64,000 bases of DNA, taken from positions 2,486,501 through 2,550,500 of the forward strand of contig CP081098.1 of assembly GCA_025141015.1 (NCBI GenBank). The letters are read 5' to 3'. The stretch comes from Rhodobacteraceae bacterium M382 (GTDB lineage: Bacteria; Pseudomonadota; Alphaproteobacteria; Rhodobacterales; Rhodobacteraceae). The number at the start of each line of letters is the position of its first letter. Position 1 is the first letter of the stretch. Under the pieces are notes generated by a model. The model worked only from the letters and a program-made list of their open reading frames with translations. It had not been told where the DNA came from and did not search any database. Shown in pieces: positions 1-64,000 of the stretch. Made by a program: the position numbers and the translations under genes.

Positions 1-403
1 TTGTCGGTGCGAATTTCGACGTTTCATCCAGCGCAATCGCATAGCGCAATTGCCCTGAGGCAATCTGGTTCAGTCGATCACCAGACCGGCTGTCCACGCC
101 CTGTCGCAGGGCTGTTGCTGCGATGACGGCGGTGCTCAGAAATGGGCTGGTCGCCAGCGTCCGGCCCATTTCACGGGCCAGAATTCCGGCGGCGGCATGG
201 CCCATGTCCGAACCGCCCTGGGCCTCGGGAACCAGAACACCTGCCCACCCCATGGCCACCATTTCACCCCAGAGCGCGTCATCCCCGACCTGTCCTGCGT
301 CCCGCAATCCGCGCAAATGCGCGATTGGTGCCGCCCGATCCAGAAATCCGCGCGCCGTGTCAGCCAGCAGAATTTCGTCGGTAGTTTCAACAAGTTTAAC
401 CAT
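1..403 (-). CDS. Acyl-CoA dehydrogenase, N-terminal part (cut by window edge)
   Basis: The gene runs off the left end of the window, so only about 134 N-terminal residues are visible. The frame stays open from an ATG at 403 and reads as the alpha-helical N-terminal domain of an acyl-CoA dehydrogenase, including the stretch MGWAGVLVPEAQGG typical of that domain, followed by a run up to an RxxGRTLATSPF segment. It starts 3 bases after the stop of the full-length acyl-CoA dehydrogenase upstream, so the two are almost certainly co-transcribed. Pairs like this often form heteromeric dehydrogenases for CoA thioesters of bulky side chains (family knowledge). The FAD-binding and catalytic parts lie outside the window, so the substrate cannot be judged. 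Confidence 0.85.
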   Translation of the reverse strand, partial: MVKLVETTDEILLADTARGFLDRAAPIAHLRGLRDAGQVGDDALWGEMVAMGWAGVLVPEAQGGSDMGHAAAGILAREMGRTLATSPFLSTAVIAATALRQGVDSRSGDRLNQIASGQLRYAIALDETSKFAPT

Positions 404-406
404 GTC

Positions 407-1561
407 TCACCCTGGCAGCCCCAGAATACGCTTTGCAATAATGCCCAACATCACCTCAGAGGTGCCGCCTTCGATTGAATTGGCCTTGGAGCGCAGCCAG
501 GACCCCGGCAGCCCCGCCTCCCACTCCAGCGCTGCTGATCCTTCGGCCCCCATGATCAGCTCCTGACGGCGTTTGTTCAGCTCGGTTCCCGCATATTTCA
601 ACATCGCCGACGCGTCCCCGACGCTGCCTCCTGCTTCGACCTGGTCCTTGTAACGTTCCAACGTCAATCCAAAGGCCAGCCCATCGATCTCGGCCCGCAT
701 GGCGTCTGCCCGCAGGATCGGGTCACTGTTGCCGGTTTCGCTGTCTGCCAGCACCGCACCCAAGGCGCGACCACCGCCCATCAGGGCACCACCTGCGCTG
801 ATCATCTCGCGTTCATGGGTCAAAAGATATTTGGCCACATCCCAGCCCCGGTTGATTTGTCCGACGACCTGGGTTTTGGGCACCTGTACGTTGTCAAAAA
901 ACGTCTCGCAAAATGGCGAAGCCCCGGAAATCAGCTGAATGGGCCGTGTCGACACGCCCGTGCTGTGCATATCGATCAGAACAAAGGAGATTCCCTTGTG
1001 CTTAGGGGCGTCGCGGTCGGTACGCACCAGCGCAAAAATCCAGTCGGCCTTGTCCGCATAGGACGTCCAGATCTTTTGTCCGTTGACCACCCAATGATCG
1101 CCACAATCGTCGGCCCGGGTCTGTACACCGGCCAGATCAGACCCTGCGCCGGGTTCGGAGTACCCCTGACACCACCGGATCTCTCCGCGCGCAATCGGCG
1201 GCAGAATCTCCTGTTTCTGGGCGTCACTGCCGAACGCCAACAACGCGGGCCCAAGCATCCAGATGCCAAAGCTTTGCAAAGGTGTGCGGGCGTTGATGCG
1301 CTTCATCTCCTGGTGCAGGATCTTTTCCTCGTCCCGGGTCAATCCCGCACCGCCGTATTCTTTGGGCCAGGTTGGCACCGTGATCCCGACACTGGCACAT
1401 CGGCGCAGCCACACCTCCTGTGCCTCGCTGGCGAACTGCCAATTCGCACCTCCCCAGCAGATATCGGCCTCGGACGCCGGTCCATCCCGCATTTCGTCCG
1501 GACAATTGGTTTCGAGCCATGCCCGCCAATGGGTCCTCAGCTGTTCCAAATCTTGCGCCAT
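407..1561 (-). CDS. Acyl-CoA dehydrogenase family protein
   Basis: 384 residues, the usual length for a cytoplasmic FAD-dependent acyl-CoA dehydrogenase, which oxidises an acyl-CoA to the 2-enoyl-CoA and passes electrons to electron-transfer flavoprotein. The middle domain shows WCQGYSEPGAGSDLA, the FAD/substrate segment, followed by WVVNGQKIWTS; the C-terminal region has the family signature around SIEGGTSEVMLGIIAKRILG. I placed the start at the ATG at 1561, preceded by GAAAGAGG; an in-frame start 30 codons upstream lacks a good ribosome site and adds residues unlike the family. It leads the two-gene pair with the truncated dehydrogenase. Chain-length or steroid/aromatic specificity cannot be read from the sequence. 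Confidence 0.9.
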   Translation of the reverse strand: MAQDLEQLRTHWRAWLETNCPDEMRDGPASEADICWGGANWQFASEAQEVWLRRCASVGITVPTWPKEYGGAGLTRDEEKILHQEMKRINARTPLQSFGIWMLGPALLAFGSDAQKQEILPPIARGEIRWCQGYSEPGAGSDLAGVQTRADDCGDHWVVNGQKIWTSYADKADWIFALVRTDRDAPKHKGISFVLIDMHSTGVSTRPIQLISGASPFCETFFDNVQVPKTQVVGQINRGWDVAKYLLTHEREMISAGGALMGGGRALGAVLADSETGNSDPILRADAMRAEIDGLAFGLTLERYKDQVEAGGSVGDASAMLKYAGTELNKRRQELIMGAEGSAALEWEAGLPGSWLRSKANSIEGGTSEVMLGIIAKRILGLPG

Positions 1562-1703
1562 GGCTTTGGCCTCTTTCCAGGGAAAAGATCGTTGCGTCAT
1601 TGTTCCGCTGTGCAGAATTGCATTTCGCCGAAAGTCTGACAACATACCCAAACCCTGTTCGACTTAACGTCACAATCAACCCTTTGAAGAGAGTGTTCCT
1701 CTG

Positions 1704-2702
1704 ATGAAAGCCATGCTCAGCACCCAAATTGGCGGCCCTGAAACCTTGGTCTGGAGCGACCTGCCCGACCCCGAGGTCAAGAAAGGCCATCTATTGGTTG
1801 GGGTCCAGGCGGCCGGTGTCAATTTCCCCGATACGCTGATCATTCGTGACATGTACCAGATGAAACCACCCCGCCCCTTTGCCCCTGGTGGCGAGATCGC
1901 AGGCGAGGTTCTGGCGGTCGGTGACGGCGTTAACGGGTTTTCTGTCGGAGATCGGGTGTTGGCCCTGACGGCCCACGGTGGCTTTGTGTCTCACATCAAC
2001 ATTCCGGCGGCCTCTGCGGTCAAGATCCCGGATGACATGCCGTATGAGGACGCCGCCTGTTTCATCTTTACCTATGGCACCTCGCATCACGCGCTCAAGG
2101 ATCGGGCGCATTTGAAACCCGGAGAATCGCTGTTAATTCTGGGCGCGGCCGGCGGCGTTGGAGCCGCCGCAATCGAATTGGGCAAGGCGGCCGGGGCCAA
2201 GGTCATTGCAGCCGTCTCCAGCGAGGAAAAGGCCGAATTCTGTCGTCAATTGGGGGCAGATGAAACCATCGTGTATCCGACCACATTGGACCGCGACGCC
2301 CAGAAAATGTTGTCGGCCGAATTCAAACGACTTTCCGGCGGCGAAGGTGTTGATGTGGTCTATGATGCGGTTGGCGGGGATTACGCAGAACCTGCCATCC
2401 GGGCGCTGGCCTGGACCGGCCGCTTTCTGGTGGTCGGGTTTCCCGCAGGCATCCCCAAAATCCCCTTGAATTTGACCCTGCTAAAAGGTTCCCAGATCGT
2501 AGGGGTGTTCTGGGGAGCGGCCGTATTCCGCGACCCAAAGGGGCACGAAGAGAACAGTTCTGAATTGTTTTCGCTGTATTCCGAGGGAAAGATCCGGCCC
2601 CGGATCACAGCCGCCTACCCGATGGATCAGGCCGCTGATGCGCTGCGCCTGATCGAAGACCGCAAAGTCATGGGCAAGGTGGTCCTGACGATACCCACCT
2701 AG
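1704..2702 (+). CDS. NADPH:quinone oxidoreductase family protein (zinc-free MDR)
   Basis: 332 residues, medium-chain dehydrogenase/reductase fold. The N-terminal GroES-like domain has AAGVNFPDTLIIRDMYQ and PFAPGGEIAGEV; the Rossmann domain has the dinucleotide motif GAAGGVGAAAIELGKAAGAKV near residue 150. The zinc-binding cysteines and histidines of alcohol dehydrogenases are absent, placing it with quinone reductases and enoyl reductases. It is divergent from the acyl-CoA dehydrogenase pair with about 140 bases between, so a shared role in acyl-CoA metabolism is possible. It could equally act on quinones or on an enoyl thioester; the sequence does not decide. Confidence 0.85.
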   Translation: MKAMLSTQIGGPETLVWSDLPDPEVKKGHLLVGVQAAGVNFPDTLIIRDMYQMKPPRPFAPGGEIAGEVLAVGDGVNGFSVGDRVLALTAHGGFVSHINIPAASAVKIPDDMPYEDAACFIFTYGTSHHALKDRAHLKPGESLLILGAAGGVGAAAIELGKAAGAKVIAAVSSEEKAEFCRQLGADETIVYPTTLDRDAQKMLSAEFKRLSGGEGVDVVYDAVGGDYAEPAIRALAWTGRFLVVGFPAGIPKIPLNLTLLKGSQIVGVFWGAAVFRDPKGHEENSSELFSLYSEGKIRPRITAAYPMDQAADALRLIEDRKVMGKVVLTIPT

Positions 2703-2877
2703 AACACTTTGGCCCTGGGCACCCGCAGCCTAGGGCTGAAAAGGCTCAGATCCACACAAAACCCCCTAAAAAGTCGCAGCGTTATTTTGCGATTTGGCAT
2801 CTTTTTTACGATCCAACCTGCTGGACATACAAACGTAATCCTGTTTATGAAATTAGGTGTATGGGGAATACGTAGAA

Positions 2878-3327
2878 ATGTTTAGTGTTTTGGTTCTCAA
2901 TGGGCCGAACCTCAATCTGCTGGGAACGCGCCAGCCCGAGGTTTATGGGTCAACCACCCTTGCAATGGTGGAACGGGCATGTGCGGCTCATGGGGCTGCG
3001 CTGGGGCTGGATGTGACGTGCTTGCAGTCCAATCATGAGGGCGCTTTGATTGACGCCATTCATGCCGCCAAGGGCGTTCACGCCGGCATCGTTCTGAATG
3101 CAGGCGCTTACACGCACACCTCGATTGCGCTGATGGATGCGATTGCATCAGTCGAGCTTCCCGTGATCGAAGTCCATTTGTCCAACATTCATGCGCGCGA
3201 GGCGTTCCGCCACACATCCTATATTGCGCCCGTCGCACTGGGACAGATTTGTGGCTTTGGTGCGCTGGGCTATAACCTGGCTCTGGACGCGCTGAACAAA
3301 CATCTGTCAGAGGTTCCACCCGCATGA
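2878..3327 (+). CDS. aroQ: 3-dehydroquinate dehydratase, type II
   Basis: 149 residues, the normal size of the dodecameric type II enzyme that converts 3-dehydroquinate to 3-dehydroshikimate in the shikimate pathway. The N-terminal LNGPNLNLLGTRQPEVYG carries the catalytic Tyr and flexible-loop Arg; QSNHEGALID holds the conserved Glu and substrate contacts; LNAGAYTHTSIAL and EVHLSNIHARE (catalytic His region) are intact. I use the ATG at 2878; a GTG 21 bases upstream would add seven residues before the conserved core. Its stop overlaps the start of the LuxR gene by four bases (ATGA), so translation of the two is coupled. Confidence 0.95.
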   Translation: MFSVLVLNGPNLNLLGTRQPEVYGSTTLAMVERACAAHGAALGLDVTCLQSNHEGALIDAIHAAKGVHAGIVLNAGAYTHTSIALMDAIASVELPVIEVHLSNIHAREAFRHTSYIAPVALGQICGFGALGYNLALDALNKHLSEVPPA

Positions 3328-4082
3328 ACCTTCGCGACTATTTGTTTTTTGTATCTTATGCATCCAGCCTGGAAGAACTTTGGGCTGCGCATACCGAGCA
3401 GATGGGCAAATATGGGTTTGATCGTTTGCTCTATGGCTTTACCCGGTATCGGACCGAAAATTCTTTGGGCGACCCCGAAGATTTTGTCATCCTCAGCAAT
3501 CATACGACAGAGTATGTGAATGGGTTTGTCCACAACGGTCTCTATTTTCATGCGCCCATGTTGCAATGGGCGCTGGAAAACCAGGGTGCTGGCAGCTGGA
3601 ATCTGATTGCACAGATGATGCAACAGAATGGAAACCCCTCAGCCGAAGCTGTACGAGTTTACGAATTCAACCAAAAAATGGGCGTGATTGCGGGGTATAC
3701 CGTCAGTTTCATGTCCTTGTCCGCACGCTCCAAGGGCGCAATATCCTTGGCAGCGGCACCGGGCATGACACAGGATGACGTCGATGCGGTTTGGGCCGAA
3801 CACGGCCAGGACATCCTGCTGATGAACAACATGGCTCATCTCAAAATCATGTCGATGCCATACAACCCGCCCAACCGCGGATTGACCAAACGTCAGCGCG
3901 AAGCATTGGAATGGGTTGGAGATGGCAAGACAACCCAGGACATCGCGTTGCTCATGGGACTGACATCGGCAACCGTGGAAAAACATCTGCGCCTCGCCCG
4001 CGAGGCGCTATCGGTTGAAACGACCGCTCAAGCCGTTATGAAAGCTGCCCTGCACAACCAAATGTTCGTGATGGAAGCCTGA
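3324..4082 (+). CDS. LuxR family transcriptional regulator (solo, no luxI nearby)
   Basis: 252 residues with the quorum-sensing LuxR layout: an autoinducer-binding-like domain (about 1-165) and a C-terminal helix-turn-helix (about 187-245) seen as LTKRQREALEWV, then TTQDIALLMGLTSATVEKHL. No acyl-homoserine-lactone synthase lies in the window, so it is a solo regulator here. At the place where AHL receptors carry a Tyr and an Asp-Pro (TraR Y61, D70-P71), this protein reads YFHAPM, so the Asp that binds the AHL amide seems to be missing; by inference it may answer to another ligand. It overlaps aroQ by four bases, tying it to shikimate-pathway expression. Confidence 0.85.
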   Translation: MNLRDYLFFVSYASSLEELWAAHTEQMGKYGFDRLLYGFTRYRTENSLGDPEDFVILSNHTTEYVNGFVHNGLYFHAPMLQWALENQGAGSWNLIAQMMQQNGNPSAEAVRVYEFNQKMGVIAGYTVSFMSLSARSKGAISLAAAPGMTQDDVDAVWAEHGQDILLMNNMAHLKIMSMPYNPPNRGLTKRQREALEWVGDGKTTQDIALLMGLTSATVEKHLRLAREALSVETTAQAVMKAALHNQMFVMEA

Positions 4083-4290
4083 CTGCAATCCTGCCGCGAA
4101 AAAATCTGTGCGGCGGCGCAAAAATCGCCCAATAATTGGGCGAAAACGTTAAATTTTCGTTAAACTTCCCCGAGGTAAGGAAATCACTACTTTCCAATTC
4201 AATGGCTTCGCGGCACTCTGTAATAGTTCCGTGAGTGGTGGCTTTAGCCTGAGGAGCATCGGGAAAAGATCCCTGCCATTTCAGGGCTCT

Positions 4291-4319
4291 CTGACCTGTC
4301 CGGTTCAAGCGCTTATAGT
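4291..4319 (+). promoter_or_regulatory. Candidate sigma-70-type promoter for the small RNA
   Basis: CTGACC at 4291-4296 and TATAGT at 4314-4319 are separated by exactly 17 bases, resembling TTGACA-N17-TATAAT. A start near 4326 would feed straight into two stem-loops, the second being a perfect terminator. No open reading frame of note follows. Confidence 0.45.
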
Positions 4320-4325
4320 CGGCGT

Positions 4326-4415
4326 ACTTGAACCGGAGAATTTGAAAGGTCCTCCATCCCCATATAGGGACCTTCAAAAATAGCGGGGCTGCAGGCAAGT
4401 GCAGCCCCGTTTTCT
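4326..4415 (+). ncRNA. Candidate small regulatory RNA (~90 nt)
   Basis: This stretch lies in the 529-base gap between the LuxR gene and tsf. It contains a first hairpin in which TTGAAAGGTCC (4341-4351) pairs with GGGACCTTCAA (4367-4377, small bulge) around a loop holding CCTCCATCCCC, then a perfect 10-bp terminator hairpin. The CCUCC loop is complementary to Shine-Dalgarno sequences, a feature of the CcsR/alpha-r14 small RNAs of alphaproteobacteria (family knowledge), but the sequence is not clearly a member. It is neither 6S, SRP nor RNase P RNA by any motif I can see. Upstream bases 4083-4290 hold no gene I can support. Confidence 0.5.
4384..4415 (+). terminator. Intrinsic terminator of the candidate small RNA
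   Basis: A perfect 10-bp stem (CGGGGCTGCA pairing with TGCAGCCCCG, 4384-4393 and 4400-4409) with a six-base loop GGCAAG is followed by TTTTCT. It points in the plus direction and has no gene end just upstream, which is why a small RNA is suspected. Confidence 0.8.
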
Positions 4416-4555
4416 ATTTCAGAACCGATTTTTATGTCGCGCCCTGCCCTGACAGAATGAAAGTTTTATCCTCGAAGAACGGCTGCCTTCTAAAAACAAC
4501 TGCGGGGTGTCCGGATCAACGGCCACGCCGTAATGGTTCTGAGATGGCGACAGAC

Positions 4556-4588
4556 AAAAAAAGGGCCGCTCCAAATATGGAACGGCCC
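4556..4588 (-). terminator. Terminator of the rpsB-tsf operon
   Basis: Read on the minus strand, GGGCCGTTCC pairs with GGAGCGGCCC (one G-U pair) around an ATATTT loop and is followed by seven T. It lies about 25 bases past the tsf stop codon. Confidence 0.85.
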
Positions 4589-4611
4589 CAACATCATCAG
4601 ATCTTGCGGGC

Positions 4612-5487
4612 TTAGCCCTGAACGGCTTTGGCCACTTCTGCTGCAAAATCTTCTTTTTCGACTTCGATGCCTTCGCCCACTTCCAGACGCACGAAACCGG
4701 TGACTTCTGCGCCGGCCTCGGAAACAGCGGCCCCCACGGTCAGGTCAGGGTTCACAACGAACTGCTGGTTCAGCAGGGTCGACTCGGCAACGAATTTCTT
4801 CATCCGGCCAACGATCATTTTTTCGATCACCTGCTCCGGTTTGCCGGACTCGCGGGCGATGTCCATCTGGACCTGCTTTTCTTTTTCGACAACCGACGCG
4901 TCCAGGTCAGCTTCGGACAAAGCGGCAGGGTTCACAGCGGCGATGTGCATCGCAACCTGTTTACCCAGGGCCTCGTCTCCGCCCTTCATGGCGACCAGAA
5001 CGCCGATCTTGCCCATGCCAGCGGTCGCGGCATTGTGGACATAGGACACAACGGTGTCGCCTTCCAGCGCGGCCATGCGGCGCAGCGACATGTTTTCGCC
5101 GATGGTTGCGATCTTGGCGGTAATGGTATCGGCAACGGATTTGCCGCCCATGTCGGCCGCAGCCAGCGCGTCAACGTCGTTCACGCCCAGAGCAACGGCA
5201 GCAACACCGGCAACCATTTCCTGGAATTCGCTGTTTTTGGCAACAAAGTCGGTTTCCGAGTTGATCTCGACGGCAACACCTTTGCCACCTTCAACAACAA
5301 CGGCCACCAGGCCTTCTGCGGCTGTACGGCCGGATTTCTTGGCAGCTTTTGCCAGACCTTTGGTGCGCAGCCAGTCAACGGCGGCATCCATGTCACCATC
5401 GGTTTCGGTCAGGGCTTTTTTTGCGTCCATCATGCCTGCGCCGGTCGAGTCGCGCAGTTGCTTTACGAGTGCAGCGGTGATTGCCAT
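4612..5487 (-). CDS. tsf: Translation elongation factor Ts
   Basis: 291 residues. EF-Ts is the guanine-nucleotide exchange factor for EF-Tu. The N-terminal UBA-like domain begins with [24 protein letters not shown], followed by the signature [12 protein letters not shown] that contacts EF-Tu through the TDFV motif. The two core subdomains and the C-terminal helix are full length. The start is the ATG at 5487, preceded by GAGGAG; a further in-frame start five codons upstream is weaker. It follows rpsB with a 75-base spacer and is closed by a strong terminator, the standard rpsB-tsf operon. Confidence 0.97.
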
Positions 5488-5562
5488 TTTGGCTCTCCTC
5501 AAATCAAACGGATTTGGGGCAGGGTCTACCCTGCCCCAGATGTCAAATCAGTGACAGTCGGA

Positions 5563-6336
5563 TCAAGCTTCGGCAGGTGCTTCTTCTGCCAGGACTTCTT
5601 CCGCGGGGGCTTCTTCCAGAGCGCCCAGGTCAACGCCTGCTGCACCCATCTGTGTGGTCATGCCGTCCAGAGCAGCGCGTGCCGCCAGATCGCAATACAG
5701 GCTGATGGCGCGCGATGCGTCGTCGTTGCCCGGGATGATGTAATCAACACCATCGGGCGAGCAGTTGGTGTCAACCACGGCCACAACCGGGATACCCAGT
5801 TTATTGGCTTCGGCAATCGCCAGAGCTTCTTTTTTCACGTCGATGACGAACAGCAGATCAGGAACGCCGCCCATTTCGCGGATCCCGCCCAAAGAAGCCT
5901 GCAGCTTCTCCTGGTCGCGTTCCATGCCCAAACGCTCTTTTTTGGTCAGACCTTCGGCGCCGGTTTCCATCTTCTCGTCGATTTCTTTCAGACGGTTGAT
6001 CGACTGGGAAACGGTTTTCCAGTTGGTCAGCGTGCCGCCCAGCCAACGGTGGTTCATATAGTACTGAGCCGACTTTTCAGCAGCTTCGGCGATCGGGCCT
6101 GCGGCCTGACGCTTGGTACCAACGAACAGAACACGGCCGCCTTTTGCAACAGTGTCACGCACAGCCTGCAGAGCCTGGTCCAGCATGGGAACAGTCTGGG
6201 TCAGGTCCATGATGTGGATGCCGTTGCGCGATCCGTAGATAAACGGACCCATGCGAGGGTTCCAACGCTGTGTCTGGTGACCAAAGTGAACGCCAGCTTC
6301 CAGCAGCTGACGCATGGTGAACTCGGGAAGAGCCAT
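5563..6336 (-). CDS. rpsB: 30S ribosomal protein S2
   Basis: 257 residues, a small-subunit ribosomal protein that binds the 16S head/body junction with S1. It begins [22 protein letters not shown], the conserved S2 opening, and shows the family features [34 protein letters not shown] and [12 protein letters not shown]. The C terminus (about 235-257) is a short Glu/Ala-rich tail. The ATG at 6336 has AAAAGGA upstream. It is the first gene of rpsB-tsf and sits behind a good promoter. Confidence 0.97.
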
Positions 6337-6461
6337 GCTATTATCCTTTTCCGGTTTCTATCCTCGGCGGGGGTATTGAGAGCGGATGCTCCAACCGGCG
6401 GTTTGTCAGGGATGTCTCCCCCGAACAGAACCAAACCCCGCCTGCGGGTTTCGATGGCGCG

Positions 6462-6490
6462 CGTATACGGCAGGTTTTCACAGGGCGCAA
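6462..6490 (-). promoter_or_regulatory. Candidate promoter of rpsB-tsf
   Basis: On the minus strand TTGCGC (6490-6485) and TATACG (6467-6462) are spaced by exactly 17 bases, giving a leader of roughly 120 nt before rpsB. This lies immediately past the olsA stop codon. Confidence 0.55.
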
Positions 6491-6497
6491 GGGCAAA

Positions 6498-7355
6498 TCA
6501 GCCTTGTTTTGCACCGCTTTGCCCATTGGGTCTGGCCAGCGCATGGGCATGACGCACGGCCTCTTCACAATGGAGCGCCAACGCCTTGCGATCGGGAAAA
6601 TCGCTGACCTTGGCCGGGGTATGATAAATCAACTCGACGCTGCCCTGACGCGGCGCAGCCAATGCCTTGAGCAGATGCGGGCCGAACTCCATGTCGCCCC
6701 ACCAGCCATAAAACCTGTCGGCTTCCCCCAAGGGGGCATGAAACACCACAGTGACCGGCTGAACATACAGGATATCGCGCAGATGATCCGTAAAGAAAGC
6801 CGCAAACAGCGTTGTTTTAAAAGGTAGAACCCGCAACCCGTCGGTTGACGTACCTTCGGGAAAGAACAGCAACTTGTGCCCAGCTTTCAACCGATCTTCG
6901 AACAGCTTTGTCTGTTCACGCGCCTTTTTGGGATTGCGTTCGATGAACACGGTACCGGTCGCGCGCGCCAGCCAGCCAATTCCGGGCCATTTCGCCACTT
7001 CGGCCTTGGAGACGAAATAGATCCGTTTGCGTGCGTTCAGGGCAAAGATGTCCAGCCACGAAGTATGGTTTGCCACCACGGCACCGCGTTCCGTCATCAA
7101 CGTGCCTGTGGATGTGAATTTCATCCCCAGAACGCGAAATGCATTTCGGCACACAAACTGGGTGATAAAAGGGGTGACCGGGCGATGCAGCCCGTACAGC
7201 GGATATTCGATCAGTCGAACCATCAGCATCACGATCAGACCGCCAAATACCAGCCCGGCCAAAGGAAGACCGCGCAGCAGGACCCGGATCCAGCCCAATG
7301 GACTGATGATCACAGGCTCTGGTGCCTCGTCACTGTCCCACAGAGGGTCTGTCAA
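6498..7355 (-). CDS. olsA: Lyso-ornithine lipid O-acyltransferase (PlsC family)
   Basis: 285 residues. The 1-acylglycerol-3-phosphate acyltransferase fold is shown by the catalytic HX4D box NHTSWLD (about 97-102) and the FPEGTSTDG box (about 165-173). A membrane segment is visible at about 25-48. The gene directly follows olsB with a four-base ATGA overlap, so the likely job is addition of the second acyl chain to lyso-ornithine lipid at the inner face of the membrane. Taken alone it could be a PlsC making phosphatidic acid; the pairing with olsB makes OlsA the better call. Confidence 0.85.
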   Translation of the reverse strand: MTDPLWDSDEAPEPVIISPLGWIRVLLRGLPLAGLVFGGLIVMLMVRLIEYPLYGLHRPVTPFITQFVCRNAFRVLGMKFTSTGTLMTERGAVVANHTSWLDIFALNARKRIYFVSKAEVAKWPGIGWLARATGTVFIERNPKKAREQTKLFEDRLKAGHKLLFFPEGTSTDGLRVLPFKTTLFAAFFTDHLRDILYVQPVTVVFHAPLGEADRFYGWWGDMEFGPHLLKALAAPRQGSVELIYHTPAKVSDFPDRKALALHCEEAVRHAHALARPNGQSGAKQG

Positions 7356-8116
7356 TTGCTGCGCCCCCCGGCATAGATCCGGCGTTGTCTATCATTCAGA
7401 CGTTTGGTGTCCAGGATCAGGCAGACGTCAGTTGTGTTGAAACTGCGGTCCACAAACGCCCCCTCGCCGATAAAACCACCCAATCGCAGGTAGGCCTTGA
7501 TCAGCGATGGAACCTGTAACATGGCTGAACGCCGGTCCAGATCGTCCGGCGACACCAGATCCATTGGCTGGAAATGTTCTGGTTGCGCCCGGACCCGCAA
7601 TTCGGGCGGGGCCAGATGATTGTGATGCAACATCGACAGCGGGTTGGCCAATTGTTTCAGATCCGTACCGTGAAAGCTGGCGACGCCAAACAGGATCTCG
7701 ATGTGATGCTGTTCAACGTAATCCGACAGGCCCGACCACAGATGAAACATCGCCATGCCGCCACGATAATCTGGGTGCAGACACGACCGTCCGAGTTCCA
7801 GCAGCTTGCGTCCACTGGTTTTCAAAGGTGTCAGATCATATTCATCCTCGGAATAGAATTGTCCGGCCTTGGCAGCCTGATCATCGCGCAACAAACGATA
7901 GACCCCGACGACCTGCCCGGTGCTGATGTCTTCGGCGAGCAGATGGTCAAAAAACGGGTCGAACCTGTCCATCTCCAGACCGGCGTCGTGGTCGACCATC
8001 TCACCGCCGCCGCCCAATTCACGAACAAAGACATCATAGCGCAGACGTTGGGCGGCTTTCAGCTCGGCGTCGGTCCGGGCGATCCTGACAGAAAAGGAGG
8101 AGCTGGAGTCAGACAT
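7352..8116 (-). CDS. olsB: L-ornithine N(alpha)-acyltransferase
   Basis: 254 residues, GNAT-like acyltransferase that transfers a 3-hydroxyacyl chain from acyl carrier protein to ornithine, the first step of phosphorus-free ornithine lipid synthesis. Typical features are AAQRLRYDVFVRELG near the N terminus, the central FDHLLAED and VVGVYRLLR, and ELGRSCLHPDYRGG, which is close to the family consensus. The ATG at 8116 is used in preference to the TTG one codon earlier. Its stop overlaps olsA. Ornithine lipids commonly rise under phosphate limitation, but no Pho box is apparent to me. Confidence 0.9.
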   Translation of the reverse strand: MSDSSSSFSVRIARTDAELKAAQRLRYDVFVRELGGGGEMVDHDAGLEMDRFDPFFDHLLAEDISTGQVVGVYRLLRDDQAAKAGQFYSEDEYDLTPLKTSGRKLLELGRSCLHPDYRGGMAMFHLWSGLSDYVEQHHIEILFGVASFHGTDLKQLANPLSMLHHNHLAPPELRVRAQPEHFQPMDLVSPDDLDRRSAMLQVPSLIKAYLRLGGFIGEGAFVDRSFNTTDVCLILDTKRLNDRQRRIYAGGRSN

Positions 8117-8227
8117 CAAAATGCCATTTCAACTGGGGTCAAGGGTTGCGCGCTGATACCGCAAATGACAAAGATTTGGCAACAGTTTGCAGTTATTTAT
8201 CAGGTTTTGTTAACTCTTCATCAACCT

Positions 8228-8413
8228 CTATGAGGGATCAAAGACAGGGATCAGGGCAATACGTGTTCCGTCGATGACCAATTTGCCCTGATCACGGAAA
8301 TTCACGGTGATTTTGCCACCGATATTCGACTGAACCTGACCAAGGCCCCATTCGGGGTGGTCGGGATGGTTTACATACATACCAGGCGCGAGAATAGCGT
8401 TGAGGTCTGTCAT
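8228..8413 (-). CDS. DUF3553 domain-containing small protein
   Basis: 61 residues. It reads as the DUF3553 module seen in alphaproteobacteria, with NHPDHPEWGLGQVQS and a following beta-rich stretch ITVNFRDQGKLVI, comparable to the small beta-barrel (CarD/Tudor-like) folds attached to helicases. No catalytic residue is evident; a nucleic-acid or RNA-polymerase contact is only an inference. It is divergent from chpT with 29 bases between the start codons, so the two promoters must overlap the opposite coding regions or be very compact. Confidence 0.8.
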   Translation of the reverse strand: MTDLNAILAPGMYVNHPDHPEWGLGQVQSNIGGKITVNFRDQGKLVIDGTRIALIPVFDPS

Positions 8414-8442
8414 CTTGGATGGATCTCTTTCGGAGGAAGACT

Positions 8443-9039
8443 ATGGGAGAAAATAGCGCCAATCTGGCGGCATTGATAGGGTCCAGGATCTGCCACGATC
8501 TGATCAGCCCGATTGGGGCAATCACCAATGGGCTAGAACTGTTGGACATGGCGGGCAATGTGCCGGGCCCCGAACTGGACCTGATATCGGACAGTGTCGG
8601 CAATGCAGGGGCGCGCATTCGGTTTTTTCGCGTCGCCTTTGGCGCAGCTGGCGATCAGCTGTTGGGGCGCCCAGAAGTTGTGGCCATTCTGGATGATCTC
8701 AACCGGGGCGGACGGTTGAACATGCAATGGGGACCGCTGGATGCCCAACCCCGATCCCTGACGCGATTGGCCTTTCTCGCGCTGCAGTGCCTGGAAACCG
8801 CGACGCCCTATGGCGGCAATGCCCAGGTGTTCTGTGATCGCGACGACTGGACCGTCACCGCCAATGCGACCAAATTGAACATTGATGAACAGCTCTGGAG
8901 CCATCTGAGCAGCCCCCAGAGCGACGTCAATATCACTCCGGCACAGGTGCAATTCGCGCTGTTGCCTGTTGTCGCGGCCGAAATCGGACGCCGCATAAAA
9001 GTCGGATTTTCCGAGACACAGATTTCGATTCAATTCTGA
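8443..9039 (+). CDS. chpT: Histidine phosphotransferase ChpT
   Basis: 198 residues. ChpT carries phosphate from CckA to CtrA and CpdR in the alphaproteobacterial cell-cycle and motility pathway. The dimerisation/phosphotransfer helix shows the family pattern SRICHDLISPIGAITNGLELL, with the phospho-acceptor His in CHDL; the C-terminal half is a degenerate kinase-like ATPase fold. I place the start at ATG 8443 because a strong GGAGGA lies eight bases upstream; an ATG eight codons earlier would swallow this ribosome site. No cckA or ctrA lies in the window. Confidence 0.9.
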   Translation: MGENSANLAALIGSRICHDLISPIGAITNGLELLDMAGNVPGPELDLISDSVGNAGARIRFFRVAFGAAGDQLLGRPEVVAILDDLNRGGRLNMQWGPLDAQPRSLTRLAFLALQCLETATPYGGNAQVFCDRDDWTVTANATKLNIDEQLWSHLSSPQSDVNITPAQVQFALLPVVAAEIGRRIKVGFSETQISIQF

Positions 9040-9057
9040 CCCCGGTCGCATTCATGC

Positions 9058-9087
9058 AAAACGCCGCCTGATCCCGATCAGGCGGCG
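9058..9087 (-). terminator. Terminator between chpT and proA (convergent)
   Basis: A perfect 11-bp stem CGCCGCCTGAT / ATCAGGCGGCG with a CCCG loop. On the minus strand it is followed by TTTTG, so it ends the proA transcript; it may also stop chpT reading the other way. Confidence 0.8.
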
Positions 9088-9116
9088 CTTGCAATGTGTC
9101 GCCTGCGGCGGGACAA

Positions 9117-10385
9117 TCAGGGGCGGGTTGTTCCGTTCCCACGCACAAGATATTTGAAGCTGGTCAACTGCGTGGCACCGACTGGCCCCCGTGCATGCAT
9201 CTTGCCTGTGGCAATGCCGATCTCGGCACCCATGCCGAATTCGCCCCCATCGGCGAACTGGGTCGAGGCATTATGCATCAGGATGGCACTATCCAGCGTG
9301 GCAAAAAAGCGGTTCACAGCAGCCTGGTCCTCGGCAATAATGCAATCAGTGTGCTGCGAATGATGATCGCGGATATAGGCGATCGCCGCGTCAACATCAT
9401 CGACCTGTCGCGCGGCAATGATCGAATCCAGGAATTCCTTGCCCCAGTCCTCATCCGTCGCCGCGATCATGCCATCTGGTCCGGGCAGACCTGCCTCGGC
9501 GCGGATTTCAACACCAGCCGCAGCCAATGCGTCCAATACATCGCGTCCCAATGTGTCAGCAATATCGCGATGGATCAAAAGACATTCGGCCGAGCCGCAA
9601 ATCCCGGTCCGCCGGGTCTTGGCATTCAGGATAACGTCCAGAGCCTTTTGCGGATCGGCGGATTTGTCGAGATAGATATGCACGATGCCTTCGAGATGGG
9701 CAAAAACCGGCACGCGGGCTTCGCGTTGAACCAAACCGACCAACCCTTTGCCGCCCCGCGGTACGATCACGTCGACATAATCAGTCATCGTCAACAGCGC
9801 CTGCACCGCCGCCCGGTCCCGCGTCGGGATCAGCTGGATGGACTCTTCGGGCAGGTTGGCAGCGCGCAGCCCATCGACCAGACAGGCGTGGATCGCGCCA
9901 GACGAATGAAAGCTCTCGGACCCGCCCCGCAGGATTACGGCATTGCCCGACTTCAGACACAGCGCGCCCGCATCGGCCGTCACATTGGGACGGCTTTCAT
10001 AGATCACCCCGATCACCCCAAGAGGCGTGGCAACCCGCTGGATATTCAACCCCGACGGCATATCCCATTCGGCCAGAACCGCACCCACAGGGTCGGCCTG
10101 TTCCGCCACGGCGCGCAGCCCGTCAACCATACCTTGAATACGACCCTCATCCAGCATCAACCGGTCCATCATCGCCGCGCTCAGGCCCTTGTCGCGACCA
10201 AAGTCCAGATCCTTGGCATTGGCGGCAATGATTTCGGCGCGACGCGCCCAAACTGCATCCGCTGCTGCGATCAGGGCTGCATGTTTGCGTTCTGCCGTGG
10301 CGGTGGCCAACGCCGTGGTCGCCGCCTTTGCCCGTTTTCCGATGTCGGCCATCAACGCGGGAATGTTATCCGTATCTTTCATCAT
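9117..10385 (-). CDS. proA: Gamma-glutamyl phosphate reductase
   Basis: 422 residues, aldehyde-dehydrogenase fold. It reduces gamma-glutamyl phosphate to glutamate semialdehyde with NADPH in proline synthesis. Family marks include [31 protein letters not shown] and the catalytic Cys in [13 protein letters not shown]. The start codon may be the ATG at 10385 or the adjacent one at 10382; AAAGGA fits the first. It is downstream of proB with a 67-base gap, closing the obg-proB-proA end of a long operon. Confidence 0.97.
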
Positions 10386-10452
10386 CTTCGTCCTTTCCCA
10401 ATCGGGATGCCGCCAATGTCAACGGCTGGAATTCATCAGACAGACCCAGTGT

Positions 10453-13218
<2,766 letters not shown>

Positions 13219-13222
<4 letters not shown>

Positions 13223-13830
13223 GGCTGTGTTCCTCCTCCGAACACGACAAAAGCAACGGACAGGACGGTCAAAGCCGCCAATGCCCACATCAGATATCTT
13301 TCCCAAATCGACCCCGCGACCACATGCGCAATGCGGTCGCCCGCATAGCACCACATCGGATGCAGGATCACCTGGCAGCCCAATAGCACTGCCGCAATTG
13401 TCAACGTCGCTTCGAATTGGGGCGTGCCCGGCGCGACGAAACCGGAAAACCCCGCGATGATCATACCCCAGGCTTTGGGGTTCAACGGATGCACGATCAG
13501 CCCAGCCAGGAACCCCGGTGCGGCGCTGTCGCTTTTTTGACCCGGCACCAGACGCAAGTTCGCGACCCTCCATGCCAGATAACAGATGTAGACAGCCGAC
13601 ACCCACTTCAAGAGCGCGAACACCCCGGGGGCCTGATCTGCCAGCGCCATCAACCCAAATCCTACGGGCCAGATCACAAGCTGCTTACCCAGGGCAACCC
13701 CGGCCACAAACGGCAATGCCGCACGCAGCCCAAACCGGGCACCTGTTGCCATCAAAGCCATATTCGCCGGCCCAGGCGTTCCCACCTGCGACGCAGCAAA
13801 AAGGGCAAAACTGATGGCATGAACAGCCAT
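13219..13830 (-). CDS. LysE/RhtB family translocator
   Basis: About 203 residues, a six-helix inner-membrane exporter of the LysE superfamily. The N-terminal segment FALFAASQVGTPGPANMALMATG matches the family signature (TPGPN-like), and the central VHPLNPKAWGMII follows the NPK pattern. Such proteins export amino acids such as threonine, homoserine or lysine. Start is ambiguous between ATG 13830 and GTG 13839, the upstream GAGGA sitting between the usual distances for each. It is followed by the GNAT gene with an ATGA overlap and lies between rpmA and obg, an unusual place for an exporter. Confidence 0.85.
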
Positions 13831-13852
13831 GATGATCACAGATCCTCAAAAC

Positions 13853-13883
13853 GAAAAGAGGGACCGGCGTTATCGCCGATCCC
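13853..13883 (-). terminator. Terminator downstream of rpmA
   Basis: On the minus strand GGGATCGGCG-ATAA-CGCCGGTCCC forms a hairpin followed by TCTTTTC. It lies between rpmA and the lysE gene, so it may only attenuate the operon rather than end it. Confidence 0.6.
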
Positions 13884-13915
13884 CCTGAATTTTTCACTAA
13901 CCTTTCAGGTTCGGC

Positions 13916-14185
13916 TTATTCTGCGGCCTCCGCCACTGGCAGAACCGAAATGAAGGTGCGGTTTTTCAGTCCCTTGTGGAACTTTACGGCGCCATCGACA
14001 GTCGCAAAGATTGTGTGATCTTTGCCCATGCCTACGCCTTCGCCGGGCCAAAATTTGGTCCCGCGCTGACGCACGATGATGTTGCCCGGAATAGCGGCCT
14101 GACCGCCATACAGTTTCACGCCAAGGCGACGACCCGCAGAGTCGCGACCGTTACGGGAGGAACCACCAGCTTTTTTATGTGCCAT
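13916..14185 (-). CDS. rpmA: 50S ribosomal protein L27
   Basis: 89 residues, starting [24 protein letters not shown], the invariant L27 opening whose N-terminal tail reaches the peptidyl-transferase centre. The rest ([28 protein letters not shown]) is canonical. There is no N-terminal propeptide of the Firmicutes type. It follows rplU by 11 bases, with GGAGAG before the ATG. The operon order rplU-rpmA-obg is widely conserved. Confidence 0.98.
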
Positions 14186-14196
14186 TCTGTCTCTCC

Positions 14197-14745
14197 TTAG
14201 CCCTGAGCCAGCTCTTTAGCTTGCTCAACCCATTCGGGTTTGATCTTGATTGCTTCGATAGCAGCAATATCGTCTTCCGACAATGCCGCAATCTGAGCAA
14301 ACGATGTGATGCCTGCGTCGTTCAGCTTGGTCACAGCAGCGGGACCGACACCGGTCAGCTTGGACAGGTCGTCGCCTGCCGCAGCCGGAGCAGCAGCTTT
14401 TGCAGCCTTGGCAGGTGCTGCCTTGGTTGCGCCCGATGCCAGGATCTCGGTGATCTTGACCAGGGTCAGCTTCTGACGGTGACCGACAGTCCGCTTGGAG
14501 CTGTGCTTACGACGGCGTTTGACGAACTTGATGACCTTGTCACCTTTGATCTGATCGATCACTTCGGCCTGTACAGCAGCACCTTCGATGAAGGGCGCGC
14601 CAACAACCGGAGCGTCGCCGCCCAGCATAAGCACATCGTTGAATTGGATGGTTTCGCCAGCATCTGCAGCCAATTTTTCAACGCGGAGGATATCGCCCGC
14701 CTGAACTTTGTACTGCTTGCCGCCAGTCTTGAGGACCGCAAACAT
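14197..14745 (-). CDS. rplU: 50S ribosomal protein L21 with C-terminal helix-hairpin-helix extension
   Basis: 182 residues against about 103 for ordinary L21. Residues 1-103 are a normal L21 ([17 protein letters not shown] at the start, [19 protein letters not shown] near the end of the domain). A linker rich in Ala and Lys (about 104-123) leads to a domain (about 125-175) with [21 protein letters not shown] and [11 protein letters not shown], typical of a helix-hairpin-helix DNA/RNA-binding fold. The stop and frame are clear, so this is a genuine fusion, not an error. It is the first gene of the rplU-rpmA run. Confidence 0.96.
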
Positions 14746-14966
14746 TGCGTCTTTCCTTTTTCAACCGCGTTCTGTGGTCCCCGATTTACCGGGCGTTTGC
14801 GACCAGCCAATTACAGGGCTGGATCACCTCGAACAGCGCGCCCATTGTACAGGGCGGATTACATATGAAACCCGGCACAGAGACTCCGGGCCGGGATGCG
14901 GGCTTATGTCCCTCTCTGCGTGCCAAGTCAAGTGGGTTTATGAATACCCCCCAGGCAACGGGCGCC

Positions 14967-15797
14967 TTACAGATCGTGTGTCTCCATCGCCCGTGCCGCG
15001 GCCGCGCCCAGATCCCGGTTGATTGCATTGTACAGCGTTTCAAATCCCGCGAACAAAACCCTGTTCAACGCCTGACCCGAAGCGGTTTGGGAAAACGCCA
15101 GATATTGTTCCATTTCCGTGTCGCGCAGCGGATCATAGGCCAGCAACAGATAGGCATAGATCCAATCAGAGATACTGTGCTCTATCTCGTCTGCTTCGGC
15201 CCAGACATCGGCCAGAATATCATCTTCGGGCACGCCGTTACCGCCCTGACGGGCAAAACTGACCAGAAAATGATAATTGGCATTCAATGCCCCGGACACA
15301 TTCAAGGCGACCAGATCGTTGACGGCGACAAATTCGCGGATCACCACGTAGCGCGCATCCTTATCATGGGCCCGGTCCGACAAATCCAGGATCAGTTGAT
15401 CGGCCAGTTCGGTTTGGGCCATGATCTCGCGCGCATCATATTCCAGTGTCAGGATCCGTTGTCCCAGCGGTGTGCCAAAGAACGCCAGGATATCCTGCCG
15501 TTCCGATCCCGATAGCCCGGCCTCCAACGCATCGGCAACGGTGCTCACAATCCGATCGGCATCGTAAATGGCCGCGACCTGTGATTGCCAGGTGCGTCCG
15601 CCCTGCCCGCCCATCATGTCCTGATCAATAGCCGCGCCATAGGCGATGCCCTCGGTCCGGAGCATCTCAGCCAATTCGGTCAGGCGTAGGCCGTCTGACA
15701 ATGACCCGTTGTCCTGCTGCGCGCTCACCTGAAAGGATGCGCCCAGAAAACAGACGATCATAAATGTGGTTCGTACCCACCGAAACACTTTGCCCAT
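14967..15797 (-). CDS. Secreted DUF2059-family protein (paralogue 2)
   Basis: 276 residues with an N-terminal signal peptide (hydrophobic FMIVCFLGASFQVSA, likely cleavage after SAQ or near residue 27). The mature part is helical, with LTELAEMLRTEGI and LEAGLSGSERQDILAFFGTPLGQRI, the latter typical of DUF2059, a family of exported helical repeats of unknown function. It follows a second DUF2059 gene with a one-base overlap (TGATG). The two are similar in architecture but diverged in sequence. A periplasmic role is all that can be inferred. Confidence 0.75.
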   Translation of the reverse strand: MGKVFRWVRTTFMIVCFLGASFQVSAQQDNGSLSDGLRLTELAEMLRTEGIAYGAAIDQDMMGGQGGRTWQSQVAAIYDADRIVSTVADALEAGLSGSERQDILAFFGTPLGQRILTLEYDAREIMAQTELADQLILDLSDRAHDKDARYVVIREFVAVNDLVALNVSGALNANYHFLVSFARQGGNGVPEDDILADVWAEADEIEHSISDWIYAYLLLAYDPLRDTEMEQYLAFSQTASGQALNRVLFAGFETLYNAINRDLGAAAARAMETHDL

Positions 15798-16660
15798 CAG
15801 ATGTCCTGCCCGGGATGCAACTTCGCCATACGAACAGCCAGAACCTCAAAGCGATTGGCCGTGACTTCGTATTGAACGGCATTCAGCAATTCATAGACCT
15901 TTTGCATCAATGGTTGCTCCAACGCTTTGACATAGGTTTCCAGATCCGTGTTGTCAAAATCGCGATAGGTATATGCGGATGCGGCCAACCCGCTTTCGGT
16001 CAGCGCGGCCTTCAGATCAGTTTCACTTTCCTTCATCAAGGCCCGCAACCCCTGTTCATCAATGCGCAATTCAATCACGCCCGCCGCGCTGGCAGTCAAA
16101 AGGAACCTGATCTGGATTTCCTGAAGGGCCCGCGCCCCGATGCCCGAAGCGTCAGTCGCGCGAACCAATCGATGGAACAGTTGAAACCGTGTCGCGTCCT
16201 CTTGGGTCTGCAACTCTTGTACAATCCGGGTACCTTCCGTCTGTCTGACGTCATCGGCATCATCCAGATGGGCCGCATTTTCCACGGCAACCAACCGTTG
16301 CCCCAGATCCGTTTCATAAAAGTCAACGGCATGACCCAGCATGTCATCATCGAGGGTCGCAATCAAAAATTCCACCGCCATCTGGTGCATGTCATCGACA
16401 TCGAACACCTGCTTGGCCAAACGCGCCCAATCGGTTCCGAACTGACCCGGTTCCAATCCCAACATATCCGGCGCGCTTGCCGCGCTGAATTTGATCGACT
16501 CCAACGCCGTGTCAAACCCGGTCGTGACCAAAAACGCCTCTACCTTCTGCTTGTCAGCAGCCCGCGCCGGACCGGGTGAGCCCAGGGATGCAAGCAACAA
16601 AGTTACGATCAGGAACGGCACAAAAGCCGGGCGAAAAAGGCGCAGTACAGAATAGGTCAT
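15797..16660 (-). CDS. Secreted DUF2059-family protein (paralogue 1)
   Basis: 287 residues. A signal peptide is visible (FVPFLIVTLLLASLGSPGPARA, cleavage likely after ARA at about 35). The body is helical with FYETDLGQRLVAVENAAH and a C-terminal TDLETYVKALEQPLMQKVYELL segment comparable with QYLAFSQTASGQALNRVLF in its partner. The ATG at 16660 is chosen because the signal peptide begins there; the frame is open 32 codons further upstream through a region with no protein-like content. It leads the two-gene unit and lies 122 bases from the divergent tRNA-Ser. Confidence 0.75.
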   Translation of the reverse strand: MTYSVLRLFRPAFVPFLIVTLLLASLGSPGPARAADKQKVEAFLVTTGFDTALESIKFSAASAPDMLGLEPGQFGTDWARLAKQVFDVDDMHQMAVEFLIATLDDDMLGHAVDFYETDLGQRLVAVENAAHLDDADDVRQTEGTRIVQELQTQEDATRFQLFHRLVRATDASGIGARALQEIQIRFLLTASAAGVIELRIDEQGLRALMKESETDLKAALTESGLAASAYTYRDFDNTDLETYVKALEQPLMQKVYELLNAVQYEVTANRFEVLAVRMAKLHPGQDI

Positions 16661-16782
16661 AGCAATAAGCCTAGGCGAAATTCGGGATCGGGCAATAAAA
16701 AACATGTTTCTTGAAAATAGTATGAATTCCGCCTTGCACCCCGCAGGTTTCCCCATTAAACGCCTGCCTCACAGACCCCCGC

Positions 16783-16872
16783 GGAGAGGTGCCGGAGTGG
16801 TCGAACGGGGCGGTCTCGAAAACCGTTGTGGGTGCAAGCCCACCCAGGGTTCGAATCCCTGTCTCTCCGCCA
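16783..16872 (+). tRNA. tRNA-Ser (anticodon CGA)
   Basis: 90 nt. The acceptor stem GGAGAGG pairs with TCTCTCC, followed by discriminator G and an encoded CCA (16870-16872). The anticodon loop CTCGAAA gives CGA at 16817-16819. There is a long variable arm as expected for class II serine tRNA, and the T arm reads GGGTTCGAATCCC. Confidence 0.97.
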
Positions 16873-17496
16873 TTATCCCCCTGATACCATAAGACAATTA
16901 TTGATTTTTGGGGCATAGTGTGCTTTTCGCCATTGTTGTTCTTTCGGCCAAGGGTGTCATATTGTGACCTCTTTTGGGCCTTCCGGCACTGCCAAGTATG
17001 CCCCTTTTGGGCATCTGTTCTGACAGCTTTGCGCCTTTTCCGCATGCGTTCAGGCAAACAATAAAGAGACCTTGCGTTTGCAGGATCCCGAACAGCATCT
17101 TCCCAATGTGACAGACATAAATGGTGACAGGCATAAATGGCTGCGTCGCCGAAACGTTGTTGTCGACCGCGTTTGCTGCGCGGCGGCACCCAGGCCATAT
17201 CCAGATCAATCGCGCTCCGCGCCATCTCACACTGTCATCGCAGGACGACCAATCTGTGAGCTTTAAAATGTAGGAGCCCGCCTGCTCAGGCTGGCGTCCC
17301 GCAGCCAAGCCGCCAAGACCATTCGTCAGCCAAGGCCGAAACCGACCCATTGTTGCCGACATTGGAGAAAAAACCTGACTTTTGGGTGTTTTGGCAGCAT
17401 CTGCGCACAATACCGGCCCCAAACCGAGGTTTTTCTTGCCCGATTTGTTTAAAAGCGTTGTTATTATGGAATTCTCGCCACCGGTACAAAAACCTG
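16873..17496. other. 624-base intergenic region without a supported gene
   Basis: Several small frames cross this stretch but none has a ribosome site or protein-like composition. It holds a tandem repeat at 17108-17139 and should contain the promoter of the glycosyltransferase operon starting at 17497. I see no RNA gene or insertion sequence. Confidence 0.5.
17108..17139. repeat. Tandem direct repeat, 2 x 16 bp
   Basis: GTGACAGACATAAATG is followed at once by GTGACAGGCATAAATG (15 of 16 identical). The period of 16 bases is unlike a helical turn pair. It may be a regulator site or a chance duplication. Confidence 0.7.
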
Positions 17497-18498
17497 ATGT
17501 CTGAAGAACCCGACCCTTTTTCCACCCGGCCCCATATCTCGGTTGTTGTGCCGTGCTATAATGAAGAAGAGGTCATTGAGCAGACAATTGTTCAGCTCGT
17601 GGCGTTTTCCCAGGCTTTACCGAATAAAACGGTGGAGATCATCTTTGTCGATGATGGAAGCCAGGATCGCACACTCGATTGCCTCAAACATGCAGCCATG
17701 CGCCATCCCTTTATCCGGATTTTAACGTTCGCGCGAAACTTTGGGCATCAGATAGCGGTCACAGCCGGAATCGACGCCGCGTCGGGGGATGCGGTCGCCT
17801 TGATCGACGCTGATCTTCAGGATCCTCCCGAAGTGCTTTTGGAGATGATCACACATTGGGAAGCCGGGTATGACGTCGTCTATGGTGTTCGGTCCACGCG
17901 AGAAGGCGAAAGCGCGTTCAAGATTTCAACGGCGCGGTGGTTCTACCGGATTCTGAACCGATTGTCCGAAACGCCCATTCCGCTGGATACCGGGGATTTC
18001 CGGCTGATGGATCGTAAGGTCGTCGATGTGCTGTGCAACATGCCGGAACGGCATCGCTTTGTCCGAGGGCTGGTGGCCTGGGCCGGATATCGTCAGCTCG
18101 CCCTGCCCTATGACCGAAAAAAAAGGGCAGCGGGCACGTCGAAATACCCTTTGCGAAAAATGCTGCGCTTTGCGGCGGACGGCATTTTATCCTTTTCGTC
18201 AAAACCGCTGCAAATCGCCACAAATCTGGGCATTTTTTCGGCCAGCCTGGCCTTGATCGGGATCATCTATGCGTTGGTGTTGCGGATATCGACCAACATT
18301 TGGGTGGAAGGCTGGACCGCATTGATGATTGCGGTGTTGTTCTTTGGCGGGGTCCAGCTGATTTCACTTGGGATCATCGGCGAATACATCGGCCGGATCT
18401 ACGAGGAAACCAAGGGGCGGCCTTTGTATATCGTACGTGAACGCATCGGCTTTGAAACCGAAGACGACATGACCAAACCAAGCGTTGTTCGGGCGTGA
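17497..18498 (+). CDS. Family 2 glycosyltransferase, GtrB/DPM1-like (polyprenyl-phosphate sugar synthase)
   Basis: 333 residues. The GT-A domain (about 12-230) opens with ISVVVPCYNEEEVIEQTI, carries IIFVDDGSQDRT (nucleotide binding), NFGHQIAVTAGIDAA and the metal-binding ALIDADLQDPPE, then DTGDFRLMDRKV. Two C-terminal membrane helices follow (about 245-310). This layout is that of GtrB/ArnC-type enzymes that load a sugar from a nucleotide donor onto undecaprenyl phosphate at the cytoplasmic face. It starts a four-gene run with overlapping ends: its stop lies within the next start (GTGA). It would supply the lipid-linked donor to the GT39/ArnT-like enzyme at the end of the run. Confidence 0.88.
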   Translation: MSEEPDPFSTRPHISVVVPCYNEEEVIEQTIVQLVAFSQALPNKTVEIIFVDDGSQDRTLDCLKHAAMRHPFIRILTFARNFGHQIAVTAGIDAASGDAVALIDADLQDPPEVLLEMITHWEAGYDVVYGVRSTREGESAFKISTARWFYRILNRLSETPIPLDTGDFRLMDRKVVDVLCNMPERHRFVRGLVAWAGYRQLALPYDRKKRAAGTSKYPLRKMLRFAADGILSFSSKPLQIATNLGIFSASLALIGIIYALVLRISTNIWVEGWTALMIAVLFFGGVQLISLGIIGEYIGRIYEETKGRPLYIVRERIGFETEDDMTKPSVVRA

Positions 18499-19511
18499 GC
18501 GGGCGAAAGTTCATGCGCGCGGCCGTTGGGGTCGCTGTGTCTGGCCTGTTCTTCTGGCTGATCCTGAAGACGATCCCCCTGTCAGATCTGCTCGTTGCGG
18601 TGCGCGCTGCCGATGTCGGTTGGATCTTGATCGGTTTGGCTTTTTTCATCTTGGGTTATGCCTGCCGGATCTGGCGTTGGCGCCTGATGCTGGCCTCTTA
18701 TAATCCGGAACTCGGCTGGGGGCGCTGTTCGGTGCCGTTCATGGCCTCGATTGCCGCCAACAATGTGCTGCCATTTCGTGCCGGTGACGCATTGCGCGCC
18801 GTCGCCTTTTCCGGGTGGCTTGGTGTGCCGACGGCCCGGGTTCTTGCGACGCTTTTGGCGGAACGGTTGATGGATCTTTTGTCGCTGCTGTTGGCGCTCG
18901 CGTTGACATTGACAGTCTTCAGCTTTGACGGCGGCAAACTCGATGCTCTTTTTGGGTGGAGCGCGTCCTTTTTTGTCCTGGTCACGGTTGCCGTGGCTCT
19001 GGTTCTTGTTTTTCCGGGTATTCTGCATCCTGTGGTCCGCTGGCTCGTCTCCAGATTATCCGGGCGTGCTCCGGCATTGGCGGCCAAGCTGGATGCGCAG
19101 GTCAATCACCTGTTCGAAACACTTAAAACGCTGGCCCAGCGGTCGCGCATGGTTGTCTTGTTGGCCTGGTCCTTTTTAGCCTGGAGCTTTGAGGCTTGTG
19201 TCTTTTATGCGGTTGCGCGCGCGCTGCCTGACATCACGACACCGGCGGCGGCCTGGTTTGCGATGCCGGTTGGAACATTGTCGACCTTGTTGCCATCAAC
19301 ACCGGGGTATATCGGGACGTTCCACTATTTTGTGATGGAGGCCGCCAGGTCGCTGGACAACCCGGAAATCGCAGCCGCCGCTTTTGCCGTTCTCGCACAT
19401 CTCGCGCTTTATGTTCCCGCTACGTTGTGGGGGGGACTCAGCTTTGGATACTGGGTTCTCACACGCGCCAATACCGGGCCCGCTTCCTCCGAAAAGGTCA
19501 GATCTCGATGA
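18495..19511 (+). CDS. Lysylphosphatidylglycerol synthase TM-region family membrane protein (flippase-like)
   Basis: 338 residues and mostly hydrophobic, with about eight transmembrane helices. The motifs PFMASIAANNVLPFRAGDALRA and STLLPSTPGYIGTFHYF are hallmarks of the UPF0104/AglD-like family related to the flippase half of MprF. The enzymatic domain of MprF is absent, so lipid movement rather than lysylation is the likely role (inference). The GTG at 18495 overlaps the previous stop; an ATG six codons on is the alternative. In this operon it could flip polyprenyl-phosphate sugar across the membrane. Confidence 0.82.
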   Translation: MSGRKFMRAAVGVAVSGLFFWLILKTIPLSDLLVAVRAADVGWILIGLAFFILGYACRIWRWRLMLASYNPELGWGRCSVPFMASIAANNVLPFRAGDALRAVAFSGWLGVPTARVLATLLAERLMDLLSLLLALALTLTVFSFDGGKLDALFGWSASFFVLVTVAVALVLVFPGILHPVVRWLVSRLSGRAPALAAKLDAQVNHLFETLKTLAQRSRMVVLLAWSFLAWSFEACVFYAVARALPDITTPAAAWFAMPVGTLSTLLPSTPGYIGTFHYFVMEAARSLDNPEIAAAAFAVLAHLALYVPATLWGGLSFGYWVLTRANTGPASSEKVRSR

Positions 19512-20851
19512 GACACCCAAATGGGGGCACGCCCCGACCCAGCACAACAATTGTCGGCGGAGGATTTGCCGGATTGTCCTGCGCCTATGACCTGGCCCGC
19601 CAGGGACATGACGTTGTCGTTTTGGAAGCGGACCAGACGGTTGGCGGGCTTGCGGGTGCCTTTGACACCAAAGGTGAGCGTCTGGATCGGTTTTATCATC
19701 ATTGGTTCACCAACGATCTCGAAGTGATGACGCTGATCGACGAATTGGGACTGAGCGATCAGGTCATGACCAATCCGACCAATACCGGGGTTTTTTACGC
19801 GAATAAGATCTTCAAGCTGTCCAACCCCATGGATTTGCTCAGGTTCACCGCCCTGCCCTTTCTGGACCGCATTCGGTTGGGTCTTTTGACGCTCAGGGCG
19901 CGCCGGGTAGAGGATTGGAGGGCATTGGAAGATGAAACAGCCGCAGACTGGCTGCGCAGACTGGGCGGGGATACCGTCTTTGATGTCGTCTGGAAGCCCC
20001 TGTTGGCCGGAAAATTCGGACCCTATGCCGAAACCGTGTCTGCCGTGTGGTTCTGGAACAAACTAAAACTGCGCGGCGGAAGCCGGGGCAAAGGGGGCGA
20101 AGAGCGGCTCGCCTATTTGAAGGGAAGTTTTTCACGCCTGGCCGAAGCAACCGCACAGGGCATCGTTCAGGCGGGCGGCACGGTGCGCACCGGATCGCCA
20201 GTAGAGCGGATCGAGCACATGGAACATGGCCGTTGGAGGTGCTCTGGTCCCTGGGGAGATATGGAAAGCGACAATGTTGTTGTCACCACGGCGTTGCCGC
20301 TCATCGCCGATATGGTGCAGGACTGGGCCACGCCTGAATACCAACAGCAGTTGCGCGGTATAGACTACCTCGCAAATATTTGCCTTGTTCTTCGGCTCGA
20401 CCGATCGCTTTCATCGACCTATTGGCTGAACGTGAACGACATGTCGTTTCCCTATGTTGGTGTCATTGAACACACGAATTTTGAAAGCGCCGATTCCTAT
20501 GGCGGTGAACATATTGTCTATCTGTCGAAATACCTGCCGCACACAGATGCGCTGTATCTGATGGAAGACAATGAGGTGATGGAGTTTTCAATTCCCCACC
20601 TGCAACGCATGTTCCCCGAATTCGACCGCGAATGGGTCCGCGATTTTCACGTCTGGCGGGCCCGCTGGTCACAGCCGGTTGTCGGCAAACATTATTCGCG
20701 TCTCATCCCGGACACCGACGGGCCTCGTCGGGGGTTACACATCTGTTCCATGGCGCAGATCTATCCCGAAGACCGCGGCACCAATTACGCCATCCGAGAA
20801 GGTCGCAGGATGGCGGCAAAAATCCTGGACGTCGCCCATGCGCGAACCTGA
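19508..20851 (+). CDS. NAD(P)/FAD-dependent oxidoreductase (amine-oxidase/UGM-like fold)
   Basis: 447 residues. The N-terminal FAD-binding motif TTIVGGGFAGLSCAYDLARQGHDV with the following VLEADQTVGGLAGAF is of the amine-oxidase/protoporphyrinogen-oxidase/UDP-galactopyranose-mutase superfamily. The C-terminal GLHICSMAQIYPEDRGTNYAIREGRRMA is the second FAD-contact region. No membrane span is obvious. The start ATG overlaps the previous stop (ATGA). Its place between a flippase-like protein and a sugar transferase suggests it acts on the lipid or sugar moiety, for example oxidising a polyprenyl sugar, but this is inference. Confidence 0.85.
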   Translation: MRHPNGGTPRPSTTIVGGGFAGLSCAYDLARQGHDVVVLEADQTVGGLAGAFDTKGERLDRFYHHWFTNDLEVMTLIDELGLSDQVMTNPTNTGVFYANKIFKLSNPMDLLRFTALPFLDRIRLGLLTLRARRVEDWRALEDETAADWLRRLGGDTVFDVVWKPLLAGKFGPYAETVSAVWFWNKLKLRGGSRGKGGEERLAYLKGSFSRLAEATAQGIVQAGGTVRTGSPVERIEHMEHGRWRCSGPWGDMESDNVVVTTALPLIADMVQDWATPEYQQQLRGIDYLANICLVLRLDRSLSSTYWLNVNDMSFPYVGVIEHTNFESADSYGGEHIVYLSKYLPHTDALYLMEDNEVMEFSIPHLQRMFPEFDREWVRDFHVWRARWSQPVVGKHYSRLIPDTDGPRRGLHICSMAQIYPEDRGTNYAIREGRRMAAKILDVAHART

Positions 20852-22706
20852 TGTCATCATGCGGCGGCTGCCGGTTGTGTACGGTTTTGCAGCGCTGGGC
20901 GCGTTGATCGCCATTGCCGGCATCGGGATATGGCATACACCATTGGCACCGCTGGCCAATCACGGCGAAGCTGCCGCGTTGCTCAGATCCCTACTGGCGC
21001 TGCCCATGCCGCTTGTATTTGCCATATGGGCGGGTTGCGATTGGCGCAGTAAACCATTTTGGATTGTCGCGCTTGTGGCGGGCAGCGCCATTGTTCTCAA
21101 CGCCCCTTTGTTCATTACAATGTTGTTGGCTTTGGCGATTGTTCTGGCGTTGGCAACGCTGGGTGTGCCGCTCGGCTCTGTGCCGCCTTCGTCGATTTCG
21201 TCCGCTTCCACGGTATCACCAGGGACACAGCTGGGCTGGGCCATCGGGCTGATCGCTCTGAGCGCCGCTTTGCGCCTGTCGGTGCTCGACGAGCCATTCG
21301 AACGCGACCTGATGGTCTATGCCATGGTCGCGCGGAGCTGGCTTGAAGGTCTTGACCTTTATGCCCAGGCTTGGGACCACAAACCCCCGGCGATCTACGT
21401 GGTCTATGCCGGGGCAATCGGCCTGCTGGGCCAAGAACCGCTTGCCATATGGGCGTTGGGGATCTTGGCGTTTGGGTGCACGCTTGTTGGAGTGAAATTG
21501 GCTGCCGACCGGCTGGCGGGGCCACGGGCCGGTTTGGCTGCCATGGCGGTCTGGTCTGTGTGCGGTAACGACGTATTGTTGCAGGCCAACCAACCCAATG
21601 TCGAAGTCTTCATGAATGCGTGCCTCGTCTGGGCGCTTGTGCTTTTGCTGCCGACAGCAAAACATCCAAATCGACCGCACAATGTTCTGGCGGCCGGGCT
21701 CATGTTTTTTCTGGCATCCGTGTTCAAACAGATTGCCGTCTTTCCGGCGGTTCTGGCCGCGGTGTGGCTGTTCTGGACAGGGATGACATCCGGGCCGGAA
21801 AAATCGGGCACCAGGGCAACGGCTGCCCTGAAATCCGTCGCTGTTCTGGCTATCCCCGGATTAATCGGGTGGGCTGTCATTTTTGTGGCTTTTTCTGCGG
21901 CTGGAACCTTTGATTCCTTTTTCTACGCTGCCTTCAGCTTTAACCATTCCTATTCCGGTTCCATTTTTGGCAACCTTGCCAGGGTTGTGTTTGCCGGCGT
22001 TGAACACCCCTATTATGTTGCCCTTTTCTTAACATTGTTCTTTTTGCATTGGATGACGGAAAAGGGACCAAATCGAAGCCTGCTTCTCTTGCTGTACGTC
22101 GGGAGCGCCATCATGGTCGCGGCACCGGGCAAACATTTCCCCCATTACTATCAGCTTTTATTGCCACTTCTGGCCATCAGCACAGGTGTTTTCCTGACCC
22201 GGCACCTGCCCGGTGCCTCGCTGGTCAAATCGGTTCTGATTGCCCTGGCACCCATTTGGATCAGTTTTGGATATTTCACCTCGCCCGAACGGCTGGCACT
22301 GGTGAAATATGACGCCCAGGACCACGGCGGAGCAGCTGTTGAAAGCCGCGAGGTCGGGCGTTGGTTGGCGCAAAACACGACACCGGAAACGCGGATCCTG
22401 CATTGGGGTGCAGAACCGGGTGTGTATTTTTGGTCAGGTCGCCCAACCCCGTATCGCCACAGCTACAATTACCCTCTCTTCGCCGGACCCCGCGCGCAGA
22501 CCATGCTCAAAGCATTCCAAACCGATATCGCCTGTCGGCCGCCAGACATTGTTGTCATCACAATCGACCCGACCCGAGCAGAAGACCCGATCCGGGATAT
22601 GCTGGCACAGAGCTACTCCCCCATGCCAACACCCCTGCGGCTTGCGTTCTTTGAGATCTGGAGTGGCGAGATGGATCCATCCGCCTGTCCCCAACAGTCT
22701 GAATAG
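20838..22706 (+). CDS. GT39/ArnT-like polytopic membrane glycosyltransferase
   Basis: 622 residues from ATG 20838 (14-base overlap with the gene before); ATG 20859 is an equally possible start. There are about 12 hydrophobic segments. The first large periplasmic-loop signature FERDLMVYAMVARSW has the Glu-Arg-Asp triad typical of lipid-linked-sugar transferases, followed by AQAWDHKPPAIYVVYA, the DHKPP motif of ArnT/GT83 relatives. Such enzymes use polyprenyl-phosphate sugars to modify lipid A, proteins or other envelope lipids at the periplasmic face. As the last gene of the operon it would use the donor made by the GT2 gene. Downstream, 22707-22951 holds no supported gene. Confidence 0.85.
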   Translation: MREPDVIMRRLPVVYGFAALGALIAIAGIGIWHTPLAPLANHGEAAALLRSLLALPMPLVFAIWAGCDWRSKPFWIVALVAGSAIVLNAPLFITMLLALAIVLALATLGVPLGSVPPSSISSASTVSPGTQLGWAIGLIALSAALRLSVLDEPFERDLMVYAMVARSWLEGLDLYAQAWDHKPPAIYVVYAGAIGLLGQEPLAIWALGILAFGCTLVGVKLAADRLAGPRAGLAAMAVWSVCGNDVLLQANQPNVEVFMNACLVWALVLLLPTAKHPNRPHNVLAAGLMFFLASVFKQIAVFPAVLAAVWLFWTGMTSGPEKSGTRATAALKSVAVLAIPGLIGWAVIFVAFSAAGTFDSFFYAAFSFNHSYSGSIFGNLARVVFAGVEHPYYVALFLTLFFLHWMTEKGPNRSLLLLLYVGSAIMVAAPGKHFPHYYQLLLPLLAISTGVFLTRHLPGASLVKSVLIALAPIWISFGYFTSPERLALVKYDAQDHGGAAVESREVGRWLAQNTTPETRILHWGAEPGVYFWSGRPTPYRHSYNYPLFAGPRAQTMLKAFQTDIACRPPDIVVITIDPTRAEDPIRDMLAQSYSPMPTPLRLAFFEIWSGEMDPSACPQQSE

Positions 22707-22951
22707 ATCGACCAGATTGATGACCAGATAGGTGCCTAGACCTAGTCCAGTAGCTCTCTGTACAGATTTCGCTCTGGGTCGTGTCCTGTGCCTTGGGCGG
22801 GCACCCCAAACTGGCCAACTGGATCACCGATGCAAGCTGCCCATGCTTTTCGTCAGGATAGACCACTAATGGCCTCTGGGTGAGGTACGTTTTCCAGGCG
22901 TCCGGGTCTCGCCACCAGGCGGAAAATCTCCGGCAGGATTCAGCTCATAAA

Positions 22952-23953
22952 TTATGGGGCTTTAGCCTTAACTTTCCTTCTAAAATCGCTTGGAGATACG
23001 CCAGCCTGCGACTTGAAGAAGCGCGTAAAATGGGATTGGTCGGCGTATCCCAAGGATCGCCCGATCATACCTATCGTCTGTTGATTGTCGCTCAATGCGG
23101 CTTTAGCCAATTCAATCCGCAACTTCTTTAACTCTCGTGCGGCGGTGGTGTTTTGCATCCGCAGGGCCGCCTCCATCCGTTTCCTGTCCAGCCCCAACTT
23201 TTGGGCGACGTCTTCTGCGCCGAGCTCCCTGTTCATCAGTAACGGACGGGCTGCGCTGCGCAGGGCCGCGACGATGGACAGATCCGGGTCTTTGGTCGAC
23301 CCATTTTCATAGCCAATTGCCGTTTTGAGCCCGAGACCGGCGTGCAACCAGGCTGAGGGAAACTTGATTTCCAATCCGGGTCCGTCGGTCTTTATCAACC
23401 TGATGCCCATGTGCCCGCGCGGCACAGCCTGTGGAAACGGAGTGTAGACCCGCACTTTCGCCGGATCCCACGCGTCACTCGTCGCGCCTTGGATGAGCCG
23501 CAGATACAATGCTGCGCCAAACCCTTCGATCTGAAGGGGTTGGTTTTGGGTTTTGACCAGCCGGGTCACCGAATAGGTCGCACAGTCCGCTTCGATGGTC
23601 AGCGCATGCCTGACCGAACTGGACTCTTGCGGGACTTGCATCACCAGGCTGCACAGGAATTCGCCCACGGTCCGTGAATTGCGACCGGCCTCGGCAATGG
23701 GCGGCCAATTGGCAAAATCAAATTGTTCTGCAACGTGGCAGCCGAAATAGGGATCGCCCACCAGAACCGCCAGGTCATTGACCAAACCATAAAAGACTTC
23801 TGCATGGACTGCCATTTTGGGGTCGCGCAGCATGTCCTTGCTGAGCCCCAAACTTTCGAACGCCGGGCGAACATCCACGTGCTGGTTTTCGGCATGTTGA
23901 ACAAGGGGCATAACCAGCGCTAGGCGGATAAATCCGTCGGTTGAAAGGGGCAT
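22952..23953 (-). CDS. AraC family transcriptional regulator (OruR-like)
   Basis: 333 residues. The N-terminal half matches the arabinose-binding-domain type found in OruR/ArgR-like regulators (ARPAFESLGLSKDMLRDPKM and following). The C-terminal double helix-turn-helix is seen in LRIELAKAALSDNQQTIGMIGRSLGYADQSHFTRFFKSQAGVSPSDFR. The start is the ATG at 23953 with AAGG upstream; a GTG ten codons earlier lacks one. It is divergent from the amidohydrolase operon with 161 bases between starts, so it most likely controls that operon in response to a substrate or product (inference). No clear operator repeat was found. Confidence 0.88.
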   Translation of the reverse strand: MPLSTDGFIRLALVMPLVQHAENQHVDVRPAFESLGLSKDMLRDPKMAVHAEVFYGLVNDLAVLVGDPYFGCHVAEQFDFANWPPIAEAGRNSRTVGEFLCSLVMQVPQESSSVRHALTIEADCATYSVTRLVKTQNQPLQIEGFGAALYLRLIQGATSDAWDPAKVRVYTPFPQAVPRGHMGIRLIKTDGPGLEIKFPSAWLHAGLGLKTAIGYENGSTKDPDLSIVAALRSAARPLLMNRELGAEDVAQKLGLDRKRMEAALRMQNTTAARELKKLRIELAKAALSDNQQTIGMIGRSLGYADQSHFTRFFKSQAGVSPSDFRRKVKAKAP

Positions 23954-24114
23954 GACCAGACCTTGGTTGTTTCGACTCGCCACAGTATTGCAGATTCAGG
24001 CCCAAGGTGTTGGCCAGTTTTGCCAAATATTCTTTTTATTGCATTCGAAAGTGGCCAACATGTGGATCAGCGCTGGGGTAAACTTCCTGCATTAAGATCA
24101 ACTTGGAGGTTAAC

Positions 24115-25515
24115 ATGATTCGCAGATTCGCCAATTTCACCTGCGCAGTGGCGCTGTCATTCACCGCCATAGCGGCGCAGGCCGAAGATGCCCCCAGGCA
24201 AGTGCTGTTCACCAACGTCAACATTTTTAATGGCGTCGACGGCGAGCTGATGGAGAACGGTTCGGTTCTGGTCGAAGGTAACCTGATCAAGACTGTGTCC
24301 GCCGATCCGATCGAGGCGCCAGACGCGTTTACCGTCGATGGTGAGGGCCGTACCCTAATGCCCGGGTTGATCGATATGCATTCGCATCTGTGTCTGCGCG
24401 ATGGCATTCCCTGGGCTCGGACCGACTATGATCAGATGCTTGCGGGTGCCTACACGGCCCATGTCTTGCTCGAATATCTGGATCAGGGGTTCACCACAGC
24501 GAGAGACACAGGGTGCAACATACTGGGGGTCGCCAAAGGTGTGAACAAAGGCGTTATTCCCGGGCCACGTCTTTTCCCCAGCGGCGGTGTCTTAAGCCAG
24601 ACCGGCGGGCACGGCGACATCGGTTTCTTTAATGACCGACCGGGCGATATGGACGATCTCGAACGGCACGGCTGGGGTTATATCGTCGATGGGGTGACCG
24701 AGGCCCGGCGCTCTGCCCGGCATAATTTCCGTGGCGGTGCCACGCAGATCAAGGTGATGGCCGGTGGCGGCGTCGCCAGTGAATTTGATCCGCTTCACAT
24801 GACGCAGATGTCCGTCGAAGAGATGGAGGCCATTGTCGAAGTTGCCAAAGACTATGGAAGCTATGTTACGGTGCATGCCTATCACGACCGGTCCGTCAAC
24901 CGGGCCATCGACGCCGGTGTTCGGACCATCGAACACAATTTTCTTGTTTCCGAAGAAACGATTATCCGGATGAAAGATGAGGGCGTTGCCCTGTCGGTTC
25001 AGGCGGTGATGTCGCTCCAGGCGTTTGGCAATCCCGAGGAAATCACCTTCTTTAGTGCGGACCAAAAGGCCAAGGCATCCCAGGTAAATTCCGGTGCCCG
25101 TCAGATGATGGAATGGGCGGTCAAGCATGACCTGATCATGGTGACTGGAGGCGACATGTTCGGCCCTGATGTTGGGCGCCAGGCCGACAACATCATCTGG
25201 TTCAACGATGAAATTGCCAAGAACCCTTACCTGTCGCTCAAAACGGCAACCGGCAACGCAGGCGAAGTTCTGACCTGGTCGGGAGGCATGAACCCCTACA
25301 AGGAAGGCACATTGGGAACGATTGCCGAAGGTGGCTATGCCGACATCATCTTGATCGACGGCAATCCTCTTGAGGATATCCATGCCCTGAAGCGTGGAAA
25401 TGTAGATTTTGTCATGAAAGATGGGCAGGTCTATAAGAACTGGCTGCCAGATGAGAATGCGCCACAGTTCATTCCGGCAGGCCCCGAACGCGACGCCTAT
25501 TTCGGGAACCTCTAA
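24115..25515 (+). CDS. Secreted amidohydrolase, COG1228 type (paralogue 1)
   Basis: 466 residues with a signal peptide (about 1-23). The metal-dependent amidohydrolase barrel shows HxH in LIDMHSHL (H89, H91), the bridging Lys in IKVMAGGGV (K213), His residues at about 254 and 274 (VTVHAYHD, TIEHNFL) and the Asp in VTGGDMFG (D347), so the binuclear metal site looks complete. COG1228 members include prolidases for Xaa-Pro dipeptides, imidazolonepropionase and related hydrolases (family knowledge); the substrate here is open. GGAGG at 24104-24108 supports ATG 24115. It leads an operon with a paralogue, a phosphoesterase and a porin. Confidence 0.9.
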   Translation: MIRRFANFTCAVALSFTAIAAQAEDAPRQVLFTNVNIFNGVDGELMENGSVLVEGNLIKTVSADPIEAPDAFTVDGEGRTLMPGLIDMHSHLCLRDGIPWARTDYDQMLAGAYTAHVLLEYLDQGFTTARDTGCNILGVAKGVNKGVIPGPRLFPSGGVLSQTGGHGDIGFFNDRPGDMDDLERHGWGYIVDGVTEARRSARHNFRGGATQIKVMAGGGVASEFDPLHMTQMSVEEMEAIVEVAKDYGSYVTVHAYHDRSVNRAIDAGVRTIEHNFLVSEETIIRMKDEGVALSVQAVMSLQAFGNPEEITFFSADQKAKASQVNSGARQMMEWAVKHDLIMVTGGDMFGPDVGRQADNIIWFNDEIAKNPYLSLKTATGNAGEVLTWSGGMNPYKEGTLGTIAEGGYADIILIDGNPLEDIHALKRGNVDFVMKDGQVYKNWLPDENAPQFIPAGPERDAYFGNL

Positions 25516-25529
25516 CGCTCGACTGTGGA

Positions 25530-25549
25530 CCGGCGGGATAACCCGCCGG
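25530..25549 (+). other. Hairpin between the two amidohydrolase genes
   Basis: CCGGCGGG and CCCGCCGG pair around an ATAA loop, an eight-base perfect stem, 14 bases after the stop of the first gene. There is no T run, so it is more likely an mRNA-stability or differential-expression element within the operon than a terminator. Confidence 0.6.
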
Positions 25550-25617
25550 GCTTCACGCGCGGGGCGGTTCATTTACCTCGGCCGCTCTGCGCCTATTTTT
25601 GATCCGGGACCATTCTC

Positions 25618-26940
25618 ATGAAAGCCTTCGTCAGCACCATTGCTTGTGTTTTTCTGGCAACTTCGGCCCTGGCCGAGGACGTCAAACGCACCCTGTTCAC
25701 CAATATCTATGTCTGGGATGGAACCAGCGAAACGCGGCTTGAGAATGCCCAGGTTTTAGTGGAAGGCAACCTGATCACCAAGGTTTCCACCGATCCGATC
25801 CCCGCCGAAGATGCGAGGGTGATCGACGGGCAAGGCAGCACATTGATGCCCGGTTTGATCGATATGCATACCCACGTGATGTTCAAATACGGGGTCAATC
25901 CGTCCCGTCCCGACGTGGATCATGCCGCTGCCGGGGCGATGGCGCTGGAGACGCTGCAACTGTATCAGCGGATGGGGTATACCACGCTGCGCGATGTGGG
26001 AGGCAACAGCCTCGGCCTGGCCCGTGTGATCGCGCGCGGTTGGGTGGATGCGCCGCGGCTCTATTCCTCGGGCACACAGATCAGCGGCATTTCTGGCCAC
26101 GCCGATCTAGGCACATTGAACGAGGCACCGGGCACAGATGTGTTCGCCAAACGCGGCGACGGTTGGGGCATTGTCGGCGACGACGCGGTGCGGGCCGCTG
26201 TGCTGACCAACCTGCGGGGTGGGGCCACGCATATCAAAGTGATGCCGGGGGGTGGTGTGGCGTCGGATTTCGACCCGCTCGAAAGCACCTCGATGACCGA
26301 GGGCGAACTGCGCGCAGCTGTTGAAACAGCCGATGATTACCTGACCTATGTCTGTGCCCATGCGTACAATGACAAGTCGATCAACCGGTTTCTGGATGCC
26401 GGCGGGCGCTGCATCGAACACGGCTTCCTGATTGAGGAGGACACGATCAAGCGCATGAAGGAGCTAGGCGCTGTAATGTCGCTTCAGGCCTATGCCGCCT
26501 ATGAGGTGTTCAGCGACCCCGACAACATTCCCGGATTCTCCGCCGAAAATGCCCGCAAGGGTCGGCAAGTTCATGAAGGAGCCGACAGGATGATGCGTTG
26601 GATCAAAGAGTATCAGGTCGACGCCTTTGGAGGATCCGATTTGTGGGTTGTAGACCAGTTGCCGTTGGTGCCACAGGATCTGGTGGTTCGCCAGCACTGG
26701 TTTGATGATGTGGAAATTCTACGGCAGAACACATCGCATGCCGCGCGCTGGTTGGCAAAATCGGGGCCCAAAAACCCCTACAAGGATGGCCCGTTGGGCG
26801 TCATTGAACAGGGGGCGTATGCGGATCTGATAATCGTTCGGGGTGATCCCACTCAGGACGTGTCGATCCTGGTTGATTACGATGCCAACATCCCACTAAT
26901 CATGCGCGATGGGGTGATCAAGAAGAACACTTTGGATTGA
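25618..26940 (+). CDS. Secreted amidohydrolase, COG1228 type (paralogue 2)
   Basis: 440 residues, signal peptide about 1-19 (ending ALA-E). It aligns with the preceding gene across its length: LIDMHTHV (H84, H86), HIKVMPGGGVASDFDPL with the bridging Lys, CAHAYND, IEHGFLIEED and FGGSDLWV with the catalytic-site Asp. All expected metal ligands are visible. The repeated FDPL segment following the Lys motif in both marks them as recent paralogues. Different loops after the HxH motif suggest different side-chain specificity. It is 102 bases from the first paralogue and 10 bases before the phosphoesterase gene. Confidence 0.9.
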   Translation: MKAFVSTIACVFLATSALAEDVKRTLFTNIYVWDGTSETRLENAQVLVEGNLITKVSTDPIPAEDARVIDGQGSTLMPGLIDMHTHVMFKYGVNPSRPDVDHAAAGAMALETLQLYQRMGYTTLRDVGGNSLGLARVIARGWVDAPRLYSSGTQISGISGHADLGTLNEAPGTDVFAKRGDGWGIVGDDAVRAAVLTNLRGGATHIKVMPGGGVASDFDPLESTSMTEGELRAAVETADDYLTYVCAHAYNDKSINRFLDAGGRCIEHGFLIEEDTIKRMKELGAVMSLQAYAAYEVFSDPDNIPGFSAENARKGRQVHEGADRMMRWIKEYQVDAFGGSDLWVVDQLPLVPQDLVVRQHWFDDVEILRQNTSHAARWLAKSGPKNPYKDGPLGVIEQGAYADLIIVRGDPTQDVSILVDYDANIPLIMRDGVIKKNTLD

Positions 26941-26950
26941 GGGTGTTTCG

Positions 26951-27943
26951 TTGAAGAGCCTACTTTTCACTTCTATCCTCGCCGTGGTGCTCCCCTCCCT
27001 TGGGGCCGCCGACGGCAGTGATCCCAAGCCATGGACTCATCAAAACTTTGACGCCGATCCCGGCAAATTCACCTTTGCGATCCACGCCGATCTAACCGGC
27101 GGCGAAAGACCCGGAATTTTTGCAACAGCCATGGCGCAACTCAACCTGTTGCGCCCTGATTTTGTCATCAGCGTCGGGGATTTGATTGAAGGCGGTGAAA
27201 TCCAGCGAGACCAGTTCGAGGCAGAATGGGAGGCCTACGACAATCGGGTTCGCAGTTTCCCAGGGCCCATTTTTTATGTGGGCGGAAATCATGACCTTTC
27301 GACTGACCTGTCGCGTGAAGTCTGGGCAGAACGTTATGGCCCCACTTATTATCATTTTCGCTACAAGAATGTGCTGTTTCTGGTTCTGGACACCGAAGAC
27401 ACGTCACCCGCCGACCGCGTTGAGATCGCCAAGGCACGCGCAAAAGCCATCATGATCTATCAGTCAGACGGCCCCGAAGCCTTTGCACAAACCGAATATG
27501 CCAACCTCGCGCACCGCACCGCTGGAACAATTGGTGAAGACCAAAAAAACTATTTTCTAGAGGCGATTGAACACAACACCGATGTGCGCTGGACATTTCT
27601 GTTCCTGCACAAACCCGCATGGCAACACCGCGTCGAAACGCCGTTTGCGTCCATCGAGGCCGCGCTCTCAGAACGTCCCTACACGGTGTTCAATGGCCAC
27701 GTGCAGGCCTATGGCCACGAGGTGCGTAACGGGCGCGACTATGTTCAACTTGCCACCACAGGTGGTGAACAGTTTCCTGATCTGGGTCTGTCGGAAGACC
27801 ACGTTACTTTGGTGACCATGACGGACAGTGGCCCAAACATCGCCAACCTGATGCTATCAGGTATTCGTGACAAAACCGGGGTAATCCCACAAGGTGGTGA
27901 CAATCTGTGTTTTTCGGTTCAGCGATGCGGAGAAGATCAGTGA
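26951..27943 (+). CDS. Secreted calcineurin-like metallophosphoesterase
   Basis: 330 residues from a TTG start at 26951 with GAGGGT eight bases upstream, itself formed by the end of the previous gene, so the genes are coupled. A signal peptide is present (about 1-20). Metal-site motifs: ADLTGG (D47 with Thr where many members have His), VGDLIEGG, VGGNHDLS, LFLHKPAWQH and FNGHVQAYGHE (Gln in place of the usual second His of GHxH). These changes are shared by a recognisable subfamily whose consensus begins DRTGG. The substrate is unknown; phosphate release from organic phosphate in the periplasm is a reasonable guess. Confidence 0.85.
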   Translation: MKSLLFTSILAVVLPSLGAADGSDPKPWTHQNFDADPGKFTFAIHADLTGGERPGIFATAMAQLNLLRPDFVISVGDLIEGGEIQRDQFEAEWEAYDNRVRSFPGPIFYVGGNHDLSTDLSREVWAERYGPTYYHFRYKNVLFLVLDTEDTSPADRVEIAKARAKAIMIYQSDGPEAFAQTEYANLAHRTAGTIGEDQKNYFLEAIEHNTDVRWTFLFLHKPAWQHRVETPFASIEAALSERPYTVFNGHVQAYGHEVRNGRDYVQLATTGGEQFPDLGLSEDHVTLVTMTDSGPNIANLMLSGIRDKTGVIPQGGDNLCFSVQRCGEDQ

Positions 27944-28018
27944 TGGAACATACTCTGCACCACCAACAAAGAAACAGCGCGCGATGTTGAACACCTCACT
28001 TTGTGGAAAGGAGCCTGA

Positions 28019-29242
28019 ATGAGCTTGCTAGGAAGGAAATACCGCGGGGCAACCGGCTTGGTTGTCGGGCTTCTTTTGGTGCTGTGTCTGATCCTGTATC
28101 CCGCTGCCTCTATGGCTCAAAGTGGGGGGCTTAATGGCCCGTCTTCGGTCACTTCCGACCTCGAAGGAGACGGATTGACAGATCCGCAACTGCGAAGCGA
28201 TTTCCCCCGCAATCTCGCTCCGGGCTGGTTCGCTTGGAAAGACGGCTTGGCCGAGCGGGGGTTCAAATTCAACATCGACTATTTTGCCCTTGGGCAGTCT
28301 TCAAACTCAAATCTTGGCGCGGACGAGGCCAGCAGCGGCATCGCGCGGTTTTATGGCGCTTGGCAAGCGACCGAGCTGGGCTCGCTCACCTTCAAATTTG
28401 AACACCGCCACGCCTACGGCGCAGTGGCCCCGCAATTTCTGGGTCTCGATGGGGGGGCACTGTCCATTACCGGCACGGGATTCAACGACAACGGCACAAT
28501 GCTGACCAATCTGTTCTGGACCCAGCGCGCAGCGGATGGGTCGTGGACTGTGCAAGTGGGGCAGATTGACGTAACAGATTTTGTCGACGTGTATGGATTG
28601 GTCAGCCCCTGGACATCATTCCAGAACCTCGCTTTTAACACCAATCCGACGATCAACGCGCCCAATCCGGGACTGGGGATAGCCGGAGGCGTGAAGCTGG
28701 GCGCAAACTTCTATGCCATCGGCAGCATCGCTGATGCCAATGCAGACCCAACCAGCCCGGATTTTGACGTGTTCAGTGATGGCAATCTCTTCAAGAGTCT
28801 CGAAATCGGCTATACCAGCGGCTTTGACAGGATCTATTTCGACAACATTCATCTGACCCTGTGGCATGCGGACGCCGCCGCCGATGGCAGTCGCCCCGAA
28901 GATTACGGAGCGGCATTTTCCGCCGCGTGGTTCATCAACAACCAATGGATGCCTTTCATACGGGCCGGCAAGGCCAAAGGCACCGCCGCTCTGTATGAAA
29001 AATCCGTGTCCGCCGGCATCGGGTATTTTGCACGCAATACGGATCTTGTTGGGCTGGGCCTGAACTGGGCCGAAGCCCGAGGCATTGCGGGCAGCCAGGC
29101 CACCGCCGAGTTGTTCTACCGGTTCTCGATCTCGCCAGGATTGCAGATCACCCCATCTATCCAATTCATCAACAACCCCCTTATGAGCCCAGGTCAAAGC
29201 AGCATCACAATCGCAGGGCTCCGCGCCAGGATCGTGTTCTGA
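28019..29242 (+). CDS. Outer-membrane porin, OprB-like carbohydrate porin family
   Basis: 407 residues. The signal peptide is long (about 1-33, with LVVGLLLVLCLILYPAASMAQS). The mature protein is beta-rich with alternating hydrophobic strands, features such as LTFKFEHRHAYG, and a C-terminal phenylalanine (ITIAGLRARIVF) typical of beta-barrel proteins recognised by the BAM complex. The overall pattern fits the OprB carbohydrate-selective porin domain. GGAAAGGAG lies before the ATG. It closes the amidohydrolase-phosphoesterase operon after a 75-base gap, so it probably admits that system's substrate across the outer membrane. Confidence 0.82.
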   Translation: MSLLGRKYRGATGLVVGLLLVLCLILYPAASMAQSGGLNGPSSVTSDLEGDGLTDPQLRSDFPRNLAPGWFAWKDGLAERGFKFNIDYFALGQSSNSNLGADEASSGIARFYGAWQATELGSLTFKFEHRHAYGAVAPQFLGLDGGALSITGTGFNDNGTMLTNLFWTQRAADGSWTVQVGQIDVTDFVDVYGLVSPWTSFQNLAFNTNPTINAPNPGLGIAGGVKLGANFYAIGSIADANADPTSPDFDVFSDGNLFKSLEIGYTSGFDRIYFDNIHLTLWHADAAADGSRPEDYGAAFSAAWFINNQWMPFIRAGKAKGTAALYEKSVSAGIGYFARNTDLVGLGLNWAEARGIAGSQATAELFYRFSISPGLQITPSIQFINNPLMSPGQSSITIAGLRARIVF

Positions 29243-29844
29243 ACTGACACCAAGCAATTGACGAGTTCATTTTGACAAAACAGGCGAACCAACTCACCGC
29301 TCTGCGCACGCCCCACCAAAGACCACCAGGGGTTAAGGCCGGGCTGTGGGCCCCTCACACATGAACGATAGGAGCGGGCCGAATTGGAACTGCGCCGGTC
29401 GCGGTCTGGTCGCCTCCATGACGTGCCTGATGATCATTGCGGACCAAAGCTGTGGGCAGGAGTCGACGTTAAGGCGTGCGCTTATGGCTTGCACACGTTT
29501 CTTACGTCCCATGAACTCTTTCGTTCCATGAAAATGAGCCGATCAGACTCAGCGAGGATAGCCAGTCAGACACCTCTTCCATGTGGGCAATCGGCCGATG
29601 TGAACCTGGCGGCTCAAGTCTTCAAATGATGGTATGACACTTTGGGCGGTGTATCGCGGGATCAGCCCCGCTTTGGCCACACGCCTGGTTGAGTGTGACA
29701 ACATCCACTCCGTCCAAACCCAAGTCAGTGCGCAGCGGAGTACCCGAATGAAGCCCATAAACCTGAAAACGGGTAAATACCCAGACTCTTCTATGATTTA
29801 TGACATTCAACGTCATCTAGGCAAATCAGAGAAGAAGTGGTGGG
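29243..29844. other. 602-base intergenic region without a supported gene
   Basis: Only short frames with no ribosome sites cross this stretch between the porin gene and tRNA-Ser(GGA). No terminator, RNA gene or insertion-sequence ends were recognised. The base composition is slightly less GC-rich than the flanks. Confidence 0.45.
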
Positions 29845-29934
29845 TGGCGGACAGACAGGGATTCGAACCCTGGAGACGGTCTCCCGCCTACACACTTTCC
29901 AGGCGTGCGCCTTCGACCACTCGGCCACCTGTCC
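29845..29934 (-). tRNA. tRNA-Ser (anticodon GGA)
   Basis: 90 nt on the minus strand. The acceptor stem GGACAGG pairs with TCTGTCC; G and an encoded CCA follow. The anticodon loop CTGGAAA gives GGA (29900-29898). The long variable arm and the T arm GGGTTCGAATCCC are clear. It is a different serine isoacceptor from that at 16783. Confidence 0.97.
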
Positions 29935-29989
29935 TTAGGGCGGTTATGTGCCCCAAGCGCCCGGGGTTTGCAAGAGCGAAAATGCCAGT

Positions 29990-30709
29990 TTAATCGGCTA
30001 AATGAAGGTAAACGCGACGGTTCTGTTTGCCTTTCTTTTCCACCTTTCCCAACCGGATTTGTCCGATCTCGCCTGTGCGGGCCACATGGGTCCCGCCGCA
30101 GGGTTGCAAATCGACCTGTTCATCGCCCTGCCCGATCTGAACCAACCGGATTCGCCCTGCGCCGCGCGGCGGCGAAACGGACATGGTTTTTACCAATTGC
30201 GGGTTCGCATCCAGTTCGTCTTCGGTGATCCAGCGCTCACTGACCGGCAGATCCCGGTCAATCAGTGCTTGGAGTTCAGCTTGCAACGCGTCCTTGTCTT
30301 GCGGTGCCTCTGGCATGTTGAAGTCTAGACGTCCTTTTTGGGGTCCGATGGCACCGCCAGAGACTTCGAGCGGGACCACCACCGACAACAGATGCAGCGC
30401 GGTGTGGATGCGCATATGGCCAAAGCGTGTTTCCCAGTCGAGTTCTTGGGTCACAAGGGTTCCAACTGGAGGCAGGACATCTGACTGGTCAGGAACCAAC
30501 ACAATATCGGCCCCGTCGCCCTTGACCGTGGTGGCAACCTGCATTTCGCCACCGTCCCAACGCAAGATGCCCGCATCCCCGGGCTGACCGCCGCCGGTCG
30601 GATAGAAAACCGTCTGATCCAGAACCACGCCGCCTTGGTCCGTGTGTGACGCGACCTGACCCATTGCCTTCCGGCAATATGCATCGTCGCGAAAGAGCAA
30701 GCTGGTCAT
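29990..30709 (-). CDS. Alanyl-tRNA editing protein, AlaX type
   Basis: 239 residues, the size of the longer AlaX form. Zinc-binding motifs of the AlaRS editing domain are visible: HxxxH in RIHTALHLL and CxxxH in CGGTH, with YPTGGGQPGD near the N terminus. AlaX hydrolyses mischarged Ser- or Gly-tRNA(Ala) in trans. Its start overlaps the stop of the mechanosensitive channel gene by four bases (ATGA). It is the last gene of the trgA-trgB-cysK-mscS-alaX run. Editing of serine on tRNA beside a cysteine synthase may be coincidence. Confidence 0.9.
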   Translation of the reverse strand: MTSLLFRDDAYCRKAMGQVASHTDQGGVVLDQTVFYPTGGGQPGDAGILRWDGGEMQVATTVKGDGADIVLVPDQSDVLPPVGTLVTQELDWETRFGHMRIHTALHLLSVVVPLEVSGGAIGPQKGRLDFNMPEAPQDKDALQAELQALIDRDLPVSERWITEDELDANPQLVKTMSVSPPRGAGRIRLVQIGQGDEQVDLQPCGGTHVARTGEIGQIRLGKVEKKGKQNRRVYLHLAD

Positions 30710-33126
30710 GTATTCTCTCCATTGTCGGGATCTTGTTCCGCCACCGCGCCCAGATCGTCAGCATCCGGTTGCATCAGAGGCGATTGCGTGTCCACTTCAG
30801 ACACCGAGGAGCCCCGCCCTCCCAGTGCTTCGGGATTGCGCAACCAGACGTCACGCTGTGCAAATGGAATCTCGATCCCTTCGGCGGTGAACCTCTGGGA
30901 GATTTCATAGTTCATGTCCGAGCGCACCGACAAAACCCAGTTCACATCGCGCAAGATGGCGCGAATTTCGAAATCGAGACTGTCTGCGCCAAATCCCTGA
31001 AACACCACCGACGGGGCCGGATTGTTCAGCACCATCGGGTGCCCGGTCGCGATGTCCTGAAGGATCTTTTCCACTTTTCTGGGATCTGTTCCATAGGCCA
31101 CACCGACCGGCACAATCACCCGCCCCACCGTGTTGCCACGGGTGTAATTGGTCACGGTCCCGGTGATCAGATCAGAATTGGGAACGATAATATCGGATCG
31201 GTCAAAGGTTTCGATCCGAGTCGAACGCACCGAGATATCGCGCACATACCCCATCAGCCCATTGACCTCGATCCAATCGCCTTTGGAAATCGGACGTTCG
31301 ACCAAAAGGATGATCCCGGACACGAAATTCGAAACGATGGTCTGCAGGCCAAACCCGATACCGACTGACAGCGCACCGGCAACGATGGCAATCGAAGACA
31401 AATCAAACCCGGCCCAGGTAATGGCGATCAGAGAAGCCAGAAAGATCCCGATATATCCGACCCCGGCAACGATGGCGTTCTGGCCACCGGGATCAATCCG
31501 GGTTTTGGGTAACAGCGAATTTCTCAGGCTCGATTGGATCAGCCGCGTCAGCATATACCCGGCCGCAAAGATGACAGCGAACAGCATGAAGTTCGTCGGA
31601 GAGATCTGGACATCCCCAATGGTGAACCCATCCAGGAATTTCGACCAGATTTCGGTCAGGTCCGCAATCCGCGCGCCCCAGATCAACGCCAGGATCGGTA
31701 AGGCCACCGACGCCAGAACGAACCCGGCCAACACTGCCGTTAGGGATTCCCGTGCTGCAACGCCCTTGCCCGAGAGCCAGCCATAGAGATCCCCAAGGAA
31801 CCGGTGGATGACCAGCAGACCGGCCATCAGGGCGAGCGTCAGAACAATCGGATAGATGATGGCCTCGGCCGCATTCATATACCCAAGCGCGCCCACCAAA
31901 GGCGCGAGATAAGCCAATAGATAAGACGCGCCGCGCAAGAAACGGATCAGACGGTTGGCATTGGCAACAATGGCTGTTGCTCCGTCATCCTGAGCGCGCT
32001 GGCGCAATCCAGTGCGGTGCAGACCCAACAGGATCAATGCCGAGAGAAGCACCAGAGGAAAGAACAGAACCGCCCGAGTGGCATCAGAGATATTCTGAAA
32101 CTGCAACAACTGGCCCAAAGCGTCCTGAAGCACCAGGACAATGGCCAGGCTTTCGATCATCAATCGTGTGCGGGACCGCCGCCCCTCTTGGATCGGAATC
32201 AGGTCATTTTCCAACTGGTTGGTCAGCAAACGATCCGACAGCCAATGAAATCCCAAAAGGGTCAAGGCCCAGAACGGGACGGAGTCAAGGATCAGGGAGC
32301 CGCGCACGCTGAGCGTACCGGTCAACGATATCGCCTGCGTCAACAGGACCACCCCGACAAAAGGCAGCGCCATCTGCACCAGCGAAACGACAAAGCTCCA
32401 GACCCCTGTGCCGCTGCCGCCGTATCCACGCAGATAATCACCCAGCTTTTGCGACCAATGTTTGCTGCGAAAAATCAGCCAGAGGGACAACACCAGCAAA
32501 CCCAAAATGGGCGGCAATCTATTCAGAACCCGTTCACGGGTGGTGTCTGCAGAGGCCTGAAGCGTCAATTCGTTCCACAGGCCGCTTGTTGCCTCTTTCA
32601 GATCCTTCAGCGCCTGAGGCCAATGTTCCGGGTTCAACGGCGACGGACCCCGTTGTAACAGCTTGGCCTCGCGCCTGGCGCGGATGATTTTGTCGATTTC
32701 CGAGATCAGCCCGTTGGCGTGGTTATACGCTTCTTCGGAGATGATCTGAGGCACCTCGAGATCCAGCAGTTTTTGCTTGAGACTGGCACGCAGCGTTGCA
32801 ATATCTGCTGAGTCATCGCCAGTTTCGGGCTCTGGCCCCAAAGCGGCCAATTGGGCCTTGAGCGTGACAATCCGGTCATTGTTGCGGGTTCTGGCCTCGT
32901 GAAAATCCTGTCGAAATTCGACCAGATCCCGGCGCAAGACTTCAAAGGCAGATTCCGAGGCCCGCCCGGCGTCAATAACATCCTCGGCCCGATCAGAGGT
33001 TTTCAGCCACTCCTGATAATAACTCCGGCTCTCTTGGGAAATCTCGGCAAACCCAACGCTGGTGGTGAAAACCACCAGGGCCATCACCGCAGCACAGAAC
33101 CTCAAAAGAGTGACCACTACTGTCAT
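30706..33126 (-). CDS. Large mechanosensitive ion channel, DUF3772-MscS
   Basis: 806 residues. A signal peptide (about 1-27) precedes a periplasmic coiled domain (about 28-200, DUF3772-like). About eleven transmembrane helices follow. The MscS core is near residues 555-740: AIVAGALSVGIGFGLQTIVSNFVSGIILLVERPISKGD is the pore helix and beta domain entrance. The protein would relieve turgor on hypo-osmotic shock. It overlaps cysK upstream and alaX downstream by four bases each, so all are translated from one message. Roseobacter genomes usually hold several such channels. Confidence 0.9.
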   Translation of the reverse strand: MTVVVTLLRFCAAVMALVVFTTSVGFAEISQESRSYYQEWLKTSDRAEDVIDAGRASESAFEVLRRDLVEFRQDFHEARTRNNDRIVTLKAQLAALGPEPETGDDSADIATLRASLKQKLLDLEVPQIISEEAYNHANGLISEIDKIIRARREAKLLQRGPSPLNPEHWPQALKDLKEATSGLWNELTLQASADTTRERVLNRLPPILGLLVLSLWLIFRSKHWSQKLGDYLRGYGGSGTGVWSFVVSLVQMALPFVGVVLLTQAISLTGTLSVRGSLILDSVPFWALTLLGFHWLSDRLLTNQLENDLIPIQEGRRSRTRLMIESLAIVLVLQDALGQLLQFQNISDATRAVLFFPLVLLSALILLGLHRTGLRQRAQDDGATAIVANANRLIRFLRGASYLLAYLAPLVGALGYMNAAEAIIYPIVLTLALMAGLLVIHRFLGDLYGWLSGKGVAARESLTAVLAGFVLASVALPILALIWGARIADLTEIWSKFLDGFTIGDVQISPTNFMLFAVIFAAGYMLTRLIQSSLRNSLLPKTRIDPGGQNAIVAGVGYIGIFLASLIAITWAGFDLSSIAIVAGALSVGIGFGLQTIVSNFVSGIILLVERPISKGDWIEVNGLMGYVRDISVRSTRIETFDRSDIIVPNSDLITGTVTNYTRGNTVGRVIVPVGVAYGTDPRKVEKILQDIATGHPMVLNNPAPSVVFQGFGADSLDFEIRAILRDVNWVLSVRSDMNYEISQRFTAEGIEIPFAQRDVWLRNPEALGGRGSSVSEVDTQSPLMQPDADDLGAVAEQDPDNGENT

Positions 33127-34157
33127 ATGTCCTCGAACACCCCTGGGATGCTGGCCGGCGTGTGTGTCATCCAGTCAGGAACTGGCAGGTCCTTTTCGCG
33201 CAGGAATTCCGGGTTGAACAGCTTGGACTGATAGCGGGTGCCATAGTCGCACAACACCGTCACAATGGTATGACCCGGCCCCATTTCGCGCGCCATACGG
33301 ACCGCCCCAGCGATATTGATCGCGGACGAGCCGCCGAGAACAAGGCCTTCGTCGTGAAGCAAATCAAACACGAATGGCAGGGCCTCGGCATCGGGCACCT
33401 GATACGACATATCCGGTGTGAACCCTTCCAGGTTCTTGGTGATCCGCACCTGGCCAATGCCTTCTGCGATCGAGCCGCCCTCCATGGCGATTTCGCCTGT
33501 GGTGTAATAGCTGTACAAACCTGCGCCCATCGGGTCCGCCAGACCGATCTTGACTCCCTTGGGTTGCAGGGCATCGGCCACTCCGGCCAATGTCCCCCCC
33601 GAACCGACCGCACAGATGAACCCATCTACCTTGCCATCGGTCTGTTCCCAGATTTCGGGCCCAGTGGTTTCCACATGGGCCTGACGGTTGGCGGTATTGT
33701 CGAACTGGTTGGCCCAGATGGCTCCATTGGGTTCGGTTTTGGACAGCTGTTCGGCCAGCCGGCGCGAATAATGCACAAAGTTGTTGGGATTGCGATACGG
33801 GGCTGCGGGCACCTGGACCAATTGCGCCCCGGCCAGACGCAACATGTCCTTTTTCTCTTCGGACTGGGTTTCGGGAATGACGATCACGGTCTTGAACCCC
33901 ATGGACGCCCCAACCAATGCCAGGCCGATGCCGGTGTTGCCGGCCGTGCCTTCGACAATAGTGCCGCCAGGCTTTAGGTCACCCCGCGCAATCGCATCGC
34001 GAATGATGTACAACGCAGCGCGATCCTTGACCGATTGGCCCGGGTTCATGAATTCTGCCTTGCCCAGGATCTCGCACCCGGTGTCTTCACTGACACGGCG
34101 CAGCCGGATCAACGGGGTTTTACCAACGGCGTCAGCCAGATCGCGTGCAATGCGCAT
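33123..34157 (-). CDS. cysK: Cysteine synthase A
   Basis: 344 residues, PLP-dependent fold type II. The PLP lysine is in GQSVKDRAALY (K44), the phosphate loop is EGTAGNTGIGLAL, and SGGT appears at about 184. It makes L-cysteine from O-acetylserine and sulfide. The ATG at 34157 has AAGGGAAC upstream. In Rhodobacter sphaeroides a cysK gene next to trgAB contributes to tellurite resistance, and the gene order here is the same (established knowledge). No serine acetyltransferase lies nearby. Confidence 0.92.
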   Translation of the reverse strand: MRIARDLADAVGKTPLIRLRRVSEDTGCEILGKAEFMNPGQSVKDRAALYIIRDAIARGDLKPGGTIVEGTAGNTGIGLALVGASMGFKTVIVIPETQSEEKKDMLRLAGAQLVQVPAAPYRNPNNFVHYSRRLAEQLSKTEPNGAIWANQFDNTANRQAHVETTGPEIWEQTDGKVDGFICAVGSGGTLAGVADALQPKGVKIGLADPMGAGLYSYYTTGEIAMEGGSIAEGIGQVRITKNLEGFTPDMSYQVPDAEALPFVFDLLHDEGLVLGGSSAINIAGAVRMAREMGPGHTIVTVLCDYGTRYQSKLFNPEFLREKDLPVPDWMTHTPASIPGVFEDI

Positions 34158-34217
34158 GTCGTTCCCTTTCACGTATTCTGTTCAGATGTACCCAAGCGTC
34201 GATCCGATCTCAAGCGA

Positions 34218-35351
34218 TCAGTCTGAAACTCCTGCCGTTTGGCGCAGACGGTCGCGATGACGTGCCAACCAAAGCGACGCGGTGATCAGAGGAAGGATGC
34301 GAAATTCCTGAGTGTCGACGGCGTGCATCAGTTGGTCAAAAGACAGGATCTTGCTTCGGATATCTTCGCCTTCAGCCGCAACTCCATTGGCGCTTCGGAC
34401 ATTGGAAAGATCTGTTACCCCAATGAAAGTATGCAGAAATTCACCAGATGACCCGGTGCTGGAATACGCGCGTGACACAGGTTCAAGCGCATTCAGCGTC
34501 ACGCCCGCCTCTTCCATCGCCTCACGATGTGCTGTGGTTTCAGGGGTTTCACCCGGTTCCACCAGACCGGCCACCGGCTCCCAGATCCACGGGTTTTGGT
34601 CACCGGCAATAAACGTCGAGGCCCGGAATTGTTCGACCAACAGCACCTGATCGCGAACCGGGTCATACGGAAGAACCGCCGCCGCGTGCCCGACAAGGAT
34701 GGCGGCCCTGTTGATAACCGGGCTCAGATCACCATCATGGCGGCGATACTGAAGGTCCATCTCTTCCATGGCAAAGAAGTTGAGATAGGGCCGGGTGTGG
34801 CGATGAACGACCACATCCCGGCTCAAGTCCCGTTCGCCCACATCGGACCCGGCCTGTGTGGCAAGCCATGCCGCCGCCCGGATGCGGATTGCATGTATCC
34901 GTTGGGCTATGTCTTCGGCGGTCATTCGGCCCTGATAGCTCATCACCTCTTCGGCGGCGCGCATGGACAAGGCACCCCAATCCCGCACCCATTTCCCCAG
35001 ATCCCAACCTTCACCGGCCTCCCACAGGCCCGGCTGTGGGAAATAAACCTGGGCCGGGGCGATTTCTCCGCTATCAAGTTCGATCTCTACCGGTTTGAGA
35101 TCATAGGAAAACCCACCTTCGTAAAAATTCAGCGCGGCCAGATCCACATCACTCAGCCCGCGGGCCAACAGACCCACGGCGGCTTCTCCGGCGCGGGCTT
35201 CAATGGTGGGAAAGACCTGATCCACAACCGCATAGGCACCATGCCCGTGCAATCGACCAGACTGCAAATCCAGCGCATCTGCGGGACGACCCAGAACCAG
35301 TTCAAGCAACGGAATATGGCGCAGCGTGCCAAAGAAGAATAGATCAGCCAA
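34218..35351 (-). CDS. trgB: TrgB-like protein: gamma-glutamylcyclotransferase-like + Nudix fusion
   Basis: 377 residues. The N-terminal part (about 1-150) has the gamma-glutamylcyclotransferase-fold start LFFFGTLRHIPLLELVLG. The C-terminal part (about 195-360) is a Nudix hydrolase of ADP-ribose pyrophosphatase type with the box GLVEPGETPETTAHREAMEEAGV, and STGSSGEFLHTFIG after it. The start is a TTG at 35351 with AAAGGA upstream; no ATG fits. It lies between trgA and cysK, as in Rhodobacter sphaeroides, where disruption of trgAB lowers tellurite resistance. The enzymatic substrate is not known from the sequence. Confidence 0.85.
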   Translation of the reverse strand: MADLFFFGTLRHIPLLELVLGRPADALDLQSGRLHGHGAYAVVDQVFPTIEARAGEAAVGLLARGLSDVDLAALNFYEGGFSYDLKPVEIELDSGEIAPAQVYFPQPGLWEAGEGWDLGKWVRDWGALSMRAAEEVMSYQGRMTAEDIAQRIHAIRIRAAAWLATQAGSDVGERDLSRDVVVHRHTRPYLNFFAMEEMDLQYRRHDGDLSPVINRAAILVGHAAAVLPYDPVRDQVLLVEQFRASTFIAGDQNPWIWEPVAGLVEPGETPETTAHREAMEEAGVTLNALEPVSRAYSSTGSSGEFLHTFIGVTDLSNVRSANGVAAEGEDIRSKILSFDQLMHAVDTQEFRILPLITASLWLARHRDRLRQTAGVSD

Positions 35352-35375
35352 CGGAAAATCCTTTGAAAGAATATA

Positions 35376-35816
35376 TCAGCGCCAGCGATGCCACGCGCTT
35401 TCGGTTGCCAGACCTGCGAGCACACCACCAACCAGTACCGTTGCAATAATATTGGGCACCAGGATCATCAATCCGTATTCGGCGCCAATCTCGAAAATTG
35501 CCAGAACGGCTTCAAAAGGACCGTCATATCGGTTGCGCATGGCCAACCGGACCATTTCGTACCCACCCTGCACGAACAATCCCCAGAACACCAACGCCGC
35601 AACGCCGGTCAACCCGTTGTTGATCGCAGGCACGGTGCCACGCCCAGCCCGTTTGCCCATGACAATCCAGCCGCACAACACCCCCAACGCGATATTCACA
35701 TATGTGAAATAACCAAAATCCGTTCCTTCGGGCATCAACGGGACCACCATGCCCGAAACCAAAAAGGCGATCAGCGCCAGGCTAAGGGCGGCGATTAGTC
35801 GGGCGGCGTCGGGCAT
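35376..35816 (-). CDS. trgA: TrgA family membrane protein
   Basis: 146 residues with four predicted transmembrane helices (about 6-26, 34-54, 70-92, 110-135). It matches the small TrgA family of Rhodobacterales associated with tellurite resistance, supported mainly by its size, topology and place directly before trgB and cysK. A function at the molecular level has not been shown. It begins at ATG 35816, 12 bases beyond the stop of the cyclopropane-fatty-acid synthase-like gene, so it may be transcribed with it. Confidence 0.8.
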   Translation of the reverse strand: MPDAARLIAALSLALIAFLVSGMVVPLMPEGTDFGYFTYVNIALGVLCGWIVMGKRAGRGTVPAINNGLTGVAALVFWGLFVQGGYEMVRLAMRNRYDGPFEAVLAIFEIGAEYGLMILVPNIIATVLVGGVLAGLATESAWHRWR

Positions 35817-35828
35817 ATGTGGGTCCTG

Positions 35829-37037
35829 TCAACGATGAGCGATGGTGATCTGCGTTACGTCACAGGTTCCGGTTTTGAAGGCGGCGGCGCAAGAGGTAAG
35901 ATAGAAATTCCACATGCGCCGAAACCGATCATCAAACCCCATGGCGCTGACGTCGTCCCAGCGGTCGTTGAACGTGTCGTACCAGCGCCGCAGGGTTTGA
36001 TCATAGCTGGATCCGAATTCCACCGACCCGCAGACGCGCATCCCGGATTGGTTCACCTGTTGTTTCAAAACAGTTGGCGAGGGCAACATACCACCCGGGA
36101 AAATGTATTTTTGTATGAAATCCACGCCCTTGCGATAAATTTCCCAGCGATAGTCAGCGACTGTGATGATTTGCAGTGTCGCCTTGCCGTTGTCGGACAG
36201 GCGATCACGAACGGTATCAAAATACGCAGGCCAGTATTTCTGCCCCACGGCTTCGAACATTTCGATACTGGCCACACCGTCAAAGGTGCCCCGGCAATCC
36301 CGATAATCCTGCATCCGCAATTCAACCAAGTCAGAAAGCCCAGCTTTTGCAATACGTTCCTTGGCAAAGTTGAACTGTTCCTGGCTGATAGTCAAACCAG
36401 TGACCCGCAGCCCGCGTTCCTTGGCTGCATATTCGGCAAATCCGCCCCAACCACAACCGATCTCCAGCACATGATCGCCGGGTTTTACCCCCATCTGGTC
36501 AACCATGGACTTATATTTGGCGGTCTGGGCGTTTTCCAGGCTTTCCTGTCCGGTTTCAAAAATGGCACTGGAATAGGTCATCGTGTCGTCCAGCCACAAT
36601 TTGTAGAACTCATTCCCCAAATCATAGTGATACGAGATGTTCTTTTTCGCCTGTTCGCGATGGTTTCTGTGCAACCAGAACCGCATCCGTTCATAGGCCC
36701 GGATCAGTCCCTGACCGGGAAATCCGTCATACACGGTTTGTGATCCCATATGGATCAGATCCATGAACGCCTGAAGGTCCGGTGTGGTCCACCATCCATC
36801 CAGATAGGCATCCGAAAACCCCAGATCCCCTTCGCGGATCAGACGCGCAAAACAATCGGGGTTTTGCACTTCTATTGCCGCCACCGGACCGGGATGCGTG
36901 CCCGTAGATCGAAAGATCCGCCCGTCAGGCAGTTTGATGTCCAGAACGCCGGTATCCAGTCCCGTCTGTACCTTTTCGAATACTCTGGCGAAATAGCGCG
37001 GCAGTTCCAATTGACCTTTGGTAGACGTCAAAAGCAT
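35829..37037 (-). CDS. cfa: Cyclopropane-fatty-acyl-phospholipid synthase family methyltransferase
   Basis: 402 residues. The SAM-binding motif is in VLEIGCGWGGFAEYAAKE; the CFA-specific segment NISYHYDLGNEFYKLWLDDTMTYSS and the bicarbonate-site region QDYRDC and EMFEAVGQKYWP are all present. The N-terminal domain (about 1-110) is of the usual kind. It should methylate unsaturated acyl chains of phospholipids to cyclopropane rings, which helps membranes cope with acid or osmotic stress. It lies upstream of trgA-trgB-cysK with a 12-base gap. A related methyltransferase acting on other lipids cannot be excluded. Confidence 0.9.
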   Translation of the reverse strand: MLLTSTKGQLELPRYFARVFEKVQTGLDTGVLDIKLPDGRIFRSTGTHPGPVAAIEVQNPDCFARLIREGDLGFSDAYLDGWWTTPDLQAFMDLIHMGSQTVYDGFPGQGLIRAYERMRFWLHRNHREQAKKNISYHYDLGNEFYKLWLDDTMTYSSAIFETGQESLENAQTAKYKSMVDQMGVKPGDHVLEIGCGWGGFAEYAAKERGLRVTGLTISQEQFNFAKERIAKAGLSDLVELRMQDYRDCRGTFDGVASIEMFEAVGQKYWPAYFDTVRDRLSDNGKATLQIITVADYRWEIYRKGVDFIQKYIFPGGMLPSPTVLKQQVNQSGMRVCGSVEFGSSYDQTLRRWYDTFNDRWDDVSAMGFDDRFRRMWNFYLTSCAAAFKTGTCDVTQITIAHR

Positions 37038-37114
37038 TGTCTCCTCCCCTCAGCAATGCTGTAGCAAAGGCTAGGACGGATGTGACAATGTGGCAAGAAA
37101 ACTGTTTGTGCACC

Positions 37115-38533
37115 CTATTTTGACAGTGATTTATAGGCATCCAGCGCCCGCGCCCGCCCCTGGGCCAAACTGATAACCGGATCCGGGCGCAGATCCGCGG
37201 GCGTCATCTGCCACTGGTGCGGGATCGCGTCAAAAAAGTCGGTCGCTGTCTGGGGCGGATGTGTTTGACCTTCGGCAATCCAACGTTGCAGGTAGGTTTG
37301 CTTTGGGTCGAACCGATCCCTTTGACGTTCAGGATTGAAAACCCGAAAGAACGGGGCCGCATCGGGACCGGACCCTGCCACCCATTGCCACCCCATCGCA
37401 TTGCACGCCGGGTCCCAATCCACCAGGCAATCCTCGAACCACTTCATCCCTATTTTCCAATGCACCATCAAATGCTTGCACAGATAACTTGCAGCGATCA
37501 TCCGCAGTCGATTGTGCATATAACCGGTCGTGTACAATTCGCGCATGGCCGCATCGACAAAATCCACACCGGTCTGTCCCCGTTGCCAAATCCGCGCCGC
37601 CTCTGTCTCTTCTCCCAGCCAGGGAAACCGCTCCCAACCAGCGCGCCAGTTTTCCGTCAGAATGTGGGGGGTATGAACCATCAGGTGATAGGCAAATTCA
37701 CGCCAGACCAGCTGTTTCAAAAACGTTTCGGCCCCCGGGCGACCCTGTGCCATGGCGACCTGCCCGCTGTGCCACATCTGACGTGGCGAAATTTCGCCCC
37801 AGGTCAGGTTCTGAGACAGGCGTGACGTTGCGTCCTGACCCGGCAGATCACGATCATTCCCATAGGATGCGATCTGTTCGTCCGTGAACTGATGCAACCG
37901 ATCCAACGCCGCCGCCTCGCCAACCTGGCAGTATCGCAGCACGACCTGGGCCCCGCGGTTCATGGCACTGGCCAAATTCCAATCTTCGAGCCTGCCTGAG
38001 ATCGGCCAGTGCCGAGGGGTCGGAATGCGGCTGGGATCAGACAGGCAGGCCGCGATGCCCAGCGGACGAACGGCCTTCCAGAACGGGGTGAAAACCTTGA
38101 AGAACCCACCTGCCGCCGTCTTGACTGTATAGGGGTCAAACAACAACCGCCCGGCGTGCCATCGTGGTGCAACGCCGATGTGGTCCAAAGCGTCCTGAAC
38201 CTGCAGGTCACGGGCGATCTCGTCCGGATGATAGGCACGGGCGGCAAAGACTTCTGTAGCACCCGTTTCCTGGGCCAGCTGAGACACAACAGTATGCGCA
38301 TCACCACGCCGAAGCACCAGATCGCTGCCACGGTTTTGCAAAGCCCGTGACAACGATTCAATCCCAAGCCCCAATCGAAATTTTGGAGCCGCGCCCATCT
38401 GTTCGTCCAAAGGATCAAGCACATAGACAGGAATAACCGGGCGCCCCGTCGCACAAGCGGCATGCAGCGCCGGGTTGTCGGTCAGACGCAGATCACGCCT
38501 GACCCACCAGATGACCGGGGTCGGTTCATCCAT
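37115..38533 (-). CDS. phrB: Deoxyribodipyrimidine photolyase
   Basis: 472 residues. The N-terminal antenna-binding Rossmann domain starts VIWWVRRDLRLTDNPALHAA. The FAD domain has the usual signature WGEISPRQMW, TGVDFVDAAMRELYTTGYMHNRLRMIAASYLCKHLMVHW and DCLVDWDPACNAMGWQWVAGSG, which includes the Trp chain and the Asn/Asp of CPD photolyases. It repairs cyclobutane dimers with blue light, an obvious need in surface seawater. It is divergent from nothing and shares the minus strand with the genes on both sides. Confidence 0.93.
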   Translation of the reverse strand: MDEPTPVIWWVRRDLRLTDNPALHAACATGRPVIPVYVLDPLDEQMGAAPKFRLGLGIESLSRALQNRGSDLVLRRGDAHTVVSQLAQETGATEVFAARAYHPDEIARDLQVQDALDHIGVAPRWHAGRLLFDPYTVKTAAGGFFKVFTPFWKAVRPLGIAACLSDPSRIPTPRHWPISGRLEDWNLASAMNRGAQVVLRYCQVGEAAALDRLHQFTDEQIASYGNDRDLPGQDATSRLSQNLTWGEISPRQMWHSGQVAMAQGRPGAETFLKQLVWREFAYHLMVHTPHILTENWRAGWERFPWLGEETEAARIWQRGQTGVDFVDAAMRELYTTGYMHNRLRMIAASYLCKHLMVHWKIGMKWFEDCLVDWDPACNAMGWQWVAGSGPDAAPFFRVFNPERQRDRFDPKQTYLQRWIAEGQTHPPQTATDFFDAIPHQWQMTPADLRPDPVISLAQGRARALDAYKSLSK

Positions 38534-38560
38534 GCGAGCAAATCATTGGACCAAAGACCG

Positions 38561-39787
38561 TCACAATACCTTCTCCAGGGCGTCCATCAACTGCGCCATT
38601 TCCTGTTCCGATGTGTAGTGGGTAAAGCTAAGCCGGAGCACACCATCTTCGGGATCGATCCCCTGTGCTTGCAGCGCACGCACCGCATAAAAGTCACCGC
38701 CTCCGGCCATGATACCATATTCGGCCAGCTGCGCGGCCACAGGTTCTGCGGGGCGGTTCAGATGCACAGCCACGGTTGGTGCCCGATTTTCGGCCTCGTC
38801 AGGACCCAGCAGACGCACATCGTTGCGCGCCTTTAGCATGTCCAGCAATGGCTGCAGCAACTTGACTTCATGCGCCCGCATCAAATCATGGACAAAGGCC
38901 GCCCGTTCCGCTGCTCCTTGGGTCGGGCCGCCGTGGTGATCACACAGGATATCCACATAATCCGCCATGCCGGCGCTCGCGGCCACCTGGGCGTGGTCCG
39001 GCCCCGCCGGCGTGAATCGTTTGTACAGGGTGTCCGCGTTGAAGAAATGGGCCTGATTGGGCAACAGATCGCCCAGAGACCGCCGGATCACCATCACCCC
39101 CTGATGCGGGCCATAAGTTTTGTAGGATGAAAACAAATAGATGTCCGGACCCAGCTCTGCAACGTTGGGCAGCCCATGTGGTGCATAGGACACGCCGTCC
39201 ACACAGACAAACGCGCCGATGGCATGGGCCATTGCGCTCACTTCAGCAACTGGATTGATCTCGCCGACAACATTTGAGCAATGCGGAAAACACACCAGCC
39301 GAACCTTGTCGTCCAACAGCTTTTCCAGATCACCCGGGTCCAGATGCCCGGTTTGCGGATCCAGCTGCCATTCGCGAACTTCGATCCCGGCATCGGCCAG
39401 ACGCCGCCAGGGGCCGGTATTGGCCTCGTGGTCCTGGTTGGTGACAATGATCGCATCACCCGGTGACAAAAACTGTCGAAACGCCTGCGCCAGAACATAG
39501 GTGTTCTGGGTGGTTGACGGCCCAAAGCTCAACTCGTCCGTTTCAACGCCCATCATCGCAGCCAACCGCGCGCGGGCTTCGTCCATTTCGGCCCCACCCA
39601 GGGTCGACGCCTCGTATGGGGCATAGGGTTGGACCTTGCGTTGAGTATAAAACCGCATCAACCGGTCCAAAACCGGCTTGCAGGTATAGGATCCTCCCGC
39701 ATTCTCAAAAAACGCCTGCCCTTTTAGGCTCGGCTCGGCAAAGGCCGGAAACTGCGATCGGACGAATTCAATATCCAAGGTGGTCAT
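38561..39787 (-). CDS. Aminotransferase class V-fold PLP enzyme (cysteine desulfurase-like)
   Basis: 408 residues. The PLP-binding Lys lies in YLFSSYKTYGPHQGVMV; NQDHEANTGPWRRLAD and the DGVSYAPHGLP motif (PLP-phosphate Asp and the His that stacks on the ring) are typical. It is of the cysteine-desulfurase-like subgroup (CsdA/SufS relatives), whose members act on cysteine, selenocysteine or other amino acids. The Cys loop expected in SufS enzymes is not obvious near the C terminus. GAGGAAA lies before ATG 39787. A free-standing copy with no Fe-S assembly genes nearby. Confidence 0.85.
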   Translation of the reverse strand: MTTLDIEFVRSQFPAFAEPSLKGQAFFENAGGSYTCKPVLDRLMRFYTQRKVQPYAPYEASTLGGAEMDEARARLAAMMGVETDELSFGPSTTQNTYVLAQAFRQFLSPGDAIIVTNQDHEANTGPWRRLADAGIEVREWQLDPQTGHLDPGDLEKLLDDKVRLVCFPHCSNVVGEINPVAEVSAMAHAIGAFVCVDGVSYAPHGLPNVAELGPDIYLFSSYKTYGPHQGVMVIRRSLGDLLPNQAHFFNADTLYKRFTPAGPDHAQVAASAGMADYVDILCDHHGGPTQGAAERAAFVHDLMRAHEVKLLQPLLDMLKARNDVRLLGPDEAENRAPTVAVHLNRPAEPVAAQLAEYGIMAGGGDFYAVRALQAQGIDPEDGVLRLSFTHYTSEQEMAQLMDALEKVL

Positions 39788-40069
39788 GTCTGTCTTTTCC
39801 TCAAGTTCGAGTCCACTTCCCGGCAAACACCCCACGTTCAAGGCGATCCCGGAACATGGCAGGTCTTCCAGCCGAGCCGTGGCCCCGTCATGGATCGAGG
39901 CAAACAGGCAGCCCCGCGCTGATTCTCAGACGTCAGGACAAGGCAAATAAAACCCGCCGATGCGTCGGGGTCAAATGCCGAATTTCAGATCACATCGTCA
40001 CAGGTCACGATGCGAAACAGGCCGCACGCGTGATCGCACGACCTGCCCTTTCCACCAGACGTCGCGAGA

Positions 40070-41062
40070 TCAGGCGTTGACGTCCACAACAACCCGCCCC
40101 TTGACCTGACCGTTCAGGATATCAGAGCCCAGTTTCGGCAGGTCCGACAAGGTTGCCGGGTGAACCATGGCTTCCAGCTTGTCCATCGGCAGATCTTTGG
40201 CAATGCGCTGCCAGGCCCGAACACGGTTGGCATAGGGCTGCATCACGGAATCGATGCCCAACAGGTTCACCCCGCGCAGCAGGAACGGAATCACCGTTGC
40301 AGGCAGCCCAGCACCGCCTGCCAAACCAACCGACGCCACCGAGGCCCCGTATTTCATCTGCCCCAGAACCCGCGCCAGCATCGGACCGCCCACGGCATCA
40401 ATACAACCAACCCAGTTTTCGCTTTCCAGCGGGCGCTTCACGGTCTCGTTGATCTCTTCGCGGGCCACGATCTGGGTTGCACCCAATGATTTCAGATACT
40501 CCGCAGTTTCAGGACGTCCTGTGACCCCGGCCACTTCGTAGCCCAGATTGGCCAGAATGGCGGTCGCCACGGACCCGACCCCCCCTGCAGCCCCTGTAAC
40601 CAGAACCGGTCCATGCCCAGGCTCCATCCCATGATCCTCCAGCGCCATAACGGCCAGCATCGCGGTAAACCCGGCTGTGCCGACCGCCATCGCCTGGCGG
40701 GTGGTCAACCCTTCGGGCAGTGGCACCAGCCAATCGGCCTTGACCCGCGCCTTTTGCGAATACCCACCCCAATGGGCCTCTCCCACGCGCCAGCCGGTCA
40801 GAACAACCTTGTCCCCCGGTGCGTATCTGTCATCCGAGCTGTCTTCGACGGTTCCAGCCAAATCAATGCCCGGAACATGGGGGTATTTTCGAACCAACCC
40901 GCCACCGGGACCGATGCACAGGCCGTCCTTGTAATTCACTGTCGAGTAATCAACAGACACAGTGATTTCGGCCTCGGGCAGCTGGTCCAGGTTCATCTGT
41001 TCGACTGCGGCGCTGGTTTTGCCGCTGTCTTCGTCCTTGTTCACAACAAGTGCATTGAACAT
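40070..41062 (-). CDS. acuI: Acryloyl-CoA reductase (AcuI/YhdH family MDR)
   Basis: 330 residues, zinc-free medium-chain reductase fold: VNYKDGLCIGPGGGLV and HVPGIDLAGTV in the catalytic domain, LVTGAAGGVGSVATAIL as NADPH motif, and LAGGAGLPATVIPFLLRGVNLLGIDS towards the C terminus, all close to AcuI/YhdH. It reduces toxic acryloyl-CoA from DMSP cleavage to propanoyl-CoA. In Ruegeria pomeroyi acuI is co-transcribed with dmdA (established knowledge), the same order as here. ATG 41062 is supported by AAAGGAC. A 116-base gap with palindromes separates it from dmdA. Confidence 0.92.
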   Translation of the reverse strand: MFNALVVNKDEDSGKTSAAVEQMNLDQLPEAEITVSVDYSTVNYKDGLCIGPGGGLVRKYPHVPGIDLAGTVEDSSDDRYAPGDKVVLTGWRVGEAHWGGYSQKARVKADWLVPLPEGLTTRQAMAVGTAGFTAMLAVMALEDHGMEPGHGPVLVTGAAGGVGSVATAILANLGYEVAGVTGRPETAEYLKSLGATQIVAREEINETVKRPLESENWVGCIDAVGGPMLARVLGQMKYGASVASVGLAGGAGLPATVIPFLLRGVNLLGIDSVMQPYANRVRAWQRIAKDLPMDKLEAMVHPATLSDLPKLGSDILNGQVKGRVVVDVNA

Positions 41063-41083
41063 TGTCTTTGTCCTTTCTTTTGT

Positions 41084-41099
41084 GACCCCGATCGGGGTC
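41084..41099. repeat. 16-base perfect palindrome between dmdA and acuI
   Basis: GACCCCGATCGGGGTC, a perfect inverted repeat just upstream of the acuI ribosome site. A second inverted repeat, near CACACAGTGTG (about 41123-41133), lies close by. There is no T run. It may form an mRNA hairpin that sets the dmdA:acuI ratio. Confidence 0.7.
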
Positions 41100-41178
41100 C
41101 TTTCTGTCCATGGTCCCTGGTCCACACAGTGTGTCTCTGTTGTTGAGAGACCACCCAGCGCGTCCAATGTGGATCCAT

Positions 41179-42273
41179 TTAACGCCAGAACGATTTCTGC
41201 ACCGTGGCGCGGCGCATTCCGTTGCTGGTTTCAATTTCGGTCACAGTTCCCGCATCCCAATGCGTGCGATCAACCATGCCAATTGCGACCGTGGTCTGAA
41301 ACTCTGGCGACCAGATCGCCGAGGCCACCTGCCCGACCTGCTTGCCATCGGCAAACATAGGCCAGACATCGCTGCACATGCCGGTTTCGCCTTCGATCGC
41401 GACGGCGCGGATCATCCGGTCCGGCCCATCGCGCAATTGCGCCTCGAGCGCGGATTTGCCGATGTAGTTCTCGGGCGAATTGCAGAATTTGCCCAACCCG
41501 CATTCGATGGGCGTGTTTTCGCGGCGCATGTCCGACCCATAGCTCAGCAGACCGCTTTCCACGCGTTCGACCTGATTGGGGCAGCCAGCGCGCACATTCA
41601 GATCCTGTCCCGCATCAAATAGAGCATCCCACAGCGGCATTCCGTTTTCCGTGCCTTCGACGTAGATTTCAAAACCGCCCTGCTTGGACCAGCCCGACCG
41701 CGCGACCACAAATTCCTGCCCCTGAAAGGCCAGCCGTTTATAGCGGAAAAACCGGATATCGCGCACAGCATCACCGAACACCCGCGCCATCAGATCATCA
41801 GCCTTGGGGCCTTGGACGCCCAAAGGTGAAACATCGGGTTCGACAATGTCCACGTCAAACCCCTTGGCAATTGCGATCCCCAACGCGAATTGCAGCAGGT
41901 CACCATCAGCCAAGGACAGCCAATAGTGATCTGTCGCCAGCTTGATCGACACGGGGTCATTCAACATGCCGCCGTTTTGATCCACCGCAGGCACATAGTA
42001 ACATTGATCGTCCGCCATCCGGTCCATGTCACGCGGGCTGATCAGCTTCATCAGCCGCAACGCATCCGGTCCCTTGATGCTGACCTGTCGTTCACAGGAC
42101 ACATCCCAAACCTGCACATGCTGCTTCAAATGCGCAGCGTCGAATTCAACAGATTCGAATACCGTCGGCAGCAACATATGGTTGTAGACCGTGTAACCTT
42201 TGACTCCGGCTGCCTCTACACCTGCTGTAAACGGTGTTTTGCGCACCCGGCGCGATGGAAAGATTTCTGCCAT
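41179..42273 (-). CDS. dmdA: Dimethylsulfoniopropionate demethylase
   Basis: 364 residues, aminomethyltransferase (GcvT) fold, tetrahydrofolate-dependent. It transfers a methyl from DMSP to THF, giving 3-methylmercaptopropionate, the first step of the demethylation pathway. The body reads as roseobacter-type DmdA: VFESVEFDAAHLKQHVQVWDVSCERQVSIKGPDALRLMKLISPRDMDRM and the C-terminal CNSPENYIGKSALE. Companion acuI downstream and GntR regulator upstream match the known locus. GGGAGAAAC precedes ATG 42273. A glycine-cleavage T-protein is excluded by the context and the DmdA-like sequence; certainty needs alignment. Confidence 0.92.
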   Translation of the reverse strand: MAEIFPSRRVRKTPFTAGVEAAGVKGYTVYNHMLLPTVFESVEFDAAHLKQHVQVWDVSCERQVSIKGPDALRLMKLISPRDMDRMADDQCYYVPAVDQNGGMLNDPVSIKLATDHYWLSLADGDLLQFALGIAIAKGFDVDIVEPDVSPLGVQGPKADDLMARVFGDAVRDIRFFRYKRLAFQGQEFVVARSGWSKQGGFEIYVEGTENGMPLWDALFDAGQDLNVRAGCPNQVERVESGLLSYGSDMRRENTPIECGLGKFCNSPENYIGKSALEAQLRDGPDRMIRAVAIEGETGMCSDVWPMFADGKQVGQVASAIWSPEFQTTVAIGMVDRTHWDAGTVTEIETSNGMRRATVQKSFWR

Positions 42274-42418
42274 GTCAGTTTCTCCCAAAGGACATGTTCG
42301 CGGTGCCAGTCTGAACGGGCCAGACCGACCAATCCTGACCTGGTCGGATTGAATAACGCGGCGCAATGATGGTGTTCACGACACACTCCGGGTAAACAAA
42401 ACGGCGACTCAGGTAATG

Positions 42419-42448
42419 TTTTAAATGTCAGACTTTTAAATGTCAGAC
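42419..42448. repeat. Perfect tandem repeat 2 x 15 bp in the dmdA/gntR intergenic region
   Basis: TTTTAAATGTCAGAC occurs twice with no spacer (42419-42433 and 42434-42448), between the divergent starts of dmdA (42273) and the GntR regulator (42515). The second copy ends about 20 bases before TTATAT (42468-42473), a candidate -10 of the regulator gene, so a bound protein would cover its -35 region. It is a good candidate operator, probably for the GntR protein, but is a direct, not inverted, repeat. Confidence 0.75.
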
Positions 42449-42514
42449 AAATGAAAATTGCACAACCTTATATGCTCGGCGTAGGTTCGACGGTTCACAG
42501 GACAGAGAAAACGC

Positions 42515-43273
42515 ATGAAGATTGATCCAAACAGCACGGCAGATCTGTCGGTGCAGATCGCCCAGGCCATCAAATCCGCGATCATCAATGGTGAATTGAT
42601 CGTTGATGAACGTCTCCCGTCCGAGGCAGAGTTGGTTGATCATTTCCAAGTGTCCCGCCCCACGGTCCGCGAGGCGTTGAAACGGCTCGCCGCCCAATCG
42701 CTGATCCGCACGCAACGCGGCGCGTCAGGTGGTGCCTTTGTCAACCGGCTAAGCTTTGAGGATGCCTATCCTCAGCAGATTACCACCTCGACCCTGTTGC
42801 TGTCGATGAACGAGGTCAGCTTTGACACCGCCTGCGAGGCCAGGTTTGCATTGGAGCGCGCCTGTGCGCCACTGTCGTCGCGACGCCGCACACCGGATCA
42901 TCTGGCCACCATGCGGGCCGAAATCATGCGCCAAAGCCAACCCGGGCTGACGGATGTGGCCTTTTGCGCCTCAGACGTCGCCTTTCACCGAGCGCTGGTG
43001 GACGGGGCCGGCAACCCGGTGCTGTCCTATCAATTGGCCGGTGCCGTCGAAGCGATGCAGCCGTTGATGAACATGATCACCTTTACCGCACGGGACCGCG
43101 AGCAAATCGTGGCTTTGCACACCCAGATTGCCGATGCGATGACGGATCAGAATGGCGATCTGGTTGATCAGTGCCTCGAAGAGCTGGCCCATTATACCAC
43201 GCAACTGGCCCATGATCTGATGGCAGCGCGTGATGCGGCCCGACTGACGACAGAACAGAAAGACCCTGCATGA
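42515..43273 (+). CDS. GntR family regulator, FadR subfamily (DMSP locus)
   Basis: 252 residues. The winged helix-turn-helix (about 10-75) shows VQIAQAIKSAIINGEL, RLPSEAELVDHFQVSRPTVREALKRLAAQSLI; the C-terminal FCD ligand domain (about 95-235) has metal-site His residues in DVAFHRALVDGAGN and HTQIADAM. It is divergent from dmdA-acuI, the arrangement reported near dmdA in other roseobacters, and probably represses it until a DMSP-derived acid or acryloyl-CoA is present (inference). Its stop overlaps the ectC-like gene by four bases. Confidence 0.9.
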   Translation: MKIDPNSTADLSVQIAQAIKSAIINGELIVDERLPSEAELVDHFQVSRPTVREALKRLAAQSLIRTQRGASGGAFVNRLSFEDAYPQQITTSTLLLSMNEVSFDTACEARFALERACAPLSSRRRTPDHLATMRAEIMRQSQPGLTDVAFCASDVAFHRALVDGAGNPVLSYQLAGAVEAMQPLMNMITFTARDREQIVALHTQIADAMTDQNGDLVDQCLEELAHYTTQLAHDLMAARDAARLTTEQKDPA

Positions 43274-43656
43274 TCATTCGCACATTGGAAGCCGTCGAAA
43301 AAACCGACCGTTTCGTTGATTGGGGCAATGGCACCAGCCATCGGTTTCTAGTCTGCGAAGACGGTATGGGATTTACCATGTGCCACACCATCGTAAGGGC
43401 CGGAACAACCACGCGGTTGAAATACGAAAACCATCTGGAGGCCTGTTATTGCATCGCGGGATCCGGCACCGTGACCGGCGCAGACGGGCAGGATCATGTC
43501 ATCAAGCCCGGTACAATGTATGCGTTGGATCAACATGATGATCACACTCTAACTGCATATTCTAAAACAGATTTAGTTCTGGTGAGCGTGTTCAATCCGC
43601 CGCTGAGCGGACAGGAAACACATGACCCAACGGGCGCTAGGCCATCCGGTTACTAG
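43270..43656 (+). CDS. ectC: Orphan ectoine synthase-like cupin (EctC homologue)
   Basis: 128 residues, the length of EctC. The sequence follows the family along its length: TLEAVEKTDRFVD, NHLEACYCIAGSGTV, KPGTMYALDQHDDHTL and SVFNPPLSGQETHD. The iron ligands of characterised EctC, Glu57, Tyr84 and His92, are all present. Two substrate-pocket residues differ: Gly21 in place of the conserved Trp21, and Ser106 where EctC has Cys105. There is no ectA, ectB or ectD here, so it is an orphan. It overlaps the GntR regulator by four bases and is therefore co-translated with it. It may make ectoine from imported precursor or have drifted to another osmolyte. Confidence 0.88.
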   Translation: MIIRTLEAVEKTDRFVDWGNGTSHRFLVCEDGMGFTMCHTIVRAGTTTRLKYENHLEACYCIAGSGTVTGADGQDHVIKPGTMYALDQHDDHTLTAYSKTDLVLVSVFNPPLSGQETHDPTGARPSGY

Positions 43657-43702
43657 CCGTTCAAATCCCCCCAGATTCCCGCGTAGCCCAGGCCAAACCA
43701 TC

Positions 43703-43731
43703 TTGCAAACCGGTCCAGCGAAGCCTATGTA
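43703..43731 (+). promoter_or_regulatory. Candidate promoter of ssrA
   Basis: TTGCAA (43703-43708), a 17-base spacer and TATGTA (43726-43731), with TATAAC just beyond (43730-43735). It would start transcription near 43740, at the 5' edge of the tmRNA acceptor domain. Confidence 0.4.
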
Positions 43732-43739
43732 TAACCTGT

Positions 43740-44064
43740 TCCCTCGGGGACTATGGACATAAATGCGCTCGTAATAAACGGATCGGACCCGGGGGCGGTA
43801 CCCGGCGACTCCACCAAACATGCTTCATTTGGGCATCATGGGGTCGAAATAGGATCGACGGACGTCTAAAGGGGTTAGCTTTGTCTCGGCTGTCTGCCAC
43901 CGTTATCGGCGAAAACTGTACAATTGCAAATGACAATCGTGCTCCGGCAATGGCAGTAGCAGCGTAAGCTGTTAATGTCGCCGAAACTTAACTCCTTGGG
44001 TTTAGCGACCTAAGGCGGGGTTCGCAGGTACCTGGCAACAGAAACCTGCACTAATCCCCTGCCT
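43740..44064 (+). ncRNA. ssrA: Transfer-messenger RNA, circularly permuted two-piece form
   Basis: The acceptor segment comes first: it ends CGACTCC-A-CCA (43806-43816). After a 23-base intervening segment (43817-43839), to be removed, the coding piece opens GGGGTCG (43840-43846), which pairs with CGACTCC (one G-U) as the tRNA-like acceptor stem. The resume codon GCA is at 43926, and the tag reads ANDNRAPAMAVAA with stop TAA at 43965-43967, ending in the ClpXP-recognised AVAA-type tail. Pseudoknot-like stems follow to about 44064. Both outer ends are estimates. Permuted two-piece tmRNA is the rule in alphaproteobacteria. Confidence 0.93.
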
Positions 44065-44244
44065 TGATTGAATTTCTGTGAAGATTGCAAGAAGCCTGTG
44101 TGTCCGGGCTCCGGTTGACTTGACCCATCCTGCTGCTTCGCGCTAACACTTGGGACATGGGGTCAGCGTCCACCCCGTGAGGCTCAGGCCCAAGGTCGCA
44201 TCCAATGTAAACCTGTCAGAACCGATGCCAGGAAAGGATGCACC

Positions 44245-45051
44245 ATGCCCGGCTTTACCGAAATTTCCCCCAACAACCTTATGCGATTGATTGGCGGCCC
44301 GACCACGCCGTTGATTGTGGACGTCTCGATTGACGATGATTTTGACGCAGACCCGCATCTGGTTCCAACGGCCTTTCGTCATCCGCACTCCGACCTGGAC
44401 AGATTGACCACCTTGGCACAGAACCGATCCGTGGTCGTCATTTGTCAAAAGGGATTGAAACTGTCCCATGGTGTGGCTGCCACCCTGCGGGCCCGCGGCA
44501 TTGCTGCACAGATATTGGAAGGCGGGAATTATGGCTGGCGCGATGCCGGGCTGCCGCGCGTGCCGGCCCAGGCCATGCCCGGCCTGGCACAGGGGAACAC
44601 CCGGTGGGTCACCCGTCACCGCCCCAAGATCGACCGCATCGCCTGTCCCTGGCTGATCCGCCGTTTTGTCGATCCACAGGCAGAATTCCTGTTTGTCCCC
44701 CCCTCGGCAGTGGAAGCCGTGGCCGAACGGTTCAACGCCACACCATTTGACATCGAAGGCGGAGAGTGGAGCCACAACGGTCCTCTGTGCACCTTTGACA
44801 CCATGATCGACCGGTTCGGGTTGGCGCATGAGCCCTTGAACCGGGTGGCAGTGGTTGTGCGCGCCGCCGATACGGACACGCCCGATCTGTCTCCACAGGC
44901 CGCCGGGTTGTTGGCCATATCTGTTGGATTGTCTCGTCTGCACAAGGATGACACAACACAGCTGAACGCAGGACTCGCGATCTATGACGCGCTCTATCGC
45001 TGGGCGCGGGATGGGTTTGACGAAGGACATGATTGGCCCGCAAAAAAATGA
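44245..45051 (+). CDS. chrB: Chromate resistance protein ChrB-type with N-terminal rhodanese domain
   Basis: 268 residues in two parts: a rhodanese-like domain (about 1-110) with the active-site-position Cys in VVVICQKGLKLSHG, and a ChrB C-terminal domain (about 125-260) with WVTRHRPKIDRIACPWLIRRFVDPQAEFLFV. ChrB proteins sense chromate or regulate chrA. The rhodanese fusion is a known variant. Its stop overlaps chrA by four bases (ATGA), so the two are co-translated. The start ATG at 44245 has AAAGGAT upstream. Chromate reduction by the rhodanese Cys is only a possibility. Confidence 0.88.
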   Translation: MPGFTEISPNNLMRLIGGPTTPLIVDVSIDDDFDADPHLVPTAFRHPHSDLDRLTTLAQNRSVVVICQKGLKLSHGVAATLRARGIAAQILEGGNYGWRDAGLPRVPAQAMPGLAQGNTRWVTRHRPKIDRIACPWLIRRFVDPQAEFLFVPPSAVEAVAERFNATPFDIEGGEWSHNGPLCTFDTMIDRFGLAHEPLNRVAVVVRAADTDTPDLSPQAAGLLAISVGLSRLHKDDTTQLNAGLAIYDALYRWARDGFDEGHDWPAKK

Positions 45052-46322
45052 CTTCCCCTACGGATCTGACGTTTCGCGAATTGTTTCGCGTTTTTTGGCG
45101 CATTGGCATCCTGTCCTTTGGCGGGCCGGCCGCACAAATTGCCGTTATGCACAAAGAACTGGTCGTTGACCGCCCCTGGCTGAGCGAAGAGGCGTTTTTG
45201 CGGGCCCTATCGTTCTGTATGTTGCTGCCCGGCCCCGAAGCCATGCAATTGGCCACCTATGCGGGGTGGCGGCTCAAGGGCGTTGCAGGCGGTTTGCTGG
45301 CCGGAGCGCTGTTCGTGCTGCCCGGTGCCTGTGTCATTGCGGCGCTGGTTGCGGTCTATGCCCAGTTCGGAGAAGTTCCGGGCGTTCAGGCCGCATTTCT
45401 TGGGGTCAAGGCCACGGTGATTGCCATCGTGATCCAGGCCCTGACCCGTTTGGCCAAGAAGACCCTGCATGGGTGGCAGGGGATCCTGTTGGCAGGGCTG
45501 GCCTTTGTCGGGATTTACGCGCTCAAGCTGCCCTTCCCGATGTTGATTCTTCTTGCGGGCCTGTGGGGCGCTTTCAGCGTCAGGCCCGCGGATCATATAC
45601 GGATCGAAACAGACACGCGCGCCTCTGCGAGCCTGCGCCAAAGCCTTCGCACCCTGTCGCTCTGGGTTCCCTTGTGGTTGGCCCCCCTGTTTGCACTGAG
45701 CGCTATGGGGGCAACATTTCTGGCCGATATCGGGTGGTTTTTTGCAAAACTGGCGGTGGTCACCTTTGGCGGTGCCTATGCGGTTCTGGCCTATATGAGC
45801 CAGACAGTGGTCGCGCATCACGGCTGGATATCAACAGGACAGATGATCGACGCGCTGGGCCTGGCCGAAACCACGCCGGGCCCGCTGATTCTGGTCACGC
45901 AATTTGTGGCCATGTTGGCCGGGCAACTGGCCGCGGGTCCGGGTCTGGCCATAGCCGCAGGTTTGATTGCGCTTTGGGCAACCTTTGTGCCGTGTTTTCT
46001 GTGGATATTCCTGGCGGCGCCCTATCTCGAATCTCTGACCAATCATCCCCGTATCGGTGCCGCGCTCAAGTCGATCACCGCGGCGGTTACCGGCGTGATT
46101 CTGAACCTGTCGCTGTGGTTTTCGATCAATGTACTGTTTGACCAGACCGTTTTGTGGCAGACAGGTCCGCTGGCACTGGAGTTGCCCGTTTTGGCCTCGG
46201 CCAATCCGTCAGCCATCATTATGGCTGCTGTTGCGGTGCCGATTGTCCTGTCAGGACGGGTGCGGCTGGAACTGGTCCTGATTGCCATGGCTCTGGCCGG
46301 TTTGACGCTTCACATTCTGTGA
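45048..46322 (+). CDS. chrA: Chromate efflux transporter ChrA
   Basis: 424 residues, about 11-12 transmembrane helices in two homologous halves of the CHR superfamily. Each half has the family motif: FGGPAAQIAVMHKELV in the first, FGGAYAVLAYMSQTVV in the second, with LPGPEAMQLATYAG and ETTPGPLILVTQFVA following. It exports chromate with the proton motive force. The start is ATG 45048, overlapping chrB; an earlier TTG at 45033 is unlikely. The pair lies between ssrA and sspB, as if inserted there, though nothing marks its ends. Confidence 0.93.
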   Translation: MTSPTDLTFRELFRVFWRIGILSFGGPAAQIAVMHKELVVDRPWLSEEAFLRALSFCMLLPGPEAMQLATYAGWRLKGVAGGLLAGALFVLPGACVIAALVAVYAQFGEVPGVQAAFLGVKATVIAIVIQALTRLAKKTLHGWQGILLAGLAFVGIYALKLPFPMLILLAGLWGAFSVRPADHIRIETDTRASASLRQSLRTLSLWVPLWLAPLFALSAMGATFLADIGWFFAKLAVVTFGGAYAVLAYMSQTVVAHHGWISTGQMIDALGLAETTPGPLILVTQFVAMLAGQLAAGPGLAIAAGLIALWATFVPCFLWIFLAAPYLESLTNHPRIGAALKSITAAVTGVILNLSLWFSINVLFDQTVLWQTGPLALELPVLASANPSAIIMAAVAVPIVLSGRVRLELVLIAMALAGLTLHIL

Positions 46323-46414
46323 CCGTCACACGCCGGAGAATTTAGCATTGCTCGCCCTTTCGTTTTGCTTCAAATCACTTATGCTAACCCTGCAATCTGT
46401 ATCAGGATCAACGG

Positions 46415-46873
46415 ATGACCCGCACAATCGACTATGGAAATCTCATGCATTCGGCCATGCGTGGCCTGATCAAGACTGTTCTGCAGGATGTGTCAGAGCA
46501 TGGGCTCCCGGGAAACCACCATTTCTTTATCACGTTTGACACCGGACACCCTGACGCCAAGCTGGCGGATTGGTTGATCGATCGCTATCCCGGTGAAATG
46601 ACCGTGGTCATGCAGCATTGGTTCGACAATCTGGAGATCGGGGACGAAGGGTTCGGGGTTACTCTGAACTTTGGCGATGCGCCAGAGACCCTTTATATTC
46701 CCTATGATGCGATCAAGACCTTTGTTGACCCATCCGTCGAATTCGGGTTGCGGTTCGAAACGGCCGAAGAGGACGATGAAGACCTGGAACCGCTGGAGAT
46801 CGTAAGGGATGACGACTCTGAGGAACCCCACGCCGACGCCGATGTGGTGTCCTTGGACAGTTTCCGCAAGTAA
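46415..46873 (+). CDS. sspB: ClpXP adaptor, SspB-alpha family
   Basis: 152 residues. The SspB fold shows MHSAMRGLIKTVLQDVSEHGLPGNHHFFITFDT, then WFDNLEIGDEGFGVTLNFGDAPETLYIPYDAIKTFVDPS, and a C-terminal flexible acidic linker (EEDDEDLEPLE) ending in a short hydrophobic ClpX-binding tail (VVSLDSFRK). SspB tethers ssrA-tagged proteins to ClpXP. The acceptor of its action, the ssrA RNA, is encoded 2.4 kb upstream on the same strand, with chrBA between. AGGAT lies before ATG 46415. Confidence 0.92.
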   Translation: MTRTIDYGNLMHSAMRGLIKTVLQDVSEHGLPGNHHFFITFDTGHPDAKLADWLIDRYPGEMTVVMQHWFDNLEIGDEGFGVTLNFGDAPETLYIPYDAIKTFVDPSVEFGLRFETAEEDDEDLEPLEIVRDDDSEEPHADADVVSLDSFRK

Positions 46874-47014
46874 CCTTTTGACATCACGGGTTCCGGGCAG
46901 GCATTGGGATGATTCCAGAGTTTGACGCTCTTGCACCAAAATGCTCTGTTTCCTGATTCAGTCCTGGGCCAAGGTCAAAGAACCACGCCCGGGACGCCCC
47001 CGGCTGGTGCTGTT

Positions 47015-47572
47015 CTAGTTGCGCTTTAAAAAGGCCGAGACAGTTCGCTGTGGCTCTCCATTGCGAACACTCTGAAATTCCAGCTGCAACCCACCGTCGT
47101 TCAGAGTCCGGTCGAATTGCTGCAATTCATAATCCCCGTTCTGGTCCACAAACAGCGAGAACACCGTCAGCGTGTCGCCAACGATTCGTCCCCAAACAAA
47201 CGGCTCACCCTTCATAGGATCCAGCGGTACCGCATGACCAAAGACGTTGCGCTGCATCGCCGCCGAATAGATCCCGTCACGGTCTGACGGTTGGAAGTCC
47301 ACAGAATACGCCTTGGTTTTCTTTCGACCATCAGATTTGTGAGTGACCGATTCCCACTGCACCTGAAACCCCTTTTTGTACTCAGAAATTGTCACGCTCA
47401 AATCGCGGGTTTCTTCGTGTCCCGATGCATCCTGCATCTGGGCCTGGCCCGAATACTCCCCAACAAACCGTTCGATATCCGCCTGTGCGGCCGATACCGC
47501 CAAAAGAAACAAAATGCCTGCTGAAAAGACCAAATTCAGGGCGGATATGCGAAATGACTGAAAAAACACCAG
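47015..47572 (-). CDS. Secreted hypothetical protein (Rhodobacterales-type)
   Basis: About 185 residues from a GTG at 47572; a GTG at 47650 and one at 47563 are also possible, since the ribosome site AGGAG falls awkwardly. A signal peptide is evident (LVFSAGILFLLAVSAAQA). The mature part is beta-rich, with FVGEYSGQAQ and SVTISEYKKGFQVQWESVTH, like a small lipocalin-like barrel, but I recognise no named family. It is divergent from fumC with about 225 bases between. No function is proposed. Confidence 0.7.
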   Translation of the reverse strand: MVFFQSFRISALNLVFSAGILFLLAVSAAQADIERFVGEYSGQAQMQDASGHEETRDLSVTISEYKKGFQVQWESVTHKSDGRKKTKAYSVDFQPSDRDGIYSAAMQRNVFGHAVPLDPMKGEPFVWGRIVGDTLTVFSLFVDQNGDYELQQFDRTLNDGGLQLEFQSVRNGEPQRTVSAFLKRN

Positions 47573-47798
47573 TGTCACGGCTCCTGTTGTGATGTGAAAC
47601 TCTCTTTTCAATCTAGTCTTCCGGGCGACAACAGCAATGAGTTTGATCACAGATGAACAAAAAACTGCGCCAAATGGCGCGGCGTCTGACCTCTATACCT
47701 CGGCCTCGGATCGTCTATGCTGCGCGCAACTGGCCAATTGCGTCATTCCGGCGCTTTGGCTAAACGGCATACAATTGCATACTTGATGGAGATGACGG

Positions 47799-49193
47799 AT
47801 GTCCGCTACCCGTACAGAAACCGACAGCTTTGGTCCTCTTGAGGTTCCGGCAGACAAATACTGGGGTGCCCAGACCCAGCGATCAATCATGAACTTTCCC
47901 ATTGGTTGGGAAAAACAGCCGGTCGCCATCGTGCGCGCGCTGGGTGTGATCAAACAGGCCTGTGCCATGGCCAACAAGGCCAGCGGCAAAATGGACGCAA
48001 GCATTGCAGATGCGGTCATTCAGGCGGCCAGCGAAGTCGTTGCCGGCAAGTTTGACGACAATTTCCCATTGGTGGTGTGGCAAACCGGATCCGGCACACA
48101 GTCGAACATGAATTCAAACGAGGTGATCGCCAACCGCGCCATCGAAATTCTGGGCGGCGTGATCGGAACCAAAGATCCGGTGCACCCCAATGACCATTGC
48201 AATATGGGGCAATCCTCGAACGACACCTTTCCCACGGCCATGCACATCGGAACTGCGATGTCCGTCCGCGATGTTTTGTTGCCGGGGCTGAATAAACTGG
48301 CCGCCGGGCTGGAACAGAAGTCCGAAGAGTTCAAGGACATCATCAAAATCGGCCGCACCCACACCCAGGACGCAACGCCGCTGACCCTGGGTCAGGAATT
48401 CGGAGGCTACGCGCACCAGATCCGGATGGGCATTTCCCGCGTCGAAGCCGCCCTGCCCGGCATCTATCAATTGGCTCAGGGCGGCACCGCCGTTGGCACG
48501 GGCCTGAACACCGCGCCCGGATGGGCCGAAACCGTGGCCGCCAACATGGCCGAAATCACCAACCTGCCCTTTGTCACCGCGCCGAATAAATTCGAAGCGC
48601 TGGCAGCGCATGATGCAATGGTCTTTATGTCCGGCGCTTTGGCCACAGTGGCCGGAGCAATGTACAAGATCGCCAACGACATCCGGTTTCTCGGCTCTGG
48701 TCCGCGGTCCGGTCTGGGTGAACTGATCCTGCCCGAAAATGAACCCGGGTCGTCGATCATGCCAGGCAAGGTCAACCCAACCCAAGCCGAAGCGATGACG
48801 CAGGTTGCCGCCCATGTCATGGGCAACGACGCTGCGATAAAATTCGCAGGCTCGCAGGGGCATTTTGAACTGAACGTCTACAACCCGATGATGTCCTATA
48901 ATCTGTTGCAATCCATCCAATTGCTGGGCGATGTCGCAGACAGCTTTACCGAACGGATGCTTCTGGGTATTCAGGCGAACGAACCACGCATCGAAAAGCT
49001 GATGAAGGAAAGCCTGATGCTTGTCACGGCTTTGGCTCCGACCATTGGCTATGACAATGCCACCAAAGTCGCCAAAACCGCGCATAAGAACGGCACCACG
49101 CTGAAGGAAGAAGCCATCGCGTTGGGTTTTGTGGATGAAGCCACCTTTGACGCTGTGGTTCGTCCCGAACAGATGATCGGCCCCAAGGCCTGA
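47799..49193 (+). CDS. fumC: Fumarate hydratase, class II
   Basis: 464 residues, the oxygen-stable tetrameric fumarase of the TCA cycle. The fumarase/aspartase signature [17 protein letters not shown] is intact, together with [17 protein letters not shown], the catalytic [14 protein letters not shown] and [17 protein letters not shown]. Start ATG 47799 lies after GGAGATGA. It appears to stand alone. It begins well away from the sspB block, and its own promoter should lie between 47573 and 47798. Confidence 0.97.
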
Positions 49194-49504
49194 TATCTCC
49201 TGGGTCGCGCTTCCATTTCTGCGCGGCCCACTCCCCCCGAAAAGACCCCGTGGAAACGTCCGCCATGTTGTAGAGTGACCTGCATTCTGCGTCTTCTTGG
49301 GCAGGTCTGAATGGGGATGCGGCCTATTGCCCACCACATTCCAACCCCGCCTTTCCACCAACCCTGGGTCTTCCCGATTGTCTCCTTTCGATTGATCCCG
49401 GACCCGCATCCCCTATTGTAGACATGAGCCCGAGCGAAATTGGCCGATCCGACCGATTACGCATCCGGTGTGTATTTCGATTGACCGTTTTGGAGGGAGC
49501 CGAC
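49194..49504. other. Gap after fumC, 311 bases, with a probable fumC hairpin
   Basis: GGGTCGCGC at 49202-49210 pairs with GCGCGGCCC at 49221-49229 (one G-U pair) just after the fumC stop. There is no T run, so it may be a weak terminator or stabiliser. The rest has no supported gene. Confidence 0.5.
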
Positions 49505-49681
49505 ATGACAGGAAACGTGATCAACCTGAACAAACGGCGCAAGCTGAAACGGCGGGCAGATAAAAAGACTTTGGCCAAGGAAAATACCGTCAGGTTTGGA
49601 CGAAGCAAAGCTGAAAGAGACCTGGAGCAGGCACGCGCAGACAGGGACAGTCGGAATTTGGACGGACATAAAACCGAATGA
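49505..49681 (+). CDS. DUF4169 family small protein
   Basis: 58 residues, very basic (MTGNVINLNKRRKLKRRADKK), with an Arg/Lys-rich N terminus and a helical C-terminal part carrying KAERDLEQARADRD. It fits DUF4169, common in alphaproteobacteria. GGAGGGAG lies before ATG 49505; an upstream frame exists but lacks a ribosome site. It overlaps the next gene by four bases. Its charge suggests nucleic-acid binding, but the function is unknown. Confidence 0.8.
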   Translation: MTGNVINLNKRRKLKRRADKKTLAKENTVRFGRSKAERDLEQARADRDSRNLDGHKTE

Positions 49682-49896
49682 GCGCCCGCCCGCAAAAGCG
49701 ATCTCTGACGTTGCGAGGGCATCGCACGTCAGTGTCTCTCGAGGACGAATTCTGGGAGGTGTTCCGCGAAATCGCTGCAGCTCAGGGACGCCCAATCAAT
49801 GAACTGGCCGCCCAGATCGACGCAGATCGCGGAGCTGATCTGGGGTTGGCTTCGGCGATCAGATTGTTTGTCCTGCGTCAATTAAGAGAACGTTAA
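49678..49896 (+). CDS. Ribbon-helix-helix domain protein
   Basis: 72 residues. LRGHRTSVSLEDEFWEVFREIAAAQGRPINELAAQID has the short beta strand and two helices of a ribbon-helix-helix DNA-binding protein (RHH_4 type), and the C terminus ASAIRLFVLRQLRER is the second helix. Such proteins often are small repressors or antitoxins. It overlaps the DUF4169 gene by four bases (ATGA). No toxin gene is evident next to it. Confidence 0.82.
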   Translation: MSARPQKRSLTLRGHRTSVSLEDEFWEVFREIAAAQGRPINELAAQIDADRGADLGLASAIRLFVLRQLRER

Positions 49897-49920
49897 CCCT
49901 ATTTGTTCGACACTCGGAGC

Positions 49921-50154
49921 ATGGCCCAGCCTCCGTCTTATCCAGTTCCTGCCGATCAATGGCTGCAACAGATCTTTGATGCTAAATCCGCCCGCCGGGG
50001 CGGTGTCGTGCGGCGCAAAATCCGTGACATCGAGATGAATGTAGGCCTGGGACGATTCAGATCGGAATTGAAAAGGCGTGGATACCATGCGGTCGAGAAC
50101 GGTGATCAGGTTGTCATTTTCTGCAATAACCAACCAATCCACCTGATTTGTTGA
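49921..50154 (+). CDS. Small conserved hypothetical protein
   Basis: 77 residues from ATG 49921, with CGGAG at a proper distance; an earlier ATG 18 bases upstream is less well supported. The C-terminal half, RRGGVVRRKIRDIEMNVGLGRFRSELKRRGYHAVENGDQVVIFCN, looks like a compact alpha-beta module found as a short standalone protein in related bacteria. I do not recognise a function. It is the third in a run of three tiny genes on the plus strand after fumC. Confidence 0.65.
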   Translation: MAQPPSYPVPADQWLQQIFDAKSARRGGVVRRKIRDIEMNVGLGRFRSELKRRGYHAVENGDQVVIFCNNQPIHLIC

Positions 50155-50170
50155 GTGGTCCGTTTCCATA

Positions 50171-50220
50171 GGCAAAAGTTTTAGAAAAACTTTTGCCAAG
50201 ACTTTTCAGGAAAAGTCTTG
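50171..50220. terminator. Two adjacent hairpins between convergent genes
   Basis: Hairpin 1 is an 11-bp stem (GGCAAAAGTTT with AAACTTTTGCC, loop TAGAA). Hairpin 2 shares its first base and has a perfect 10-bp stem (CAAGACTTTT with AAAAGTCTTG, loop CAGG). They lie between the plus-strand small genes and the minus-strand P450 gene, so can end both transcripts. The pair resembles that at 58585-58630. Confidence 0.8.
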
Positions 50221-50221
50221 G

Positions 50222-51595
50222 TCACCGGTGGCTCAGTTTCAACCAGATCCCATCGCGCGAGCGCACGGTCAAATGTGCAACGGGGACCGGATCACGACCG
50301 GAAACGGTTTCAATTCGAAAGTGGCGTAGGATCATCGACAGGATCAGAGGTCCTTCGACCATGGCAAACCCTGCGCCGGTACAGACTCGCGAACCGGTCG
50401 AAAACGGAATAAAAGCCGCCCGCTGGCAGGTTTTGCCATTTTCGGTTCCCCACCGGTCCGGATCAAACCCATCTGGATTGTCCCACAACCGTTCGTGACG
50501 GTGCAGGTGCCAGGGGCTGATGACCAACTGAGATCCAATTGGGACATTGCGATTGCGGAATCGTTCCGGGCAGGTTGATTGACGAACCATCATTGGCACG
50601 GGTGGATAAAGCCTCAACGCCTCTCTAAAGACATCTCGGCTAAGGCGCAGTTTGGACATCACACCAAAGTCCTTCTGCTCCAGAACGGTTGCCTCCTGCG
50701 CCAATTTTTCCTGCCAATCCGGGTGGATGGCCAACAGATACAACGTCCAGGCCAGGGCTGATGCGCTGGTTTCATGACCTGCCAGAAAAAAGATGGCGAC
50801 CTGATCAACCATTTCCTGTGCGTCGAATCTGTCTCCGGTAACAGGATCCTGTGTCGTCATGATCTTGGTCGCCAGGTCATCCGGGGCGCTGCCATCCTGG
50901 ATTGCGCGCATCCGTTCATCGGTCAACTGCGCTATCAGATCACGGATCACCTTGGCATTCTCGCGTGTTCCTTTGCGAAAAAAACGCGGCATCCAGCGCG
51001 GCAAAGGGACAAAGGCGCCCAGATTCAGAATTGGTTGACTGCGTTGATAGTCCCGAAACCGGGCAAACACTTGGGTTGCGATCTCATGATCAATCGGTAT
51101 GGAAAACAGGGTTCGAAAGATAACATCCGCCGCCGCATGGCTGGTTTCCTCTTCGATTTCAACGGGCTTGCCAACCTGCTCGTGCAACCTTGCCACCATG
51201 GCCTCGGACGCCTCCCACATAGCAGGAAACGTGTCCTTGAGCCGCCCGCCTTCGAATGCCGGGTCGATGATACGGCGTTGCCGCTTCCAGCTGTCGCCAT
51301 TGGTCAAAAATACCGAACTGCCCAACAAAGGACGCAACCCCTCGGCGATCCGTCCCGATTTCGGAAAGTCATCGGGGCGATCCTTGAGTACCGTTTTGAT
51401 CAGTTCCGGTTGATTGATCATGAAGGATCGAAAGAACGGCGTTTTGAACTCGGCCATCCACGCCCGGTACAGTCGGTCAGGTTGGGCCGACAGGATGTCC
51501 TTGCGAAACAATTTTGCGTATTGCAACAGAGATACCCGATCCGGGCGACCCTGCGGCTTTGGTGGGTTTGGCGGCTTGCGTGGGTCCTGCATCAT
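50222..51595 (-). CDS. Cytochrome P450
   Basis: 457 residues, soluble type without a membrane anchor. The oxygen-binding I-helix is FLAGHETSASAL, the K-helix ExxR is EALRLYPP, and the haem loop is FSTGSRVCTGAGFA, whose Cys is the haem ligand. All core motifs are intact, so a working monooxygenase is expected; the substrate is unknown. Its ATG overlaps the stop of the alpha/beta hydrolase gene (ATGA), so the two form one unit. No ferredoxin or ferredoxin reductase is adjacent. Confidence 0.93.
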   Translation of the reverse strand: MMQDPRKPPNPPKPQGRPDRVSLLQYAKLFRKDILSAQPDRLYRAWMAEFKTPFFRSFMINQPELIKTVLKDRPDDFPKSGRIAEGLRPLLGSSVFLTNGDSWKRQRRIIDPAFEGGRLKDTFPAMWEASEAMVARLHEQVGKPVEIEEETSHAAADVIFRTLFSIPIDHEIATQVFARFRDYQRSQPILNLGAFVPLPRWMPRFFRKGTRENAKVIRDLIAQLTDERMRAIQDGSAPDDLATKIMTTQDPVTGDRFDAQEMVDQVAIFFLAGHETSASALAWTLYLLAIHPDWQEKLAQEATVLEQKDFGVMSKLRLSRDVFREALRLYPPVPMMVRQSTCPERFRNRNVPIGSQLVISPWHLHRHERLWDNPDGFDPDRWGTENGKTCQRAAFIPFSTGSRVCTGAGFAMVEGPLILSMILRHFRIETVSGRDPVPVAHLTVRSRDGIWLKLSHR

Positions 51596-52863
51596 CGCGG
51601 ACCCATCGACGTATATTTCGACACTGGTTTGTCTATCCGCGAACTGGATGGCTGGCGATCCTGATATCGGGTGCCCAACGTCAAAGAACCTGCGGTGATT
51701 TGGAAATAATCATAGTCCCGTGGTTGGTCAAAGGCGCACAGATATTGAAAGTGCAGTCGAAAAAACCGCCAGCGCAGCTCTTGCCATCTTTCAGGGCTGA
51801 GCGTCTGAGTGAAAGCGGCAGAGAACACCAGAGGCCATCGCTTGTCAGGAGGTGCCACACCGCTGACCGACACCGGATCACACAAGGCAAAGGCACAGCC
51901 ATCACCCGGTGCCGAAACATCGACCCAGCTCAGCTCTTCCCGCGATGCGAGAAAGGCCAAATCGGCCCTCAGACGGTCTGCCCGCGGTAAAAAAGACACC
52001 ATGGGCACAACCTGCCCCAAGGACAGAAACCCCAAGGCCGGACCATTTTCAGGGAGACCTGATCGGATCAGGTCGGCCAGGACGGAAATGCCGACATGGG
52101 CACCCGACGAATGCCCAACAACCAGAACCTCGTCCACCCCCTCCTGTTCCAACGCGGCCCGGATCTGGGCCGTGAAATCCGCCATCCGCGCTTCGAGCTC
52201 GGGCGGATTGGCACCGCGAGAGGCCGCGGAATAAGCGTAATCATGCATCAGGTAATAGGCGAAGAAATTGCCATCCCGGGCCCGGAACCAACGCAGGACG
52301 GTCACACCACACAGGGCCCCGATTGCCCACCCGAACACTTGCAAGGCCCCAGCCCATACTCCCGTCAGCCCCAGAACTGACCGCAACAGCCCAATCCCAT
52401 GGGCCACACCCCACATCAACAAGAGTGCCAGAACCAATTGCAACAGCAGCATGGCAACCGGATACAACGCCGCAATGACCGGACCTTTGCGCAGGCGCAT
52501 CAGTCGCCGCAAGGCACCGCTGGTGATATAGATCCACGCCGTGCGTACCAGTTGTACATAGGTTGCTGGAATAGAGTTGGACATGCTGTCACGCACGATG
52601 TCGGACCAGACCAACACTTCGACATCCGCCCGGGTTTGATGCCCCTGAATAACGCTGTCCACGTGCCAGCCATAGGGACCTTTGGTCTTTTTGGGCTTCA
52701 ATCCGATCTCGTATCCGGAAACCTCGGCCTGAGCGGCGCTTTCCTTGCGGTAGAGTTCGCGATACCGACGGGGGTGAATGGGGTCATAGCCCGGAATATA
52801 AAACACGCGCCGGTAGCGCACCGGCGAATGATCTGCCCCGGGTATTGTGTGGTTGCTGGCCAT
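51592..52863 (-). CDS. Membrane-spanning alpha/beta hydrolase
   Basis: 423 residues. The nucleophile elbow is VLVVGHSSGAHVG (about 250), with N-terminal FYIPGYDP and the C-terminal FRLHFQYLCAFDQPRDYDYFQI region holding likely catalytic partners. A hydrophobic stretch (about 135-195) gives two membrane helices, so the hydrolase is probably anchored to the inner membrane. ATG 52863 is chosen over one four codons before. It is paired with the P450 in an overlapping two-gene unit. Lipid or ester hydrolysis is likely; the substrate is unknown. Confidence 0.82.
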   Translation of the reverse strand: MASNHTIPGADHSPVRYRRVFYIPGYDPIHPRRYRELYRKESAAQAEVSGYEIGLKPKKTKGPYGWHVDSVIQGHQTRADVEVLVWSDIVRDSMSNSIPATYVQLVRTAWIYITSGALRRLMRLRKGPVIAALYPVAMLLLQLVLALLLMWGVAHGIGLLRSVLGLTGVWAGALQVFGWAIGALCGVTVLRWFRARDGNFFAYYLMHDYAYSAASRGANPPELEARMADFTAQIRAALEQEGVDEVLVVGHSSGAHVGISVLADLIRSGLPENGPALGFLSLGQVVPMVSFLPRADRLRADLAFLASREELSWVDVSAPGDGCAFALCDPVSVSGVAPPDKRWPLVFSAAFTQTLSPERWQELRWRFFRLHFQYLCAFDQPRDYDYFQITAGSLTLGTRYQDRQPSSSRIDKPVSKYTSMGPR

Positions 52864-52955
52864 ACCTGCCCTCATGCTCTGAGGGACATTCTAACCCGCC
52901 AATCTGGCAAGAGTAAGACCCGTCAGAGACCGGACGTGTCCAAAGTTCAGGGCTA

Positions 52956-53708
52956 TTAGCCCAAAGTCGCCAGCGCCGGGAAGGTTTCCAGAAGCCACCA
53001 GGAAAAGGTCGAAAACAGACCCGTCACCAGCATCACGCCAACAATGATCAGCAATCCACCCATGCATTTTTCGATCAGCCCCATATGGCGCTTCATCTTG
53101 TTCATCAATGTCATAGACCGGTTCAGGAACATGGCCGCCAACAGGAACGGCACGCCCAGACCAATGGCGTAGACACCCAGCAGAACAGTTCCACGGGCGA
53201 CCGAGGCCTCGGAGGCCGCCAGCGACAAAATCGCGCCCAGCTGGGGACCGATACAGGGGGTCCAGCCAAAGGCAAAGGCCAACCCCAGAACATAGGCCCC
53301 CGCCGCCGATCCGCCCGATTGACCCGCATCCATGCGCGCCTCGCGATCCAGCAACGGTATGCGAAACACCGACAGAAAGTGCAGACCGAACACAATCACC
53401 ACAACCCCGGAAACCTGCGCAAACAATTCCTGATTTTGCAATACAAAGGCACCAAACGCCGAAGCTGTGAACCCCAGCAAGAGGAACACGGTGCTCAACC
53501 CCATGACAAAGAACAGCGCAGCGATGATTGCCTTGCGTCGCGCGGCGGTGCTGCCTTGCATTTCACCAATTGTGACGCCGCTCATATAGGCCAGATAGGG
53601 CGGCACGATCGGCAGCACACAGGGTGACAAAAAGCTGATCAGCCCACCGATCAGGGCCACGAACATGGCGGGAAGCAATCCCGCATCGATGATCTCGATT
53701 CCAAACAT
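52956..53708 (-). CDS. ccdA: Cytochrome c biogenesis protein CcdA
   Basis: 250 residues, six transmembrane helices. It passes electrons from cytoplasmic thioredoxin across the membrane for reduction of periplasmic thiols. The two redox Cys residues are in FLSPCVLPIVPPYLAYMSG and FGWTPCIGPQLGA, conserved with DsbD/CcdA. I placed the start at ATG 53708 where the first helix begins, with GGGGGAACC upstream; the longer frame adds 93 non-homologous residues. It may serve cytochrome c or the DsbG/thiol-disulfide system. Confidence 0.92.
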   Translation of the reverse strand: MFGIEIIDAGLLPAMFVALIGGLISFLSPCVLPIVPPYLAYMSGVTIGEMQGSTAARRKAIIAALFFVMGLSTVFLLLGFTASAFGAFVLQNQELFAQVSGVVVIVFGLHFLSVFRIPLLDREARMDAGQSGGSAAGAYVLGLAFAFGWTPCIGPQLGAILSLAASEASVARGTVLLGVYAIGLGVPFLLAAMFLNRSMTLMNKMKRHMGLIEKCMGGLLIIVGVMLVTGLFSTFSWWLLETFPALATLG

Positions 53709-53801
53709 GGTTCCCCCATATCCAACTCTGCGACCAAGGTCACGATGCCAAACGGTCACAACATTGTGGACACAGGCAATCAACCAAACTATCTGCTCGC
53801 C

Positions 53802-54035
53802 ATGACCAAAATTTCCGAGACCATCGACGCCATCGGGCTGTTGTGCCCCCTGCCCGTTCTCAAGCTGCGCAAACGGCTCAAACCGTTGCCAGAAGGGGCT
53901 GTGGTGCAATTGCTTGCCGATGATCCGGCGGCCATTATCGATGTGCCGCACTTTTGTAACGAGGCAAACCACGCCTTTTTGGGACAATCAGATGGACACG
54001 GACATCACATCTATTTGATCCGCAAAGGCGGATGA
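53802..54035 (+). CDS. tusA: Sulfurtransferase TusA family protein
   Basis: 77 residues. The TusA fold carries the catalytic Cys in DAIGLLCPLPVLKLRKRLK (Cys-Pro-x-Pro) and ends LIRKGG. TusA carries persulfide sulfur to tRNA 2-thiouridine, molybdenum cofactor or other acceptors. ATG 53802 is within a short stretch downstream of another possible start at 53745, but family length fits the former. It is divergent from ccdA with 93 bases between. A shared bidirectional terminator follows. Confidence 0.9.
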   Translation: MTKISETIDAIGLLCPLPVLKLRKRLKPLPEGAVVQLLADDPAAIIDVPHFCNEANHAFLGQSDGHGHHIYLIRKGG

Positions 54036-54076
54036 AAAACCCGGATCCGGGATTCTTCATCCCCCAAGACACAAAC

Positions 54077-54112
54077 AAAAACGGGCGACCCTGCTGGATC
54101 GCCCGTTTTTTG
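54077..54112. terminator. Bidirectional terminator between tusA and rne
   Basis: AAAACGGGCGA and TCGCCCGTTTT pair across a CCCTGCTGGA loop, with A and T runs on the two sides, so it can end both the plus-strand tusA and the minus-strand rne transcripts. Confidence 0.85.
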
Positions 54113-54129
54113 TTCTGCGCTCGTACGGC

Positions 54130-57100
54130 TTAGCTGCCCAGCGACCACCATCCGCGCCGCTTGGGCCGTGATGGGACCTCTGCCTCCGGGGCCGCCGCCG
54201 GTGCAGGTTCCGGATCCGGCTCTGCGGCAGTCTGTGGCTCGGGCTGAGGCTCGACCGGGGTTTCGGCAACCACGATTTCGGTCTCGATCACCGGGTGTTC
54301 GACAGTCACAGGCGTTTCGGCCTGTGCCTCATCCACGGTATCGGAACCACCAGCCGTTTCGACTTCCACGACAGGGTCTTGTGGATCAGCTGTCGGTTGA
54401 CTTTCGGCGACCTCAACAGGGTCATCAGCCTGCGCATCGGCACCGTTCACCACAACCGGCTGTGCAGTGTCTTGCACCAACCCGGTATCCTGTGCGGTCT
54501 CCTGTTCAGGTGCTGCACCCTCGGTTTCAGGTTCAACAGGCTCTGACTTGTTCGGCTCGATCGCGGTGTCCGAAGCGGCATCAACCACAGGGTCCTCGGC
54601 CACGGCCACAGGGGTCGCCTCCTCAGGTGCAGCAGTGGCACTCCCTTCAACGCTCTCGGGCTGTTCCTCATCCTTTGCCACCTTGGCGCGGGATTTGGTC
54701 GGCTTGCGGCGTGTCCGCGTCGACTTGGGTTTGGCCTCTGGCTCGTCCGCACCGGCATCAGGCGCAACCGCTTCAACCGTCTCCGCGCCACTGGCTGCGG
54801 CTTCGGCTGCTGCTGCGGCGTCCATCTCGGCTTTCTTGGCCTTGCTGATACGCGGCTTGCGGGTACGCTTGGGCTTGACCGGCGCGACTTCGGTTTTGAC
54901 GTTTTCAGCGCTTGCCTCGGTCACAGGCGCATCATCGTTTTCCACCTTGGCGTCATCAGACGTGTCGCCCGGTGCCGTGGATGCATCATCCGACGCGGCC
55001 TCGGTTGTTTCTGACCCGTCTGTGGCATCAGTCGCGGTATCAGAACCGCTGCCAGATTTGGACCGACGACGCCGACGGCGCCGCTTGCGTTTGGGTTTGG
55101 TTTCATCCTCTCCCAAAGTTTCCACTGCGGGCGCTTCTGCCTCCGCTCCAACCTCCGGCTCGGCCGCTGCTTTCTCGTTTTCGGCAGCATCAATCTGTTC
55201 CATCAGCGAGGTGTCCACAGAGACAACAGGCGCTGTTACTACAGGAACCGTCCGGGTCGCGGTCTTGAATTTTTCAAGCGCAAAGTCCGGGCTCACCAGA
55301 TGCGGGTCACCTTCGATCCGAACCGACAGACCATACCGGCCTTCGATCTGGGCGATATGTTCGCGCTTCTGGTTCATCAGGAAGTTGGCGATGTTCACCG
55401 GACAACGGACCAGAACCTCGCGCGAGCGACGGCGTACGCCTTCCTCTTCGATCTGGCGCAGGATCGACAATGCCATATTGTCATCCGACCGGATCAGACC
55501 GGTGCCATGACAGGCCGGGCACGGCTGAGTCGTGGCTTCGATCATGCCGGGACGCAGACGCTGACGGCTCATCTCCATCAGGCCAAAACCGCTGATCCGA
55601 CCCACTTGGATGCGGGCACGGTCGGTCTTGAGCTTGTCTTTCATCCGTTTTTCGACGGCCGCGTTGTTCTTGCGTTCGTCCATGTCGATGAAATCAATGA
55701 CGATCAGACCGGCAAGGTCACGCAGACGCAGCTGGCGGGCCACCTCTTCGGCGGCCTCCAGGTTGGTCTTGAGCGCGGTTTCCTCGATCGACCCTTCCTT
55801 GGTCGCGCGCCCCGAGTTCACGTCAATCGCCACCAGGGCTTCGGTCACACCGATCACGATATAGCCGCCGGACCGCAACTGTACTGTCGGATTGAACATC
55901 CCGGCCAGATAGCTTTCCACCTGGAACCGCGCAAACAACGGCATCGGATCTTCGTATTTCTGCACGTTTTTGGCATGGGACGGCATGATCATCTTCATGA
56001 AATCCTTGGCGATGCGATACCCTGCTTCGCCTTCAACCAGAACTTCGTCGATGTCGCGATTATAGAGATCGCGGATCGACCGTTTGATCAGGTCGCCTTC
56101 TTCGTAGATCTTGGCTGGCGCGATGGATTTCAGCGTCAGCTCGCGGATCTGCTCCCACATGCGTTGCAGGTATTCATAGTCGCGTTTGATCTCGGATTTG
56201 GTGCGTTTGGCACCAGCGGTCCGAATGATCAGACCCGCGCCGGACGGCACGTCGATTTCGGCAGCGATGTCTTTCAGCTTCTTGCGATCGGTTACATTGG
56301 TGATCTTGCGCGAGATACCACCGCCACGGGCCGTGTTCGGCATCAGCACACAATACCGACCTGCCAGAGACAGATAGGTCGTCAGCGCAGCGCCCTTGTT
56401 GCCGCGCTCTTCCTTGACAACTTGAACCAACAGGACCTGACGGACCTTGATGACTTCTTGAATCTTGTACCGGCGTGGGCGCGGTTTGCGCGCGGGCCGA
56501 ATGTCTTCGCTGTCGTCATCATCGGCTACGGATTCAATGCTCGAATCCTTGGATGTCGCATCAGAGCGTTTCTGAACAGGTTGGTCGTCATCCTGGTCAT
56601 CTTCATCCGCAGGTTCCTGAATGTCGCCTTCAAAAGCGGTCTCGACAGCCGCCTGCGCGCCTTCTGGCGCGGTTTCGACCACGGCAGCGTCTGCCTCAGC
56701 CGGCGTCTCAACCGCCTGTGCATCCGCAGCCTCGACCTCAGCATCTGCGGCATCCAGAGTTGACTCGGCAGCTACGCCCTGGGGTTCCTCAACCGGCGTT
56801 TCCGAAACCCGCTCCATCGGAGACGACCCTTCGGTCACCTCTGTCGATGTTTCGGCATCGGTATCAGCGTCCTCGGTCAGGTCTATGGTTTCCATACCAG
56901 AAATCTGCGGTTCGACCTCTTTGGTCTCAACCGCATCGCCGGATTTCACCTTTTCCGCCTTGGTCCGGCTGCGCGAACGTGAGCGAGCCGGTTTCTTGTC
57001 TTCTTCGTCGTCACGAGCGCGCAGTGCCTCGGCATATGCGCGTTCTTCTTCCATCAACGCTTCTCGGTCAGCGACCGGGATCTGATAATAGTCAGGGTGG

Positions 57101-57321
57101 ATTTCGGAAAACGCCAGGAACCCGTGTCGGTTTCCGCCGTAATCCACAAATGCCGCCTGAAGCGACGGTTCAACCCGTGTTACTTTTGCAAGATAGATGT
57201 TGCCTGCAAGTTGACGTTTGTTTTCGGATTCAAAATCAAATTCCTCGACCTTGTTTCCGTCGACCACCACGACGCGGGTTTCTTCCGCGTGGGTGGCATC
57301 GATAAGCATTTTCTTTGCCAT
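54130..57321 (-). CDS. rne: Ribonuclease E
   Basis: 1063 residues. The N terminus (KKMLIDATHAEETRVVVVDG) starts the S1 domain, which is broken by a large acidic/Ser-Arg insert (about 95-330) as in alphaproteobacterial RNase E. The catalytic region follows: DVNSGRATKEGSIEETALKTN and IVIDFIDMDERKNN supply the two active-site Asp residues; TQPCPACHGTG is the Zn-link for tetramers. From about residue 690 to the end there is an Ala/Glu/Pro-rich disordered tail with basic patches (KRKRRRRRRRSKSG) that should bind RNA and partners. The ATG at 57321 is where homology starts, after AAGGAAAC. Confidence 0.95.
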   Translation of the reverse strand: MAKKMLIDATHAEETRVVVVDGNKVEEFDFESENKRQLAGNIYLAKVTRVEPSLQAAFVDYGGNRHGFLAFSEIHPDYYQIPVADREALMEEERAYAEALRARDDEEDKKPARSRSRSRTKAEKVKSGDAVETKEVEPQISGMETIDLTEDADTDAETSTEVTEGSSPMERVSETPVEEPQGVAAESTLDAADAEVEAADAQAVETPAEADAAVVETAPEGAQAAVETAFEGDIQEPADEDDQDDDQPVQKRSDATSKDSSIESVADDDDSEDIRPARKPRPRRYKIQEVIKVRQVLLVQVVKEERGNKGAALTTYLSLAGRYCVLMPNTARGGGISRKITNVTDRKKLKDIAAEIDVPSGAGLIIRTAGAKRTKSEIKRDYEYLQRMWEQIRELTLKSIAPAKIYEEGDLIKRSIRDLYNRDIDEVLVEGEAGYRIAKDFMKMIMPSHAKNVQKYEDPMPLFARFQVESYLAGMFNPTVQLRSGGYIVIGVTEALVAIDVNSGRATKEGSIEETALKTNLEAAEEVARQLRLRDLAGLIVIDFIDMDERKNNAAVEKRMKDKLKTDRARIQVGRISGFGLMEMSRQRLRPGMIEATTQPCPACHGTGLIRSDDNMALSILRQIEEEGVRRRSREVLVRCPVNIANFLMNQKREHIAQIEGRYGLSVRIEGDPHLVSPDFALEKFKTATRTVPVVTAPVVSVDTSLMEQIDAAENEKAAAEPEVGAEAEAPAVETLGEDETKPKRKRRRRRRRSKSGSGSDTATDATDGSETTEAASDDASTAPGDTSDDAKVENDDAPVTEASAENVKTEVAPVKPKRTRKPRISKAKKAEMDAAAAAEAAASGAETVEAVAPDAGADEPEAKPKSTRTRRKPTKSRAKVAKDEEQPESVEGSATAAPEEATPVAVAEDPVVDAASDTAIEPNKSEPVEPETEGAAPEQETAQDTGLVQDTAQPVVVNGADAQADDPVEVAESQPTADPQDPVVEVETAGGSDTVDEAQAETPVTVEHPVIETEIVVAETPVEPQPEPQTAAEPDPEPAPAAAPEAEVPSRPKRRGWWSLGS

Positions 57322-57705
57322 GTTTCCTTGGTGCACAACCGCAGCCGCGCCGATCCGACCTGTCCTGGTGGACAGTTCATTCTCGGTCGGACGCGAAGGG
57401 GGTGGTGTCTGGTCTGGGCGATATCGGACGGCGCGCGGCAGGGACCGGCCAATGGCCGCCCTGCCCGAATTCTCAATTCTGTCGCGCGCGTCATCGCGGT
57501 TCTTCTCCGACAGGCCGGGCTCGTCCCGTTGCCTGCCCATTTCAGTCCCTCTCCCGGAGATTTCTGCCCCGGGTCGGGGTGCTTAGCTGCCCCAAACGTA
57601 AGGGGCATAATCGGTCTGCTCTGGCCTTCTCGGATGGTGCCGGACAAAGACAGCAGAACAGCGAAACTCTACGCGGGATCATCGCATCACATTGCTGGTC
57701 CCGTT
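57322..57705 (-). other. Long 5' leader of rne
   Basis: About 385 bases lie between the predicted transcription start and the rne ATG. They contain a frame open to codons upstream but no credible gene. RNase E autoregulates by cleaving its own long leader in enterobacteria, and this layout is consistent with that, but the specific stem-loop is not identifiable here. Confidence 0.5.
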
Positions 57706-57711
57706 CTATCA

Positions 57712-57740
57712 ACATAAGACCTGTGGATAGGTAAAGACAA
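57712..57740 (-). promoter_or_regulatory. Candidate promoter of rne
   Basis: On the minus strand TTGTCT (57740-57735) and TTATGT (57717-57712) with a 17-base spacer. It lies just past the stop of the HAD phosphatase gene. Confidence 0.45.
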
Positions 57741-57799
57741 TGGGCTTCTTGCACGCCCTTGCGAAAACCTGTGCTCAGTATTGATTAAATTCAAACAGG

Positions 57800-58480
57800 T
57801 CAGGCGTCCAAAGCGCGTCCGATAGCCGTGCCTTGAACCTTCTCGACCCCTTCGGCCAAGGTTGTTGCCGTCAACTGGCCAAGATCTGGCAGCGGTGTAT
57901 TGGCCGCGCGCAGGTCCGGCACCTGCACCGCAAAACAGCCGGCAGCAACCGCCGAAGCGATCCCCCGATCGCTGTCCTCAAACGCGGCGCAGCGATGCGC
58001 AGGCAGGCCTAGACGCGCCGCCGCCTCGAGATAGGGCGCAGGATCAGGCTTGTTGGCGGAAACCTCATCCCCGCCAAGAACCGCCTCGAAATAATGGGCC
58101 AGCCTGGCCAGTTCCAGATGATGTCGGGCCCGCGCGCTGCGGGTCGAGGTGACAACCGCCATGCGCGCGCCCACATCAGTCAGAGCATCGAGTGTCGCAC
58201 GGACAGTTGGCCGCAAGGGTGCTTGGTCAGATATCCGCGCGTCAACGAGCGCGTCCCACTCTTTCAAGAACGCGCTGACCGAGAGATGCGCAGGCAAGAA
58301 CTCTGACAGACAGGCATTGGCATGATGCGCGGAAGATCCAACCAAACCCACAAAGAACCGCTCGGACATCCGCTTTGGGACCCCATATCGCGTGGTCACT
58401 TCTACCCCGAGCCCAACATACAGGCGCTCTGTATCAAGAAGCAGTCCGTCCATGTCAAAAAGATACGCTTCCGGTTGCAT
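57800..58480 (-). CDS. HAD family hydrolase (beta-phosphoglucomutase-like subgroup)
   Basis: 226 residues. The nucleophile motif is YLFDMDGLLLDTE at the N terminus, motif II TSTRSARARHHLE, and the Lys-Pro-Asp of motif III in SANKPDPAPYLEA with FEDSDRGIASAVAAG for motif IV. The cap domain (about 17-85) is of the phosphoglycolate/beta-phosphoglucomutase type. It dephosphorylates or isomerises a small sugar phosphate; the substrate is unknown. ATG 58480 is preceded by GGGTGGG. It is separated from the dctD-like gene by a hairpin pair. Confidence 0.88.
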   Translation of the reverse strand: MQPEAYLFDMDGLLLDTERLYVGLGVEVTTRYGVPKRMSERFFVGLVGSSAHHANACLSEFLPAHLSVSAFLKEWDALVDARISDQAPLRPTVRATLDALTDVGARMAVVTSTRSARARHHLELARLAHYFEAVLGGDEVSANKPDPAPYLEAAARLGLPAHRCAAFEDSDRGIASAVAAGCFAVQVPDLRAANTPLPDLGQLTATTLAEGVEKVQGTAIGRALDA

Positions 58481-58584
58481 CTGCCCACCCTCGCTGTTTG
58501 CGCAAACATCTGTCACGTAACGCTATCGCCTGCAAGCCAGGGTCAGGACCATGTTGCAAAGTGCAACAGAAGATGAAGGCGGGG

Positions 58585-58630
58585 CGTTTTCCGACACGGA
58601 AAACGGGCCGAAATCTTTTAAAGATTTCGG
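58585..58630. terminator. Two adjacent hairpins downstream of the dctD-like gene
   Basis: Stem 1 CGTTTTCCG with CGGAAAACG (9 bp, loop ACA, 58585-58605); stem 2 CCGAAATCTT with AAGATTTCGG (10 bp, 58608-58630). The architecture matches that at 50171-50220. It would end the minus-strand dctB-dctD message. Confidence 0.7.
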
Positions 58631-58658
58631 GTCCCGAGCACAGATGTGGCGTGAAAAA

Positions 58659-59993
58659 TCAGAGATAATCAGAACGTTGCAAGCCGTATTTGGCCATTTT
58701 CTCGTTCAGCGTCCGCCGCGGCAGGCACAGTTCTTCCATAACCGATGCGATGGATCCCTTGTGGCGGCGCATGGTGTTGTCGATCAGCATCCGTTCAAAT
58801 GCTTCGACATATTCCTTGAGCGGTTTGCCTTCGGTGGTCATCACCGGTTGCATCTCTTCGTGGTCCGACATCAACAGCGACACGATGGTGCCCGACCCGC
58901 GCCGGGCCTGCAGCACAGCGCGCTCCACGATATTGATCAGCTGGCGCACGTTGCCCGGCCAGGGGGCCTGCAACAATTGTGCCGCCTCCTGAGCAGTTAC
59001 CTGCGGCGCGTCACAGCCATATTCTTCGGCGAATTGCTCGGACAGCCGGGTAAACAGGGTCAGGATGTCTTCGCCGCGCTGGCGCAACGGCGGTACGGTG
59101 ATGCGCAATGCGGCAAGACGATAGAACAGATCCGGGCGCAGCGCATCTTCGCAGGTCTTTCCGGCTTCCTGAAGGTTGGAAATCGCGATGATCCGGGTTT
59201 CAGCCGGGGTGCCCTGTTCGTTGATCACGCTCAACAACTTGGCTTGCAGACCTTCAGATAGCGCTTCGATATCTTCCAGAACCAGTGTACCACCGCGCGC
59301 CTCTTCAACCGCAGGCAATTGCGAGTCTTCGGGCATCATCGGGCCAAACAGCCGTTTCGCCAAAGCGTCTTCTTCCAGCGCCGCGCAGGACACCAGAACA
59401 AACCGCTTGCCGGCACGGCTGCCCACCGCGTGCAACGCGTGGGCCACCAATGTCTTGCCGGTGCCGGTTTCCCCGTCGATCAACACGTGACCATCGGCCT
59501 GCCCCAGATCCAGGATGTCTTCCTTGAGCCGATTCATCACCGGACTGGCCCCGATCAGCTTCTTCATCAGCTGTGATCCATCCGACAACTCACGGCGCAA
59601 TGCGCGATTGTCCAGCACCAGACGACGCGCGTTGCTGGCCTTTTTGGCCAGTTCCGACATGCGATCGGGGTTGAAGGGTTTTTCCAGAAAATCGAACGCT
59701 CCGACCCGCATCGCCTCGACCGCCATGGGCACGTCACCATGTCCGGTGATCATGATCACCGGCAACGCGCTGTCCGATCCCATCAGCTTTTTCAGGAACT
59801 GCATCCCATCCATGCCAGGCATCTTGATATCGGAAATCACGATCCCGGGATAATCCGGTCCCAGAATCTTCAGCGCATCTTCGGCGCTGGCAAAGGTTTC
59901 CGTGTCATAGCCCGAAAGCGCCAGCCACTGGCTGATCGACTGACGCATGTCTTTTTCGTCGTCGACAATCGCGATTTTCATGGCTTGTGCCAT
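58659..59993 (-). CDS. dctD: DctD-like response regulator, AAA+ type lacking GAFTGA
   Basis: 444 residues. The receiver domain (about 4-120) has phospho-acceptor Asp55 in VISDIKMPGMDG. The AAA+ domain has Walker A GETGTGKT (about 174-181) and GGTLVLEDIEALS as Walker B, then PWPGNVRQLINIVERA and a C-terminal Fis-type helix-turn-helix (ASVMEELCLPRRTLNEKMAKYG). Where sigma-54 activators carry GAFTGA after the LFG, this one reads LFGPMMPEDSQ, so it probably does not work with sigma-54. It lies after the kinase gene with 27 bases between. ATG 59993 has AAAGGA. C4-dicarboxylate control is the family role; no dctPQM is here. Confidence 0.9.
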   Translation of the reverse strand: MAQAMKIAIVDDEKDMRQSISQWLALSGYDTETFASAEDALKILGPDYPGIVISDIKMPGMDGMQFLKKLMGSDSALPVIMITGHGDVPMAVEAMRVGAFDFLEKPFNPDRMSELAKKASNARRLVLDNRALRRELSDGSQLMKKLIGASPVMNRLKEDILDLGQADGHVLIDGETGTGKTLVAHALHAVGSRAGKRFVLVSCAALEEDALAKRLFGPMMPEDSQLPAVEEARGGTLVLEDIEALSEGLQAKLLSVINEQGTPAETRIIAISNLQEAGKTCEDALRPDLFYRLAALRITVPPLRQRGEDILTLFTRLSEQFAEEYGCDAPQVTAQEAAQLLQAPWPGNVRQLINIVERAVLQARRGSGTIVSLLMSDHEEMQPVMTTEGKPLKEYVEAFERMLIDNTMRRHKGSIASVMEELCLPRRTLNEKMAKYGLQRSDYL

Positions 59994-60020
59994 CGTTCAA
60001 TTCCTTTGTTCAATTGCGGC

Positions 60021-61793
60021 TTATTCAGCCGCTTCCATGCCGTCTTCAAGAATCGGCAATTGCATTTCAAAGACCGCCCCGCCCTTTTGTCCGTTGCGGG
60101 CGGTCAACCGTCCCCCTAGGTCGTTCACGATCCCGGATGAGATGGCAAGCCCCAACCCAACCCCGTCACCTGGTTCCTTGGTGGTGTAAAACGGCTCGAA
60201 CAGCTCGTCAAAGTCGCGGATACCCTCGCCATTGTCACGAACGGTCAAGGTCGCGGTTTCCCCAGCAGCCAGGATGATTTCGACCTCGGGCGAGGTCACT
60301 GATTTGGTGGCGTCCAATGCGTTGCGCAACAGGTTCACCATGACCTGTTCGATCCGCATCCGATCGCCCATCACCAATACCGGATCTTCGGGCAGATACC
60401 GGGCAATCTGAACGTGGCGCTGACGCAGTTGGGGTTCCATCATCGACAGGGATGAGGCCAGCGCATCGCCCATGTTTACAGGGGAAAACGCATCGCCTCC
60501 CTTGCGTGCATAGGATTTCAGCTGCCGGGTGATCGCCCCCATGCGTTCGATCAAATCGTCGATACGCCCAAAGGATGCCAGTGCTTCGTCCGGACGGTTG
60601 CGACCCAGCAACAGGCGGGCACCCGCCAGATAGGTTTTCATCGCCGCCAAAGGCTGGTTCAGCTCGTGACTAACGGCCGCCGACATCTCGCCCAAAGCCG
60701 CGAGTTTGGAACTCTGCGCCAAACTTTGTTCAGCCACGGCAAGGGTTTCCTGCATCCGTTCGCGTTCGGCAATTTCTCGCTGTAGCCGGGCATTCAATAC
60801 GCGAAGCTCTGCCGACTCCCGCTGGAACAATGCCATGCGCAACGCGGTTTTCCGGCTGAGTGCATAAAAGGCAAAAGCCAGAAGGATGGCGAATCCCATG
60901 ATCTCCAACGCAAGAATCGCATTTACCCGCTCGCGGATTGACGCATGGGTGGTAAAGGATGTCATCCGCCACCCCCGAAATGGAATGCGCGTGTCCATCC
61001 GGATCACCGCCTCGCCCGCCAAATAGGCATCCGCCGGCAACGCCGTCCAATCCGACGTCACCCGGATTGCCCGCTGGATCGCCCCGATCGGGGTCTGTGC
61101 GTTCAGCGCGTCCTGTTCGGTCTTGCTGCGCCACCGCGGTTCGCTGGCCAGGATGATGGTGCCTTCGGTGTCGGTGACCATCACCGCGTCCGATATTCCG
61201 GCCCAGGCGCGTTCGAATTTCTGCAGATCCACCTCGACCACGATAACGCCCAACACTTCGGACGCAGCTTCGAGTCGACGGGAATAGGTAAAACGGTAGC
61301 CGCCTGCGTCGCGTTTGATCACCGAAAACACAGTGGCATTGGCGCGAATTGAATCGACAAAATACCCCTCGCTTCGATGCCCTTCGCCCAGCCGGTTCCG
61401 GTCGGTGGCCGCGACGGTGCGACCATCCTGATCCAGCAACATCAAGGACGCTGCACCGATTTCATCGACAAAGGAAATCAGGCGCTGAGTTGAGAGGCTG
61501 AAGTCATGCGATTGCAGCGCTGCAATCAGCGCCGGGTCACGGGCCAGCAATTGCGGCACGATTGCATGGCGGCGCAATTCGCTGATCAGGTTTCCCGAAT
61601 ACAGCGTCAACCGCAGTTCGGCCCGATTGCGCGTGCTTTCGGTGAACCGGCTGGTCATCAGCCGGTTTGTCACCCAGATGGTGGCTCCGGCCGTGATCAT
61701 CAAAACCAGAATGGCCAAACGCACGCGCCAGCTGATCGTGCTGGAGCGCGTGTTCTTTTTGGAAGGCTGGGCTGGCAGGCGTGGTGCGGGCAT
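60021..61793 (-). CDS. dctB: DctB-like sensor histidine kinase
   Basis: 590 residues. The first transmembrane helix is about 25-45 and the second about 293-315; between them lies a double Cache/PAS-like periplasmic sensor. The cytoplasmic coil (about 330-362) is followed by the H box SHELNQPLAA (H376) and the ATPase domain with DATKSVTSP (N box region), DNGEGI (G1) and GVGLGLAIS (G2). It would pass phosphate to the adjacent response regulator. C4-dicarboxylate sensing follows from the family and the pair; the ligand is not certain. Confidence 0.92.
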   Translation of the reverse strand: MPAPRLPAQPSKKNTRSSTISWRVRLAILVLMITAGATIWVTNRLMTSRFTESTRNRAELRLTLYSGNLISELRRHAIVPQLLARDPALIAALQSHDFSLSTQRLISFVDEIGAASLMLLDQDGRTVAATDRNRLGEGHRSEGYFVDSIRANATVFSVIKRDAGGYRFTYSRRLEAASEVLGVIVVEVDLQKFERAWAGISDAVMVTDTEGTIILASEPRWRSKTEQDALNAQTPIGAIQRAIRVTSDWTALPADAYLAGEAVIRMDTRIPFRGWRMTSFTTHASIRERVNAILALEIMGFAILLAFAFYALSRKTALRMALFQRESAELRVLNARLQREIAERERMQETLAVAEQSLAQSSKLAALGEMSAAVSHELNQPLAAMKTYLAGARLLLGRNRPDEALASFGRIDDLIERMGAITRQLKSYARKGGDAFSPVNMGDALASSLSMMEPQLRQRHVQIARYLPEDPVLVMGDRMRIEQVMVNLLRNALDATKSVTSPEVEIILAAGETATLTVRDNGEGIRDFDELFEPFYTTKEPGDGVGLGLAISSGIVNDLGGRLTARNGQKGGAVFEMQLPILEDGMEAAE

Positions 61794-61829
61794 GTTTCTA
61801 AACTACGCCCGCTCTAGCGCCACGACAAG

Positions 61830-62498
61830 TCACGCAGGTGTGAGAACCCCGGCCAGTGCGCGGAACACTGCCGCCCCTTCGGAACTGCCGTGACCATCGT
61901 CAGCAGCCCGCTCTGGGTGGGGCATCATCCCCAACACACGACGGTTTTCCGACAGGATCCCCGCAATGTCGGCAACAGATCCGTTCGGATTGTCGCAATA
62001 GGTGAACGCCACCCGATCCTGATCGTGCAACAGCGACACGGTATCCGCATCGGCAAAATAGTTGCCATCGTGATGCGCGATCGGAATGCCGATCACATCG
62101 CCCGCGTTGTACCCTTCGGTAAAGGCACTGTTCGAGGTCGCGACAGTCAGATCCACCGTGCGGCAGATGTATTTCAATCCCGCATTGCGCAACAGCGCAC
62201 CTGGCAAAACACCGGTTTCGGTCAGAACCTGAAATCCGTTGCAGACACCGATGGCATAGCCACCACGGTTCGCATGTTCGACAACCGCTTGGCAGATCGG
62301 AGATTTCGCCGCAATGGCCCCACATCGCAGGTAATCACCATAGGAAAACCCGCCCGGTACGCCGACAATATCGACACCATCCGGCAAACCAGTTTCCTTG
62401 TGCCAAACCATTTGGACATCGAAACCCGCCTGTTCAAAAGCCACCGCCAGATCGCGGTCGCAGTTCGAACCCGGGAAGACAACAACCGCCGCTTTCAT
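61830..62498 (-). CDS. purQ: Phosphoribosylformylglycinamidine synthase subunit PurQ
   Basis: 222 residues, glutaminase subunit of the three-part FGAM synthase (PurL-PurQ-PurS) in purine synthesis. Class I amidotransferase motifs are intact: [18 protein letters not shown], the catalytic Cys in [11 protein letters not shown] and the His-x-Glu in MPHPERAAD. The ATG at 62498 is formed from the last base of the purS stop codon (TGATG), so the two are translated in concert. PurL is not in the window. Confidence 0.97.
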
Positions 62499-62728
62499 CA
62501 CTGCAGCTCGATGCTGTAGGATTCAATGACGGTATTGGCCAGCAGCTTTTCACACATTTCGGTGACATCTGCTTCGGATGCGCCGTCAGCCAGTTCCAGG
62601 TCGATCACCTTGCCCTGGCGCACACCCTGCACCTTGTCAAAGCCCATGGCACCCAACGCGTGGCGAACCGCTTCGCCCTGCGGGTCCAGAACCCCGTTTT
62701 TCAGCATCACATGCACCCGTGCTTTCAT
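62498..62728 (-). CDS. purS: Phosphoribosylformylglycinamidine synthase subunit PurS
   Basis: 76 residues, the small subunit bridging PurQ and PurL. The sequence fits Pur[31 protein letters not shown], then [19 protein letters not shown] 62728 with AAAGGA upstream defines the start; the longer frame has no homology. It lies 86 bases from purC and immediately before purQ. Confidence 0.96.
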
Positions 62729-62814
62729 TGCATCGTCCTTTAGGTTCAGGTTGGGCCGTCGACAGGCCCCTATTGCCAAAAATAATCCGGCATCCGATCC
62801 GGATGCCGGGACAG

Positions 62815-63576
62815 TCAGTTGATCAGAGTCGGTTTGGTCATCGGTGTGGCCGAATTCGGCATCACGCCCAGACGGCGTGCGACTTCGGAATAGGCATCGG
62901 TCAGGCTGCCCAGATCGCGACGGAACACGTCCTTGTCCAGCTTCTGGCCGGTTTCCTTGTCCCACAGACGGCAGCTGTCGGGGCTGATTTCATCAGCAAT
63001 CACCAGACGCTGGAAGTCGCCATCGTAGATCCGGCCAACTTCGATCTTGAAGTCGATCAGCTTGATACCCACGCCGAACATCACTCCGGACATGAAATCG
63101 TTGACCCGCAATGCCAGGCTCAGGATATCGTCCATATCCTGTTGGCTGGCCCAGCCAAAGGCGGCGATATGTTCTTCGGAGACCAAAGGATCGCCCAGCG
63201 AGTCGTCCTTGTAGCAATATTCCACGATCGGGCGCGGCAATTGGGTGCCCTCATCAATTCCCAAGCGTTTGGACATGGATCCTGCGGCAAAGTTGCGCAC
63301 GATTATTTCCAACGGAATGATCTCGCAGCTGCGCACCAACTGTTCGCGCATGTTCAGACGTTTCAGAAAATGGGTCGGCACCCCGATCTGGCCCAAACCG
63401 TTCATGAAATATTCAGACAGCAGGTTGTTCAGGACACCCTTGCCGTCAATCACATCTTTCTTTTCGGCGTTGAACGCGGTGGCATCGTCCTTGAAATACT
63501 GCACGATCGTGCCCGGTTCCGGACCTTCATACAGGATTTTGGCTTTGCCTTCGTAGATCTTATTGCGACGTGCCAT
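62815..63576 (-). CDS. purC: SAICAR synthetase (phosphoribosylaminoimidazole-succinocarboxamide synthase)
   Basis: 253 residues. It ligates CAIR with aspartate in purine synthesis. The signature [13 protein letters not shown] (ATP loop) and the two PurC motifs [12 protein letters not shown] and [10 protein letters not shown] are clear, and [12 protein letters not shown] follows. ATG 63576 is preceded by AAGGG; the frame upstream belongs to no homologue. It heads the purC-purS-purQ run and is divergent from the ATPase zeta gene with 163 bases between. Confidence 0.97.
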
Positions 63577-63739
63577 GGGCAACCCTTCCAAAACCAGCCG
63601 GGCGATGAGTCCCCGGACTTTGCCGCTCTCATAGTGCAAGGGCCGCAGTGTCGCAAGCGTAGCACAGCCTCTTGCGGTTCGCGCTATCCGAAGGCATATC
63701 TGAATAAGAAGAACGACTTTGCCAAAGGGGCGCAACCCA

Positions 63740-64000
63740 ATGACCACTTTTGACGACCGCGAATCCGCATTCGAAGCCAAATTTGCCCATGACGAAGAGA
63801 TGCAGTTCAAGGCACAAGCCCGCTGCAACAAACTCCTCGGCCTATGGGCCGCCGAATTGATGGGCAAATCCGGTGACGACGCAGAAGCCTATGCCAAGAC
63901 CGTCGTGATTGCCGATTTCGAGGAAGCCGGCCATGAAGATGTCGTGCGCAAGATCACAGCAGATCTCGAAGGCAAGGTGACCTCGGATGAAATCCGCGCC
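63740..64000 (+). CDS. ATPase inhibitor subunit zeta (DUF1476), cut by window end
   Basis: 87 residues are visible of about 105. The sequence [27 protein letters not shown] is the N-terminal inhibitory segment of the alphaproteobacterial zeta subunit, which blocks F1-ATPase rotation in the hydrolytic direction. The remainder, [14 protein letters not shown], is also typical. AAAGGGG precedes ATG 63740. The frame remains open at the right edge. It is divergent from purC. Confidence 0.9.

Follow-up and report, generated by a model that had tools for sequence, protein, structure and literature searches.

A solitary EctC-type cupin gene behind the GntR regulator beside dmdA in a few roseobacters

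By computation we place a cupin of the EctC family and fold, with the metal ligands of ectoine synthase kept and a pocket tryptophan shifted, in a fixed gene order directly behind a GntR/FCD regulator gene that is preceded by an operator-like site and is divergent from the DMSP demethylase gene dmdA (Table 1). The reading that we prefer, and to which we give about an even chance, is that this solitary cupin of the WGNG class, encoded in the regulator's operon, carries out EctC-type chemistry on an amide other than self-made N-gamma-acetyl-diaminobutyrate. The window analyzed is a stretch of 64,000 nucleotides from Rhodobacteraceae bacterium M382 (GenBank assembly GCA_025141015.1, contig CP081098.1, positions 2,486,501 to 2,550,500 of the forward strand).

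The function of solitary EctCs is posed as an open question in the accessible text of two reports (PMC5924519, PMC6344544). In a literature search that had most subscription journals outside its reach, we found no ectC-type gene tied to dmdA or to its GntR, nor any report that names this GntR as controlling dmdA; papers in which dmdA occurs along with GntR or ectC deal with other subjects, as far as their accessible text goes. At this locus ectC has a regulator and a predicted operator beside it, and DMSP suggests itself as the growth condition, so that expression and knock-out tests are straightforward in marine laboratory strains; the operator-like site, for its part, offers a way into the question of how roseobacters may switch DMSP demethylation.

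Table 1. Features of the dmdA-GntR-ectC locus in window coordinates
Feature	Position	Strand	Basis
acuI, acrylyl-CoA reductase family, downstream of dmdA	40070..41062	-	TIGR02823, 454.9 bits (cut-off 297)
dmdA, DMSP demethylase, divergent from GntR	41179..42273	-	NCBIfam NF009133, 607.9 bits (cut-off 410)
Tandem operator-like sites AATGTCAGACTTT (42424-42436) and AATGTCAGACAAA (42439-42451), dmdA-GntR gap	42424..42451	.	Pattern scan
GntR/FCD (FadR-type) regulator	42515..43273	+	Pfam GntR 1.7e-17, FCD 1.2e-18
Solitary EctC-type cupin gene, WGNG class, 128 aa	43270..43656	+	Pfam, NCBIfam, tree, alignment
tmRNA gene (ssrA), directly downstream of ectC; neighbor outside the module	43721..44058	+	ARAGORN

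An EctC-type gene coupled to the regulator gene

That this region encodes an orphan EctC-like cupin had been proposed from the sequence alone, and the proposal is borne out. The frame is open and intact, and its product exceeds the curated cut-offs of both Pfam PF06339 (Ectoine_synth; E 6.1e-43, 146.6 bits, cut-off 27) and NCBIfam NF009806 (ectoine synthase; 160.8 bits, cut-off 128), which, together with the kept iron ligands, makes it a member of the EctC-type family. Ectoine synthases are also its nearest solved proteins by sequence (E 2e-30). An AlphaFold model built from 12 sequences (mean pLDDT 85.7, pTM 0.79, with lower confidence in the final 18 residues) has its best PDB match in the EctC of S. 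alaskensis (5bxx; Z 18.3, rmsd 1.4, 112 aligned) and its second in that of P. lautus (5onn; Z 17.6, rmsd 2.0, 120 aligned), two enzymes with the same fold and 44-45% identity to the cupin over the aligned part. An opposite-strand gene spanning the whole frame is ruled out by stops in reverse frame 1.

The original prediction also held that the cupin gene overlaps a GntR gene facing dmdA-acuI; this is confirmed by the NCBIfam matches (the acuI product scores 428.2 bits against the AcuI equivalog, just under its cut-off of 440) and by a four-base overlap (ATGA) between the GntR stop and the ectC start. Its start within the GntR stop codon should put ectC under the GntR promoter. A shared GntR transcript from an operator-bearing promoter is what the overlap and the operator-like site described below would fit, both being observations on sequence; a scan of positions 42250-44250 found no sigma-70-type promoter. 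With a GC content of 0.522 and a GC3 of 0.566, ectC lies below its eight neighbors (0.54-0.605 and 0.66-0.70) and may for that reason be a recent arrival in the host genome.

Among the ten pairs of ectC genes in the dmdA-linked clade, omega is 0.05 in the sole unsaturated pair and 0.07-0.15 in seven saturated ones (two could not be computed). With dS saturated in seven of the eight computable pairs, these values read as purifying selection on ectC in its own clade, and together with the intact frame they rule out a pseudogene.

A pocket shared with other orphan EctCs

The alignment comprises 52 distinct EctC-type proteins taken from the loci, and the two solved EctCs. Glu-57, Tyr-84, His-92, Arg-25, Thr-40, Tyr-52 and the Phe at 106 are kept in all 52 rows, and the window cupin keeps Ser-23 in addition; the seven residues are likewise common to it and the P. 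lautus and S. alaskensis enzymes, so that the predicted retention of the iron ligands Glu57, Tyr84 and His92 stands. Unlike those two enzymes, the window cupin has Gly at 21 with a Trp at 18, Cys at 38 and Ser at 104, and thus none of the Trp-21, Asn-38 and Cys-104 of a bona fide ectoine synthase, although position 38 is His even in the S. alaskensis enzyme. The change of Asn/His-38 to Cys is additional to those first noticed. As to these, Trp-21 is indeed replaced by Gly, but a Trp is present at 18; and the Ser proposed in place of a Cys at about 105 is real, being residue 106 of the protein and aligned with Cys-104 of P. lautus EctC, but it is the mark of a class.

Of the 52 rows, 34 have an aromatic residue at position 21 (32 Trp, 2 Phe) together with His at 38 and Cys at 104. 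The other 18, the window included, have Gly at 21 and, without exception, Trp at 18 within a WG(N/S)G motif (DWGNG in the window). His-24, Cys-38 and Ser-104 occur together in 11 of these 18 (the window, its four dmdA-linked relatives, L094 and five plasmid copies), whereas the remaining seven have Arg, Thr and Cys there. Because the changes at 38 and 104 are common to 11 WGNG rows, they mark a class and not this copy, and a pocket unique to the window is ruled out by them and by the Trp shift in 18 of 52 rows. As far as the accessible text of PMC6344544 goes, orphan EctCs retain the Trp, in some cases moved by two residues (three in the window, by ungapped numbering), and frequently have Ser at 104. 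Since the shifted Trp and the Ser for Cys-104 are thus published orphan features, the altered pocket, first put forward as novel, is real but, as judged from the alignment, a hallmark of a published class.

In the portions available of the work on P. lautus EctC, Asn-38 contacts the substrate carboxylate, W21A leaves 9.7% of activity, C104A causes essentially no loss and C104S leaves about 60% (PMC6344544, Czech et al. 2019). That the core is kept while the rim is changed at 21, 38 and 104 speaks for EctC-like chemistry on another substrate or a wider range of substrates. A Phe in place of the Trp at position 21 was seen in the EctC-type proteins L044/L102 (G248, same genus) and L015; G248, a draft genome that is 93% complete, has no ectA match.

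Ectoine genes in host and carrier genomes

The host genome (5.17 Mb in four contigs, 100% complete) contains one ectC, no match to ectA anywhere and no ectB over the cut-off (best match 238.7 bits, cut-off 552.2). The neighbors of ectC that were scanned are GntR, dmdA, acuI, a PLP enzyme and a rhodanese-like protein; the predicted lack of ectA and ectB nearby therefore extends to the whole genome. Neither an ectA match nor an ectB over the cut-off occurs in any of the five dmdA-linked carrier genomes (the host and four others), which are those among the 18 WGNG rows that the genome-wide search covers. In the congener G200, ectA and ectB (both over the cut-off) and a canonical ectC adjoin on one contig.

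The window ectC is thus not encoded with ectA and ectB, as a bona fide ectoine synthase is, and in this it differs from the P. lautus and S. alaskensis genes. The gene lies apart from any ect cluster, its genome has no ectA match and no ectB over the cut-off, and its product groups by sequence with the shifted-Trp EctCs found outside ect clusters, which places it in the solitary (orphan) class. The orphans described in the accessible text of two studies (groups 2 and 3 of Czech et al. 2018, PMC5924519; 145 orphans in PMC6344544) are likewise without ectAB and keep the ligands; unlike the class as described there, the window gene is coupled to a GntR beside dmdA.

Distribution of the arrangement

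A pattern-based scan of the genome_contigs collection with the window protein gave 11 loci, and four close ectC relatives (70-73% identity) were found in Roseobacter sp. SK209-2-6, two Leisingera and one Shimia. All four have the same order: acuI-dmdA on one side, GntR-ectC on the other, then the tmRNA gene, a gene that we take to be SspB-like, and fumC. The GntR-ectC stop/start overlap is present in four of the five carriers, and in Shimia there is a gap of 13 bases. A sample of 394 genomes gave seven matches at E 1e-33, two of which, besides the window, exceed 60% identity; one of the two (G345) is the SK209-2-6 genome again, with identical gene order.

The arrangement is rare. An ectC of at least 60% identity occurs in one of 248 family genomes, the host itself, and is lacking in 247, and carriers number one of three in the host genus and one of 12 in the genus of another carrier. 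The regulator (E <= 1e-60) was detected in 97 of the 248, host included. We examined 40 other GntR loci, picked from the 51 best non-own matches among the 97 genomes with a match: dmdA is present in 36, acuI in 39 and ectC in none, with some contigs ending early. These roseobacters have the same regulator, the same operator-like site and mostly a divergent dmdA-acuI, and differ from the window in having no ectC behind the GntR. As GntR accompanies dmdA in 36 of 40 loci and always without ectC, the DMSP locus does not need ectC: judged by gene order, the link between regulator and dmdA is broad and ectC an optional addition, and an obligate partnership of ectC with dmdA is ruled out by the 40 loci. 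Conservation of the pairing with dmdA holds in five genomes but fails in the 40 other GntR loci and the 247 family genomes.

The neighborhood from the PLP gene to fumC is largely conserved whether ectC is present or not. A 64% ectC copy (L097) lies on a 9.9-kb contig without GntR, dmdA or an AT-flanked operator-like site; it is near a 79% relative of the same PLP gene, and TRAP transporter genes follow the copy.

Trees, exchange and plasmid relatives

In the ectC tree, which is rooted by midpoint only, the five dmdA-linked copies form one clade (99/93). This joins (99/96) a sister clade (97/91) of plasmid copies, from Agrobacterium, Sinorhizobium, Rhizobium and Paraburkholderia, and one family genome (L094), and both clades fall within the 18-row WGNG branch (100/98). 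The gene was probably acquired by lateral transfer. The GntR tree requires two changes, with the window, SK209-2-6 and Leisingera together (94/91) and Shimia elsewhere, in a topology that the bootstrap has not settled. Window dmdA is 81% identical to that of L053, 79% to that of L033 and 60% to that of the congener L054, with corresponding values of 84, 84 and 83% for GntR and 88, 90 and 90% for acuI; for the PLP, chrA-like, SspB-like and fumC proteins the congener, and not L033, is the nearer of the two. These identities hint, and do no more than hint, that a dmdA-GntR-ectC segment has been exchanged as a block. Separately, the two Leisingera loci (L032 and L033) have nearly identical ectC genes (dN 0.007), while the dmdA alleles that fill the same position differ, being 67 and 79% identical to window dmdA, which suggests that dmdA alleles have been exchanged.

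Plasmid neighborhoods were examined in eight of the 121 plasmid records with EctC matches. The five closest copies of those examined adjoin ATP-grasp ligases, an AMP ligase, MFS transporters or NRPS, and the ATP-grasp ligases carry the L-amino-acid ligase domain LAL_C2 in two cases and are D-Ala-ligase-like genes in one. This company points to a tailoring cyclase. The rhizobial, Agrobacterium and Paraburkholderia plasmid EctCs (L045-L049) are the nearest named relatives of the window cupin outside the dmdA-linked group (55-61%) and resemble it in the WG(N/S)G...SHR motif, Cys-38 and Ser-104; unlike the window, they have no GntR annotated alongside (plasmid gene tables being incomplete) and no operator-like site in the stretches examined. 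More distant WGNG copies, from Streptomyces and Aliiroseovarius, occur with ketosynthase, carrier protein, acyl-CoA dehydrogenase and trp-like genes, and a cyanobacterial one with a desaturase, a GNAT and a tryptophan halogenase. The P. syringae solitary EctC is absent from the 11 genome_contigs loci and from the 60 of 121 plasmid matches listed. Solitary WGNG EctCs (L045-L052 and L002-L004, the neighbors of the latter three judged by eye) are seen repeatedly in plasmid and chromosomal clusters, and those in ligase, NRPS or ketosynthase clusters are possibly unexplored tailoring cyclases.

An operator-like site before the regulator

Two operator-like sites stand in tandem in the window, 15 bp apart, with TTAAATGTCAGAC... 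preceding the regulator; the window scan gave three site matches, one site being counted on both strands, against a shuffle mean of 0.00. We surveyed the 260 bases before GntR for the pattern GTCnGAC at 45 loci (the window, L031-L034 and L053-L092). Sites occur at 42, two or more at 37, one at five and none at three, and in 30 of the 37 the last two are 15 bp apart. There are 80 sites in all against a mean of 3.2 in mononucleotide shuffles, although the loci are related and do not amount to 45 independent tests; the distance to the GntR start ranges from 9 to 98 bases. The near-invariant tandem form before dmdA-linked GntR genes is TTAAATGTCAGACTTTTAAATGTC(A/T)GACAAAT.

Apart from this locus, the host genome has exact copies of AWTGTCWGACWWWT at a single further place; G200 and Leisingera G251 have them only at the dmdA-GntR locus, and Shimia has them at that locus and before genes for an acyl-CoA dehydrogenase and an acyl-CoA synthetase (L107, L114); a reversed-pattern control gave 0, 1, 1 and 0 matches in the host, G200, G251 and Shimia. 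With up to two mismatches, the 15-base form has 38 matches in the host (control 3) and 11 in G251 (control 4), palindromes being counted twice. Allowing a single mismatch adds three places in the host genome, of which L128 is situated about 80 bp upstream of a 77% ortholog of the Shimia synthetase, and the other two show no match to the Shimia synthetase or dehydrogenase. In DMSP demethylation, the DmdB and DmdC steps are carried out by enzymes of these classes, acyl-CoA synthetases and dehydrogenases; compared with the PDB, the two Shimia enzymes have no DmdB or DmdC match at E 1e-60. The sites before GntR, the Shimia enzymes and the host synthetase ortholog form a candidate regulon.

The tandem sites TGTCAGAC are the predicted binding site of GntR and a candidate cis element for switching DMSP demethylation; GntR would bind them and control dmdA. 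The conserved operator-like site before the regulator hardly occurs outside this locus in the host genome, and ectC should therefore be expressed together with the DMSP switch.

What the solitary cupin may do

On our preferred reading, ectC came to sit behind the GntR/FCD regulator of dmdA-acuI in the ancestry of a few roseobacters, and as the second gene of the GntR operon it would be produced when the DMSP switch is on. The cupin would catalyze an intramolecular loss (or addition) of water, by which a cyclic amidine is made from, or opened to, an amide carbonyl and an amine. Its substrate would be a small amide different from N-gamma-acetyl-diaminobutyrate of the cell's own making, since the host is unable to produce the latter through the EctAB route. 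Ectoine synthase has some latitude of this kind, in that it also cyclizes glutamine, with very low efficiency, and hydrolyzes some cyclic amidines (PMC5924519, accessible text). We infer the binding of Fe as the metal content, the reaction, its substrate, autoregulation by GntR and co-expression with DMSP. A bolder version, which we hold to be quite improbable, makes the cupin part of a DMSP-switched GntR-EctC module and the maker of a cyclic amidine (a new osmolyte, signal or regulator ligand) from an amino-acid amide. If true, it would mean that cells trading DMSP sulfur for carbon also shift their small-solute pool, and it would be the first role assigned to a solitary EctC outside ectoine synthesis in the literature searched.

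The conserved PLP-gene-to-fumC neighborhood, with or without ectC, and the lack of a dmdA link in the relatives examined elsewhere would both be expected if ectC had landed behind GntR by chance and been inherited with the locus, its job unrelated to DMSP. As the five dmdA-linked copies form one clade, the GntR-ectC junction may indeed have arisen only once. Yet the GntR tree, unsettled as its bootstrap is, sets Shimia apart while the position is the same, the stop/start overlap is kept over copies that are 71-73% identical to the window's, and ectC is under purifying selection; we consider such a passenger unlikely. Rather unlikely as well is a functional ectoine synthase that salvages N-gamma-ADABA from algae, other bacteria or ectoine breakdown. 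The metal ligands and most substrate contacts are kept, and the ectoine hydrolase EutD is over its cut-off of 613 bits in three of the four other carriers, with the host at 602.9 and Shimia at 497; the solitary ectC of P. syringae, moreover, which is the one such gene whose physiology is tested in the accessible text, gave ectoine in an ectC mutant of Halomonas elongata (PMC5924519). According to the accessible text of the same report, however, P. syringae fed N-gamma-ADABA formed no ectoine, in data that its authors call not conclusive. The substrate-contacting Asn-38 is Cys in the window cupin, W21A left 9.7% activity in the P. lautus enzyme as given in the available portion of PMC6344544, though Trp-18 may compensate, and the host is without an ectA match and an ectB over the cut-off.

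Two further readings tie the cupin to the locus more closely. FCD-type GntRs bind small carboxylates, and the stop/start coupling of the two genes and the nearly local operator-like site would suit a cupin that makes, removes or buffers a small molecule sensed by GntR; but most relatives have the GntR without ectC, we know of no EctC role as partner of a regulator, and we regard this as very improbable. The original prediction favored a cupin that handles a DMSP-derived acid. Such a protein, acting on that acid or on DMSP itself, for example as a cupin-type DMSP lyase, would explain its place in the same locus as dmdA, and the DMSP lyase DddK comes next among the fold matches after EctC and one isomerase (Z 14.4, 18% identity). 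A Z of about 14, however, is nothing unusual for the small cupins listed there, a sequence comparison gives no match to DddK at E up to 1, and the ligand residues are those of EctC, whereas DddK has a His-x-His/Glu/His set; a cupin DMSP lyase, for which there is likeness of fold only, is set aside as very improbable. With its nearest named relatives sitting among amino-acid and peptide natural-product genes, a cupin acting on DMSP or its acids is scarcely credible, and a role in DMSP chemistry itself is unsupported. We return to a cupin with EctC-type chemistry on another amide as the reading preferred.

Other genes at dmdA-GntR loci

At L031 (7709-9144) a DUF1326 gene and a gene of the PpoB2 'copper chaperone' family lie between dmdA and GntR, and in 33 of the 36 ectC-less loci with dmdA the dmdA-GntR gap is of similar size, 1.5-2.2 kb from start to start; the window and both Leisingera loci have no room there for such genes. 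The DUF1326/PpoB2 genes are possibly tied to copper-dependent handling of methanethiol.
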